IMG/VR virus record: IMGVR_UViG_3300042384_000423
Location: 1 to 45,367 of that record
Reading direction: 5' to 3' (one strand)
DNA: 45,367 bases
Source: a virus
Position 1 is the stretch's first letter, and each line of letters opens with the position of its first letter. A model generated the notes under the pieces. The model did no database searches, was not told the DNA's origin, and saw only the letters and a program-made list of their open reading frames with translations. This document shows positions 1-45,367 of this stretch, in pieces. The position numbers were made by a program, and so were the translations under genes.

Positions 1-255
1 TCTTAGGGCCTTTTTAAATGTTACCTATATGTTGTGTAACTATGTGATTGTGTATGTAATCTTATACACTTTAGCGAGATAACAATTAGATTAATAAAAA
101 ACTTAATAACTTCACAAGTCATTGAGTGCACCAGTTTCTATAATAGAATAATTAGGTTGTTTCCATACCACACCGTGTGTAGGTTCGTGAAATGTAGAAA
201 AACTAACTATTATAGTTTTAGGTGTAAAATGCATAACTCCTTAATAACAAATAAA
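1..255. other. Non-coding start of window, leader of first gene
   Basis: No convincing gene is seen. Bases 1-15 (AGGGCC then a T run) look like the downstream half of a terminator whose other arm lies outside the window. A copy of the leader motif TCCTTAATAACA lies at 238-249, seven bases before the ATG of the first gene. An open frame begins at 157, but its first part crosses this leader, so it is treated as untranslated. No clear TAnnTTTG promoter was found. Confidence 0.45.
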
Positions 256-462
256 ATGAAATCAACAAAAATTATGTTAGCTTTTATAGCTACGCTTATT
301 GCTACATGGACTCTATTTAGTCTTATTGGATATTTATTATCTGATATGTCATTAAAAGAATGTTACACAAATGGTGGAACAATTGGTTGTATGGCTGTAT
401 TTGGTTGGATACCAAGTATTATTGTAGGTGCAGATATTAGTGATAAACTTAACAACTATTAA
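256..462 (+). CDS. Small two-helix membrane protein
   Basis: 68 residues. A basic start (MKSTK) is followed by a hydrophobic helix at about residues 7-28 and a second at about 41-58, separated by a short polar stretch with two Cys. This suggests a small inner-membrane protein spanning twice. The start at 256 follows the TCCTTAATAACA leader; an in-frame upstream extension would translate that leader. The next gene begins two bases after the stop. The family is not recognised. Confidence 0.6.
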   Translation: MKSTKIMLAFIATLIATWTLFSLIGYLLSDMSLKECYTNGGTIGCMAVFGWIPSIIVGADISDKLNNY

Positions 463-464
463 TA

Positions 465-827
465 ATGGATCATCCAATATTTAAAGCTGCTGTATTGATT
501 GGAAGTCAAGAAGAATCTGATATAGCTAAAGATATATGTCTTAAATATTCTCTTCCTGTTTGGGAAGAGATTGATTTAGGATTTGATTGGATAGATTATG
601 GTGATGGTGATCTTCCTACATATTTATATTATGATGGTAAAAGAGATGAATCTGAAAAATCTCGTGTAGGTTTTTTTGTTGATGATATGGATTTTAAACA
701 CAATTATAATATTATGTCAATAGAAGAATTTGAAGCATTAGCTAACACTCTAAATCCAGAATACGATAGTATAGAAGACATATTGTCTAAACTAAAAGAA
801 ATAAATAACATCCTTAATAACAAATAA
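465..827 (+). CDS. Hypothetical acidic protein
   Basis: 120 residues, acidic and soluble, rich in Asp, Glu and Tyr, with no membrane segment. The middle reads like a compact alpha/beta fold (VGFFVDDMDF) and the C-terminus is a probable helix ending in Lys/Asn. The gene follows the previous one by two bases and is followed by a TCCTTAATAACA leader at 811-822, which overlaps its 3' end. Not recognised; the function is unknown. Confidence 0.6.
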   Translation: MDHPIFKAAVLIGSQEESDIAKDICLKYSLPVWEEIDLGFDWIDYGDGDLPTYLYYDGKRDESEKSRVGFFVDDMDFKHNYNIMSIEEFEALANTLNPEYDSIEDILSKLKEINNILNNK

Positions 828-828
828 C

Positions 829-969
829 ATGAAAAAAAAACCTATTACATCAATAGTATCATTGTATACTATTACAGCTATTCTATTAGTTATCATCTTC
901 ACTATGGAGAGCTGTGCATCAAGATGCAAACAACAAAGAAGATATTGGTCTAATCATAGAGCTGTATAA
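829..969 (+). CDS. Small putative lipoprotein or membrane protein
   Basis: 46 residues. Lysines at the N-terminus are followed by a hydrophobic helix (about 9-28) and then MESCASRC, where the first Cys could be a Bacteroidota-type lipobox Cys. A short basic, Tyr/Trp-containing tail follows. The ATG lies seven bases after the TCCTTAATAACA leader and the next gene starts two bases after the stop. A role in envelope modification or lysis is possible, but nothing here proves it. Confidence 0.5.
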   Translation: MKKKPITSIVSLYTITAILLVIIFTMESCASRCKQQRRYWSNHRAV

Positions 970-971
970 TT

Positions 972-1163
972 ATGAGCACAGAACAAATTGAACAAAGGTT
1001 ACAGACTATCAAGAATGAAATACATGCATTAGATAGTCTAAGAGATGCACATGATGATACAAACATACATGTGATTGAAGAGCAACAAGACATATTGTTT
1101 CACGAAAGACAACAACTAACATTCTTGTTAGAGAGTTGTTTTGATGATCTTATAGGATTATGA
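972..1163 (+). CDS. Small coiled-coil protein
   Basis: 63 residues. Almost the whole length is predicted helix with Glu/Gln/Leu heptad spacing (EQRLQTIKNEIHAL), typical of a short coiled coil. Its stop overlaps the start of the next gene by four bases (ATGA). It resembles many small phage accessory proteins; no family is assigned. Confidence 0.55.
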   Translation: MSTEQIEQRLQTIKNEIHALDSLRDAHDDTNIHVIEEQQDILFHERQQLTFLLESCFDDLIGL

Positions 1164-1393
1164 AACTAGTAATTTATTCAGTATTAGCTATTGCTTGGCT
1201 TATATACCTTGCAGAGCCAACAATATCATTTAAACCATTCTCTATTGAGTTTGCTAAACCATATGCACCATTTGCTTGGTTTTTTCTTTTGCTTGCAATT
1301 GTATTTTTTCAAATACAATCTGATACTATTGCATACAAGAGAGGTGTAAATGATACAATCGAAATAGTTAAAGAAACACTTAAAAACAAATAA
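1160..1393 (+). CDS. Small two-helix membrane protein
   Basis: 77 residues with two hydrophobic helices, about residues 2-18 and 36-52, the second preceded by Pro-rich sequence. The C-terminal 20 residues are polar and end in TLKNK. The ATGA overlap with the upstream coiled-coil gene suggests translational coupling. It belongs to a run of four or five tiny membrane-protein genes. Function unknown. Confidence 0.55.
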   Translation: MKLVIYSVLAIAWLIYLAEPTISFKPFSIEFAKPYAPFAWFFLLLAIVFFQIQSDTIAYKRGVNDTIEIVKETLKNK

Positions 1394-1398
1394 GAATT

Positions 1399-1560
1399 AT
1401 GATAACATTATACATATTCCTATCATACTTAGTTATGATAGGAATTTTTATTGAGTCTTATGATCATATAGATGATCTTACATGGAAACATTATGTATCA
1501 TTGATGTTTAGTCCAATAGTATTACCAGTTCTTATTGGTATGATGATAAGTAAAAGATAA
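1399..1560 (+). CDS. Small two-helix membrane protein
   Basis: 53 residues. A hydrophobic N-terminal helix (about 2-18), an acidic loop with the sequence SYDHIDD, then a second hydrophobic helix (about 33-49) and a basic end (SKR). Its stop overlaps the next ATG (TAATG). Probably an inner-membrane protein of unknown role. Confidence 0.5.
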   Translation: MITLYIFLSYLVMIGIFIESYDHIDDLTWKHYVSLMFSPIVLPVLIGMMISKR

Positions 1561-1661
1561 TGGTAGTAGAATTTATAGCAAAGGTAATCATAAGCATGGT
1601 CTTATGGTTACTTGTTGCTAGAGTGTTCCTATACTTTGGCAAGAAAATATTTAAAGATTAA
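1560..1661 (+). CDS. Tiny single-pass membrane protein
   Basis: 33 residues, one hydrophobic helix (about 3-24) and a basic tail (GKKIFKD). The start is fused to the previous stop as TAATG, which supports real translation despite the size. Unknown function. Confidence 0.4.
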   Translation: MVVEFIAKVIISMVLWLLVARVFLYFGKKIFKD

Positions 1662-1675
1662 TCAAATCAAACACA

Positions 1676-1915
1676 ATGACAAAACAAAAATACAACATTG
1701 AAGAAGCATTCCAACAAGTTCAAGAACTAGTAGATGCTCAAGAGAAAGCATTGAGAACAGCTGACACTCTATTACATCTAAAAGATTGTATCATAGAGAT
1801 ATTAGAAGACCAAAAGAAAATTAATGAAAAAGAGAATAAGATTCTTAGAATCTGTCTGTATTCATTAGTAGCAGTGTATTCAATAATATTTATTGCATCA
1901 TATTTTGCGAAGTAG
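1676..1915 (+). CDS. Coiled-coil protein with C-terminal membrane anchor
   Basis: 79 residues. Residues 1-55 form a probable coiled coil (EEAFQQVQELVDAQEKAL) and residues 58-76 a single hydrophobic helix, so the protein is likely tail-anchored with its coiled coil in the cytoplasm. The arrangement resembles small phage spanin or holin-associated proteins in general form only; no homology is claimed. Confidence 0.5.
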   Translation: MTKQKYNIEEAFQQVQELVDAQEKALRTADTLLHLKDCIIEILEDQKKINEKENKILRICLYSLVAVYSIIFIASYFAK

Positions 1916-2060
1916 AATATCTAGAGGTACATTGGTAGCATCAACAGATAGATTTAGAGCAATCAAAGCTAAAAGGTTGATAGTAGAAGTGATATATAAT
2001 TTCAGAAATGGAATTATAAGAGAGAAGACAATAGACATAAGACAAACAATAAACCAGTAA
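1905..2060 (+). CDS. Possible small basic protein with TTG start
   Basis: An open frame of 51 residues begins at a TTG inside the previous gene's last codons and ends 21 bases before the next ATG. It is Arg- and Ile-rich (about ten Arg) with no hydrophobic segment. There is no ATG, so the call rests on the tight packing of the region and the absence of other coding content in the gap. It may be non-coding. Confidence 0.3.
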   Translation: MRSRISRGTLVASTDRFRAIKAKRLIVEVIYNFRNGIIREKTIDIRQTINQ

Positions 2061-2080
2061 TCAATTAATTCCTTAATAAC

Positions 2081-2572
2081 ATGAGTACACAAACAAGTAT
2101 TTTCACATTTGACCATGGTCAAAAAAAGCTTAACCAAGCAATTGGTGTAACAGATGGTTACATGAAAGATCTACAAGATCAAGTTACAAACACATTAAAG
2201 AATTTTGTCTTTGATGAGAACAAAGAAGTAAAAGATGATATGTCACCAAGTCTATTGGTAGAGACATGTGCTAATGAATTTAGCTATTCTCAATTAGTAG
2301 TGATGTCATCATTCTATTTACAAGATAAACTAGATGGATTTGCAGACAGTTTAAAAGATAAATTTAAGAATATGAAAGATTCAGTTAAAGCTATTAAATT
2401 AGATGCTGATGATCTTCCACCTAACATCAAAGAGATGCTTGATCAACTTACAGAAGGTCGTAGTGAAGGTGATCCAATTGATGGTGATTCATTACCACCA
2501 GAACTTAATGATTTCCTTAAGAAATTAGCTGAAGAGCAACAAAGACAAGAAGGAGATGGTGATGATGACTAA
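2081..2572 (+). CDS. Hypothetical acidic protein upstream of MoxR/VWA genes
   Basis: 163 residues. The first half is mixed alpha-helical; the C-terminal third is strongly acidic and low in complexity, ending in a run of Gly/Asp (GDGDDD). The ATG directly abuts the TCCTTAATAACA leader at 2070-2081. The gene overlaps the next and lies just upstream of the MoxR ATPase and VWA genes, so it may be a substrate or partner of that pair. This is inference from position. Confidence 0.55.
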   Translation: MSTQTSIFTFDHGQKKLNQAIGVTDGYMKDLQDQVTNTLKNFVFDENKEVKDDMSPSLLVETCANEFSYSQLVVMSSFYLQDKLDGFADSLKDKFKNMKDSVKAIKLDADDLPPNIKEMLDQLTEGRSEGDPIDGDSLPPELNDFLKKLAEEQQRQEGDGDDD

Positions 2573-2849
2573 TCCAACAAGAAGAAATCTATCTGGTGTG
2601 TATATATTTGATACTCTTCCAGGTGATAAGAGAAGACAACCTACAGTGTTTGAAGATTGTACAGAAGAGAAGCAACAAGAATGGTTAGATAGTCTAACTA
2701 CAGAAGCTCTCAAGAATCTTGCTAAACATTTAGGCACAAAACTTAGAGACTTAGGTGATATGTTTGATATCATGAGTGGATCTGTAGAATGTGAGGGTGA
2801 TGATGAGGATGAAGTAGAAGATCTACGTGATCCTAATGGTAATTCTTAA
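2556..2849 (+). CDS. Hypothetical acidic protein
   Basis: Up to 97 residues. Four possible starts lie close together (ATG 2556, GTG 2559, ATG 2562, ATG 2565). An AAGGAG at 2550-2555, rare in this window, favours 2562 or 2565. The protein has a helical middle (EWLDSLTTEALKNLAKHL) and an acidic tail (ECEGDDEDEVEDL). It ends just before a terminator. Unknown; perhaps co-expressed with the preceding acidic protein. Confidence 0.5.
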   Translation: MVMMTNPTRRNLSGVYIFDTLPGDKRRQPTVFEDCTEEKQQEWLDSLTTEALKNLAKHLGTKLRDLGDMFDIMSGSVECEGDDEDEVEDLRDPNGNS

Positions 2850-2861
2850 TAAATAACTAAT

Positions 2862-2886
2862 AAGAGAGCTGTAATGGCTCTCTTTT
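2862..2886 (+). terminator. Rho-independent terminator
   Basis: An 8-bp perfect stem AAGAGAGC (2862-2869) / GCTCTCTT (2877-2884) with a 7-base loop, followed by T residues. It closes the small-gene cluster. A potential ATG at 2874 lies in the hairpin, which argues against using it as the start of the next gene. Confidence 0.75.
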
Positions 2887-2897
2887 ATATCAAAGCT

Positions 2898-4214
2898 ATG
2901 AAACAATACAGATTTAAAAATGAACAAGAGTTTAAAGATGATGATTTTTGGAATGATGAATATGAATGCCCAGATAACTGGTCTGAAGAAGGTGATATGA
3001 ATGGTTATATGGGACAAGATGTTCCTGATAAATTCATTAAACTAATTGAGAAAGGTCATCCATTTACTTATGATAATTGGTTATTCCGAGCAAACAATTG
3101 TATTATCAAAGAAATAGAAGTAGTAAACGTAGAAGAAGTATTAGAACAAATTAAATTAAATAATTCCTTAATAACAAAAGAAAAAACAATGGCAACACAA
3201 GTAAAGAAATCAGCAAAAGCAAATCCAGTAGCAGAGAAGTTCGTATTTATGGACAAAACAGTTAACATTCTAAACGTAGGATTCCAAACATGTAAGAATG
3301 TTGTATTATATGGTCCAGGAGGACATGGTAAATCAGAAATGACACTTGATTTTCTAAAAGCAAAAGGTATTGAACCTTATGTTATTACAATGGGTACAGG
3401 TATGACTACAGACAGATTGTTTGGTGGTCTTGATATACCTATGTTTGAAAAGACAGGTAAAATAGAATATCTTGTAGAGAATTCATTTATGAATCATCCT
3501 TTTGTTATATTCGAAGAGATGTTTGATGCCCCTGATTTCATCTTAGAGCAATTAAAGGATATATTATCTAGTGGTACATTCAGAAATGGTACACAGATAT
3601 TTCCTATTGAAACTAAATTCATCATCTGTTGTACTAATAGAACTCGTGATGAATTCTCAAAGAATATGTCTTTGAAAGCATTGATGGAGAGATTTCCTCT
3701 TGAATTGAATGTTATCTGGGATAACTACACAGAGATCAGCTATAACAAATTACTAGAGAGTAAGTTTGGTGTAGATAATGTAGATCCAGTGATTCCTTAT
3801 TTGTTACAAGAGTATGCAAAGAATGGTATTACAATTAGTCCACGTGTTGCTGTAACAGCATATCAAGTGTATGACCAATGTGGACCAGAATCATTAAGCT
3901 TTATTGCTGAGTTCTCTAAGAAACCATCATTGATAGCTGAAGCTATTAAGAAGTTTGAGGCTACAATTAAGTTTAGAGATTTATCTGCAGCTCTTACATT
4001 CAGTATTGAAACTCTAACTCATTTACCATTGGTATCTAGAGATGATGAGAAGATGTATAAAGATGCTATTGGTGATCTTACTAAGCAATTAACAGACATC
4101 AAAGGATTAGCAGTGAGTGATGATATTGCACAAATACATTCACAATTAGTGAAAGCTGCTACACAAGCAAGTGAGAAGTTTACTAAGAGCCTTCAAATTG
4201 CTTCATTCATATAA
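2898..4214 (+). CDS. MoxR-type AAA+ ATPase with N-terminal extension
   Basis: 438 residues from ATG 2898. Residues 1-97 are an acidic domain not known from MoxR proteins. From about residue 98 (an internal ATG at 3189) the sequence is a MoxR-family AAA+ ATPase: Walker A GPGGHGKS near 139, Walker B VIFEEM near 203-208, sensor 1 CCTNRTRDEF. MoxR ATPases act with VWA proteins to remodel or mature other complexes, and the VWA partner follows with a TAATG overlap. The linker between the two parts is encoded by a leader-like TCCTTAATAACA (3165-3176), suggesting two genes fused in frame or an internal start at 3189. Confidence 0.85.
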   Translation: MKQYRFKNEQEFKDDDFWNDEYECPDNWSEEGDMNGYMGQDVPDKFIKLIEKGHPFTYDNWLFRANNCIIKEIEVVNVEEVLEQIKLNNSLITKEKTMATQVKKSAKANPVAEKFVFMDKTVNILNVGFQTCKNVVLYGPGGHGKSEMTLDFLKAKGIEPYVITMGTGMTTDRLFGGLDIPMFEKTGKIEYLVENSFMNHPFVIFEEMFDAPDFILEQLKDILSSGTFRNGTQIFPIETKFIICCTNRTRDEFSKNMSLKALMERFPLELNVIWDNYTEISYNKLLESKFGVDNVDPVIPYLLQEYAKNGITISPRVAVTAYQVYDQCGPESLSFIAEFSKKPSLIAEAIKKFEATIKFRDLSAALTFSIETLTHLPLVSRDDEKMYKDAIGDLTKQLTDIKGLAVSDDIAQIHSQLVKAATQASEKFTKSLQIASFI

Positions 4215-5605
4215 TGGCAAGTTTATGGGATAATGGGTATGATGATTACTACGGTGATTATTATGCCCCTTCCTATACTCCTAAGAAGAGTAGTGGAGGC
4301 TGGAAAAGTAAATATGGTGGTAGTGGATGGTCCAAGAGTTCTTGGTCTAATTTCTCATATGTTGTATCATATGAGGATAATGATGAAGATCTATTTGTTA
4401 AAGATCCAGTTAACTATTTAACACCAAGTGCTAAAGACATCAAAGCTAAGGTGAGAGGTGTTAAGAAGCAAGAATCTATTGATTTGATCAAAGAGTTAGC
4501 ACGTGTGTGTTATTTCAAGATGATTGATGAAACAGAATATGTAGCTGATAAGTATAAAGATGTAGATAACCTAGCTGATGAAGACAAAGGAGAATATGCA
4601 AAAAAGAAACCTTTATTTGATTCTGTGTATCAACAATATGTTCCAGGATTTACACCTCTTGAACAAGCTATTGCTATCTATCTGAAGCTTAAAGAATCTC
4701 CTACTGGAGAAAGAAGTGAAGATGATGATGATGAAGAAACAGATACAAGTAAATCATTTGATTTTGATAGAAGTCTTTATTCTGATCCAAATATCAATGA
4801 ACAATTAGATCTTAATGAACTAAGTAAGGATAAGAAGATGGAGATTATGAATCACATATCTCTTGTTGGTAAGTTTGGTAGTGAGTTTAAAGTGGAGAAA
4901 GAGATATCTGAGAAGATAGTGGCTAATTCTGATCAATATGCAACAATGATTATGAGAGATTATGCTCAAATACACATGATGCCATTATATCAGAAGATGT
5001 TTCCTAATTTTAGAACTAAATTCTTAACTAAAGATTTGACAGTGAATGTTCCTGTTGATAGAAAAGAACAGATTCAGAAGATCATCATTCTATTAGATTA
5101 TTCTGGTAGTATGTGTGAAGAACAAAAACAGATTTGGGTAAATGCTATATTAATAGACAGATTCAAGTATGTAATGAGAGGTGAAGCTGAAGTGTTCTTT
5201 AGTTATTTTGTACATGATCCAGAACAATTAGACTTCCAACATATAAAGAATAGAGAAGATGTAATTGCATTTTGGCAAACATTCTCTAATAGTCCTAATG
5301 GTGGAGGAACAGAAGTTGGTGATATGGTTGAACATGTAGCTAAAGAGATAGCTGATCGTAAACTTCACAATCTTGATATTGATTTATCAGAAGAGAAGCC
5401 AGAGATATTAATTATCAATGATGGTCAGGATTCTATAAATAGTGAGAAGTTTCCTTATAAAGTGAATGCCATATCATTAATGCAATTTAGTGATGAGTTA
5501 AAAGATCTTTGTCTTGATACAGATGGTAAACAGATTAAGGTGACAGAAGACTTGCAAGTGTTCAGCTATGCTAAAGATGTAGGTGAACAACAGATTAAAT
5601 TATAA
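4214..5605 (+). CDS. VWA-domain protein, partner of MoxR ATPase
   Basis: 463 residues. The N-terminus is rich in Gly, Ser, Tyr and Trp (residues 1-50, low complexity), followed by a helical domain and an acidic linker. The C-terminal von Willebrand factor A domain has the MIDAS motif DYSGS (Asp295, Ser297, Ser299), a downstream GGGTEVGD Thr motif and INDGQDS. CoxE/VWA-type proteins bind a metal and couple MoxR ATPases to their targets. The TAATG overlap with the MoxR gene shows paired expression. The target in phage infection is unknown. Confidence 0.85.
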   Translation: MASLWDNGYDDYYGDYYAPSYTPKKSSGGWKSKYGGSGWSKSSWSNFSYVVSYEDNDEDLFVKDPVNYLTPSAKDIKAKVRGVKKQESIDLIKELARVCYFKMIDETEYVADKYKDVDNLADEDKGEYAKKKPLFDSVYQQYVPGFTPLEQAIAIYLKLKESPTGERSEDDDDEETDTSKSFDFDRSLYSDPNINEQLDLNELSKDKKMEIMNHISLVGKFGSEFKVEKEISEKIVANSDQYATMIMRDYAQIHMMPLYQKMFPNFRTKFLTKDLTVNVPVDRKEQIQKIIILLDYSGSMCEEQKQIWVNAILIDRFKYVMRGEAEVFFSYFVHDPEQLDFQHIKNREDVIAFWQTFSNSPNGGGTEVGDMVEHVAKEIADRKLHNLDIDLSEEKPEILIINDGQDSINSEKFPYKVNAISLMQFSDELKDLCLDTDGKQIKVTEDLQVFSYAKDVGEQQIKL

Positions 5606-5616
5606 TTGGTTAATTA

Positions 5617-5653
5617 TTTGGTTTGTTACTCCCTGTAGATTATATTTGCAGGG
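5617..5653 (+). promoter_or_regulatory. Bacteroidota-type promoter with inverted repeat
   Basis: TTTG at 5617-5620, exactly 20 bases, then TATATTTG at 5641-5648, matching the TTTG/TAnnTTTG promoter of Bacteroidota primary sigma factors. The -7 element lies between inverted arms CCCTG (5631-5635) and CAGGG (5649-5653), which could form an operator or an early transcript hairpin. Confidence 0.6.
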
Positions 5654-5838
5654 ATATTGTATAATCACTGGGGACTATAAACGCCAAATAGCAGTTTAAA
5701 TAGTCAATGTATGTGCTGCGTATCATTGAACTTACCTATATTATGCATATTATGAGTTTAGAACTCACTAGAGTGATACAAAAAGAATAGGGAAGCTGAA
5801 AACTATATAGAGTAGGCACAAAATTAAACCAATGAACA
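5654..5838 (+). other. Structured untranslated leader
   Basis: No gene is seen between the promoter and ATG 5839. The transcript would contain several short inverted repeats, including CAATG...CATTG and GAGTT-TAG-AACTC at about 5755-5767. A long leader of this kind could be regulatory. No known riboswitch was recognised. Confidence 0.35.
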
Positions 5839-6021
5839 ATGAAGTATCTAATAAGTATAGTCTTTACGTTCTTATCTGTATTAGCCTTTATGAAACTATT
5901 GTTTCTATTGAATAAGGGCAATACTGTTGCAAATGTTTTTGCTATAGTAGGTATATTCTTATTGGGATATATAATTGCAAGAACAAAGTTATTTACACAA
6001 TTAAAATCAAAGAAAAAATGA
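5839..6021 (+). CDS. Small two-helix membrane protein
   Basis: 60 residues. Two hydrophobic helices at about 2-22 and 30-50 joined by a short Asn/Gly loop, with a basic C-terminus (KLFTQLKSKKK) suggesting a cytoplasmic end. Its stop overlaps the start of the SPFH lipoprotein by four bases, so the two are probably made together at the membrane. Function unknown. Confidence 0.55.
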   Translation: MKYLISIVFTFLSVLAFMKLLFLLNKGNTVANVFAIVGIFLLGYIIARTKLFTQLKSKKK

Positions 6022-6863
6022 AAAAAGTAGTATTATTAGGAGCATTAGTTGCTATGTTTGCAACATCATGTACAACAGCTGACTCAAGTGAAGTGGCATT
6101 AGTGGTAGATCAAATTGGAAATGACAAAGGTATTCCAAACATTGAAATGGCAAGTGGATTTATTTTCTACTTCCCACCAACACAGGATGTATTTATGTAT
6201 CCAACATCAGTTCAACATAAAGTATGGACAGCAACTGAGGATGAAGATTCTCCAACAGATGAACATATTGACGTAACATCAGCAGATGGAGCTACATTTG
6301 GATTAGATGTATCTATCAACTTACAATTGCAGAGAGCAAGAGCAGCTGATTTATTTATTAAGTATAGAGTTGGAATGGATGATTTAATTAATTCAAGAGT
6401 TAGAACTATTGTTAGAAAAGAGTTATTAGATAATGCTGTATCATTTGCATCAGATAGTTTATTACAACATAGAAATATCTATGAGGCTAATGTAACAAAA
6501 TCTTTATCAGCTTCTTTAGAGAAGGAAGGATTTACATTAAACAACATTGCTGTATTAAAAATGGCACTACCAGCATCATATAAAAAAGCTATTGAAAGAA
6601 AGATTGCTGTGTTACAAGAAACAGCAACTATCATCTCTCAGACTAAACAAGCTGAACAAACAGCATTGAAGAAAGTGGCATTAGCTAAGGGTAATTACGA
6701 AGCAGCACAATATGATGCTAAGACAAAAGAAATCTTATCACAACCTAAGCTTCTTGAATTATACAGAGCAGAAACAGAAAGAGTATGGGCAAATAAAGGC
6801 AGATCTCCATATGGTTCTAATAATGTATTTGGTTCTGCATCTGGAATTCTTTTAAATAGATAA
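6018..6863 (+). CDS. SPFH/prohibitin-like lipoprotein
   Basis: 281 residues. The signal peptide MKKVVLLGALVAMFATSC ends in a probable lipobox Cys18, predicting a lipid-anchored protein. Residues about 25-210 form an SPFH (stomatin/prohibitin) domain with the usual strand-rich start, a VTSADGATFGLDVSINLQL core and a long helix rich in Ala, Lys and Glu (about 195-255). Such proteins assemble into membrane rings or microdomains. Large phages sometimes encode them, with unclear roles. The C-terminus is short and Gly/Ser-rich. The preceding membrane gene overlaps it. Confidence 0.8.
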   Translation: MKKVVLLGALVAMFATSCTTADSSEVALVVDQIGNDKGIPNIEMASGFIFYFPPTQDVFMYPTSVQHKVWTATEDEDSPTDEHIDVTSADGATFGLDVSINLQLQRARAADLFIKYRVGMDDLINSRVRTIVRKELLDNAVSFASDSLLQHRNIYEANVTKSLSASLEKEGFTLNNIAVLKMALPASYKKAIERKIAVLQETATIISQTKQAEQTALKKVALAKGNYEAAQYDAKTKEILSQPKLLELYRAETERVWANKGRSPYGSNNVFGSASGILLNR

Positions 6864-7346
6864 TTGCACAGTGGTCCTACATCCACACACATTAAACTTG
6901 TAGGATTGGTCTCTGATGTTAGGGAACACTTGTGAGTTGCAATGATAAAACTCTCAAACAGGCTAAACATTGAACCAGATAGTGCATGAGGCCCATGCTA
7001 CGAGTAACTATCAAAGATACTATCAGTAATGGTAGATGTGTTGTTCCCTTGAGAAAGGAATATGTACAAGAAGTGGAAGTTACGCCACACAACACAAATG
7101 AGTTCTCAGCAAGTAGTTAATCAGGTGTGAGTTCAGTAATCCTCCCATTTACACATCGAAAGGAGGTAATTAACTACGTGACCCTACTCTTATATCTAAC
7201 AATCGTAATTGATTTGCAGAAACAATAGTACATAAGAACAGACTATAAGAAAGAGGGTGCTAAACAATATTTAAAGCTCGAGGCTCAATCATTTGATTTG
7301 AGCACGCTACCTCGGACTATGATAAGTGTCCTCACATGAGGAATTT
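6864..7346 (+). other. Long structured non-coding region upstream of tmRNA
   Basis: About 480 bases without a credible gene but dense in inverted repeats: TCCTACA 6875-6881 / TGTAGGA 6899-6905; GATAGT 6978-6983 / ACTATC 7007-7012 enclosing GCATG 6984-6988 / CATGC 6994-6998; GTAGTTAAT 7113-7121 / ATTAACTAC 7169-7177 enclosing CCTCC 7141-7145 / GGAGG 7162-7166; CGAGG 7279-7283 / CCTCG 7310-7314 enclosing GCTCAA / TTGAGC; and CCTCA-CA-TGAGG at 7330-7341. The nesting suggests a folded RNA. No known RNA family (tRNA, RNase P, group I intron) was recognised, and no promoter was found for the tmRNA, which may be processed from this transcript. Confidence 0.5.
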
Positions 7347-7679
7347 GGGGGTGACTGGAATTGACTGGTTATTATAGATTATACAATTCAGCCAGAGAGA
7401 TAACTGTAAACTAAGGTGAATTTAATTTAAATGGCAAAAACACAAATGGTGTAGTGGCTCTAGGAGCAAACGCACAAATCGAAGCTAATATGAACAAAGT
7501 ATTCTCATTATTGAATGAGGATGTAATAGTTGGTTTAGCAGCCTAAATTACCTCAAGATTTCTCTATTAGATTAAATAGAGTGGTGGGAACGTTAAGCTA
7601 AGCTTGACCCTAAATAAGCTGTATAAAATTGTATTTTTGAAGTAAGCAACACGGGAGTTCGAATCTCCCCACCTCCACA
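7347..7679 (+). ncRNA. ssrA: Transfer-messenger RNA (tmRNA)
   Basis: The ends fold as a tRNA-like domain: GGGGGTG (7347-7353) pairs over 7 bp with CACCTCC (7670-7676), one G-U pair, followed by discriminator A. A perfect T-arm GGGAG-TTCGAAT-CTCCC lies at 7653-7669. The 5' part TGACTGGAATTGACTGG has the form of the tmRNA D-loop region. ATACAATT (7381-7388) pairs with AATTGTAT (7627-7634) as helix P2. The likely tag frame, 7433-7546, begins GKNTN, ends GLAA then TAA, and is about 37 residues, much longer than the usual 8-15. The encoded end is ACA, so CCA would need completion. tmRNA rescues stalled ribosomes and tags proteins for degradation. The resume codon is inferred. Confidence 0.88.
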
Positions 7680-7836
7680 GCAGTTACTTGACGCAAATAG
7701 CACAGTAACAGACATTGGATAGTTTGCACATCACGAATGTTAAGTCCTTTCCACGCAGAGAAGGAGTTGAGTACTTATAGAGAAGAAATGTTCCTAATCT
7801 CAACAATTGACATCTCCCAAGGGAGAAGGTCCTATT
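7680..7836 (+). other. Structured non-coding region downstream of tmRNA
   Basis: About 160 bases with no gene. Short stems are visible: GTTACT / AGTAAC at about 7683-7711, CCTT...AAGG at about 7747-7769, and CTCCC-AA-GGGAG at 7813-7824. It may be a 3' trailer removed during tmRNA maturation or part of a further RNA. Confidence 0.35.
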
Positions 7837-7868
7837 AAAGCCTCTATTAACATAGGGGCTTTTCTTAT
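7837..7868 (+). terminator. Rho-independent terminator
   Basis: A 10-bp stem AAAGCCTCTA (7837-7846) / TAGGGGCTTT (7853-7862) with one G-T pair, a six-base loop TTAACA, and a T-rich end. It closes the 1 kb non-coding block that contains the tmRNA. Confidence 0.75.
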
Positions 7869-7897
7869 TATGTATTAATCCTTAATAATAAATAACA

Positions 7898-8044
7898 ATG
7901 AAAACAATCACAATGAAACCAACTGAGTTTTATCAGTTCAGACAATTAGCATTCGCAATGAGTATAGCGTTTGCATGTACAATAGCACATGGTGTGTATA
8001 TTGTAGAAGCCAATATAAACCAGCTAGAACAGTTGGGTTATTAA
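7898..8044 (+). CDS. Small single-pass membrane protein
   Basis: 48 residues with one hydrophobic helix (about 18-37, AFAMSIAFACTIAHGVYIV). The ATG lies seven bases after a variant of the shared leader, TCCTTAATAATA at 7879-7890, which supports this start. Unknown function. Confidence 0.45.
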   Translation: MKTITMKPTEFYQFRQLAFAMSIAFACTIAHGVYIVEANINQLEQLGY

Positions 8045-8109
8045 GGAGGGCAAAAGGGCTCTTGTGTAATAGCAGGAGCCTAATTGTTTAATCATTAATA
8101 AAAGAAATT

Positions 8110-8229
8110 ATGAATAAATTTGAATGTAGTGAGTGTGGTACAAGATACAGCTCATCAGAAACAACACCACCTCCAGGAATCAAATGGAGTGATGGACATG
8201 TGTGTACACCTAAATCTGTAAACAAATAG
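8110..8229 (+). CDS. Small zinc-ribbon-like protein
   Basis: 39 residues. It begins MNKFECSECGTRYSS, with CxxC, and has a further Cys near the end (HVCTP), so it may bind one metal with His or Cys ligands. The gene is followed three bases later by the relic at 8233. Function unknown. Confidence 0.45.
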   Translation: MNKFECSECGTRYSSSETTPPPGIKWSDGHVCTPKSVNK

Positions 8230-8232
8230 AAT

Positions 8233-8289
8233 ATGGAACCAATACATAAGTTTAACAACGGTAGAGGAGCTACATATTTAACAATTTAA
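8233..8289 (+). pseudogene. 5' relic of the zinc-ribbon gene at 8990
   Basis: An 18-residue frame whose N-terminal part PIHKFNNGRGA matches PIHKFNNSRGA of the intact gene at 8990 in 10 of 11 positions, then diverges and stops. At DNA level both copies share TAGAGGAGC (8262-8270 and 9028-9036) at the break. It is best read as the original 5' end of the gene, cut off when the GIY-YIG gene entered. It might still be translated as a short peptide. Confidence 0.7.
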
Positions 8290-8319
8290 TAATGGTATAG
8301 GAGCTAGTTATTCAATAAT
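8251..8319 (+). repeat. Imperfect 34-bp tandem duplication of the relic
   Basis: The unit starting at 8251 (TTTAACAACGGTAGAGGAGC) is repeated from 8285 as TTTAATAATGGTATAGGAGC; over 35 aligned bases 28 are identical. Both encode a version of FNNGRGA. The second copy is a more decayed piece of the same gene start, so the site may have been invaded or rearranged more than once. The downstream copy runs up to the GIY-YIG gene's promoter. Confidence 0.6.
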
Positions 8320-8337
8320 AGTTTATATATTTGTTGT

Positions 8338-9003
8338 ATGAAAAATATAAAAATATACAAACTGCTAGATCCTATAACTAATGAGATTAGATACATAGGT
8401 AAAACCAAAAATGACTTATCACTAAGATATAGTCAACATATTGCTAGAGCAAAACAAGGACATGATTCACATGTTTATTCTTGGATAAGTAAGTTATTAA
8501 AAGATAATTTAAGACCAACAATAGAACTAATTGAAGAATGTACTGAAAATAACTGGGAAGAAAGAGAACAATATTGGATTTCTTTTTATCCTAACTTAAC
8601 TAATATATCAAAAGGTGGTATAACTTATTTTGGTGAATACCATAAAAGATCTGATTTTGTATCATCTGTTATAAAAAAAGTTATCAAGTATGATATTAAT
8701 GGAGATTTTGTTTGTGTCTATGATTCAATAACAATTGCATCAGAAGGAAATAAAAGTTTAAGAAAACATATTTCAAATTGCTGTAGTAACAAAAGACAAT
8801 CTGCTGGTGGATTTCAATGGAGATACCATACAGAAGATTATTCTTTAAAAATAGAACCTTATGTTAAAAGATTGTCTAGTACTATATTAAAAAAAGGACA
8901 TACTATGAATAAAGGTAAATCATTAAGTGATAAACATAAACAAAATTTATCATTAAGCCATATTGGTAAAACTTATAAAAAACAAAAAAATGACAAAAAT
9001 TAA
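8338..9003 (+). CDS. GIY-YIG homing endonuclease with NUMOD motifs
   Basis: 221 residues. The N-terminal GIY-YIG domain reads IYKLLDP...RYIGKT (residues 6-23) with catalytic Arg30 and an acidic WEEREQYW helix near 73-80 supplying the Glu. Residues about 115-160 look like a NUMOD1-type DNA-binding repeat ending GGFQWRYH, and the tail KGKSLSDKHKQNLSLSHIGK is a NUMOD3 motif. It is probably a free-standing homing endonuclease. A -7 element TATATTTG at 8326-8333 lies four bases before the ATG, so the mRNA may be leaderless. Its 3' end overlaps the intact zinc-ribbon gene; a broken copy of that gene lies upstream. Confidence 0.88.
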   Translation: MKNIKIYKLLDPITNEIRYIGKTKNDLSLRYSQHIARAKQGHDSHVYSWISKLLKDNLRPTIELIEECTENNWEEREQYWISFYPNLTNISKGGITYFGEYHKRSDFVSSVIKKVIKYDINGDFVCVYDSITIASEGNKSLRKHISNCCSNKRQSAGGFQWRYHTEDYSLKIEPYVKRLSSTILKKGHTMNKGKSLSDKHKQNLSLSHIGKTYKKQKNDKN

Positions 9004-9133
9004 ACCTATACACAAGTTCAATAATTCTAGAGGAGCCATGCTCTGTAACAAATGTAGAACTATTATATCTACAGGACCAAAGACTGAAGAGTTGTATTGT
9101 GAGAAATGTAAACCTAAACAAGAAACAAAATGA
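8990..9133 (+). CDS. Small zinc-ribbon protein
   Basis: 47 residues. Two CxxC pairs, Cys19/Cys22 (CNKC) and Cys37/Cys40 (CEKC), make a minimal treble-cleft or zinc ribbon. It starts 14 bases inside the end of the GIY-YIG gene and overlaps the next gene by ATGA. Its first 16 residues exist in a second broken copy at 8233, so the present 5' end was probably brought in with the endonuclease gene. Confidence 0.6.
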   Translation: MTKIKPIHKFNNSRGAMLCNKCRTIISTGPKTEELYCEKCKPKQETK

Positions 9134-9996
9134 AAAACATACACATATTACAACAAACAGATAAACCGAGTAGGTTACACGAATACGACTTCCTATCTCC
9201 AATGGGTTTATCAAAAGAACCTTTACAATGGAGATTGGGTAGAAACATCTACATCACTAATGATGAAGAAATTAAAGAAGGAGATTATAGTTTTTACCCT
9301 CCATTTGGTGTAGGTAAAAACATATTTATTGATGGAGAATTATGTTTTCACATAGAATCCAAGGATGGTAAAGGAAGTTTTACTCAAAAAACCTATCAAA
9401 CTTTAGACAGGAACAAAAAAATAATCCTAACAACAGACCAATCATTAGATGGTGTACAAGCTATTGATGATGAGTTTTTAGAATGGTTTGTTGGAAAAGC
9501 AAAAGATAGTGGTAAGCCTATTGATATTGTTGAGGTTGAAGGTCATATTTACAAAGGTCAAGACGAAACTGAATACAAAATCATCATTCCAAAAGAAGAA
9601 CCTAAACAAGATGATTTAGTTTACTTTACAAAAGGTAAAAAATATATTCAACAAGATGGTGTAGTTATTTTAGCTGGAGAAAAAGAGACTGATGGAATGG
9701 TAATAGCAGACCCCAAAAAAACAAGAAGTATTGGTCATTATTCAAAAGATTGGAATCCAAAAGCATTTAAAATACTTGAAGAACCTAAACAAGAAACACT
9801 TGAAGAAGTTGCTGAAAATTATAGATTAAGTAAAAAAGGATTTGTAACTAAATACGATTGTAAAAAAGGTTTTATTGAAGGTGCTAAATGGCAACAAGAA
9901 CAGATAGGCAAGTCAGAATTTCTGCAAAAATTAAGAGCAACAAAATCTGATGCAGAAGCAAGGAGATTAATACTTGAAACATTTAAAAACAAATAA
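9130..9996 (+). CDS. Hypothetical phage protein
   Basis: 288 residues, soluble, with Lys- and Glu-rich segments. The N-terminal half looks beta-rich and the C-terminal part (YDCKKGFIEGAKWQQEQ) is a helix that recurs at the end of many Bacteroidota phage proteins. It ends ETFKNK, an ending also seen in three other small proteins here (1160, 10000, 19276). No catalytic motif is recognised. Confidence 0.6.
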   Translation: MKNIHILQQTDKPSRLHEYDFLSPMGLSKEPLQWRLGRNIYITNDEEIKEGDYSFYPPFGVGKNIFIDGELCFHIESKDGKGSFTQKTYQTLDRNKKIILTTDQSLDGVQAIDDEFLEWFVGKAKDSGKPIDIVEVEGHIYKGQDETEYKIIIPKEEPKQDDLVYFTKGKKYIQQDGVVILAGEKETDGMVIADPKKTRSIGHYSKDWNPKAFKILEEPKQETLEEVAENYRLSKKGFVTKYDCKKGFIEGAKWQQEQIGKSEFLQKLRATKSDAEARRLILETFKNK

Positions 9997-9999
9997 GAT

Positions 10000-10254
10000 A
10001 TGAAAACAGCAGAAAGTATTTTAAGAGAATATATACAATTTGAAGATGTAAACCAGTCAGAAACTATTGAACTTTTACCTTTAACAATAATTGATGCAAT
10101 GGATGAATATGCAAATCAACAAGAAAGAAGTTATAGTGAGGAAGAAGTTAAAAAAATCATTAATGCTATAGTTGAAAAACATTGTACCTACTTTGAACAA
10201 AAGATAAAAGATGATATTAAATTAGACTGGTTTGAACAATTTAAAAACAAATAA
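10000..10254 (+). CDS. Hypothetical helical protein
   Basis: 84 residues, acidic and mostly helical, containing ILREYIQFEDV and YANQQERSYSEEEVKKII, which look like the linker and helix pattern common in short phage accessory proteins. It ends EQFKNK, like the preceding gene's end, suggesting shared ancestry of the 3' ends. Unknown function. Confidence 0.5.
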   Translation: MKTAESILREYIQFEDVNQSETIELLPLTIIDAMDEYANQQERSYSEEEVKKIINAIVEKHCTYFEQKIKDDIKLDWFEQFKNK

Positions 10255-10255
10255 G

Positions 10256-10402
10256 ATGAAAGATATTAAAAAAAAAGCTTTAGCAATTTGGGATATAATT
10301 ACAACTAATAAGTTCTATCTCGTAACATTTAAAGACAATGGAAATGTAAATTGGAGAACAGAGTTTAACATAATAAGAGAAGATTACAAAGAAACAATTT
10401 AA
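10256..10402 (+). CDS. Tiny hypothetical protein
   Basis: 48 residues, Lys-rich start and a probable small beta-sheet (FYLVTFKDNGNVNW). It starts within GATGAAAG directly after the previous stop. Unknown. Confidence 0.4.
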   Translation: MKDIKKKALAIWDIITTNKFYLVTFKDNGNVNWRTEFNIIREDYKETI

Positions 10403-10414
10403 AAAAGAAATAAG

Positions 10415-10627
10415 ATGAAAACAACAAGAATACAATATATTACTAATGCATTAGATGAATTAGAAATAGGAGATGAACTTGATAAGCAACAATTTGTTAA
10501 GTTACATTGGGGAAGAGTAGATTTCTTTGTAGAACGCTCATTTGATGTAGCATTCTGTACAGCAAGAAAGAAATTCCCAACAAGAAAGTTTGAATCTGTT
10601 AACAAAATGATAATTAGAAGATCATGA
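10415..10627 (+). CDS. Hypothetical small protein
   Basis: 70 residues. It contains ALDELEIGDEL, a start also seen, diverged, in the protein at 27859 (SLDEIEIGDEI), and then a basic region with several Arg and Lys. This hints at a small nucleic-acid-binding or regulatory protein, but no family is known to me. The stop overlaps the next ATG by four bases. Confidence 0.5.
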   Translation: MKTTRIQYITNALDELEIGDELDKQQFVKLHWGRVDFFVERSFDVAFCTARKKFPTRKFESVNKMIIRRS

Positions 10628-10863
10628 GTAAAGAAATAGAAGTAGGTATCACTGTTAGTGAAATATATCTAACAGTGAGTGGTACATATCATCCAGAAGA
10701 ACCAAGAGAAATGTATGATGGTAATATGGAAGGATATCCAGGAAGTTATGCTGAGTTTGAATTAACATCAGTTAAAGTGGAAGATGTAGAAATCATTGAC
10801 ATCATCAGTGATTCAATATTTGATTCAATAGTAGAAATGGTAATAGAAAATCAAAAAAACTAA
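10624..10863 (+). CDS. Hypothetical acidic protein
   Basis: 79 residues, acidic, with an apparent beta-strand core (VGITVSEIYLTVSGTYHPEE) and a hydrophobic C-terminal helix. ATGA coupling with the upstream gene. Unknown. Confidence 0.5.
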   Translation: MSKEIEVGITVSEIYLTVSGTYHPEEPREMYDGNMEGYPGSYAEFELTSVKVEDVEIIDIISDSIFDSIVEMVIENQKN

Positions 10864-10868
10864 AAGTT

Positions 10869-11102
10869 ATGAAAATAGAAAATGGAAAGTGGGTAGACCA
10901 ATATGGTGACCCTGTAACAGTATTTAATTATGATAAGATAAAAGAGATTGGAAGCAATCTTGTAAACTTATATGGTGAAGATATCACCTACAGTAGAATC
11001 AATTTGATCTCTACAATCAAAACTCTTACACCTAAACAAGAATCAGATCTTGCTTATGTATTGAGTAATGAAGGTGCCATATCTAAATTAGCAGGATATT
11101 AA
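10869..11102 (+). CDS. Hypothetical small protein
   Basis: 77 residues, mixed helix and strand, no recognisable motif; starts five bases after the previous stop. Unknown. Confidence 0.5.
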   Translation: MKIENGKWVDQYGDPVTVFNYDKIKEIGSNLVNLYGEDITYSRINLISTIKTLTPKQESDLAYVLSNEGAISKLAGY

Positions 11103-11104
11103 TT

Positions 11105-11401
11105 ATGGAAGCTAAAGATATAATCGGTAAAGAGATAGAATGTTTTGAGTTTAAGAATGTTAAAATGCTTTCATACTCAAATCAACATAAACTATTATGT
11201 GGTAAAAAAGCTATTGTTCTAAACATAAATGAGTCTTATCCACAATTTGCTCTTGTAGAAATGACTTTACCAATTGGTAAAAAAGAGTCAAATCATTATC
11301 CTACAGCAGGTATAATTGAGCAATTAGAAGCAAAAGAGCTTGAGAATTTAACAATAGAAGAAATTCTAAACAACATGAAGATGCTAACGTCAAAAATATA
11401 A
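11105..11401 (+). CDS. Hypothetical protein, paralogue of next gene
   Basis: 98 residues. Its start (IIGKEIECFEF) and end (LTIEEILNNMKMLTSKI) match those of the next protein (LIGKEMKGFKF and LTIEQILNNIKKLTSEL), so the two are tandem paralogues. The fold may be a small beta-barrel followed by a helix. Function unknown. Confidence 0.55.
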   Translation: MEAKDIIGKEIECFEFKNVKMLSYSNQHKLLCGKKAIVLNINESYPQFALVEMTLPIGKKESNHYPTAGIIEQLEAKELENLTIEEILNNMKMLTSKI

Positions 11402-11404
11402 ATC

Positions 11405-11671
11405 ATGGAAGATAAAGATTCACTTATAGGAAAAGAAATGAAAGGCTTTAAGTTTAGTGGTTATCCAACTTATATGCCTCATATGCAACCATATGAAGGT
11501 GTTGTTGGAAAAATAACATTTCAAGATCATAATGTAACTAAAATAAGATTTCCTAATGGTAGAAGTTATAATTATCCATATCCTGAATCACTTAATCATC
11601 TAGTAGTAGAAGAAGAATTAACAATTGAACAAATCCTTAATAACATTAAAAAATTAACATCAGAATTATGA
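11405..11671 (+). CDS. Hypothetical protein, paralogue of previous gene
   Basis: 88 residues. A diverged duplicate of the preceding protein, sharing both ends while the middle differs. The DNA for its end contains a chance or inherited copy of TCCTTAATAACA (11634-11645) in coding sequence. ATGA overlap with the next gene. Confidence 0.55.
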   Translation: MEDKDSLIGKEMKGFKFSGYPTYMPHMQPYEGVVGKITFQDHNVTKIRFPNGRSYNYPYPESLNHLVVEEELTIEQILNNIKKLTSEL

Positions 11672-11973
11672 ATCCAGAACAACAACAAGAAATAGTCAGA
11701 GCAGTGGTTTCTGACTATTTTGACAAATATGGAAAAGAATATCTACTAATAGATATATTTATGTTTCAAAAAGAACACATTATTGAAATTGGTACAAGTA
11801 TATTATGTACTAAATGGAGTGTAGGTTACCCAGGTAGTAGCTTTGTTCAAGCAGTGGTTAATAATGATCTTGCTGAAGCATTTGGTAGAGCAGATGATAT
11901 CAATATTCATTCTATCAGATTTTATGTAATGTTAATGTATAACGTAGGAGCACCTACATCTTTATTTCAATAG
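11668..11973 (+). CDS. Hypothetical protein
   Basis: 101 residues, soluble, with a helical start (EQQQEIVRAVVSDYFDKYG) and several short strands. No motif is recognised. Coupled to its upstream neighbour by an ATGA overlap. Confidence 0.5.
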   Translation: MNPEQQQEIVRAVVSDYFDKYGKEYLLIDIFMFQKEHIIEIGTSILCTKWSVGYPGSSFVQAVVNNDLAEAFGRADDINIHSIRFYVMLMYNVGAPTSLFQ

Positions 11974-11975
11974 TT

Positions 11976-12278
11976 ATGGGAAGATGGTATATATTAGATG
12001 AAAACAATAAACCAGTTGTAGCTGCTTCTGTAATAGAAGCAGCAGAATGGTTAGACAAGAATCCAGAAAGAAAAGCAGTAAAACAAGAACATATTGGTGA
12101 TATATTTATATCAACAGTTTTTCTTGGTCTTGATCATGCTTGGGACAGTGATATACCAGTGTTATGGGAAACTATGATATTTGAAGGAGAACACGATCAG
12201 TATATGGATAGATATACATCTTATGAAGATGCTCTTGAAGGACATCAAATAGCATTAAACTTAGTAAACAAACAATAA
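11976..12278 (+). CDS. Hypothetical protein
   Basis: 100 residues. The start (RWYILDENNKPVVAASVIEA) resembles small phage proteins with a short strand pair followed by helices. Trp-rich middle. The stop overlaps the next ATG. Unknown role. Confidence 0.5.
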   Translation: MGRWYILDENNKPVVAASVIEAAEWLDKNPERKAVKQEHIGDIFISTVFLGLDHAWDSDIPVLWETMIFEGEHDQYMDRYTSYEDALEGHQIALNLVNKQ

Positions 12279-12691
12279 TGGAGAAAGAGTTTATAAATTA
12301 CACCGAAGCATCAATTTTAAAAGAATTAGGATTTGATGAACCTTGTTTTGGTTATTATACTGGAGATAAAAAACATCTTGTACTAAGACCAAATATGGGT
12401 AGGAGAAATGAAGATTTGAATGATATAGTTTGTACTTCACCACTTTATCAACAAGCATTTAGATGGTTTAGAGATATACATGGATTATATCATACTATAT
12501 GTCCTGAATTTTATAGGGATGGAATAAATTTTAATTGGCAGATACTTTGGTATTTACCAAAAGAAGAATGGACCGAATATGTAATATGTGATGGAACCGT
12601 GTGTTATGGAGATAATGGCGAATATCCATCTCAAGAAGAAGCTGAACTTGCTTGTTTAAAGAAATTAATAGAAATAGTAAAACAAAAATAA
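12278..12691 (+). CDS. Conserved phage protein of unknown function
   Basis: 137 residues. The layout LKELGFDEPCFGYY ... PLYQQAFRWFRDIHGLYHTI ... EEAELACLKKLIEI is a pattern I recognise as common in Bacteroidota phages, usually near replication genes; no function is known. Overlaps the previous gene by one base. Confidence 0.6.
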   Translation: MEKEFINYTEASILKELGFDEPCFGYYTGDKKHLVLRPNMGRRNEDLNDIVCTSPLYQQAFRWFRDIHGLYHTICPEFYRDGINFNWQILWYLPKEEWTEYVICDGTVCYGDNGEYPSQEEAELACLKKLIEIVKQK

Positions 12692-12692
12692 C

Positions 12693-13049
12693 ATGGCAAC
12701 ATTAAAGAAAGAAATACAAGATGTAATTGATAACACAAGTGATTTGTTATACAGAGAAGAAATCTATATCAATGGTAAACATGAATATGATTATCATAAA
12801 CTAGATGCTACACCACAAGCTACAGTTCATACACTATATTTCAGTGATGACTTTGAATGGAGTGAACATATTAGAAAAACAGTTGCTATGCAGCTAGTAG
12901 ATACAGGTAGTGGTATAGAGCTAATTGGTATTAACTCAAAAAAAGAGATAAACTATTTAGAAGCTGAACAGCTTCACATTCTTTTAAGACTATCTAGTTC
13001 ACATAGTGTATATCAAATTACAGAACCAGCACCTAAGAGAGAGTTCTAA
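12693..13049 (+). CDS. Hypothetical protein
   Basis: 118 residues, soluble, with a basic end (KREF). No recognised motif. It shares its last base with the start of the next gene. Confidence 0.5.
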   Translation: MATLKKEIQDVIDNTSDLLYREEIYINGKHEYDYHKLDATPQATVHTLYFSDDFEWSEHIRKTVAMQLVDTGSGIELIGINSKKEINYLEAEQLHILLRLSSSHSVYQITEPAPKREF

Positions 13050-13498
13050 TGTGGTATCCAGCAGAAATTGTATTAAAAAGCTACCTTCCTCTTGAATTAG
13101 AGGAGGGTATGCTCTTTGTCAACAGAATATCTGTAGGTGTAATTGAACCATATGTTGAACTATGGGAGCTTGAAGAAGTTCCTGAAGATATGGATGAGTT
13201 CATGGCTAAACATGGTGCACCTGTAGAACTATTCATCATTGATGAAAATGAGAACATTCTTGCTACACATGATGAAATAGCTTGGTGGGATGAAGGAGAG
13301 CATACAGATGAGCTAAGAGAAATTACACTAGATGATATTAACTATCTATTAAGAGAACTTGATGGATATGTTGATATAGATATAGATGAAGATTATGGAC
13401 CAACTATTTACGAAGGTAAAGTGGTACTAGGATTAGAACCAGAAGATGATATAGAAGATTGGGATGTAACATTAAACGATGGATTAGAAGAAATTTAA
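13049..13498 (+). CDS. Hypothetical very acidic protein
   Basis: 149 residues with a strong negative charge (for example VDIDIDEDYG and EPEDDIEDW). A charge pattern of this kind is found in phage DNA-mimic proteins and in unrelated proteins alike, so it is only suggestive. The start overlaps the previous stop. Confidence 0.5.
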   Translation: MWYPAEIVLKSYLPLELEEGMLFVNRISVGVIEPYVELWELEEVPEDMDEFMAKHGAPVELFIIDENENILATHDEIAWWDEGEHTDELREITLDDINYLLRELDGYVDIDIDEDYGPTIYEGKVVLGLEPEDDIEDWDVTLNDGLEEI

Positions 13499-13500
13499 AT

Positions 13501-13749
13501 ATGGAATTATCAGTAGCAAATAAGCACACACACGAAAGAAAGGTAGCAGATTTTATAATTAAAAAAGTAAAATCACAAGCTATTATTATTAAATCAGAGA
13601 ATCCAAGTCATAAGAATGGTATAATGTATTCAATCAATAAGACTGAATATGAAAACCTTATAAACTATGAATTTGAAGCTAAAAGAGTTCCTCATGTAAC
13701 CAGAATGGTTGTAAGAGAATTCATCAATCGTAAATTAAAATCAGTCTAA
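13501..13749 (+). CDS. Hypothetical small basic protein
   Basis: 82 residues from ATG 13501, two bases after the preceding stop; a longer in-frame version would overlap that gene heavily. Basic (many Lys and Arg), with probable helices at both ends. May bind nucleic acid; unproven. Confidence 0.5.
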   Translation: MELSVANKHTHERKVADFIIKKVKSQAIIIKSENPSHKNGIMYSINKTEYENLINYEFEAKRVPHVTRMVVREFINRKLKSV

Positions 13750-13758
13750 TTAAAATTG

Positions 13759-13790
13759 TTAGAATAATATAACATTTTTAATTATCTTTG
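13759..13790 (+). promoter_or_regulatory. Probable promoter of replication operon
   Basis: TATCTTTG at 13783-13790 matches TAnnTTTG; the -33 position 20 bases upstream reads TTAG, a weak match. The ATG of the next gene is only six bases downstream, so the transcript would be almost leaderless. Confidence 0.45.
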
Positions 13791-13796
13791 TAGGCT

Positions 13797-13994
13797 ATGA
13801 AATTTATAAATTATTTAGTTAGGTGGATATCGAATAATCTTGCTATGCCTTTTTGGATGGTAGGACATATCCACCTATCTATTAACATCTATGAAGACAT
13901 ATATGAAATTCTTGCCTCATTTGGTATGAATATCATTGTAGGAATAGGATTTTGGTTAGATTGGAGAGATCATAAAAAAACAACAAGACAATGA
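13797..13994 (+). CDS. Small protein with hydrophobic helices
   Basis: 65 residues. A Trp-rich amphipathic first half and a hydrophobic segment about 38-53 (ASFGMNIIVGIGFWL), then a charged tail. Probably membrane-associated. It lies directly before the DNA polymerase gene and overlaps it by four bases, so it may anchor or simply accompany the polymerase. Confidence 0.5.
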   Translation: MKFINYLVRWISNNLAMPFWMVGHIHLSINIYEDIYEILASFGMNIIVGIGFWLDWRDHKKTTRQ

Positions 13995-15952
13995 AAGAAG
14001 AAGTAATAATATATGACATAGAAACCATGCAAGAACTATTCTTAGTTGTATGTATGGTGCCTGGTAAAGCTGGTAAGAGCTTTCAAGTGTCTAAATGGAA
14101 GAATCAATTAGATAAATTCGTTAGATATACAGAAGAACATACTGATGCTTATTGGGTAGGATATAATAATCTACGCTTTGACAGTCAAGTTGTTGAATGG
14201 ATCTTGAGAAACTACGATAAGTGGCATGAGTTAAGCAATTTAGAAATATGTGCAAGAATAGCACAGAAAGCTGCTGATGTTATCCATGATGCTAACTATG
14301 ATGTGTTCCCTGAGTACAGAGAGCATGAATTAAGCCTCAAACAAATAGATTTGTTCAAGATACACCACTACGATAATAAGAATCGAATGGTGAGTCTTAA
14401 AAGACTAGAGTTTGAGATGGATCTTGAGAATATAGAAGAAATGCCTATACATCATACCAAAACTAATATGACAAAAGAAGAAGTGGAGATGACCATTGAC
14501 TATTGTTATAATGATGTAGATGCAACTTATGAATTCTACAAGATAACTATGGGTGATACAGATCATCCACTGTATAAAGGGAATAATCAAATAGAGCTGA
14601 GACAAGATATTGAAGCTGAATTTGGTATCCCTTGTATGAACTATTCAGACTCTAAGATAGGGGATGAAATGATTAAGAAGTATTATTGTTCAGAGAAAGG
14701 AATTACATACAGAGAACTTCCTAAGAAAGGATATTTTAGAAAGAGCATTGATGTAAAGAATTGCATTGCTAAGTATGTAACATTTGAAACTCCACAACTA
14801 AAAGACTTCTTAAAGAAGATTAATAAAATGCAGCTTGGTCTGCAAGATGATTTCAAAGAGCATATAGATTTCTATGGAAATGTGTATTCTTTTATGAAAG
14901 GTGGTCTTCACACAGAGAATGGTCCTAAGATCTTCGAAGCTGATGAAGACTATGAGATAATTGATTGGGATGTGTCTAGTTATTATCCTGCCATCATTAT
15001 CAACAATGGTAAGTTTCCTGCCCATTTAGGTAAGGAATTCCTTCGGGGATATAAACAGATGTTTGATAAGAGATTGGAGCTTAAACCTCTTGCAAAGAGC
15101 GATAAGAAGATTAAAGGAATTGTTGGAGCACTTAAACTTGCAGTTAACTCTGTATACGGTAAGTCATCTGATATGCAGAATTGGATATATGATAGGCAGT
15201 TAACTATGTTCACCACAATTACTGGTGAGCTTAGCTTGATGATGCTTATTGAAAAATATGAAACCAATGGCATACATGTGATCTCTGCTAATACGGATGG
15301 TGTAACCATCAAGATTAAGAAAGACATGATTCCTTTGATGCATGAAATCAATGCATGGTGGTGTAATATCACTCAATATGAGTTGGAGAGAACAGATTAT
15401 TCCAAGATTATCTTTAGTACAGTGAATGACTATTTAGCAATTATGACCAATGGAGAGATTAAGAAAAAAGGTGATTTTCTTACTGATTTTGAATTGCACA
15501 AGAACAAGTCAGCTAGAATTGTTCCCATTGCTCTTGAGCAGTATTTTGTTTATGGTGTGCCTGTGGAGCATACAATTCGTGCTCATGAGAATCTTTATGA
15601 TTTTTGCTTAAGACAGAAAGCTAGTAGGAGTTTTCACTATGAAGGGACCAATAGGTCAACTGGTAAGAAGACAGTGTATGATAAACTCATACGGTATTAT
15701 GTATCCAACGAAGGAGATAAGATCTTTAAGATTAAGAATCCAGAGTGTCAAACCAGAGCTGCTGCAATAAGTCAAGTAGAAGCTGGTGAGTGGGTATGTA
15801 AAGTTTGTAATTTCTTACCAAAAGGTAGTAAAGTTGATAATGTCAACTATGATTACTACATTGAAAAAGCTAACAGATTAGTCTTAAAGATTAAAACTGA
15901 AGGCAGAAGAGTAAAAACGGTATTTATACCTAATCAATTAAATTTATTTTAA
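13991..15952 (+). CDS. Family B DNA polymerase
   Basis: 653 residues. The 3'-5' exonuclease motifs are Exo I YDIET (Asp9, Glu11), Exo II NNLRFD (about 59-64) and Exo III YCYNDVD (Asp175). Polymerase motif A is DVSSYYP (Asp327), motif B KLAVNSVYG (Lys382) and motif C ANTDGV (Asp436). All key residues are present, so both activities are likely. It is compact, with no large insertion between motifs A and B such as protein-primed polymerases carry. It replicates the phage genome with the helicase, primase and SSB-like protein encoded downstream. Confidence 0.93.
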   Translation: MKEEVIIYDIETMQELFLVVCMVPGKAGKSFQVSKWKNQLDKFVRYTEEHTDAYWVGYNNLRFDSQVVEWILRNYDKWHELSNLEICARIAQKAADVIHDANYDVFPEYREHELSLKQIDLFKIHHYDNKNRMVSLKRLEFEMDLENIEEMPIHHTKTNMTKEEVEMTIDYCYNDVDATYEFYKITMGDTDHPLYKGNNQIELRQDIEAEFGIPCMNYSDSKIGDEMIKKYYCSEKGITYRELPKKGYFRKSIDVKNCIAKYVTFETPQLKDFLKKINKMQLGLQDDFKEHIDFYGNVYSFMKGGLHTENGPKIFEADEDYEIIDWDVSSYYPAIIINNGKFPAHLGKEFLRGYKQMFDKRLELKPLAKSDKKIKGIVGALKLAVNSVYGKSSDMQNWIYDRQLTMFTTITGELSLMMLIEKYETNGIHVISANTDGVTIKIKKDMIPLMHEINAWWCNITQYELERTDYSKIIFSTVNDYLAIMTNGEIKKKGDFLTDFELHKNKSARIVPIALEQYFVYGVPVEHTIRAHENLYDFCLRQKASRSFHYEGTNRSTGKKTVYDKLIRYYVSNEGDKIFKIKNPECQTRAAAISQVEAGEWVCKVCNFLPKGSKVDNVNYDYYIEKANRLVLKIKTEGRRVKTVFIPNQLNLF

Positions 15953-16209
15953 TGAAAGCTAAAATCAATCGTGAGAACATCTCTAAACATTTAGTTGAAT
16001 ACCAACTAAATATGGTTGGTAAGACCCTAGAGGACACACTATCTGATGATATGTGGTTCTTTAACTGGACAATGACTCCAGCTGAGCATGAGGAATTCAA
16101 AGCATATGCTATTCCTTTGATGAAAAAAATCTTTAAATTTAACAAAGCGAATGCTGAAAAAACATTTGGATGGTTTAACCTCCAGTTTGGCCTTCGTATC
16201 AAATCTTAA
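15952..16209 (+). CDS. Hypothetical protein after DNA polymerase
   Basis: 85 residues, helical, basic at both ends, Trp-rich in the centre (MWFFNWTMT). It shares a base with the polymerase stop (TAATG), so it is translated with it. Unknown function. Confidence 0.5.
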   Translation: MKAKINRENISKHLVEYQLNMVGKTLEDTLSDDMWFFNWTMTPAEHEEFKAYAIPLMKKIFKFNKANAEKTFGWFNLQFGLRIKS

Positions 16210-16214
16210 CAATC

Positions 16215-16478
16215 ATGAATTTATTTATTATTATTGGAGCAATTGCTATTGTATCTGTAGCAATTATGTATTTCTCACTTAGAAATGCACCAGAAATTAA
16301 AGATGAAACACCTCCTAAGTTTACACCTAGAAAAATGACATTTGTTGTTACTGAAGTGGAGAAACCTAAGAGAAAGAAAAAGAAGTATTACAACAACAAG
16401 AAGAAAGCAACTCTTGCAGAATCTGCAACACCTGTTGCTAAAAGACCTGTTGGAAGACCAAGAAAAACTGTTGAATAA
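16215..16478 (+). CDS. Membrane-anchored protein with AT-hook-like tail
   Basis: 87 residues. One N-terminal transmembrane helix (about 2-22), then a very basic segment (KPKRKKKKYYNNKKK) and a C-terminal KRPVGRPRK, which contains the GRP core of an AT-hook, a minor-groove DNA-binding motif. The design would tether AT-rich DNA to the membrane, plausible for a replication region, but this is inference. The stop overlaps the next start. Confidence 0.55.
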   Translation: MNLFIIIGAIAIVSVAIMYFSLRNAPEIKDETPPKFTPRKMTFVVTEVEKPKRKKKKYYNNKKKATLAESATPVAKRPVGRPRKTVE

Positions 16479-16684
16479 TGAATTGGTTCGAGGATTATGA
16501 GTATCCCAATGATCACATATATGCTTTTGAAAGAGAAAGAGATATAGTTAATTCATGGCATAAATGGGAAGCAGAACATAAAGCCAAGAGTAGAAAGCCT
16601 GCAATAATTAAAGTGGTAAAACCAAAAGATGAAAATACAAATAGAACCTCAACAATTCGAGGAGCTCATCAAGAGAGGTTATAA
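16478..16684 (+). CDS. Hypothetical small protein
   Basis: 68 residues, charged, with a Trp/Tyr-rich beginning and a basic end. It overlaps the next gene by 56 bases, a larger overlap than usual here. Unknown. Confidence 0.45.
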   Translation: MNWFEDYEYPNDHIYAFERERDIVNSWHKWEAEHKAKSRKPAIIKVVKPKDENTNRTSTIRGAHQERL

Positions 16685-17258
16685 TCTAGATGTTATATTC
16701 TTATTAAAGTTGATAGACGAACAATATGATATTTCTCCATTATGTGAGGGAAGTATGAAGATTGATTCTGTCTATCAATCTTTAGTAAGAAAAGGGCTTA
16801 TAACAAAAGATGATGAAAAGCTCACGTTAATAGGCAAAGACTTGTTAGAATTTGTAGATGCTAAGAGCACTGCAAAGATAATAAGAAGAAAGCCTGCTAC
16901 AACAGACTTTGAAGAATGGTGGAAGACTTATCCAGGTACTGATTCATTTGAGTATAAGAATAAGAAGTTTACAGGTACTAGATCTATTAGGAAGGGTAAA
17001 GATGAATGCAGACTGAAGTTTGATAAGATATTATTAGAAGGAGAATATACAGCTGCACAGCTGATAGGTGCTCTTAATTATGAACTCTTACAGAAGAAAG
17101 AATCTTCTGTTGATACCAACAGTAATAGAATGACATTCATGCAAAATAGTGTCACCTATCTAAACCAAAGAGCTTTCGAAGCTTATATTGAATTAATTAA
17201 TGATGGAGCTGCAGTGAATGTAGCACCACAAAAACCACAAGGAGGTACAGACATTTAA
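16629..17258 (+). CDS. Winged-helix replication-associated protein
   Basis: 209 residues. Residues about 40-75 (YQSLVRKGLITKDDEKLTLI) resemble a winged helix-turn-helix. The second half has basic and aromatic patches (FEEWWKTYPG; RKGKDECRLKFDKIL) and a Pro/Gln-rich tail. It lies just upstream of the replicative helicase, where helicase loaders and origin-binding proteins are often found. That role is inferred from fold and position only. Confidence 0.55.
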   Translation: MKIQIEPQQFEELIKRGYNLDVIFLLKLIDEQYDISPLCEGSMKIDSVYQSLVRKGLITKDDEKLTLIGKDLLEFVDAKSTAKIIRRKPATTDFEEWWKTYPGTDSFEYKNKKFTGTRSIRKGKDECRLKFDKILLEGEYTAAQLIGALNYELLQKKESSVDTNSNRMTFMQNSVTYLNQRAFEAYIELINDGAAVNVAPQKPQGGTDI

Positions 17259-17269
17259 ATTAAAAAATT

Positions 17270-17437
17270 ATGACAATACATTTTAAAAACAAAGAAGTAA
17301 TTTTAGTTGACGAAAAAATAGCTAATATTATAAAAAATAGAATATTAGAAGGATGTTCTAAATTTCAATCATTTACAAATGAGAAAGGTGAATTAATTCT
17401 TATTGTAAATATAGAAGAAATCACATACATTGATTAA
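17270..17437 (+). CDS. Tiny hypothetical protein
   Basis: 55 residues with alternating strands (KEVILVD; LILIVNIEEI), between the winged-helix and helicase genes and ending three bases before the helicase ATG. Unknown. Confidence 0.45.
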   Translation: MTIHFKNKEVILVDEKIANIIKNRILEGCSKFQSFTNEKGELILIVNIEEITYID

Positions 17438-17440
17438 ACT

Positions 17441-18505
17441 ATGAGTTTTGAACTATTAAATGCAGAAGTTAACAAAGGCCTAGGTGATTTCAATAGAGGT
17501 ATACCAATGGGCTTTGATAGGCTTACTAGATATGTAGGTATTCGTAAGGGAATGTATTATTTGATAGGTGGTAACACAGGTTCAGGTAAGACATCTTTTA
17601 TTGATGATGCATTTGTTCTTAATCCTGTTGATTGGGCTATGTCCAAAGAAGGAATAGCTTCAGGTATAAAGGTGAAGGTGTGGTATAGGTCCATGGAGAG
17701 AAGTAGAACATACAAGATGGCCAAATGGGTATCTCGTAAAATATTTCTAGACCAGGGTATAATTATTCCTGTAGGTAAATTACTTGGCTGGAATGAGAAG
17801 ATGACTAAAGATGAGCATGATCTATTTTTATATTATAAAGATTATGTAGAACAGCTCAGTGAGATAGTCACCATCATAGATGGTCCAGAGAATCCTGTAG
17901 GTATAGCAAAAGAACTTAAAGCTTATGCTGAAAAAAATGGTAAGATAGAACAATTAGATCAATGGAATAAAATATATGTTCCTAATGACCCAACTCAAAT
18001 CACCATGGTTGTAGTAGATCATATTGGTCTTCTTAAAACTACCAAAGATCAACCAACTAAAAAGGATGCTATTGATAAGATGTCTGATGAACTCAGATAT
18101 GCTAGAGATTTCTATGGCTACAGTCCTGTAGTGGTAAGTCAGTTCAACAGAAGCATTTCTAATCCATCTAGGATAAAGAATGGTGATGTAGAACCTCAGT
18201 TAGAAGATTTTGCAGATAGCTCAAGCACACAGAATGATGCTGATGTAGTTATGGCCTTATTTGATCCTATGAGATATAAAGTGGCAGATCCTAGTGGATA
18301 TGACCTAGATAAATTAAAAGATCAATTTGGTGCTAAGTATTTCAGAAGTGTAAGACTAATCAAGAATTCATACGGTGAAGATGATGTGAGAATTGGACTA
18401 GCATTTCTAGGTGAATTAGGAATATTTGCTGAGATGCCTCGTAAAAAAGATATAACTGATGATGATTATAGAAGAATTACAGATAAAAGCTTTTTTCTTA
18501 AGTAA
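17441..18505 (+). CDS. DnaB-type replicative helicase
   Basis: 354 residues. RecA-like core with Walker A GGNTGSGKT (43-51), Walker B TMVVVDHIG near 188-196, and VVVSQFNRSI, the H4-like segment of DnaB family helicases. There is no DnaB N-terminal domain, as in several phage helicases. It unwinds the replication fork. The last 29 residues (from LGIF, 18416-18505) have a second version at 19481-19570, 21 of 29 identical, across a GIY-YIG gene, so the 3' end seems to have been replaced when that gene entered. Confidence 0.85.
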   Translation: MSFELLNAEVNKGLGDFNRGIPMGFDRLTRYVGIRKGMYYLIGGNTGSGKTSFIDDAFVLNPVDWAMSKEGIASGIKVKVWYRSMERSRTYKMAKWVSRKIFLDQGIIIPVGKLLGWNEKMTKDEHDLFLYYKDYVEQLSEIVTIIDGPENPVGIAKELKAYAEKNGKIEQLDQWNKIYVPNDPTQITMVVVDHIGLLKTTKDQPTKKDAIDKMSDELRYARDFYGYSPVVVSQFNRSISNPSRIKNGDVEPQLEDFADSSSTQNDADVVMALFDPMRYKVADPSGYDLDKLKDQFGAKYFRSVRLIKNSYGEDDVRIGLAFLGELGIFAEMPRKKDITDDDYRRITDKSFFLK

Positions 18506-18520
18506 ATAATATCAATAATG

Positions 18521-18552
18521 TTTGGTAGTTTGTAAAAGATACCGTAACTTTG
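18521..18552 (+). promoter_or_regulatory. Promoter of GIY-YIG gene
   Basis: TTTG at 18521-18524, 20 bases, TAACTTTG at 18545-18552. It lies just after the helicase stop and 17 bases before the endonuclease ATG, so the inserted gene carries its own promoter. Confidence 0.65.
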
Positions 18553-18569
18553 TAATAAAATTTTATATT

Positions 18570-19259
18570 ATGAAGATAGGTATCGTTTACACACTCTCAC
18601 ATCCTATAACTAAAAAAGTTGTATACATAGGAAAAACAATCCATACATTAAAAGATAGATTATACGGTCATATTGGTGACAGTAAAAGGTATAATAGAAA
18701 AATCTGTAAATGGATAAGTAAATTAACTTCTGAAGGATTACTTCCATTAATTGAAGAATTAGACTCTTCATCTGAGAAAGATTTAGCTAGATTAGAAATA
18801 TTCTATATTGAGCTATTTAAAACTTGGGGATTTGACTTAAAAAATCATACTAATGGTGGAGAAGGATTGATAGGTTTTAATCATTCAGAAAAATCAAAAA
18901 GATTAATGTCTATGAAAAGAATTGGAGAGAAAAATTCTTTTTATAATAAAACTCACACACAAGAGACAAAAGATAAAATATCATTATCTAAAAAAGGTAA
19001 AAAAATGTCTGAGGAGTTTTGTAAAAAAAGAAGTGACTACATGAAAGCAAATCCTGTAACAAAAGAAACTTATCAAAAGATAGCAGAAATCAATAAAATA
19101 AAAATTGGTCAATATGATCTTGATATGAATATTATAAAGATACATGATTCAGCTGCAGATGCATGTAGAGATATGCCTGAGTTATCAACTGGACACATAT
19201 GTAGTTGTTGTAAAGGTAAAAGAAAGACACACAAAGGGTTTGTGTGGAAGTATTATTAA
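18570..19259 (+). CDS. GIY-YIG homing endonuclease with NUMOD motifs
   Basis: 229 residues from ATG 18570; an upstream in-frame start would lie inside the promoter. The GIY-YIG domain has VYTLSHP...VYIGKT (6-23), Arg30 and ARLEIFYIELF supplying the acidic residue. NUMOD3-like motifs follow (FNHSEKSKRLMSMKRIG; THTQETKDKISLSKKGKKMS), then a NUMOD1-like domain ending GFVWKYY. It sits between the helicase gene and a relic of the helicase 3' end. Confidence 0.88.
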   Translation: MKIGIVYTLSHPITKKVVYIGKTIHTLKDRLYGHIGDSKRYNRKICKWISKLTSEGLLPLIEELDSSSEKDLARLEIFYIELFKTWGFDLKNHTNGGEGLIGFNHSEKSKRLMSMKRIGEKNSFYNKTHTQETKDKISLSKKGKKMSEEFCKKRSDYMKANPVTKETYQKIAEINKIKIGQYDLDMNIIKIHDSAADACRDMPELSTGHICSCCKGKRKTHKGFVWKYY

Positions 19260-19275
19260 TGTTTAAAAAAATAAC

Positions 19276-19479
19276 ATGACATCAGTAGAATTTTTACTTG
19301 AAGAAATAAAAAAATTAACAGGTTTAAATATAGCAAATGATGAACCTATTGTTAAAAAAGCAAAAGAAATGGAAAAGAAAGATATTTGTCATTTTGGTGC
19401 AAAATGTTGCTTTATGACAAATCAAAAAAAATCTTGGACAATAGAGGAATTATATAATGAAACATTTGAAAACAAATAA
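19276..19479 (+). CDS. Small protein carried beside GIY-YIG gene
   Basis: 67 residues starting SVEFLLEEIKKLTG and ending WTIEELYNETFENK. This start-and-end pattern is one I associate with small Bacteroidota phage proteins of unknown role. Three Cys in the middle (ICHFGAKCC). It lies between the endonuclease gene and the helicase relic, so it was probably carried in with the insertion. Confidence 0.5.
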   Translation: MTSVEFLLEEIKKLTGLNIANDEPIVKKAKEMEKKDICHFGAKCCFMTNQKKSWTIEELYNETFENK

Positions 19480-19570
19480 CCTTGGTTTATTCAAGGAGTT
19501 ACCTAGAAAGAAAGACATCACAGACGCAGATTATGAATCAATTACAAATAAGAGTTTCTTTCTTAGATAA
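19457..19570 (+). pseudogene. 3' relic of DnaB-type helicase gene
   Basis: The frame ending at TAA 19568-19570 encodes LGLFKELPRKKDITDAD onward, which matches the C-terminus of the helicase at 17441 in 21 of 29 residues with no gaps and the same stop position. Recognisable homology covers 19481-19570; an ATG at 19457 could give a 37-residue peptide. It appears to be the original helicase tail, displaced downstream by the endonuclease insertion. Third-position differences show the two copies are diverged, not a recent tandem duplication. Confidence 0.8.
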
Positions 19571-19600
19571 ACAATTAAAATCAATTAAAATCAATTAAAA

Positions 19601-20284
19601 ATGAAAACAACAAATTATTCAAAATTCCTATTCTCTAGAGAAAACAGAGAAATTAGAACAAAAACAGTCTTAGCAATTAAAGACTCAATGACTAAATTTG
19701 GATTTATTCCAGGTAGACCAGTATTAATTACAAAAGAATGGGTGATCATTGATGGTCAACACAGATTCTTAGCAGCTAAAGAACTTGGTATCTCAGTAGA
19801 GTTTGAAATTGTAGAAGGAAATTACATTGACAAAATGATTCTTTTAAATTCTACACAATCAAATTGGACTTTAGAAGATTATGTAAACTCATATGCACAA
19901 CAGAATATTGATTGCTATAGAAAGCTTTTGAAATTTAAAGAAAAATATGATTTGAGTCTTTCTTCTGCAATCACTATGTTCTTTGTTGTAGGTGTAAAAT
20001 CTGATGGTATTAGAAAAGGAGAGATTCTTAAAATCAATCCTGATGCAGATAAAATAGCAGAGTTTGTTTTGAATTGTAATACAGTAGCATATAATAAAGA
20101 TAATAAGTTTGTTAGAGCAATTGTAATGGTTTATAATAAACTTACAAAATCTCAATTGAGTAGATTAAAATCAAGACTAATCATTATTCCAAAATTATCT
20201 AATTCAACTGATTTTGTTATAGCTTTTGAAAACATTATCAATAAAGGTAAAAGAGGAGATTACAAAGTGTATTTAAACAAATAA
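19601..20284 (+). CDS. ParB-like nuclease-domain protein
   Basis: 227 residues. The N-terminal ParB/sulfiredoxin-like domain has IIDGQHRFLAAKELG (Asp51 to about 64), where DGQHR is the box II signature. The C-terminal half is helical and Lys-rich. ParB-domain proteins bind DNA or CTP, or act as nucleases; here it is a probable DNA-binding accessory of replication. It lies between the two helicase relics, and seems to be the only intact gene in that stretch not linked to insertion. Confidence 0.7.
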   Translation: MKTTNYSKFLFSRENREIRTKTVLAIKDSMTKFGFIPGRPVLITKEWVIIDGQHRFLAAKELGISVEFEIVEGNYIDKMILLNSTQSNWTLEDYVNSYAQQNIDCYRKLLKFKEKYDLSLSSAITMFFVVGVKSDGIRKGEILKINPDADKIAEFVLNCNTVAYNKDNKFVRAIVMVYNKLTKSQLSRLKSRLIIIPKLSNSTDFVIAFENIINKGKRGDYKVYLNK

Positions 20285-20286
20285 AT

Positions 20287-20388
20287 ATGACAATACGTGA
20301 TAAGAGGCAGAAAGAGTTTGCTAATGTATGGTTAAAAGAAAAGCATGGAATACTCAATCTATGTCCAAGGTTGTTAATAACTTTTTAA
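20287..20388 (+). pseudogene. 5' relic of SF2 helicase gene
   Basis: A 33-residue frame whose first 28 residues (IRDKRQKEFANVWL... to NLCPR) match the start of the helicase at 21219 in 13 of 27 aligned positions. It breaks exactly after CPR, inside helicase motif I, and stops six codons later. Both copies share TGTCCAAGGTT at the break (20362-20372 and 21303-21313). It is best read as the original 5' end, cut off by the GIY-YIG insertion. The gene is dead as a helicase but could make a peptide. Confidence 0.75.
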
Positions 20389-20395
20389 ATTAAAA

Positions 20396-20427
20396 TTTGT
20401 ATATTAAAAAGGAATGTTATATCTTTG
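20396..20427 (+). promoter_or_regulatory. Promoter of GIY-YIG gene
   Basis: TTTG 20396-20399, 20 bases, TATCTTTG 20420-20427, a full match to the Bacteroidota consensus. The expected transcription start falls on or next to ATG 20432, so the transcript is probably leaderless. An ATG at 20414 lies within the promoter and is rejected as start. Confidence 0.7.
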
Positions 20428-20431
20428 TCAT

Positions 20432-21226
20432 ATGAAAATAGATATAGCCCTTAGAAAAGTGACTGGTATATATAAAATTACCAACACTGTAAACAATAAA
20501 TCATATGTAGGAAGTTCTGTTGATGTATATCAAAGAGGATGTATGTATAAGCACTTAATCAAAAGAAAGAAGTTACATAACAAACATTTACAGTCAGCTG
20601 TAGAGAAGTATGGATATGATAATTTTACATTTGAAGTGTTAGATAAGTGTGAAGAAGGTACATCTGTTTTTGATTTGCATCAATTAGAACAATCTTACAT
20701 AAACAAAATTAATCCTGAGTACAATAAAAGAACTGTTGTAGACACAAATCATTTACTTTCACATTCTCAAGAAACTAAAGATAAAATATCTAATAGTTTG
20801 AAAGAATCTTTTAAGAATGGTAGTAAAGTTATCAATCGTATACAAGAACATAATATAAAAGTTAGTCTATTTGATCTATCTGGAAATCATATTCAAGATT
20901 TTCCAGGATTAGCTCATTGTGCTGATTTTGTAGGAGTGAAGTATCAGAGCGTAACTTTTGCTATAAACAGTGAAAGAAGAAGAGTTAAGAATTACATAGT
21001 GCTACGTACAGAGGAATCTAATTTGGTAAAAGATTTTCTAAACATACCTAAATTAAATTATGCTAAAAAAGTTACAGTTCTAGATATAATTACAAATGAG
21101 ACATTACAATTTATTAATTGTAAACTGTGTGCAGAATTTATAAATTGTAAACCAACAACTGTAAAAAAATGTTATGAGAATGGTAAAATTTGGAAAAACA
21201 AATACAAAATAATAAACTATGAGTAA
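20432..21226 (+). CDS. GIY-YIG homing endonuclease
   Basis: 264 residues. The GIY-YIG domain has GIYKITN...SYVGSS near residues 12-29, an Arg at QRG, and the acidic residue in LHQLEQSYI. A helical middle contains a NUMOD3-like piece (SHSQETKDKISNSLKESF), followed by NUMOD1-like repeats. It overlaps the intact helicase start by eight bases, so endonuclease and helicase are translated together. It stands between the broken and intact 5' ends of that helicase. Confidence 0.85.
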   Translation: MKIDIALRKVTGIYKITNTVNNKSYVGSSVDVYQRGCMYKHLIKRKKLHNKHLQSAVEKYGYDNFTFEVLDKCEEGTSVFDLHQLEQSYINKINPEYNKRTVVDTNHLLSHSQETKDKISNSLKESFKNGSKVINRIQEHNIKVSLFDLSGNHIQDFPGLAHCADFVGVKYQSVTFAINSERRRVKNYIVLRTEESNLVKDFLNIPKLNYAKKVTVLDIITNETLQFINCKLCAEFINCKPTTVKKCYENGKIWKNKYKIINYE

Positions 21227-22334
21227 AAGTTTAAGAGATATTAGACAAGCAGAATTTGCAAAAGCTTGGATAGATAAAGGAAAGAAGGGTATAATTTACG
21301 CTTGTCCAAGGTTTGGCAAGATAAGAACTAGTATATTAATATTAAAACAACTTCCTAAAAAAAGTCTTAGTTATACGAATGCAACAGTTTCTCCTTCAGT
21401 ATTGATTGCATATCCAGACAATAAGATTAAAGAATCTTGGCAATCTGATTTTGATGATCTTGGATATGATGATAGTAATGTCACATACACAACACATTTA
21501 TCATTAAAGAAGTTAGTAGACAATGAGTATGATATTATTATTATAGATGAGATACATCTATTGAGTGAAGCTCAAATAGAAGTGTGTAAGGACCTGTTCA
21601 GTAACAATGGACAGGTTCTTGGTCTCACTGGTACATTAGCCAGTGATACAGAAAGAACCCTTGAAGAAGAATTAGATCTTCATGTAGTAGCAACTTATCC
21701 AATTGAAAAAGCGATTGAAGAAGGTGTGATTGTAGATTATGAGATACATGTTATTAAAGTGCCTCTTGACAATCTTGTATATAATGATTACAAAGGAAAA
21801 CTTAAGACAGAGAAGAAACACTATGATGGATTATCTTGGGTAATCAATAAACTTCAGAATAGTGGATCAGACACTATGTTCATGCGTCTTGCAAGAATGA
21901 GACTTATTCAATCATCTTTAGCTAAAACTAATGCTACGAAAAAGCTATTAGCTAAACATAAAGATGAGAGAGTGTTAGTATTCTGTGGCACCACTGCTGT
22001 AGCAGATAGTCTTGGTATTCCTTCCTATCATAATAAGTCTAAAGAAAAACAAGTCTTTGAAGACTTTGCTGAAGGAGAAGGTAATCATCTAGCTGTTGTA
22101 AAGATTGGTAATACAGGTGTTACATTTTCAAAGTTAAATAGAGTTATAATAAATTCTTTTGATTCAAATCCTGAAAATCTTACACAAAGAATATTTAGAT
22201 GTATGGCAATGGATTATGATAATTTAGAAAAAAAAGCGTATATTTACATTGTTACTACAACAGAACCTATTGAATTAACATGGCTTTCAAGAGCCTTAGA
22301 TCTGTTTGATAAAGATAAAATATTTTACTCATGA
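21219..22334 (+). CDS. Superfamily 2 DNA helicase
   Basis: 371 residues. Motif I is CPRFGKIRTS (Lys34 present, but Ile35 where Thr or Ser is usual), motif II DEIH (110-113), motif III LTGTLAS, and C-terminal motifs V (GNTGVTFSKLNRVI) and VI (LTQRIFRCM). It resembles the UvsW/SNF2-like helicases of phages that act in recombination-dependent replication. The first 30 residues are a replacement version relative to the relic at 20287. GIY-YIG genes flank it on both sides. Confidence 0.82.
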   Translation: MSKSLRDIRQAEFAKAWIDKGKKGIIYACPRFGKIRTSILILKQLPKKSLSYTNATVSPSVLIAYPDNKIKESWQSDFDDLGYDDSNVTYTTHLSLKKLVDNEYDIIIIDEIHLLSEAQIEVCKDLFSNNGQVLGLTGTLASDTERTLEEELDLHVVATYPIEKAIEEGVIVDYEIHVIKVPLDNLVYNDYKGKLKTEKKHYDGLSWVINKLQNSGSDTMFMRLARMRLIQSSLAKTNATKKLLAKHKDERVLVFCGTTAVADSLGIPSYHNKSKEKQVFEDFAEGEGNHLAVVKIGNTGVTFSKLNRVIINSFDSNPENLTQRIFRCMAMDYDNLEKKAYIYIVTTTEPIELTWLSRALDLFDKDKIFYS

Positions 22335-22882
22335 TTATATGCATCTATACAATAACCAATAAAGTAAATGGTAAACTTTATGTAGGAAAAACTATTAATT
22401 TTTTAAATAGAATGTCTAAACATAAATATACTTTAAGAAAAAATATTCATATAAATGAACATCTTCAACGTGCTTTTAATAAGTATGGAGAAGAATCATT
22501 TGATTTTGAAATTCTTGAAGAATGCAATGAAGAGTATTTATACTCTCAAGAACATTATTGGTGTAATTTATTAGATGCATTTAATTACAATAAAGGCTAT
22601 AATATGAAACCTACACATCCATTAAATAAATCTGGAAATAGTGTAGAAGCAATTGCAAAGACTAAAAAAGCTCTAACTGGTAAAAAATTATCTCCAGAAC
22701 ACAGATTAAAGCTATCTTTAGCAAAACAAGGTAGAAAATTATCAGATGAAACGAAGTTAAAAATGTCTCAAGCTAGTAAAGGCAATAAGAAATCTGAAGA
22801 ACATAAACAAAAAATCTCAGAAGCTAAAAAAGGAGACAAAAATCCTAGATTCGGTAAAATACCTTGGAATAAAAAGATATAA
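22331..22882 (+). CDS. GIY-YIG homing endonuclease with NUMOD3 repeats
   Basis: 183 residues. GIY-YIG domain at the N-terminus (CIYTITNKVNGKLYVGKT, Arg near 28, and EHYW supplying the Glu), followed by three or four NUMOD3-type repeats (KKLSPEHRLKLSLAKQG; RKLSDETKLKMSQASKG; KKSEEHKQKISEAKKG). It overlaps the helicase stop by four bases and has no promoter of its own. No relic of the helicase 3' end could be recognised after it. Confidence 0.85.
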   Translation: MIICIYTITNKVNGKLYVGKTINFLNRMSKHKYTLRKNIHINEHLQRAFNKYGEESFDFEILEECNEEYLYSQEHYWCNLLDAFNYNKGYNMKPTHPLNKSGNSVEAIAKTKKALTGKKLSPEHRLKLSLAKQGRKLSDETKLKMSQASKGNKKSEEHKQKISEAKKGDKNPRFGKIPWNKKI

Positions 22883-22885
22883 CAC

Positions 22886-22916
22886 TTGATTTTATTAAAT
22901 ATTATTCGTATATTTA
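22886..22916 (+). promoter_or_regulatory. Promoter of recombination/SSB operon
   Basis: TTG 22886-22888, 20 bases, TATATTTA 22909-22916, close to the TTTG/TAnnTTTG consensus. It lies 30 bases before the ATPase gene at 22947. Confidence 0.55.
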
Positions 22917-22946
22917 TAGAATAAATTAACTAAATAAATTAAAACA

Positions 22947-23621
22947 ATGGCAAGTAAATTAGTTGGGATTGTTGGTGCAACTGGTACTGGAAAGAGTACA
23001 GCAATTAAGCACCTAAATCCAGAAGAAACGTACATTATCAATGTTGCAAAGAAAGAGCTTCCTTTCAAGGGAAGTGAAAAGCTTTACAATGCTGAAAACA
23101 AAAATTACAAGGAAATTGAAGATGCAAATGAAATATCTCGTTTGTTGAGAACTATTTCAGAGAAAGCTCCTCATATTAAGAACATCATCATTGAAGACTC
23201 TAATTACATTATGGGATTCAATATGGTGGCTAAAGCTACAGAAGTAGGATTTACCAAGTTTAGTATTATGGCTAAAGACATGGTGGATCTATTTAGAACT
23301 GCTAGACAATTGAGAGAAGACATCACTGTATTCTATCTTACACATCCAGAAGAAGTGATGGATGGCCAAGATGTGATAGGATATAAAATCAAGACAGCAG
23401 GTAAACTTATCGATAACCAAGTGTTATTAGAAGGATTACTAACTGTATGTCTCTACACTCTTGTAGAAGAGAACAAAGATGGAACAGCTAATTATCAATT
23501 TGTAACTAATCGTTACAGAAAGTATCCAGCTAAGAGTCCTGATGGAATGTTCCAAGAATTAAAAATACCAAATAACCTGCAAATAGTAGCAGAAAGTTTA
23601 ACAAATTATTATAACGCTTAA
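22947..23621 (+). CDS. Sak4-like P-loop ATPase
   Basis: 224 residues. Walker A GATGTGKS (10-17) and Walker B HIKNIIIEDSNYI near 77-89. The size and layout match the RecA-derived single-domain ATPases of the Sak4/AAA_24 group, which anneal single-stranded DNA in phage recombination, often with an SSB-like partner encoded next door, as here. This phage also has a full RecA at 37482. Family assignment rests on motif and context. Confidence 0.65.
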   Translation: MASKLVGIVGATGTGKSTAIKHLNPEETYIINVAKKELPFKGSEKLYNAENKNYKEIEDANEISRLLRTISEKAPHIKNIIIEDSNYIMGFNMVAKATEVGFTKFSIMAKDMVDLFRTARQLREDITVFYLTHPEEVMDGQDVIGYKIKTAGKLIDNQVLLEGLLTVCLYTLVEENKDGTANYQFVTNRYRKYPAKSPDGMFQELKIPNNLQIVAESLTNYYNA

Positions 23622-23634
23622 TTAAATAGAAATT

Positions 23635-24507
23635 ATGAGTAGTATCGGAGGAAAGAAAAGAGAGAACACAGGAAGTGGTGATTCAGTAAAGAAAGTAGGA
23701 TTGTTCGAAGCAAACATTATTGCTATCAATCCAACAATTGAAGAGTATAAAGACAAGCTTGGTATTGATCTTAAAGAAGACAGCAAAGCTGCTGAGTATT
23801 TAGGTGAGACTAAAGATGGAAACAGTTATGTTCGTTTAGATTTTTGGTTACAGAAAGTTAATACTACAGACAATTATAAAGTGAGCTTCTTCTTAGAAGA
23901 TAAAGAACGTGAGAATAAAGATGGAACTAAGAAACAATATATCAATTCTATTGGTATGTGTTCTTGGGCAGGAGATGAAAATGATCTAGCTGAATGGTTC
24001 ACAAAAGGAAGAGATTTCAGAGTGGCTTATACAGGAGAAGAAGATCTTTACAACTTCATGAGAACATGGTTAGCTGATCTTGATTATCGTGATGCAGAAA
24101 CTGTTCTACAATTAGAATGGAAGAAGTTGATGAGAGGTAATATAAAAGACATTAAAGACCAAATTGGTGGAGAATGGGCTAAATCTGTTATTGCTCTTGC
24201 TACTGTTATTGTTAAAGAAAGAGATGGAGATTCTAAAGAGTATCAAGGTATCTATAATAAAGCCTTCTTAGGTGGATATGCATTGAAACAATTTAGACTT
24301 GTTGATTATGGAGACAGAAGAGTACAAGAAGGTCTTAAGAACAAGAAACCTAAAGATTTGAAAGCACACGAGAAATTCGTAGTGAATGTTATAGGTGAAT
24401 ATGGTTGTAAAGACTATTATACACTAAAGGACCTACAGGACTATAATGCAGATGACAACTTAGTTGCTTCTGATGCATATATTTCTGAAGATGGTGACGA
24501 TTATTAA
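23635..24507 (+). CDS. SSB-like single-stranded DNA-binding protein
   Basis: 290 residues. A basic N-terminus, a likely OB-fold region (DGNSYVRLDFWLQKVN ... YKVSFFLEDKERE), a helical domain and an acidic tail (SEDGDDY) typical of SSB proteins that recruit partners through the C-terminus. It sits between the Sak4-like ATPase and the primase, which fits. A terminator follows. Confidence 0.6.
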   Translation: MSSIGGKKRENTGSGDSVKKVGLFEANIIAINPTIEEYKDKLGIDLKEDSKAAEYLGETKDGNSYVRLDFWLQKVNTTDNYKVSFFLEDKERENKDGTKKQYINSIGMCSWAGDENDLAEWFTKGRDFRVAYTGEEDLYNFMRTWLADLDYRDAETVLQLEWKKLMRGNIKDIKDQIGGEWAKSVIALATVIVKERDGDSKEYQGIYNKAFLGGYALKQFRLVDYGDRRVQEGLKNKKPKDLKAHEKFVVNVIGEYGCKDYYTLKDLQDYNADDNLVASDAYISEDGDDY

Positions 24508-24529
24508 TTCAATTGATTGTTAATGAAAG

Positions 24530-24557
24530 CCTCTATCAGAAATGATAGAGGTTTTTT
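24530..24557 (+). terminator. Rho-independent terminator
   Basis: A perfect 9-bp stem CCTCTATCA / TGATAGAGG with a GAAA tetraloop, followed by six T. It ends the operon from 22947, yet the next gene starts only 12 bases after the T run in the context AAAGCTATGA, so part of the transcription must read through. Confidence 0.9.
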
Positions 24558-24568
24558 ATTTTAAAGCT

Positions 24569-25573
24569 ATGAGTATACAAGGAAGAAAAAGAATAAGCTT
24601 AAGTCCTGATAGCATACTGGAAAAGATATCTGAATATGATATCTATAAGATGTATATGCCACATCAGAATTGGAAGATTAATGTAGTTACTTATTCAGCC
24701 TTCAGAGATGAAAAACATCCATCATTCATTATAGGATATAGAGGAGGAGCATTGAGATTTTATGATTTTACAGACTCTAGTAAAAAAGGTGGCTGTTTTG
24801 ATTTTGTAATGATGCTATTCAATATATCATTGCGTGAAGCATTATTGATGCTTGATAGAGATTTTGATTTAGGGATTGTTAATGCATCCTCTACAAAGAA
24901 TTATGAGAGGATTGTTTCTGATTATGCACAACCAACAGCTACATCTAAACGTGAATTCTTTATTCAAGTGAAGACAAGAAAGTTCACACATGAAGAACTA
25001 GCATATTGGAATATGTATTATCAAGACATAGATGATCTTAGAGCTAATAATGTGTATTCAATAGACACTGTATATCTAAATAAAAAGAAGTTTCCTATAT
25101 TGGATTCAGAATTGAGATTTGGTTATCTATATGAAGGACATTGGAAGATTTATAGACCATTTGCAGACAAGAAGAATAAGTGGATGCCAAATAATGTGCC
25201 TATTACCATGATGGATGGATTAGAAGACATCAAAGATTGTGATGTAGCATTCATCAATAAGAGTAAGAAGGATTACATGGTAATGAAAAAGATTTACCCA
25301 TGTTGCTGTGCAGTGCAGAATGAAGGTATGGGATGTTTCTCAGAAGAGAATGTAGAATACCTAAAAGATAATTCTGATAGACAAATCTTAAGCTTCGATA
25401 GTGATGAGACTGGTGTAAAGAATTCTCAATTGATAACTGATAAGTTTGATTTTGAGTATTGTAATGTACCAAAGCTCTATCTAGGAGAAGGAATAAAAGA
25501 TTGGGCTGATCTTGCCAGAATACATGGATTAAAAGTTATAGAAGAATATTTAACACAAAGAGAAATTATATGA
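24569..25573 (+). CDS. DnaG-type primase
   Basis: 334 residues from ATG 24569; an earlier ATG lies in the terminator. The N-terminus (residues about 1-95) has a DnaG-like zinc-finger fold form (HPSFIIGYRGGALRFYDF ... GGCFDFVMML) with few Cys. The Toprim domain follows (AVQNEGMGCFSEEN ... RQILSFDSDETGVKN), where the conserved Glu and DxD (SFDSDETG) are present. It makes RNA primers for the PolB and helicase encoded upstream. Confidence 0.78.
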   Translation: MSIQGRKRISLSPDSILEKISEYDIYKMYMPHQNWKINVVTYSAFRDEKHPSFIIGYRGGALRFYDFTDSSKKGGCFDFVMMLFNISLREALLMLDRDFDLGIVNASSTKNYERIVSDYAQPTATSKREFFIQVKTRKFTHEELAYWNMYYQDIDDLRANNVYSIDTVYLNKKKFPILDSELRFGYLYEGHWKIYRPFADKKNKWMPNNVPITMMDGLEDIKDCDVAFINKSKKDYMVMKKIYPCCCAVQNEGMGCFSEENVEYLKDNSDRQILSFDSDETGVKNSQLITDKFDFEYCNVPKLYLGEGIKDWADLARIHGLKVIEEYLTQREII

Positions 25574-25830
25574 AAAATGAATATGGTAACTGTATAGAAT
25601 GTTTACAAAAAGATTCTCACTATGTAACTTGTTCTTTAATTGATGTTGATCAAGCCAAAGAAGAAATTAAAAAGTTATTAAATCAATTACAAAAAGAAAG
25701 AATAGAGTTTAGAAATAGACAAGAATTTTTTAGTAATGGATTAAGAAGGTTACGTCATAATGTTTCTTTTTGGCAAGGTAAATATCATACAGTAAAAAAT
25801 GAGAATAATAAACTTAGAAAAAAATTATGA
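25570..25830 (+). CDS. Small coiled-coil protein with Cys pair
   Basis: 86 residues. The start (YGNCIECLQKDSHYVTC) has three Cys and one His that could bind zinc. The rest is a charged coiled coil (QAKEEIKKLLNQLQKERIE). It is coupled to the primase by ATGA. Confidence 0.5.
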   Translation: MKNEYGNCIECLQKDSHYVTCSLIDVDQAKEEIKKLLNQLQKERIEFRNRQEFFSNGLRRLRHNVSFWQGKYHTVKNENNKLRKKL

Positions 25831-26225
25831 ATAAATTAACATCAGAACAATTAAGTGATATTGTTATAGAAAGCTTAGCATTATCTGTTGCACTACTAGA
25901 GAGATTTGAAACAATGGACCAGAATGGTTTATTTACAATGAGAGCTAAACAATCTTTAAGACAAACTCTTCCACATATCGAAGCTTATGTAAGTAAACTA
26001 ATTACTGTCACTGCAGAAGATGAGGTGGAACATTTTAAGAAGGGAGCTACAGTGATAACAGAACTATCTAATAGGATAGAAAGATCTCTTAAAGCTGAGC
26101 ATATATTAGATATATCAACCAGAAAGAAATATTTGAAAGAGATGATAGAACTAACAGCATTGTTTCCAACACAGAAACAAGAGCTTTATGAAGGTATTAG
26201 AGATTCAGGAATTTTAGATTATTAA
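25827..26225 (+). CDS. Hypothetical helical protein
   Basis: 132 residues, almost all helix by composition, with no recognised motif. Coupled to both neighbours by short overlap or spacing. Unknown. Confidence 0.55.
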   Translation: MNKLTSEQLSDIVIESLALSVALLERFETMDQNGLFTMRAKQSLRQTLPHIEAYVSKLITVTAEDEVEHFKKGATVITELSNRIERSLKAEHILDISTRKKYLKEMIELTALFPTQKQELYEGIRDSGILDY

Positions 26226-26228
26226 GTT

Positions 26229-26456
26229 ATGAGAAAACAAGCAACATTAAAAGAATTATGTTATGAATATTCTGAAGATGATTTAGATTTAGAACCAACA
26301 GAATGGCATGCAGCAGATTGTTTAGTTAAGATATTTAATGTATATGCTATTGAATTTGCAGATTGGATTAGAGTGTGTAAACTCAAAGAGAGAAGTTATG
26401 ATTTTGATAATATAGAAGAATTATTAAAAACTTATAAAGAAGAAAAAGGACTATGA
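26229..26456 (+). CDS. Hypothetical protein, paralogue of next gene
   Basis: 75 residues. The end FADWIRVCKLKERSYDFD and EELLKTYKEEKGL matches FAEWI...EELLKTYKKEKGL of the next protein, so these are tandem paralogues. Many Bacteroidota phages encode short proteins with this helix-FAxWI-helix-LLKTYK pattern; function unknown. Confidence 0.55.
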   Translation: MRKQATLKELCYEYSEDDLDLEPTEWHAADCLVKIFNVYAIEFADWIRVCKLKERSYDFDNIEELLKTYKEEKGL

Positions 26457-26632
26457 CACTAAAAGAAAAGTTTATAGGAGCAGATAGATATTCAATTAGA
26501 AAAACAACTCTTTCTGATAGATGCGAAAAAATAGCAGATGAATTTGCTATTGGATTTGCAGAGTGGATAACCCAAGCAGAATTGCCTTTAGAAGAACTAT
26601 TAAAAACCTATAAAAAAGAGAAAGGATTATGA
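26453..26632 (+). CDS. Hypothetical protein, paralogue of previous gene
   Basis: 59 residues, a shorter duplicate of the preceding protein (shared IGFAEWI and EELLKTYKKEKGL). ATGA overlaps on both sides. Confidence 0.55.
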   Translation: MTLKEKFIGADRYSIRKTTLSDRCEKIADEFAIGFAEWITQAELPLEELLKTYKKEKGL

Positions 26633-26793
26633 GATGTTCAGACAATGAGCTAGAAATGCTCGAAGAAGAAATTAAAGAAAACATTGAATGGTTAAATGCA
26701 TCAGGAGATTATGATGTAGAATGTATTAGTGTAGAAAACTTAGAAGCTATACTTACGAGATTCTTTCACAGAAAAATATCATTATCATTATGA
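26629..26793 (+). CDS. Small acidic helical protein
   Basis: 54 residues, helical and acidic (NELEMLEEEIKENIEWL), with ATGA overlap to the uracil-DNA glycosylase gene, with which it is probably translated. Unknown. Confidence 0.45.
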   Translation: MRCSDNELEMLEEEIKENIEWLNASGDYDVECISVENLEAILTRFFHRKISLSL

Positions 26794-27509
26794 ATTTTCA
26801 GAATTTTAAACATCAAATGCATCCAAGTTGGTATTCCAAACTTAGACCATTTATTGAGAGTGAAGAGTGTGATAAGATATATGCATATCTAAAATCAGAG
26901 AGTAAGAGAGGCAAAAGAGTTGCTCCTCTCTCTATGCATGTTTGGAGATGTTTCTTTGAGACACCATTAGACAATTTAAAAGTGGTGATGGTGGGCCTAT
27001 GTCCATATCATACACTTAGAGATGATGCTCCTGTAGCAGATGGATTACTTATGGGATGTTCTATTACAGGTAAATTACAACCTACATTAGAACAATTCTA
27101 TACAGGTCTAGAGAAAGAATTCTATGATGGATTAAACTTAAACTATGTACCAGATCCAGAAGTACACTATCTAGCAAACCAAGGCGTTCTTATGTTAAAC
27201 GCAGCTCTTACAACAGAGATTAATAAAGCAGGAAGTCACCTAGAGATATGGGAACCATTTATTAAATATCTGTTTGAAGAAGTGATTAATCATTTAGGAG
27301 TTCCTATTATATTCCTAGGTAAAGATGCAGCTAAGTATAAGAAATACACAGGCATATTTGCACATGTGTTTGAACTTAGTCATCCAGCATCTGCAGCTTA
27401 TAAGGGATCAGAGTGGGATACAGAAGGTGTATTTTCAAAGGTAGACGTATTATTAGAAGAAAACAATGGGTTCACAGTGCAATGGTTGCCTGTAGATATG
27501 CCTTTTTGA
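26790..27509 (+). CDS. ung: Family 1 uracil-DNA glycosylase-like protein with altered active site
   Basis: 239 residues. The fold signatures of UNG are clear: VVMVGLCPYHTL (67-76), LMLNAALT (134-141, with the uracil-binding Asn137) and LSHPAS (197-201, His198). The water-activating Asp of the GQDPYH motif is Cys71 here (GLCPYH), and Gln is Leu70. In known UNG enzymes loss of this Asp greatly lowers activity. The protein may be a weak glycosylase, a DNA-binding or replication factor (as the poxvirus UNG is), or have other chemistry. Coupled to the preceding small gene. Confidence 0.85.
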   Translation: MNFQNFKHQMHPSWYSKLRPFIESEECDKIYAYLKSESKRGKRVAPLSMHVWRCFFETPLDNLKVVMVGLCPYHTLRDDAPVADGLLMGCSITGKLQPTLEQFYTGLEKEFYDGLNLNYVPDPEVHYLANQGVLMLNAALTTEINKAGSHLEIWEPFIKYLFEEVINHLGVPIIFLGKDAAKYKKYTGIFAHVFELSHPASAAYKGSEWDTEGVFSKVDVLLEENNGFTVQWLPVDMPF

Positions 27510-27544
27510 TGTAACAATCAAATAATTAAAAATAATGAAAGATA

Positions 27545-27853
27545 ATGAAAGATAACAAATTGATTGCAGAGTTTATGGGATTTACCTATGAAAAAAATAT
27601 AGGTTGGTATGATAATGACATGAATATGCCACAAATAGTATATGATGTTCAAAATGGTAATTGTTTTAATGAATTATTATTTGATCAATCTTGGGACTGG
27701 TTAATGCCTGTAGTAGAAAAATGCTACAACACAAATGCAGACTATTCTTTACATAAAAAAATTGAGGATACTTTTATGTGCATCACATGTAATAGAATAA
27801 AATTAGTTTATGACGCAGTAGTAGACTATATAAAGGAACAATTAAACAATTAG
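27545..27853 (+). CDS. Conserved small phage protein
   Basis: 102 residues. The segment SWDWLMPVVEKC and the ending VYDAVVDYIKEQL occur together in many Bacteroidota phage proteins of unknown function. A tandem ATGAAAGATA (27535 and 27545) gives two candidate starts; the first soon meets a stop, so 27545 is used. Confidence 0.6.
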   Translation: MKDNKLIAEFMGFTYEKNIGWYDNDMNMPQIVYDVQNGNCFNELLFDQSWDWLMPVVEKCYNTNADYSLHKKIEDTFMCITCNRIKLVYDAVVDYIKEQLNN

Positions 27854-27858
27854 AAATT

Positions 27859-28140
27859 ATGGAAAACAGATTAATTAACAGTTTAGATGAAATTGAAATA
27901 GGAGATGAAATTATCATTTCAGCAAATAGTCAATTAAAATATTTAAAAATATTAAGACTACCACTTAAAAAAGATGGAACAACATTTAAAGTGAGTCTTA
28001 GAAGAGATGAAAGAAGAAATGCAACTTGGACATGGAAACATAGAATTTTTGAACAAGATGTTACACAACATAATGATGTAATGTATCAAGATTTATATTC
28101 AAGAGATGTATTTTTAGTAAAAAGAGAAGCAATAATTTAA
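27859..28140 (+). CDS. Hypothetical small protein
   Basis: 93 residues, basic, beta-rich. The start SLDEIEIGDEIIIS recalls the protein at 10415 (ALDELEIGDEL). Unknown. Confidence 0.5.
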   Translation: MENRLINSLDEIEIGDEIIISANSQLKYLKILRLPLKKDGTTFKVSLRRDERRNATWTWKHRIFEQDVTQHNDVMYQDLYSRDVFLVKREAII

Positions 28141-28150
28141 ATTTATAAAA

Positions 28151-30448
28151 ATGATATTAGAAAAACAGAAAGAAGCAAATGTCCTAGAAGAAGGACAATC
28201 ACAAGAATCAATTGGAATGTCCCTAGACTTAGATTCTGCTCAGATATTGATGCAGATGTTAAGTAAGAATTTATATTCTGATGATATAGGCTCTGCTATC
28301 AGAGAATGTGCAAGTAATGCATTAGATAGCCATAGAAGAGCTGGAGTGGACACTCCTATAATTGTTTCATTTAAAGCATCTGCAGCTAACAACTATGAGT
28401 TTTGTGTAGAAGATTTTGGTATAGGCTTAGATGCTGATGATGTAAGAAACATCATTAGTAAATATGGTAAATCTACTAAGAGAAATTCTACAACAGAATT
28501 AGGTATGATGGGTCTTGGTTTCAAGGCTCCTCTAGCATATTCTAGTAGTTTCTATTTTGTATGTAGAAAAGATGGAATGGAACGCAAGTATATGATGTAT
28601 GAAGGGGAAGATGCTAACACTATTGATCTTTTATATGAAAAAGAAACAACAGAAGCTAATGGTGTAAAAATCATTATTCCTGTTAAGCATCAAGATAGAT
28701 GGCAGTTTCACAAAAAGATTAAAGAACAACTATGTTATTTCGAAAGTGTTTATTTTGATGTACCAGATTATTCTAAGATAACTAATGATTTTGTAATCTC
28801 TAGGCATCCACATTTCCAATTCTCTGAAATGTCTACAGATCAAAACTTACACATCTGTTTAGACAATGTGTATTATCCTTTAGACTTTGAGAAGCTTGGT
28901 ATTGATAGAATTCAATTTCCTATAGGTCTTAGATTTTCATTGAGTGATGGAATTTATCCAACACCAAATAGAGAATCTTTGAGATATACACAAGAGGCTA
29001 AGCAGATTATTATGGATAAACTTGGTCAAGTGGGAGATTATTTTGTTACTAAGTATAACGAAGCTATCACTGAGGGAAGTGACATTAAATCTATGGTGAA
29101 TCATCTTGAGAAGAATGGACATTATGTTGAAATGGGTAATGGTACTAAATCTAAAATTGATGAGTTCATTAAATTCTCCACTGTAAAACCTATTATTCCA
29201 GAATTAGAAGGAGTGAAGTTATTAAACTTTCCTTCTTTGTACAAAACCTATAAGCAAAACATTCTTGTAGATCCATTTCCTGTTAGATATTCATTGAAAT
29301 ATAAAAGAATGTCTGATGCAGATAAAGGTTATGTATGGGGATACAACTTAGAGAGTGTGTGTAATGGAGAATGTAATGTTTGGGTGTACACTGATAGAAT
29401 TCCTCAGATCAAGAAGGACTTTCTAAGAGCTACATGTAAAGAAACTCAAAGTAATTTTCTTGTTAAGAGAGCTACACCTATGAAATTAGGAATTCCTGCT
29501 AAGTATGATCTTAAAACTTATTATCATTTATTGAAACTTGATAGATTTCCAAAAGAACAATGGAGAGATGCTATTAAAGAGTATCAACACATTATGTCTA
29601 TGATTGAAGAAAACTTCACAGACCTTGATGAGTTAGAAGTTCCTCAAGATTTCATTGATAGCAAGAAGAAAGCAAAAATTAGTAAAGCTGGCTTAGCTAG
29701 TACTAAAAGACTGAAGCTGCAGGGAGAAATAGTTTGCAAGAAAGGTGTTGACTTGATGAGATGGAATGATGGAAGAAAGTGTAAATTTGATTCTCAAATC
29801 TATAAATTAGAAGATCTTCATAAGGGTAAAGGATTAAAGGTGTATACTCATCATGAGGACTTCTTGAAACTTGATCCTTTATATGGAATGATGGGAAAAC
29901 AAAAGATGGAAGTGATTACATTCTCTAGTAGAGAACTAAAGATTGTAGAACAATTAAACATACACAATTTAATATCTTACGAGAAATTTATGGAAGGTAA
30001 AACAGCACCATTCAAAAGAATGATTACATCAATATTGATTCATGAGATGATAAGTACTTACAGAAGTACATTTGATCATGCAGATGCTTTGAAATATGTA
30101 TCTACTGACTTATTTAATAAATTAGATAGATTAGCTACATACAGAAAAGAGAATTATGTAGAAACAAATGATACAATGAGAAAAGCTATGTTAGAAGTGG
30201 CAACAGAACATAAATTGTTTGATCCACAAATCTATACAGAGTATTTAGAGATGTTAGACATATTTGAGAAGCTTACATTCTTGAATCCTGTATGTGCAAG
30301 ATTAGGTTACACTCGTGAAGATGATCCAATGATCCCAGTAATGACTGATTTGTTCAAATATTACAAGCATAGAGTAGATTTAAAGCACTATAATATCAAA
30401 ATTAATGATGAAGTGCTTACAGAAGAAACAATAGATCAATTAACATAA
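28151..30448 (+). CDS. RIIA-like GHKL ATPase
   Basis: 765 residues. A GHKL (Hsp90/gyrase/MutL) ATPase domain lies at the N-terminus: N-box AIRECASNALDSH (Glu52, Asn56), G1 EDFGIGLD (Asp88), G2 GMMGLGFKAPLAY (118-130). A long helical C-terminal region follows. Size, ATPase class and the RIIB-like gene directly downstream identify it as a homologue of phage T4 RIIA, which governs lysis timing and exclusion by resident prophages at the inner membrane. No transmembrane helix is seen. Confidence 0.82.
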   Translation: MILEKQKEANVLEEGQSQESIGMSLDLDSAQILMQMLSKNLYSDDIGSAIRECASNALDSHRRAGVDTPIIVSFKASAANNYEFCVEDFGIGLDADDVRNIISKYGKSTKRNSTTELGMMGLGFKAPLAYSSSFYFVCRKDGMERKYMMYEGEDANTIDLLYEKETTEANGVKIIIPVKHQDRWQFHKKIKEQLCYFESVYFDVPDYSKITNDFVISRHPHFQFSEMSTDQNLHICLDNVYYPLDFEKLGIDRIQFPIGLRFSLSDGIYPTPNRESLRYTQEAKQIIMDKLGQVGDYFVTKYNEAITEGSDIKSMVNHLEKNGHYVEMGNGTKSKIDEFIKFSTVKPIIPELEGVKLLNFPSLYKTYKQNILVDPFPVRYSLKYKRMSDADKGYVWGYNLESVCNGECNVWVYTDRIPQIKKDFLRATCKETQSNFLVKRATPMKLGIPAKYDLKTYYHLLKLDRFPKEQWRDAIKEYQHIMSMIEENFTDLDELEVPQDFIDSKKKAKISKAGLASTKRLKLQGEIVCKKGVDLMRWNDGRKCKFDSQIYKLEDLHKGKGLKVYTHHEDFLKLDPLYGMMGKQKMEVITFSSRELKIVEQLNIHNLISYEKFMEGKTAPFKRMITSILIHEMISTYRSTFDHADALKYVSTDLFNKLDRLATYRKENYVETNDTMRKAMLEVATEHKLFDPQIYTEYLEMLDIFEKLTFLNPVCARLGYTREDDPMIPVMTDLFKYYKHRVDLKHYNIKINDEVLTEETIDQLT

Positions 30449-30453
30449 TTAAC

Positions 30454-30480
30454 AGGGGGACATTCGTGTCCCTCTCTTTA
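30454..30480 (+). terminator. Strong hairpin between RIIA and RIIB genes
   Basis: A 9-bp stem AGGGGGACA / TGTCCCTCT (one G-T pair) with a TTCG tetraloop, followed by CTTT. It could be a partial terminator or attenuator that lowers expression of the RIIB-like gene 27 bases downstream, or an RNA processing site. Confidence 0.55.
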
Positions 30481-30506
30481 ACAATTAACAATTAAATTAA
30501 ATCAAA

Positions 30507-32054
30507 ATGGAACACAAATTTTTAAGTCTTGACTGGTTCAAGCAAACAGCAGAATCTGCAATTACTAAAGTGGTGGCTAACAAGTTAGAGAACTTGATGG
30601 AACAAGAAATTCCTGTAGAACAACAATGTCATGCTAAACATGAGAAACCATATTTTGCTATTAAATTGGTAAATGACACACTTACAGTGGTGTTAACAGA
30701 TGGAACTATTATCAGTAAGCCTGGTGCAACTGAGAATGATTATCATGCTGTTCAAGCAGCAAGAGATATTTATGAGATACATGCTATTGTAAGTTCTCAA
30801 GAAGTGAAACAAGATGTAGCAGATATGAAAGCTGAAGCAGCAAGAATACAAGCTCTTCAACAAGGAGTAGAACTACTTGGAAAACTTCCTGATTTTGTTG
30901 TAAAAGGTAATTCTGTATATCTTTCAGATACAACTAGAAGTATGCCTCAATTGCTTGTGGAGAAATTCATTGAGATAGTTGATAGAGTGGGAGAAGAACC
31001 ACAAACAGATGGTAGATCTTTTCATGAAGCTCTTAACGAGGATGATGATTATTTAGCTCATAAGAACTTCTTCATGTGGTGTTGTTTAAATCCAAGAGCT
31101 GAAGTGGCTAATGAACTATATAGATTCTTAACAGAAAATAGTTTCAAAATCACTAAACAAGGATTCTTTGTAGCTTTAAGAAATGTTGTAACATTACATG
31201 GATCTCCAGAACTAGTTCACTTCGTAAGTAATGCTTATAATAAGGTGAAAGCTGTATGGAAGAAGAATCCAGACAACTACACTATTTTCTTAGAACATGG
31301 AGAGTACAAACTTGTACATAATGATCATTTAACAACTACTGAAACTCACACATCTACTACATGTCAAGAGTGTGATGGAGAAGGTGGATGGGATGAATCT
31401 TCAGAATTTATGCATTATGAAGATGAATGGGTAGACTGTGAAACATGTAATGGAACAGGAGAAGTTGAACCTTATACATATTCTGTACAAGTTCCTGTAG
31501 ATCATGGAACTAAAATTGGTGGGTTAACAGAATTATATCTTGATCTTCCTAATAGAGAAGAAAATAGATTTACAGACAACTGGAGTAAAACATTTGATAT
31601 TCGTGTTGGACAAGTAGTGAGTATGCCTAAAGAAGAATGTAACTGGAGTACACAAGATTGTGCTACAGCAGGTCTTCACTTTGCTGGTTACACAGCTCCT
31701 TATGTTCTTTGTGGTGATACTACAGTTATGACTCTTCATAATCCTATGAAGGTGGTTGGTATTGGTGCAGTGAAAGGTAGATGTTGGGAATATCTTCCAT
31801 TCATGTTAACTACTGTTGCTGAAGCAGATCAGATCATGAATGATAGAAGTTTTGACTTCTTACAATTAGATGAGCAATATGCTATCCGTGAATTAGAATC
31901 TCTTGCAGAGAAAGCTAAAGAAGGATTTGCAGCTGAGTCTAGAAAGTATGAATTCAACATGCCATCTATATCAGCTCATGAAATCAATGCTATTGTTGGT
32001 AGTCTTAGTGAAATGAAAGCCAAAATAACTAATCGTGTGATTACGATTAATTAA
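30507..32054 (+). CDS. RIIB-like protein with DnaJ-type zinc finger
   Basis: 515 residues. The region TENSFKITKQGFFVALRNV and the segment DCATAGLHFAGYTAP are typical of RIIB-like phage proteins, and the gene follows the RIIA-like ATPase. Between them at about 285-320 lies an inserted zinc-finger-like piece with CQECDGEGG and CETCNGTGE, the CxxCxGxG pair of DnaJ. In T4, RIIB acts with RIIA in exclusion and lysis control. The zinc finger suggests binding of a client protein or extra stability. Confidence 0.75.
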   Translation: MEHKFLSLDWFKQTAESAITKVVANKLENLMEQEIPVEQQCHAKHEKPYFAIKLVNDTLTVVLTDGTIISKPGATENDYHAVQAARDIYEIHAIVSSQEVKQDVADMKAEAARIQALQQGVELLGKLPDFVVKGNSVYLSDTTRSMPQLLVEKFIEIVDRVGEEPQTDGRSFHEALNEDDDYLAHKNFFMWCCLNPRAEVANELYRFLTENSFKITKQGFFVALRNVVTLHGSPELVHFVSNAYNKVKAVWKKNPDNYTIFLEHGEYKLVHNDHLTTTETHTSTTCQECDGEGGWDESSEFMHYEDEWVDCETCNGTGEVEPYTYSVQVPVDHGTKIGGLTELYLDLPNREENRFTDNWSKTFDIRVGQVVSMPKEECNWSTQDCATAGLHFAGYTAPYVLCGDTTVMTLHNPMKVVGIGAVKGRCWEYLPFMLTTVAEADQIMNDRSFDFLQLDEQYAIRELESLAEKAKEGFAAESRKYEFNMPSISAHEINAIVGSLSEMKAKITNRVITIN

Positions 32055-32065
32055 TTTAATTATAG

Positions 32066-32096
32066 TTTTGTCCCAAATTTATTATATCTTTGGGAC
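32066..32096 (+). promoter_or_regulatory. Possible promoter within inverted repeat
   Basis: TATCTTTG at 32085-32092 resembles a -7 element; no good -33 lies 20 bases upstream. It sits in a perfect 8-bp inverted repeat GTCCCAAA (32070-32077) / TTTGGGAC (32089-32096). It could be an operator or a hairpin in the RNA. The HNH gene starts 20 bases on. Confidence 0.45.
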
Positions 32097-32115
32097 GAAA
32101 CTTAATTATAAACAT

Positions 32116-32499
32116 ATGGCAAAGAGAGTGTTAGTCCCAAAGACAAGATGTGCAGGCACCATGAGTGAAGCTGCATTCTGGTCATTTATCAGAAGTGCTT
32201 TGAGACAAAAGAGCAGATGGTGGAAACCTATATCAGTATGTAAATTAAATGCACGTAGAGATTACAAAGGAACTAGTAAAAGACAAAAATACGAATACCA
32301 ATGTAAGAAGTGCAAAACTTGGACTACTGAAAAGAATATTAACGTGGACCATATAATTGGTGCAGGAGCATTAAATTGTGCACAAGATCTTCCAGGATTT
32401 GTAGAACGTTTGTTCTGTGAACAAGATAATCTGCAGGTGCTTTGTGTGAGCTGCCATGATAAGAAAACGCTTAAAGAGAAACAAGCTAAAAAGAAATAA
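32116..32499 (+). CDS. HNH endonuclease
   Basis: 127 residues from ATG 32116; an upstream in-frame ATG lies in the inverted repeat. The HNH core is CKKC (63-66), NVDHI (Asp78-His79), DNLQVLC (Asn105) and CVSCH (110-114), with four Cys for structural zinc. A basic N-terminus and helix (FWSFIRSALRQKSRWW) probably bind DNA. It may be a free-standing mobile endonuclease or a phage DNA-processing nuclease. No partial copies of neighbours were seen around it. Confidence 0.85.
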   Translation: MAKRVLVPKTRCAGTMSEAAFWSFIRSALRQKSRWWKPISVCKLNARRDYKGTSKRQKYEYQCKKCKTWTTEKNINVDHIIGAGALNCAQDLPGFVERLFCEQDNLQVLCVSCHDKKTLKEKQAKKK

Positions 32500-32500
32500 T

Positions 32501-32662
32501 ATGAAATTTATTCCTTGTAATGAACTATCTCAAATATATAGTTTTAACAGAACTAATAGAAAATCTTTTTATAGAGATAAGATTGATGAGATGAAAAAAA
32601 GAGAAGAACTTAAAAAACAATTTAAAAAATTAAGAAGTCATGATAAAAGAACTTATAAGTAG
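32501..32662 (+). CDS. Small basic protein
   Basis: 53 residues, very basic (KKREELKKQFKKLRSHDKR), probably nucleic-acid binding or helical. It starts one base after the HNH stop and overlaps the next gene. Unknown. Confidence 0.45.
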   Translation: MKFIPCNELSQIYSFNRTNRKSFYRDKIDEMKKREELKKQFKKLRSHDKRTYK

Positions 32663-32798
32663 ACTCACTATGGTGAAAACAGATAGAGCATCTACATATG
32701 ACTTAATCAGTGGTAAAAGACTTAGTTATTATCAAGATTGTTATTTCCAATTGTTCTTAGCAGAATCAAGATGGGGGTATCGAATAAGAATTAAATAA
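32640..32798 (+). CDS. Small hypothetical protein
   Basis: 52 residues, basic and Tyr-rich, overlapping the preceding gene by 23 bases and followed by a one-base gap. Unknown. Confidence 0.4.
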   Translation: MIKELISRLTMVKTDRASTYDLISGKRLSYYQDCYFQLFLAESRWGYRIRIK

Positions 32799-32799
32799 T

Positions 32800-32961
32800 A
32801 TGAGTAGGACCATTAAGAAGAAGAAGACTGGAGGTAAAGCTGTCAGTCATAGTTGTAGAAACAATGGTACATGTCCTGTATGTTTTGGAAATAGAATGTA
32901 TAAAAATTTAAAAAGAATGTTCAATGGAAATACAAATAATACTGAACAGGATTCAGTGTAA
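32800..32961 (+). CDS. Small basic protein with Cys motif
   Basis: 53 residues. Basic N-terminus (RTIKKKKTGG), then SCRNNGTCPVCFGN, a Cys-rich knot that may bind zinc. It overlaps the next gene by 38 bases in another frame. The size and motif suggest a small RNA- or DNA-binding protein. Not recognised. Confidence 0.45.
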   Translation: MSRTIKKKKTGGKAVSHSCRNNGTCPVCFGNRMYKNLKRMFNGNTNNTEQDSV

Positions 32962-33331
32962 AGGCTGTGGAGAAGTTTTAACATCATATAACAGACATGA
33001 TTATAAAACATGTGGATGTGAGAATGAAACAATGATAGATGGTGGTACAGACTATCAACGCTATGGAGGAAAAGATCTTTCATTAGTAGATAGTAGTTCT
33101 ACTATATATCTATCAGATGATCATATGATGAATAGAAGTGCTGCACATTGGGGCAATAGAGGTAAAGATGGTAGAAGTCCTCTATCATATAAATCTATAG
33201 CAGATATGTCAAATGATCACATCATTAATATACTTTTAGATATGGGAGGTAAAATAGCTCCATGGATGGAAAGAATTATGAATGATGAAATATTATATCG
33301 TATAAACAATAAAATAGTAATAAATGACTAA
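32924..33331 (+). CDS. Zinc-ribbon phage protein (DUF7695-like)
   Basis: 135 residues. Zinc ribbon near the start, CKGCGEVLTSYNRHDYKTCGC, followed by MIDGGTDYQRYGG, a pattern I recall from a small phage family of unknown function (DUF7695). The C-terminal half is helical with several His and Met. Family name from memory; treat as probable. Confidence 0.6.
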   Translation: MEIQIILNRIQCKGCGEVLTSYNRHDYKTCGCENETMIDGGTDYQRYGGKDLSLVDSSSTIYLSDDHMMNRSAAHWGNRGKDGRSPLSYKSIADMSNDHIINILLDMGGKIAPWMERIMNDEILYRINNKIVIND

Positions 33332-33554
33332 CGCAATCACAATCAATAAGACACCTGCATTTAATGAGGTGTGGCATGAAGGACACATAGAGAACAATGG
33401 AAAGTTTCATTACTTCTGGTTAATACATCCTCAAGGATTAGATAATGGAGGAGAAGAATATGAACTAGAGGTTAGATGGTTCTTTGCTAGAGTACCAAGG
33501 GAGATACGAGCTTTGTATCCACAAATTATAGAAGCATTTAAACAAACATTATGA
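33324..33554 (+). CDS. Hypothetical small protein
   Basis: 76 residues, Trp/His-rich, probably a compact beta fold (WHEGHIENNGKFHYFWLIHP). Overlaps both neighbours by four to eight bases. Unknown. Confidence 0.5.
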   Translation: MTNAITINKTPAFNEVWHEGHIENNGKFHYFWLIHPQGLDNGGEEYELEVRWFFARVPREIRALYPQIIEAFKQTL

Positions 33555-33718
33555 AAACATGGATATGGGAGAATGAACATCTATTTGTAATAAATAGAGA
33601 GTTACAGAAATTAATAGATGATAAGATAGTTAAGACTGTTGTATCAATGTCTTTAGTAGCTACAGAAGATCCAAAAAGAGCATTGTCATTATATAGTGCA
33701 ATATTAATCTATAAGTAG
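33551..33718 (+). CDS. Tiny hypothetical protein
   Basis: 55 residues; begins MKTWIWENEHLFVIN and ends in a short helix. ATGA overlap upstream and a one-base gap downstream support it as a gene. Unknown. Confidence 0.45.
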   Translation: MKTWIWENEHLFVINRELQKLIDDKIVKTVVSMSLVATEDPKRALSLYSAILIYK

Positions 33719-33719
33719 T

Positions 33720-34010
33720 ATGAGAAAAATAACAGAAGAATCCATAAATGCTTTTTATGCAAATAAGAGATTTAAAAAAAGAAACATGGAAGTTTATGTA
33801 GGAGAGTTCTCAACTCAATTGAGGCTACATGGACATACAATAGCAATCTTAAATAATAATGGAGTGCTAGAGATAACAACTTGTGGATATAATACAAATA
33901 CTACTAGAGATAGACTTAGTGCCTTAAAAGGTGTTACAGTGAGAACTAAGTTAGGTCAATTGTATTTAAACAATGTTAAATGGGATGGAAAATTAACACA
34001 ATTATTTTAA
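33720..34010 (+). CDS. Hypothetical basic protein
   Basis: 96 residues, with a helical start (SINAFYANKRFKKRNM) and a strand-rich rest. No recognised motif. Coupled to the nuclease gene three bases downstream. Confidence 0.5.
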   Translation: MRKITEESINAFYANKRFKKRNMEVYVGEFSTQLRLHGHTIAILNNNGVLEITTCGYNTNTTRDRLSALKGVTVRTKLGQLYLNNVKWDGKLTQLF

Positions 34011-34013
34011 ATT

Positions 34014-35066
34014 ATGATAAAAGGAACAGCAAAAACAGAAGCTCAATACAGAGCAGTGGTAATGGATTCATCCAGTAGCCTAAAAGATTTCTCTACAGAT
34101 AGAAAGAAATATTATAAAAAGTTTTTTCTTGGAGAGAAAGTAGAAGATAAAGATAGCTCAGCAGCTAATATGGGTAGAATAGTTGAAACCCTACTTATGG
34201 AACCACATCTATTTGATGATAAGTTCTATATGTCATCTTGTATATCTACACCAACAGGATTAATGTTAGATTTTGTTGAAGCATTATATCGTGTAACAAG
34301 AGATGCTACAGATGAAGCTGGTATAATTAGTAGAGAATTTACAGATATTCTATTAGATGCTTATAATCTATCAGGATTTAAGATTAAATACGAAGCTGTA
34401 ATAGGTAAGTTTTATGGAAGTGATGCAGAGATCTATTATAATGAGATTAGAAAGGTGAGAACTAAGAATCTAACTGTTGTAAACACAATGGAAATATCCA
34501 TTGCTGAGAAGATTGTAGAGCAACTTAGAATCAATAGTACAACAGCACCAATTGTAAATCTATTTAATAGTTCTAGATATGAGGTGATAGATCAAATGCA
34601 AGTAGAAGGATACACAATTGATGGACATTTGTTTAAGAGTATGCTTGATAAAGTTGTGATTGATCACAAAGAAAAAACAATTCAACCATATGATCTTAAA
34701 TGCACATGGTCTGTAGAGAACTTCTATGAAGAATATTACTTGTACAGAAGAGCATACATCCAAGCGTACTTATATTATTATGCAATGTTACATATAGCAA
34801 ATGATCCAGATGGTCCTTATTATGGATATAATGTACAATATTTAAAATTTATTGTATGTGATAGCACAAACTATTATCAACCTCTTATATATACATTAGA
34901 TGTAGATGATATGTATTCTGCAAACAATGGATTTATACACAAAGGAAGAACTTATCCAGGTGTAAAAGAACTGATAGAAGCATTGAAATGGTGTAGACAA
35001 ACAAACACATGGAACATAAGCCACAAAAACTATTTATCTAACGGAATTGTAAACATCAAGGGATAA
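34014..35066 (+). CDS. PD-(D/E)XK nuclease, RecE/Exo VIII-like
   Basis: 350 residues. The catalytic core is MLDKVVID (Asp) followed by QPYDLKCT (Asp-x-Lys), the D...DxK of PD-(D/E)XK nucleases, then the helix YRRAYIQAYLYYYAM with the Gln typical of the lambda/RecE-like exonucleases. Such enzymes degrade one strand to prepare recombination and would supply substrate for the Sak4-like or RecA proteins. Motif-based call. Confidence 0.72.
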   Translation: MIKGTAKTEAQYRAVVMDSSSSLKDFSTDRKKYYKKFFLGEKVEDKDSSAANMGRIVETLLMEPHLFDDKFYMSSCISTPTGLMLDFVEALYRVTRDATDEAGIISREFTDILLDAYNLSGFKIKYEAVIGKFYGSDAEIYYNEIRKVRTKNLTVVNTMEISIAEKIVEQLRINSTTAPIVNLFNSSRYEVIDQMQVEGYTIDGHLFKSMLDKVVIDHKEKTIQPYDLKCTWSVENFYEEYYLYRRAYIQAYLYYYAMLHIANDPDGPYYGYNVQYLKFIVCDSTNYYQPLIYTLDVDDMYSANNGFIHKGRTYPGVKELIEALKWCRQTNTWNISHKNYLSNGIVNIKG

Positions 35067-35069
35067 AAA

Positions 35070-35636
35070 ATGACAATAAAGAAAACAATAACCAGCATCT
35101 TCATGGTGCCAACTCTTAAAGCACCTAAAGATGCTCTTAGAGGAAATGGATTTATCAATGCGTACATTAAAGATGATAGAAAAGATGAGCAATATGAAGA
35201 AGCTATCTATCTATTATTCAAACCAGATGATTTAGATAAGTTCAGAGAGTTTCTAGATAATGAATATGAAAGAACCAAAAACATAATAGAAGATTATGAT
35301 TATGAAGATGGTTATGTCGTAGTGGTATATAAGCTTAATGAAAAATACAAAAAGGATTTTGAACTAATTAGAAAAGGTAAATATTCTAAAACATCAGCAG
35401 ATTTTCAAGAAAACTTTCCAAAAATAATAAAAATCTATAAAAATGGATTACATAGAGATGAACTTTCTTTACAATATAGAATTTTCAGTAAATCTCAAGA
35501 TCTTATAGAGCATTGGGAAGAGAAGCTTGGTGTTATATTTGAAGATGAGTATGAAGTGTGGAGTGGATTCGATGAATCAAAAGAAATTTTAGAACTTGAT
35601 AAAATAAAAGAAATATGTGCAACAGAGATATCTTAG
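35070..35636 (+). CDS. Hypothetical protein
   Basis: 188 residues, highly charged (Lys, Asp, Glu), helical centre, no recognised motif. It directly follows the nuclease and overlaps the next gene by 22 bases. Unknown. Confidence 0.55.
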   Translation: MTIKKTITSIFMVPTLKAPKDALRGNGFINAYIKDDRKDEQYEEAIYLLFKPDDLDKFREFLDNEYERTKNIIEDYDYEDGYVVVVYKLNEKYKKDFELIRKGKYSKTSADFQENFPKIIKIYKNGLHRDELSLQYRIFSKSQDLIEHWEEKLGVIFEDEYEVWSGFDESKEILELDKIKEICATEIS

Positions 35637-35818
35637 AAGCGATTATAGAAGAAGTAGGAAGTGATAAAGCTGCAGAGTTTTGTCACTTAGCTAGCTTGAT
35701 GTATGATATTAAATATCAAGCATCAAAAACTAAAGATCCACTAACAGAATATGATTTTGAAAGAACATGGTGGTTAGACGCAGGAATAGCATTAAACAAA
35801 CAATTAACAATAGACTAA
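35615..35818 (+). CDS. Hypothetical small helical protein
   Basis: 67 residues, acidic helical start (DILEAIIEEVGSDKAAEF) and aromatic middle. Overlaps the previous gene in another frame. Unknown. Confidence 0.5.
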   Translation: MCNRDILEAIIEEVGSDKAAEFCHLASLMYDIKYQASKTKDPLTEYDFERTWWLDAGIALNKQLTID

Positions 35819-35819
35819 T

Positions 35820-36212
35820 ATGAAAGGATTAGAATTGATACAAACGTATCCAGCAGCAGGTAAAATAGTAAAAGAGTGGTTTTTTAAATCAATGCTTGAA
35901 TCATTTAAAGATGATACAGTGCCTGATGAGTTTAAAGAATACATGCTTGAGCAAGGAATAGAAGATGATAAGATAGGTGTATTAATAGATGTTAATCCTA
36001 GAATGTTATTTGATGTATTTGATGATAATGAGGTATTTATTTTCATCCATTATATGGATGTAAAAGATAATGTTAAATTCTTCTATAGTTTTAGAAATAT
36101 AGATACTAATCCTGTCAAATCATTTAAAACTAGAAAAGAAGCAGAACTATATGCTATAGAATCTGCATTTGAAATGTTAGAGAATAACTTATCTCCAAAA
36201 GTAGAAGAATAA
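35820..36212 (+). CDS. Hypothetical acidic protein
   Basis: 130 residues, strongly acidic with a helix at the end (RKEAELYAIESAFEMLENNL). One base after the previous stop. Many Bacteroidota phages carry a protein with this ending pattern (KTRKEAELYAIESAFE), of unknown role. Confidence 0.55.
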   Translation: MKGLELIQTYPAAGKIVKEWFFKSMLESFKDDTVPDEFKEYMLEQGIEDDKIGVLIDVNPRMLFDVFDDNEVFIFIHYMDVKDNVKFFYSFRNIDTNPVKSFKTRKEAELYAIESAFEMLENNLSPKVEE

Positions 36213-36225
36213 TTAGGAATAACCA

Positions 36226-36250
36226 GGGAGATGATGTATATTTGTCTCCC
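36226..36250 (+). promoter_or_regulatory. Possible promoter within inverted repeat
   Basis: TATATTTG at 36237-36244 matches TAnnTTTG, though nothing like TTTG lies 20 bases upstream. It is enclosed by GGGAGA (36226-36231) and TCTCCC (36245-36250), the same architecture as at 5631 and 32070. The next ATG is 14 bases downstream. Confidence 0.45.
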
Positions 36251-36264
36251 TTAATTTAAAAAAT

Positions 36265-36603
36265 ATGAGAACAAATAAAGAATTTAATGATAAGTACGAT
36301 GCTTATTTAGAAAAAGATCATGGAGGTATGCAAATACAAGTTCCAGCAGTGTTAAGTTATATTGATCAAATCTTTAATGATCTTACAGAGATACCTGGTT
36401 TTCAATATCAACAAATCAAAACTAAATTTGGTTTAGCTAGAGTGCATACAAATCTTGAAGAAATTATGCCATTCGTAGGAAGAGTGATAAATCAAGAAAT
36501 TGAAGAGAAGATTAACTTTATTCTTAAAGTGGAATACGAGGTGGAGAATAGATTAAAAAGTTTAAATCTAGACAAAGATGGAAAGACTATTCAACCAGTA
36601 TAA
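36265..36603 (+). CDS. Hypothetical protein
   Basis: 112 residues, mostly helical, acidic, with a late coiled-coil-like stretch (INFILKVEYEVENRLKSL). No motif recognised. Confidence 0.5.
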   Translation: MRTNKEFNDKYDAYLEKDHGGMQIQVPAVLSYIDQIFNDLTEIPGFQYQQIKTKFGLARVHTNLEEIMPFVGRVINQEIEEKINFILKVEYEVENRLKSLNLDKDGKTIQPV

Positions 36604-36607
36604 GAAC

Positions 36608-36814
36608 ATGTTAATTGTACATCCAGGATATCAAGGATATGTTTGTGGATACAATGATGCTCACATCATATTAGCTGTAGAAACTAAAGATGATAAGAAC
36701 TTCTGGAGAAAGCTACAAAATCCATACATCATGGAAGAGTATAAAGATACTAAGTATAGATATGTCTTTGAAGATGAAAGAGAATTGATTAAACAATCTA
36801 AAAATGAAAAGTGA
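36608..36814 (+). CDS. Hypothetical small protein
   Basis: 68 residues from ATG 36608, four bases after the previous stop; a longer version would overlap that gene. Gly/Tyr-rich start (VHPGYQGYVCGYND), charged end. Unknown. Confidence 0.45.
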   Translation: MLIVHPGYQGYVCGYNDAHIILAVETKDDKNFWRKLQNPYIMEEYKDTKYRYVFEDERELIKQSKNEK

Positions 36815-36977
36815 TAGACTATCTATAAAGACAAAACTATTAATATATGAATACAAGGAAAGATTTCCTCAATTATCACCACATGAAATATGTATGATAT
36901 TTTATTTACCATATGATGACGTGAATCAATTATTTGGTAAAGAGTACATAATAGTTCCTTCTAAAATAAATAATTAA
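36804..36977 (+). CDS. Tiny hypothetical protein
   Basis: 57 residues, basic, aromatic, overlapping its upstream neighbour by eleven bases and ending one base before the next ATG. Unknown. Confidence 0.4.
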   Translation: MKSDRLSIKTKLLIYEYKERFPQLSPHEICMIFYLPYDDVNQLFGKEYIIVPSKINN

Positions 36978-36978
36978 T

Positions 36979-37155
36979 ATGGATGAAGAAAAAAGAAAGT
37001 TTACCGAAGGAAAAGATTACTACTTAGAGGATGGAAGAATTCATTTTACTAAAGAGTATCTTGAGAAAAGAGGACCATGTTGTGGTAATGAATGCAGACA
37101 TTGTCCTTATGATAAAAGTGAAAAAGGAAATACATCACTTAGAACAAGTGAATAA
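36979..37155 (+). CDS. DUF5522-like Cys-rich protein
   Basis: 58 residues. FTEGKDYYLEDGRIHFT followed by KRGPCCGNECRHCPYDK, the pattern of the DUF5522 family common in cellular Bacteroidota genomes, whose role is unknown. The CCxxxCxxCP cluster probably binds a metal. Likely acquired from a host. A terminator follows. Confidence 0.65.
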   Translation: MDEEKRKFTEGKDYYLEDGRIHFTKEYLEKRGPCCGNECRHCPYDKSEKGNTSLRTSE

Positions 37156-37187
37156 AAAGTTCTGTTCTGTTTTTTAATTGTTGAGAG

Positions 37188-37214
37188 AGCCCTAAAGAAA
37201 TTTGGGGCTTTTTT
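37188..37214 (+). terminator. Rho-independent terminator
   Basis: A 9-bp stem AGCCCTAAA / TTTGGGGCT (one G-T pair) with a GAAA tetraloop, followed by T residues. Ends the long cluster of small genes before the recA region. Confidence 0.85.
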
Positions 37215-37257
37215 ATCCTCAACCCATTTTTCCCAAAAACAGATCAGAAATACCTAT

Positions 37258-37291
37258 TTTGTCACAAATGTATTCTAAATTTGTTACAAAT
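37258..37291. promoter_or_regulatory. Two palindromic operator-like sites
   Basis: TTTGT-C-ACAAA (37258-37268) and ATTTGT-T-ACAAAT (37279-37291) are near-identical palindromes whose centres are 22 bp apart, about two helical turns. Paired sites of this form often bind cooperative repressors. A TAAATTTG resembling a -7 element overlaps the second (37276-37283). Confidence 0.5.
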
Positions 37292-37304
37292 CGTGGATAG
37301 ATAA

Positions 37305-37327
37305 ACCCCAATTTATGGGGTCTTTCT
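37305..37327 (+). terminator. Weak terminator-like hairpin
   Basis: ACCCC (37305-37309) / GGGGT (37317-37321) with a seven-base loop, followed by CTTTCTT. It could end a short RNA started from the operator region, or act as an attenuator. Confidence 0.45.
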
Positions 37328-37429
37328 TACTACAAAAGGTAATTAACATGTTATCTACAACGTGCTATATATGATACAATTAGCTAACATATTAATCAGG
37401 TAAATAATGGAAGAAACCTGACATTTTAC

Positions 37430-37460
37430 TTGGAAAAAACACAAAAATTAACTATCTTTA
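37430..37460 (+). promoter_or_regulatory. recA promoter
   Basis: TTG 37430-37432, 20 bases, TATCTTTA 37453-37460, followed by ATG 37482. The spacing is identical to the other promoters found in the window. Confidence 0.6.
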
Positions 37461-37481
37461 AACAATTAAAACAATTAAATA

Positions 37482-38558
37482 ATGGCAAAAAAAGCAGTGG
37501 CTAAAGAAACTAATAACAAGTTTCAAGAAGCAATGGACAACCTTAATAAAAAATATGGGGTTGGTTCAATTTTAGCGTTAGATTCTAAAGCAGGAGGAGA
37601 TTATGATGTAATCAGTACAGGAAGTATTGGTTTTGATCATATCACTCTTGGTGTAGGAGGATTTGTAAAGGGGAAACTCTATGAACTTATGGGCTGGGAG
37701 GGCACAGGTAAATCTACAATATGTGGACATGCTGCAGCTGAATGCCAGAAGAAAGGTGGAACTGTTCTATATATCGATGGTGAGCATGCTGTTGATAAGA
37801 GCTATTTCAAGAAATTAGGTGTAGATACTACTAAGATGTTAATTTCTCAACCATCTTGTGGTGAGGAAGGATTCAACATTGCAATGGAAATGATCAACAC
37901 TGGAGAGATTGATCTTGTAATCATAGATAGTGATAGCTCACTCATACCTAAAAAGATGCTTGATGGTGATGTAGGAGACTCTACAATCGGTAGAAAAGCT
38001 TTATTGAATAGTAATGCTTATCCAAAGCTTAAAGGTGCTCTATCACAACATAATGTATGTGTTATAGTTATCAGTCAATACAGAGAGAAGATTGGTGTTA
38101 TGTTTGGTAATCCTACTACTACACAAGGTGGTCATGCTCTTAAATTCTACAGTGATGTAAGAATAGAAGTGTCTAGAAGCTTAGCTAAAGATGGTGATGT
38201 AACTTATGGTAATATTACTAAGTTAAAAGCTATCAAGAATAAAATGTCTCCTCCATATAGAAAATCAGAGTTTGAAATTGTGTATGGTAAAGGTATAGAT
38301 AAACTTGATGAGATGATGGCTCTTCTTAATGAGTTTGAACTAGGACGTAAGTATGGTAAAACTATGACAGTAGATGGAACTAAGTATGACTTAGAAGAAT
38401 TCAAACAGTTAGTAATGGATAATCCAGAGTTCTATGATGAATTAAAAGAAAAGATTGTAGCTGCAATTAATCAAACTGATCTTCCTATAGAGGAAGTAGA
38501 AGTGGAAGAGGATGTTGTTGTTCCAGTATCAGGTAACTTATTTAATACAGAATTATAA
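37482..38558 (+). CDS. recA: RecA recombinase
   Basis: 358 residues. Clear RecA: Walker A GWEGTGKST (71-79), YIDGEHAVDKSYFKKLGVD, Walker B IDLVIIDSDSSL, the loop region around GDSTIGRKALLNSNAYPKL, and VIVISQYREKIGVMFGNP. The C-terminal acidic tail (EEVEVEEDVV) is also RecA-like. It catalyses strand exchange for repair and recombination-dependent replication. It has its own promoter and heads an operon. Confidence 0.93.
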   Translation: MAKKAVAKETNNKFQEAMDNLNKKYGVGSILALDSKAGGDYDVISTGSIGFDHITLGVGGFVKGKLYELMGWEGTGKSTICGHAAAECQKKGGTVLYIDGEHAVDKSYFKKLGVDTTKMLISQPSCGEEGFNIAMEMINTGEIDLVIIDSDSSLIPKKMLDGDVGDSTIGRKALLNSNAYPKLKGALSQHNVCVIVISQYREKIGVMFGNPTTTQGGHALKFYSDVRIEVSRSLAKDGDVTYGNITKLKAIKNKMSPPYRKSEFEIVYGKGIDKLDEMMALLNEFELGRKYGKTMTVDGTKYDLEEFKQLVMDNPEFYDELKEKIVAAINQTDLPIEEVEVEEDVVVPVSGNLFNTEL

Positions 38559-38559
38559 A

Positions 38560-38874
38560 ATGACAGAACAAGATTTTGATATCTTAGTGCAACAGCGTGT
38601 GCAGAAGATACAACAAACATTAATTGAAAAAGGTAAGGAGTATAGAAGAGGGAATGACCCTCTTCACAACTTCAATGTAGCAGCTAGATTAGGTAACACT
38701 ACTAGAGAAAAAGCTTTATGGGGATTTGCTCTTAAGCATTATGTATCTTTTATGGATATGCTAAATGATGTAGAGAAAGGAAGTTTTCCTAAAGAAGAAC
38801 ATATTGACGAAAAAATAGGAGATTTAATTAACTACTTGATTCTATGTGAAGCAAGTTTAAAAGATAGATTATGA
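38560..38874 (+). CDS. Phage protein, possibly nucleotide modification-associated
   Basis: 104 residues from ATG 38560, one base after the recA stop. The pattern KGKEYRRGNDPLHNFNVAARLG and ALKHYVSFMDML with DEKIGDLINYLILCEA resembles the DUF1599 / nucleotide modification-associated domain 1 proteins of phages, an all-helical fold perhaps related to MazG. The assignment is tentative. Coupled to the next gene by ATGA. Confidence 0.6.
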   Translation: MTEQDFDILVQQRVQKIQQTLIEKGKEYRRGNDPLHNFNVAARLGNTTREKALWGFALKHYVSFMDMLNDVEKGSFPKEEHIDEKIGDLINYLILCEASLKDRL

Positions 38875-39143
38875 CATTAGGAGAAAAACTAAGTCCAATA
38901 TTATCTGAGATAGAAGGTACATTGTTAGATAATTATGAAACTAAACCTGGATTCGATGATGAAGGGTTTAGAGCTTCAATCTTTATTTTCCAAAGTGTAT
39001 TATTAGATAAAATGTGGGAGCTTCAAGAAAAAGAAAACCTTCCAATTGAAACAAGAGCAGATATGGCAACAAAGTGTGGTGAAGCCATTAGAAGTTTAGT
39101 TAAAACTTTTACAGATATAGACACACATAATCTTTATAAATAA
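38871..39143 (+). CDS. Hypothetical helical protein
   Basis: 90 residues, mainly helical, acidic, no recognised motif. ATGA overlap with the previous gene and six bases before a MazG gene. Unknown. Confidence 0.5.
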   Translation: MTLGEKLSPILSEIEGTLLDNYETKPGFDDEGFRASIFIFQSVLLDKMWELQEKENLPIETRADMATKCGEAIRSLVKTFTDIDTHNLYK

Positions 39144-39149
39144 TATAAT

Positions 39150-39458
39150 ATGAAAAGTTACAATGAATTAGAAGCTCTTGTTATAGCATGGGCAACACAG
39201 AAAGGTATATTTGAAAATGGTACCTTTAGAGCACAAGCAATTAAAACACTTGAAGAATCAAATGAACTTTATGAAGCTATTGTTAATGATGATAGAGAAG
39301 AAGTAATTGATGCTCTGGGTGATATACTAGTTACAATCATTATACAAGCAGAGATGCAAGGATTAAGCTTGACAGAATGTTTAGAAAGTGCATACAATGT
39401 AATCTCTAAGCGTACAGGTAAGATGGTAGATGGTCAATTTGTAAAAGATGCAAAATAA
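39150..39458 (+). CDS. MazG-like nucleotide pyrophosphohydrolase
   Basis: 102 residues. The metal-binding pattern is KTLEESNELYEAI (Glu35, Glu36, Glu39) and EEVIDALGDIL (Glu51, Asp54), the EExxE...ExxD of all-alpha NTP pyrophosphatases. These hydrolyse NTPs or dNTPs to monophosphates, and phages use them to adjust nucleotide pools or alarmone levels. Overlaps the next gene by eleven bases. Confidence 0.75.
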   Translation: MKSYNELEALVIAWATQKGIFENGTFRAQAIKTLEESNELYEAIVNDDREEVIDALGDILVTIIIQAEMQGLSLTECLESAYNVISKRTGKMVDGQFVKDAK

Positions 39459-39672
39459 GCTATTCTTTACATCGATAAATGATATATGTAAGAAATGTGG
39501 AGGGTATAGATTTGCCCCCTACAATTCTAATACATCAGCTACAGTGAGACTTTGTCATTGTACACAGATATCAAAAGAAGAACTTATAATGAAAGCAATG
39601 AAAACAGTATTTTTTAATGATCCACCAGGAGATAGATCAAGTAGTCATAAAATAGATGATGATGAAGTGTAA
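39448..39672 (+). CDS. Small zinc-ribbon protein
   Basis: 74 residues. CKKC (near 14-17) and CHC (near 36-38) could bind one zinc. The acidic end DDDEV overlaps the next gene. Unknown. Confidence 0.5.
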   Translation: MQNKLFFTSINDICKKCGGYRFAPYNSNTSATVRLCHCTQISKEELIMKAMKTVFFNDPPGDRSSSHKIDDDEV

Positions 39673-40081
39673 AACTTGTGGAAAGAATGCAGACAGTGAA
39701 TATTGTTTTGCTCATAAATCTAGAAAGCCCTTACCATCATCTGGTAGGGGTTTAACTAGTAAAATGTCTGGTATTTCATGCAATAAGGCTAAAAATGTCC
39801 ATAATGACGGACATATCATACAAAGAGAGATGTTTCTTAACATATGGAAGAAAAGAAAGCACCATTCAGAAGTGAGTGGAACCTATCTAGGATCTGAACC
39901 TATGAGTACATATTTTCATCATATACTAGCTAAAGAAAAATACCCAGAAGCTTGTTTAGATGAAGAAAATATCGTATTATTGTCCCTTGAAGAACATTCT
40001 AACGTTGAAAATGATATGTATAGATATGAAGAAGTTAATAAAAGACGTGATAGTCTCAAAAATAAGTATTCTATACTTTGA
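39656..40081 (+). CDS. NinG-like recombination nuclease
   Basis: 141 residues; three consecutive ATG codons (39656, 39659, 39662) offer starts. A CKTCGK ... YCFAHK zinc site at the N-terminus and FHHILAK...YPEACLDEENIVLLSLEEHSNVEND, the HHI...N...H arrangement of NinG/HNH-type nucleases of lambdoid phages. NinG acts on recombination intermediates. Homology is inferred from this pattern. Confidence 0.6.
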   Translation: MMMKCKTCGKNADSEYCFAHKSRKPLPSSGRGLTSKMSGISCNKAKNVHNDGHIIQREMFLNIWKKRKHHSEVSGTYLGSEPMSTYFHHILAKEKYPEACLDEENIVLLSLEEHSNVENDMYRYEEVNKRRDSLKNKYSIL

Positions 40082-40184
40082 TGCACTTAACGCTGCGATA
40101 GAACAAAATATCAAAGACAACAGAAAAAATGTAATTAAGTATACATCTAAAACAACAATGAAATATAACAAGTGGAAAAAATGA
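40026..40184 (+). CDS. Possible small basic protein
   Basis: 52 residues from ATG 40026, overlapping the preceding gene by 56 bases in another frame and the next by ATGA. Very basic (about 14 Lys). It fills the gap before the PhoH gene, which supports it; composition alone does not prove expression. Confidence 0.35.
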   Translation: MKKLIKDVIVSKISILYFDALNAAIEQNIKDNRKNVIKYTSKTTMKYNKWKK

Positions 40185-40828
40185 AAGAACCTAATCGAGT
40201 TAGAAAATCAGACATTAAATATGCTGTAGTCTTAAATGAAGAACAGAAGCTTGCTAAACAACTAATTATTGATAATCAAATAGTAATTGTTACTGGTAGA
40301 GCTGGAAGTGGTAAGTCATTAGTGTGTGCACAATCAGCTTTGGATTTCTTAATGAAGAAACAATGTGCTCATGTGTATGTTACTAGAGCTACAGTTGAAG
40401 TGGGAGAATCATTAGGGTTTTTACCAGGAAGTCTTGAAGATAAATTTAATCCTTATTTGGAAGCTTTTCAAGAGAACTTAGAAAAATGTTATGATAAACT
40501 CAAAATTCAAGACCTGGTTAAGGACAAGAAAATACTTGCTTATCCTATTCAGTTTATACGTGGTAAGACTATTGATGATGTGTTGGTGGTGGAAGAAGCA
40601 CAAAACCTGTCAAAAGGGGAAATGCTCGCCATACTAACTAGACTTGGTAAGACTGGAAAGATTATTATCAATGGTGATAATGAACAGAAAGACATCAAGG
40701 AATCATACACAGGCTTATCATATGCTATAGACATCTCTAAGAAGATAGAAGGTATAGAATGGATCAAACTTAAAGCTAATCACAGAAGTGATCTTGTAGG
40801 TAAAATATTAGATAACGAATACAATTAA
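40181..40828 (+). CDS. PhoH-like ATPase
   Basis: 215 residues from ATG 40181 (overlapping the previous stop; a GTG nine bases upstream is an alternative). Walker A GRAGSGKS (39-46), Walker B IDDVLVVEEAQNL, and the PhoH segments RATVEVGESLGFLPGS and IINGDNEQKDI. PhoH-like ATPases with an SF1 helicase-like fold are common in phages; an RNA-related role is suspected, not established. Confidence 0.88.
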   Translation: MKEPNRVRKSDIKYAVVLNEEQKLAKQLIIDNQIVIVTGRAGSGKSLVCAQSALDFLMKKQCAHVYVTRATVEVGESLGFLPGSLEDKFNPYLEAFQENLEKCYDKLKIQDLVKDKKILAYPIQFIRGKTIDDVLVVEEAQNLSKGEMLAILTRLGKTGKIIINGDNEQKDIKESYTGLSYAIDISKKIEGIEWIKLKANHRSDLVGKILDNEYN

Positions 40829-40834
40829 GAAACA

Positions 40835-41062
40835 ATGATTGCTTATACAATATTTAATATTCTTCCTTCTAAAAACATCTGGAAGTTAGAAAGTATAGTT
40901 AGAGAAGAGAAGATTGATTCTATAATTTCTAATGACACCATTGCAATTATTTATCCAGAGTTAAATTCAATGTGGTATAACATAGACTTATTACGTTTGT
41001 GCTATCCTAAAGAAGAATGTAAAGAAATCATTAAAGCAATTAAAACAAATAATATATTATGA
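40835..41062 (+). CDS. Hypothetical small protein
   Basis: 75 residues, mixed alpha/beta, no clear motif, coupled by ATGA to the thioredoxin gene. Unknown. Confidence 0.5.
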   Translation: MIAYTIFNILPSKNIWKLESIVREEKIDSIISNDTIAIIYPELNSMWYNIDLLRLCYPKEECKEIIKAIKTNNIL

Positions 41063-41319
41063 GTATAGAAGTATTAAAATTTAGTGCCACATGGTGTGGT
41101 CCTTGTAGAGTGTTAGCAAACACATTAAAAGATGTTGATGGAATAACAAACATTGACATAGAGAAAGATCAAGAAACAGCTAGAAAGTATGGAATCAGAA
41201 GTGTTCCTACAATGGTGTTTTTAAAGAATGGTGAAGAGGTACATAGAATCTCTGGATCTATGCCATTAGAAACATACAAACAAATCTTGAATGAGATTAA
41301 TGACAGTAAAGAACTTTAA
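41059..41319 (+). CDS. trxA: Thioredoxin
   Basis: 86 residues. The active site is WCGPC (12-16) with cis-Pro in SVPT (Pro50), and the rest matches a short thioredoxin fold. It reduces disulfides; phages use thioredoxins for ribonucleotide reduction or, in T7, as a polymerase processivity factor (host thioredoxin there). No ribonucleotide reductase gene is seen in the window. Confidence 0.88.
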   Translation: MSIEVLKFSATWCGPCRVLANTLKDVDGITNIDIEKDQETARKYGIRSVPTMVFLKNGEEVHRISGSMPLETYKQILNEINDSKEL

Positions 41320-41322
41320 TAG

Positions 41323-41643
41323 GTGGAAGTATTTGATAAACATACTTTTGTACAAGTAGATAATAACACTTTTGAAAAAAATGCAGAAGCTTTTTCTACA
41401 TTATTTAAAGACTGCAGATACTTTGTACATAAAACAGATAGCTATCCAAATAATAAAAGAAAAATAGCTAAATTTGCTTCTGGTTATTTATTTGTTTACG
41501 TACCTGTTAAAAATCATCCTTTTTATAGTTTAAAAACAGGTCCAGGAAAAGAAATGAATGATGAAACATTAAACAAATATTGGAAAGAAATTTCAAGAAG
41601 AGATTTCTTTACATTAGAAGAATTACACGTAGTAACAAATTAA
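41323..41643 (+). CDS. Hypothetical protein with GTG start
   Basis: 106 residues from a GTG three bases after the thioredoxin stop; no ATG occurs nearby in frame. Basic, with a likely beta-rich centre (KFASGYLFVYVPVKNHPFY). Unknown. Confidence 0.45.
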   Translation: MEVFDKHTFVQVDNNTFEKNAEAFSTLFKDCRYFVHKTDSYPNNKRKIAKFASGYLFVYVPVKNHPFYSLKTGPGKEMNDETLNKYWKEISRRDFFTLEELHVVTN

Positions 41644-41654
41644 AATCAACAAAT

Positions 41655-41930
41655 ATGAACAATCAATTTATTTACACAGCTGTAATAGCTGACAAGGAGT
41701 TTAAAGCTTCTTTAAATCTTAATAAGGTTATTAGAACCTTAACTAATGAAGATGGAAGTCTTATTGTCATCCTAGATGATTTCAATGAGAGAGTAACACA
41801 ACAACCAGATATCGACATTAAGACTAACAAGATGAAAGGATATAAGAGTGTAAGAGAAACAGTTCAATCAGAAATCTTATTGAATGTAGAAGACGCAGCA
41901 AGATTTTTTAACTTAACAGAATACAAATAA
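41655..41930 (+). CDS. Hypothetical small protein
   Basis: 91 residues from ATG 41655; a longer version would overlap the previous gene. Beta-rich start (FIYTAVIADKEFKASLNL) and acidic centre. Unknown; next gene starts four bases on. Confidence 0.5.
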   Translation: MNNQFIYTAVIADKEFKASLNLNKVIRTLTNEDGSLIVILDDFNERVTQQPDIDIKTNKMKGYKSVRETVQSEILLNVEDAARFFNLTEYK

Positions 41931-41934
41931 AACC

Positions 41935-42222
41935 ATGGCAAAATTATTAGGAAACCGTATCTACTTAGAGATACCAAAGAAAGAAGAAAGTAAACTTATT
42001 GTAGATTCAAATACAAAAGAAGCTTTAGAAAAAGAAATGATTAACAAAATGAACAAGCTTAAAGTACACACTGTTGGTACAGCTATTATGGATGAAGATC
42101 TAGTGGTTGGAGCTTTTGTTCTTGTAGATCCAGAAGCTTTATCAAAAGCTAGAATGATTCCTTTATCAGAAGAAGAAACTGTATTGTTAATCTCTCATTT
42201 TGATGTAATTCAAATCTGGTAA
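41935..42222 (+). CDS. GroES-like co-chaperonin candidate
   Basis: 95 residues. The layout LLGNRIYLEIPK, a mobile-loop-like segment, KVHTVGTAIMDEDLVVGAFVLVD and ETVLLISHFDVIQIW mirrors the GroES order of strands (LGDRVLV, a loop, VGxG, VGDxVL, YLILRESDILAI). T4 gp31 is a precedent for a phage GroES analogue used in capsid folding. Sequence similarity is low, so this is a fold-level guess. Confidence 0.5.
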   Translation: MAKLLGNRIYLEIPKKEESKLIVDSNTKEALEKEMINKMNKLKVHTVGTAIMDEDLVVGAFVLVDPEALSKARMIPLSEEETVLLISHFDVIQIW

Positions 42223-42223
42223 T

Positions 42224-42979
42224 ATGGAATATCCTTTCATATCTGCTAAATGCATCACTTATGGAAGAGTAGATACTCTGGAGGAAGCTGTACAAAGTTT
42301 CCTCCTACAAGAGTATCCTGGTAAGAAAGAACTTATTATAGTTAATGATTACCCTCTACAGAAGTTAGTGTACGATCATCCAGAAATAAAAATCTTTAAT
42401 ATGGATGAAACTTTCTCCACTATAGGAGAGAAAGAAAACTATGCTATAGAAAGATGTTCTGGAGAACTTATTGCTGTATGGGATGATGATGATGTAGCTT
42501 TGTCTAATCATCTATCTAACATAGCTAAGTTCTGGAGACCAGATGCTAATCTTTTACATTGGCAGAATGGTGTGTTCTACAATGAACCTAATATAACACA
42601 ATTGATGGCTCTTGGTAACTCAGGTATTGTATATAGCAAAAAAGCTTGGGAAGAAATTGGTAAGAGTCCAATAGAGAATGCAGGAGGAGATATGACGTTA
42701 GTTGTAGCTATTCATAACTTAGGAAGAGATAAAGTGGTATTAGCTAATCCTCCTAATGAAGAATGTTCTTGGTTCTATATGTGGGGTGGTAGAGGATATC
42801 ATCAATCAGGTATGGGAACAGACACTGCAGATAGACCTAATGTTATTAAACGACATAGTGATTATGTAGAAAATCTCAGAAGAAAAGGACAGATTCCTAC
42901 AGGAGATGTTCATCTTATTCCTCATTGGAATAAAGATTATAAACAAATGCTAAAAGACTACATCAATGCAAATAAATAG
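42224..42979 (+). CDS. Family 2 glycosyltransferase
   Basis: 251 residues. GT-A fold: a PFISAKCITYGRVDTLEEAV start, ELIIVND, and VWDDDDVAL with the metal-binding DxD. It likely transfers a sugar from a nucleotide donor. It begins a cassette with the next two genes, with which it overlaps; targets might be virion proteins, DNA or host surface glycans. Confidence 0.82.
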   Translation: MEYPFISAKCITYGRVDTLEEAVQSFLLQEYPGKKELIIVNDYPLQKLVYDHPEIKIFNMDETFSTIGEKENYAIERCSGELIAVWDDDDVALSNHLSNIAKFWRPDANLLHWQNGVFYNEPNITQLMALGNSGIVYSKKAWEEIGKSPIENAGGDMTLVVAIHNLGRDKVVLANPPNEECSWFYMWGGRGYHQSGMGTDTADRPNVIKRHSDYVENLRRKGQIPTGDVHLIPHWNKDYKQMLKDYINANK

Positions 42980-43622
42980 TATATCAATAGATTCAACTAA
43001 TTCTATTACAGAACTATGTCTTCTTGGAGTGAAATATCCAACAGATAAATCTCCATATAACACTGATAAGAATTTACATAAACATGCATATACATCTATC
43101 TACAATCTATTATTCTCTAATATCAAATATAACAATCTACGTGTAGGAGAACTAGGTATATTGGAAAATCATTCTATGCTTTCCTGGAGAGAATTCTTTC
43201 CTAATGCTAAATTATATGGATTTGAATGGTTTGATAATAGATTAAATAAAGCTATTCAAGATAGTATACCTAATTGTTCATATTTTAAAATGGATGTTAC
43301 TAACCCTACATCAATTGAAGAAGGACTATCTTTTGCAGGAAGTGAATTTGACATACTTATGGATGATTCAACACACGTATTTGAAGATCAAATTAAGTTT
43401 ATTAATGTAGCATATAAACATTTAAAACCTGGAGGATTCCTAATCATAGAAGATATATTTATTAGTGCTAAGGAAGAAGATTATTCAGAAGCAATAGATC
43501 ATCTGTCAAGTTATTTCTCTTCTGCTACATTTATATTTGCTAATCATGTATTAAAACATTCCCCTGGATGGAACAATGATAAACTACTTGTATTACATAG
43601 AAACGATAAACCATGTTCTTAA
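42966..43622 (+). CDS. SAM-dependent methyltransferase
   Basis: 218 residues. Rossmann-like SAM-binding segments LRVGELGILENHSM, AKLYGFEWFDN and FDILMDDSTHVFEDQ, then KHLKPGGFLIIEDIF, resembling the sugar O-methyltransferases of antibiotic pathways (MycE/TylF group). Position between two glycosyltransferases supports methylation of a sugar. Overlaps both neighbours. Confidence 0.75.
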   Translation: MQINSISIDSTNSITELCLLGVKYPTDKSPYNTDKNLHKHAYTSIYNLLFSNIKYNNLRVGELGILENHSMLSWREFFPNAKLYGFEWFDNRLNKAIQDSIPNCSYFKMDVTNPTSIEEGLSFAGSEFDILMDDSTHVFEDQIKFINVAYKHLKPGGFLIIEDIFISAKEEDYSEAIDHLSSYFSSATFIFANHVLKHSPGWNNDKLLVLHRNDKPCS

Positions 43623-44152
43623 ACATTATCACACCTTGTTCTAGACCAGAAAACTTAGATGTTATATCTAAGAGTATAAATATTCCTAGAGATCAGTATA
43701 GATGGATTGTTGTATTTGACCTATTAGATAAGCCAGAAAACATTCCAGATAATTGTGAATGGTATGCTATCAAAGATGCTAATAGTACATCTGGCAATGC
43801 ACAAAGAAACTTTGCTCTTGATTTAGTTACACATGGTCATATATATTTCAATGATGATGATACTATTATGCAACCTAACTTATGGGATGAAATAAAAGAT
43901 GAAGATGCTATAGATTTTATATCTTTTAAACAAGCAGAAAAAGATGGATCATTAAGATTGGAAGGAAAGAATGTATCTGTAGGAAATATAGATAGTCATA
44001 ACTTCATTGTCTCTGCAGAATGTGTAGGAAATACAAGATGGGTTCTTAATAGGTATGATGCTGATGGAGTATTTGCACGAGAGTGCTTTGAAAAAGCAAA
44101 AACTATATTGTATATATCCAAAATTCTTTCTGTATATAATTCTCTTAAATAA
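43613..44152 (+). CDS. Glycosyltransferase (GT-A type)
   Basis: 179 residues. A short GT-A fold: LNIITPCSRPENL, YRWIVVFD, and HIYFNDDDTIM with DxD. It overlaps the methyltransferase by ten bases and ends at the bidirectional terminator. The lack of a C-terminal domain makes it one of the smaller glycosyltransferases. Confidence 0.7.
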   Translation: MFLNIITPCSRPENLDVISKSINIPRDQYRWIVVFDLLDKPENIPDNCEWYAIKDANSTSGNAQRNFALDLVTHGHIYFNDDDTIMQPNLWDEIKDEDAIDFISFKQAEKDGSLRLEGKNVSVGNIDSHNFIVSAECVGNTRWVLNRYDADGVFARECFEKAKTILYISKILSVYNSLK

Positions 44153-44180
44153 AAAAAAGCCCCAACTAAAGGGGCTTTTA
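44151..44180. terminator. Bidirectional terminator between convergent genes
   Basis: A perfect 9-bp stem AAAAGCCCC (44155-44163) / GGGGCTTTT (44171-44179) with a seven-base loop; A residues on one side and T on the other let it act in both directions. It separates the plus-strand cluster from the minus-strand genes. Confidence 0.9.
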
Positions 44181-44339
44181 TTATTTTGCTAATCTTTTAG
44201 CTTTCATTGGTTGCTGAGCACTTTTTCTGTTTCTAATAACATCAGCTTCCTTCATATAATTCCCATTGATGGGTTTAGGAGGAGCCACCTTTGGAGCTTT
44301 TCTTGGTGCTCCAGATTTCTTAGCTTTACCAGCTGTCAT
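44181..44339 (-). CDS. Small basic Lys/Pro-rich protein
   Basis: 52 residues, very basic, beginning MTAGKAKKSGAPRKAPKV with repeated Pro-Lys, and ending KAKRLAK at the terminator. Composition suggests a DNA- or virion-bound protein, as with the other minus-strand proteins here. Four bases separate it from the next gene upstream. Confidence 0.55.
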   Translation of the reverse strand: MTAGKAKKSGAPRKAPKVAPPKPINGNYMKEADVIRNRKSAQQPMKAKRLAK

Positions 44340-44343
44340 ATTA

Positions 44344-44916
44344 CTAGCAGCCACCTTTGCAAGTTTTCATTTTACCACCATTCTTCAAACCTCTTGAACC
44401 AATTTTTTTTATTGTTTTAGCAGTAAAAATTTTATTAGCACTATCAGCCATTCTATTTCTAGAATTCATTGTACTAGTACTATCTTTAGTTTGTTTTGAT
44501 TGTAGAGCTATTTTTTGTTTTGGATTAGTGGCTTTTTCTAAAACTTTTCCTGCACTATCCACACGAAATAAATCATTACCACCTACACCAACTTGTTTTG
44601 AAGTTTTAACACTTTTTTCATAAGGAGTTACCTCACCATTCTGTGCTTTTTTAATTGTAGTACCTTTCTTAGCTATTACACCACGTCCTTTAAGGATGTC
44701 TGCTTTAGTAATCTTTCCATCTTTATTAAGATCAGGAAATGATTTACCATTTTTAGCTCTTACACCTGAAGCATTACCTTTATTAGTTTTTTCTATTTCT
44801 TTATCTCTTGCAGTTTTCTTAAACTCAACACGTTTATTGCTTGTAGGTTTATTAGTAGTTTTATCAGTTGTAGTGGTAACTGCACCACCCATTGCATATT
44901 TTTTAATTGTTTTCAT
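44344..44916 (-). CDS. Basic low-complexity protein with calcium-loop motif
   Basis: 190 residues, rich in Lys, Thr, Ser and Asn. It contains DLNKDGKITKAD, a 12-residue dockerin or EF-hand type calcium loop with ligands at positions 1, 3, 5, 7, 9 and 12, and ends GGKMKTCKGGC, with a C-terminal Cys. The start MKTIKKYAMGGA is typical of small structural or cargo proteins of Bacteroidota phages. Probably a virion component; function unknown. Confidence 0.6.
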   Translation of the reverse strand: MKTIKKYAMGGAVTTTTDKTTNKPTSNKRVEFKKTARDKEIEKTNKGNASGVRAKNGKSFPDLNKDGKITKADILKGRGVIAKKGTTIKKAQNGEVTPYEKSVKTSKQVGVGGNDLFRVDSAGKVLEKATNPKQKIALQSKQTKDSTSTMNSRNRMADSANKIFTAKTIKKIGSRGLKNGGKMKTCKGGC

Positions 44917-44936
44917 TATATATTATTGTTTAGTTG

Positions 44937-45179
44937 TTAACAGTTCCACTTGCGAAGAGCAAGAGTTTTTCTTGTAGGTTCACCATTTGGTTTCTTAGCA
45001 GGTCCTTTAACTCCTGACATTCTTGCACAGAATGATTTTTTTCTAGCACCACCTTGAGGTTGAGCTGGTTTTAAATTACTTCCTGTAGCTTTATTATATT
45101 TAGCTCTTCCTTTAGCAGTCAATCCTCCAGTTTTGGATTTTTCTCCTCTACCTATAGATAATGATACAGACTTTGCCAT
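44937..45179 (-). CDS. Conserved small basic phage protein
   Basis: 80 residues. GRGEKSKTGGLTAKGR, KSFCARMSGVKGP and PNGEPTRKTLALRKWNC form a pattern I recognise from short proteins encoded by many marine and freshwater phages near structural genes; no function is established. Very basic, ends in Cys. Its start overlaps the stop of the upstream gene (TAATG). Confidence 0.7.
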   Translation of the reverse strand: MAKSVSLSIGRGEKSKTGGLTAKGRAKYNKATGSNLKPAQPQGGARKKSFCARMSGVKGPAKKPNGEPTRKTLALRKWNC

Positions 45180-45367
45180 TATTTCTTAGATTTAGCTTTG
45201 ATTTTCTTTTCTTGAACTAACATTTGTTTTGTAGGTTTCTTACCAGATCCTTTATTAGCTCTCAAATTATCCCATAATCCACGTCTAGATGTACTACCAT
45301 CAGCACGTTTTAACATACCACCAGATTTTAATGTGCTTCCTTTAAATGGGCCTTTCTTCTTAATAAG
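45179..45367 (-). CDS. Small basic protein, 5' end outside window
   Basis: At least 62 residues; the start lies beyond the right edge. Basic (KGPFKGSTLKSGG; RADGSTSRRGLWDNLRANKG; KKIKAKSKK), with composition like its three neighbours. Likely part of the same operon of virion-associated proteins, transcribed leftward. Confidence 0.55.
   Translation of the reverse strand, partial: LIKKKGPFKGSTLKSGGMLKRADGSTSRRGLWDNLRANKGSGKKPTKQMLVQEKKIKAKSKK

Follow-up and report, generated by a model that had tools for sequence, protein, structure and literature searches.

A phage-encoded tmRNA with a 37-residue tag whose core is conserved as protein

A viral contig of 45,367 bases, analysed over its whole length and called the window here, carries a single tmRNA gene (ssrA) with an unusually long tag of 37 residues. 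The tag belongs to a family found in phages, and its core evolves as protein. Trans-translation tags are usually treated as short degrons, and conservation of the long tag across more than 100 phage contigs suggests that phages use it beyond the usual degradation signal. The reading we favor, with a probability of roughly 0.55, is that of a functional phage tmRNA that combines ribosome rescue with helix-mediated docking of the tag on a host factor and a C-terminal xAA degron.

The gene was identified by an Rfam covariance search, in which the full bacterial tmRNA model (RF00023) matched positions 7347-7680 (+) at 56.6 bits (cut-off 47; E 1.1e-19), the only tmRNA that Rfam finds in the window. 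An earlier note on this DNA had proposed a phage-encoded tmRNA with intact tRNA-like ends, T-arm and P2 helix, and both proposals are borne out. The acceptor stem is fully paired (Table 1), its third pair is G-U in 28/28 aligned phage tmRNAs, and two-sided compensatory changes are found in the acceptor stem, T-arm and P2 in the alignment of 28 phage relatives. With G3-U70 and the acceptor and T-arm helices kept, charging, which the note also expected, appears plausible from the sequence, with alanine as the amino acid. The encoded CCA is incomplete (CAG follows A73), and CCA addition by the host is therefore needed. The RF00023 match is colinear, which fits neither a circularly permuted tmRNA nor one interrupted by a T-loop group I intron. 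The tRNA-like domain and its G3-U70, the T-arm and P2 are shared with bacterial ssrA, as are a resume codon, a tag frame and a stop, but the window RNA differs in its 37-residue tag, in the sequence of PK1 and in an element following the tag (element E). The PK1 region is conserved; the fit to RF00023 is poor between the tag and the P2 3' strand because the phage post-tag structure differs there.

Table 1. Features of the tmRNA gene in the window
Feature	Position	Strand	Basis
tmRNA (ssrA) gene, standard one-piece form	7347-7680	+	RF00023, 56.6 bits; covariation, 28 relatives
Acceptor stem 5' strand GGGGGUG, G3 at 7349	7347-7353	+	pairs with 7670-7676
P2 helix 5' strand	7365-7392	+	pairs covarying with 7618-7649
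PK1-region signature CAGAGAGATAACTG..AAACTAAGGTGAA	7393-7420	+	phage-only; at least 120 IMG/VR stretches
Tag frame: GGC as resume codon behind TAAAT, 37 codons, stop UAA	7433-7546	+	
Conserved tag core AQIEANMNKVFSLL, predicted amphipathic helix	7472-7513	+	invariant residues, pN/pS, AlphaFold2
Degron-like C-terminal end GLAA	7532-7543	+	AA end in 81/87 distinct tags
Element E after tag stop: GAUUU, 7-bp hairpin, UGGUGG, second hairpin	7557-7608	+	covariation
P2 helix 3' strand	7618-7649	+	covariation with 5' strand
T-arm GGGAG-UUCGAAU-CUCCC	7653-7669	+	covarying pairs
Acceptor stem 3' strand, U70 (7674) and discriminator A73 (7677)	7670-7677	+	sequence

Element E has the form GAUUU-(7-bp stem, loop AGAUUA)-UGGUGG. 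Covariation in its first stem is strong, with 47 two-sided cells (0/500 shuffles), and the stem is 100% paired, a value due in part to selection, because the retrieval pattern fixed parts of the loop and flank and stemless instances were filtered out. It lies within tmRNAs of Bacteroidota phages, that of the window included, and further copies are at L359:4081-4101, L391:9422 and L009:3015. The element also occurs outside tmRNAs, between tRNA-Arg and tmRNA in Lactococcus 949-type phages and, in other phage contigs, behind protein genes just past their stop codons, several of these copies preceding a terminator-like hairpin. One copy from outside a tmRNA was searched against Rfam and had no significant match.

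The resume position of the tag was set by homology with the host sequence (TAAAC followed by GGC GAG AAU AAC) and with phage relatives. The frame translates as the earlier note gave it, into GKNTNGVVALGANAQIEANMNKVFSLLNEDVIVGLAA (7433-7543, 37 residues, stop at 7544-7546). Known tmRNA tags span 8-35 residues across species (PMC8012679), the commonest length being 10 (PMC11915505). Flavobacteriaceae-type host tags, selected by pattern, are GENNYALAA and close variants, and among 50 tmRNA loci in a sample of Flavobacteriales genomes, 47 have tags of 8-10 residues, one is an evident ARAGORN miscall and two were uncalled. The phage tag is about four times as long as the host tag (37 residues against 9 in the sampled Flavobacteriales, G..NYALAA). 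The Flavobacteriales tmRNA, with tag G(E/N)xN(Y/F)ALAA, resembles that of the phage in its Gly resume codon after TAAAC/T and its C-terminal AA, but the core helix and the phage PK1 signature are missing from it.

BLAST located similar sequences in phages of Flavobacterium and Cellulophaga, and from relatives isolated on these genera the host of the window phage is probably a member of Bacteroidota; the DNA polymerase of the window is about 33% identical to those of the isolates. IMG/VR was scanned by the PK1 signature (at least 120 stretches) and by a degenerate core (107 stretches). Together the scans gave at least 134 instances of long-tag tmRNAs, a few of them cut by contig ends, in a set that was sampled by patterns and in which one PK1 signature and metagenomic contigs are over-represented. 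Among the matches listed are 87 distinct complete tag coding sequences of 24-49 codons, all in frame and differing in length by whole codons only, with GGC, GGA or GAC as resume codon. The core Q-x-x-ANM-x-x-V-x-x-L-L, taken as Q-x(0-3)-ANM-xx-[VA]-xx-[ILM][ILM], is present in 86 of the 87 and missing from one outlier (L040). The tags end in AA (81), VA (5) or VGV (1, Calle). Isolates with this tag come from Fipvunavirus (FpV4), Pervagoviridae (Calle, phi38:1) and Crassvirales (phi14:2, a crAss-like phage), three groups unrelated to one another. Read from the homologous resume codon, the tags are GNTNNSVVSLEDNAQVEANMNMAFSLIREDVAVAA in FpV4, GNNTNAVNAQIEANMEAVNAILNLEVAVGV in Calle and phi40:1, and GNDTDNTQLKANMTVVHNILNGSDALIGSSVQKLAMVA in phi14:2.

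Outside tmRNA tags the core was found in 0 cases in 3.2 Mb of loci; its occurrence in other phage proteins was considered and rejected, the 11 matches without the PK1 signature all reading as further tmRNA tags. The PK1 signature had 0 exact matches in 84,980 cellular genomes, the lineage therefore belongs to phages, and a host origin was rejected; a plasmid search also gave no match. A PF00005 search gave sub-threshold matches only and enters no argument here. These tmRNAs are under-annotated, since gene finders overlook them or put them in the wrong place. ARAGORN made no tmRNA call anywhere in the window and misplaced the Calle resume codon, and was not adopted as tag caller. The annotated tmRNA of Calle_1 is of the same family, with the same core, as that of the window, but the public annotation misplaces the gene, by about 52 bases (MT732432.1 43002-43361), and the start of the tag (ARAGORN AQIEANM..., where homology gives GNNTNAVNAQIEANMEAVNAILNLEVAVGV). 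On the strand opposite the phi40:1 tmRNA a hypothetical protein is annotated (KC821612.1 26909-27082).

Other phage-encoded tmRNAs are known from mycobacteriophages, Lactococcus 949-type phages and the OM43 phage Melnitz. The tag of Lactococcus phage PMBT69, ANTQLAVA, has 8 residues, unlike the long window tag, and the Melnitz tmRNA is two-piece, unlike that of the window. We found no report of long conserved tags in these three groups, and no paper on long phage tags, in the open-access literature. Long tags are also present in six phage tmRNAs without the PK1 signature (L361, L382, L356, L374, L355, L376); most of these tags differ in sequence, as do GKNIISKVLGKAQSLRNTIANIFAPREEFALAIA and DEMSTMTFDSLMEFVGANEYALAA, and their resume codons are uncertain. 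The uncultured crAss-like phage cr128_1 has an unannotated tmRNA (L006:2703-4019) with the short tag GNTYRAAA and a T-loop apparently interrupted by a group I intron of about 870 bases, the 5' part ending in GACGAGGGTT and the 3' part being CGAATCCCTCATGCTCCA at 4001.

The frame of the tag is under purifying selection. Over the core, pooled pN/pS is 0.40 in frame (bootstrap 0.37-0.42), while the two other frames give 1.01 and 1.20, and the final three codons have 0.33 in frame and 1.87 and 1.32 out of frame; these values, counted pairwise over 80 distinct sequences not chosen by tag pattern (L040 left out) and ignoring the tree, describe the frame contrast and are not a formal test. Q15, A18, N19 and M20 of the tag are invariant (A1), and Q, ANM and V are near-invariant across the family while third positions vary: Ala is encoded by GCT/GCA/GCC/GCG, Asn by AAC/AAT, Val by GTA/GTT/GTG and Leu by TTA/TTG/CTA/CTT. 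AlphaFold2 predicts a helix over residues 10-36 in 50 tags with moderate confidence (pLDDT about 84 over 11-30, mean 72); the aligned tags, searched as a profile against the PDB, gave no match.

The mechanism we propose would begin with charging of the tmRNA by AlaRS via G3-U70. Host SmpB and EF-Tu would then deliver it to ribosomes that have stalled on an mRNA cut or degraded in the course of infection, and translation would shift to the GGC resume codon; these three steps follow from the anatomy together with established tmRNA biology. The stuck protein would gain the long tag, that is, the amphipathic helix with the core QIxANMxxVxxLL and the C-terminal xAA degron; conservation of the tag core and end at the protein level underlies this step. 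Finally, we infer, the core may dock on a host factor conserved in Flavobacteriaceae, such as an AAA+ protease or adaptor, and the protein would be degraded, returning the ribosome to phage protein synthesis. The end of the window tag, GLAA, fits the ssrA-type ClpXP degron (C-terminal hydrophobic-Ala-Ala), but VGV, the end in Calle, is a poor match to known ClpX degrons and counts against the degradation step. SmpB is absent from 29 phage records with this tmRNA and present in a host control; host SmpB is therefore needed, and host trans-translation must drive the tmRNA, with AlaRS, EF-Tu and proteases likewise supplied by the host.

The docking partner could instead be encoded by the phage, an adaptor or assembly factor through which tagged proteins would be selectively degraded, protected or relocated rather than passed to ordinary host proteolysis. 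A tag so strongly conserved and wholly unlike the host G..NYALAA is what this alternative has in its favor, but we consider it rather unlikely. The phages have no SspB and no convincing ClpP (one sub-threshold match). In comparisons of six phage genomes and the window, made by blastp only, so that a very divergent adaptor could escape, no ORF of the relative G012 occurs in all three of FpV4, Calle and phi14:2, and no Calle protein is shared with FpV4 or G012. The Calle core is nearly identical to that of FpV4 and G012 all the same, which speaks for a host partner, or for a property inherent in the helix, rather than for a partner encoded by the phage.

It is also unlikely that this is an ordinary tmRNA whose extra length serves as a longer unstructured lead or exit-tunnel filler, with no specific partner. 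Degradation-defective tags still support survival, rescue being the main benefit (PMC8012679), and the linker from core to tag end varies freely in length and sequence; both points favor this reading. However, purifying selection at the amino acid level focused on Q, ANM, V and L is not expected of a spacer. An ATG encodes the core Met in each of the 81 distinct aligned sequences. It follows an A-rich AAY and could be an internal start from which the frame also yields a free micropeptide, MNKVFSLLNEDVIVGLAA. This we hold to be very improbable, since the codons for Q, A and N upstream of the AUG change synonymously while the residues themselves are kept, and the frame stays open all along from the resume codon.

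A tRNA-like-only RNA resembling that of mycobacteriophage DS6A inhibits tmRNA (PMC4131195), and an inactive or decoy RNA, with SmpB titrated away and host trans-translation blocked in the way suggested for DS6A, would be a still more remote reading here, as DS6A has no tag and the window-type tag frame and end are under selection. The suggestion in the earlier note that the internal VALGA is the end of a shorter ancestral tag, extended by readthrough or loss of a stop codon, did not hold up and is scarcely credible: the likeness to ALAA is superficial, no relative has a stop there, and the segment is a lineage-specific N-terminal extension (VVALGA, VVSLGD or VVSQGD in relatives, or missing, the tag then passing directly from G[KN] to the shared core) upstream of a core common to nearly all.

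Returning to the favored reading, docking on a host factor, a phage-only lineage with a selected long tag and no other detectable shared genes points to a specific host partner. We tentatively suggest, below even odds, that the long tag is a peptide module evolved by phages, and that its conserved helix subjects stalled proteins to a fate not conferred by the host tag, be it capture by one specific AAA+ protease or chaperone of the host, inhibition of that protease or chaperone, or relocation. If so, phages would rewrite protein addresses through trans-translation, beyond ribosome rescue. With phi38:1 and Calle, which are cultured on Cellulophaga, the question can already be put to the test.

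Elsewhere in the window, 2874-5605 encodes a MoxR-type AAA ATPase followed by a probable vWA-type protein, the latter having no Pfam match. A DUF805b RNA matches in Rfam at 5786-5818 (38.3 bits, cut-off 35.6), about 200 bases before an SPFH/band-7 gene at 6018. GIY-YIG-like homing-endonuclease ORFs lie at 8338-9003, which has a Pfam match, and at 18522-19259, 20414-21226 and 22331-22882, judged by their sequence only.
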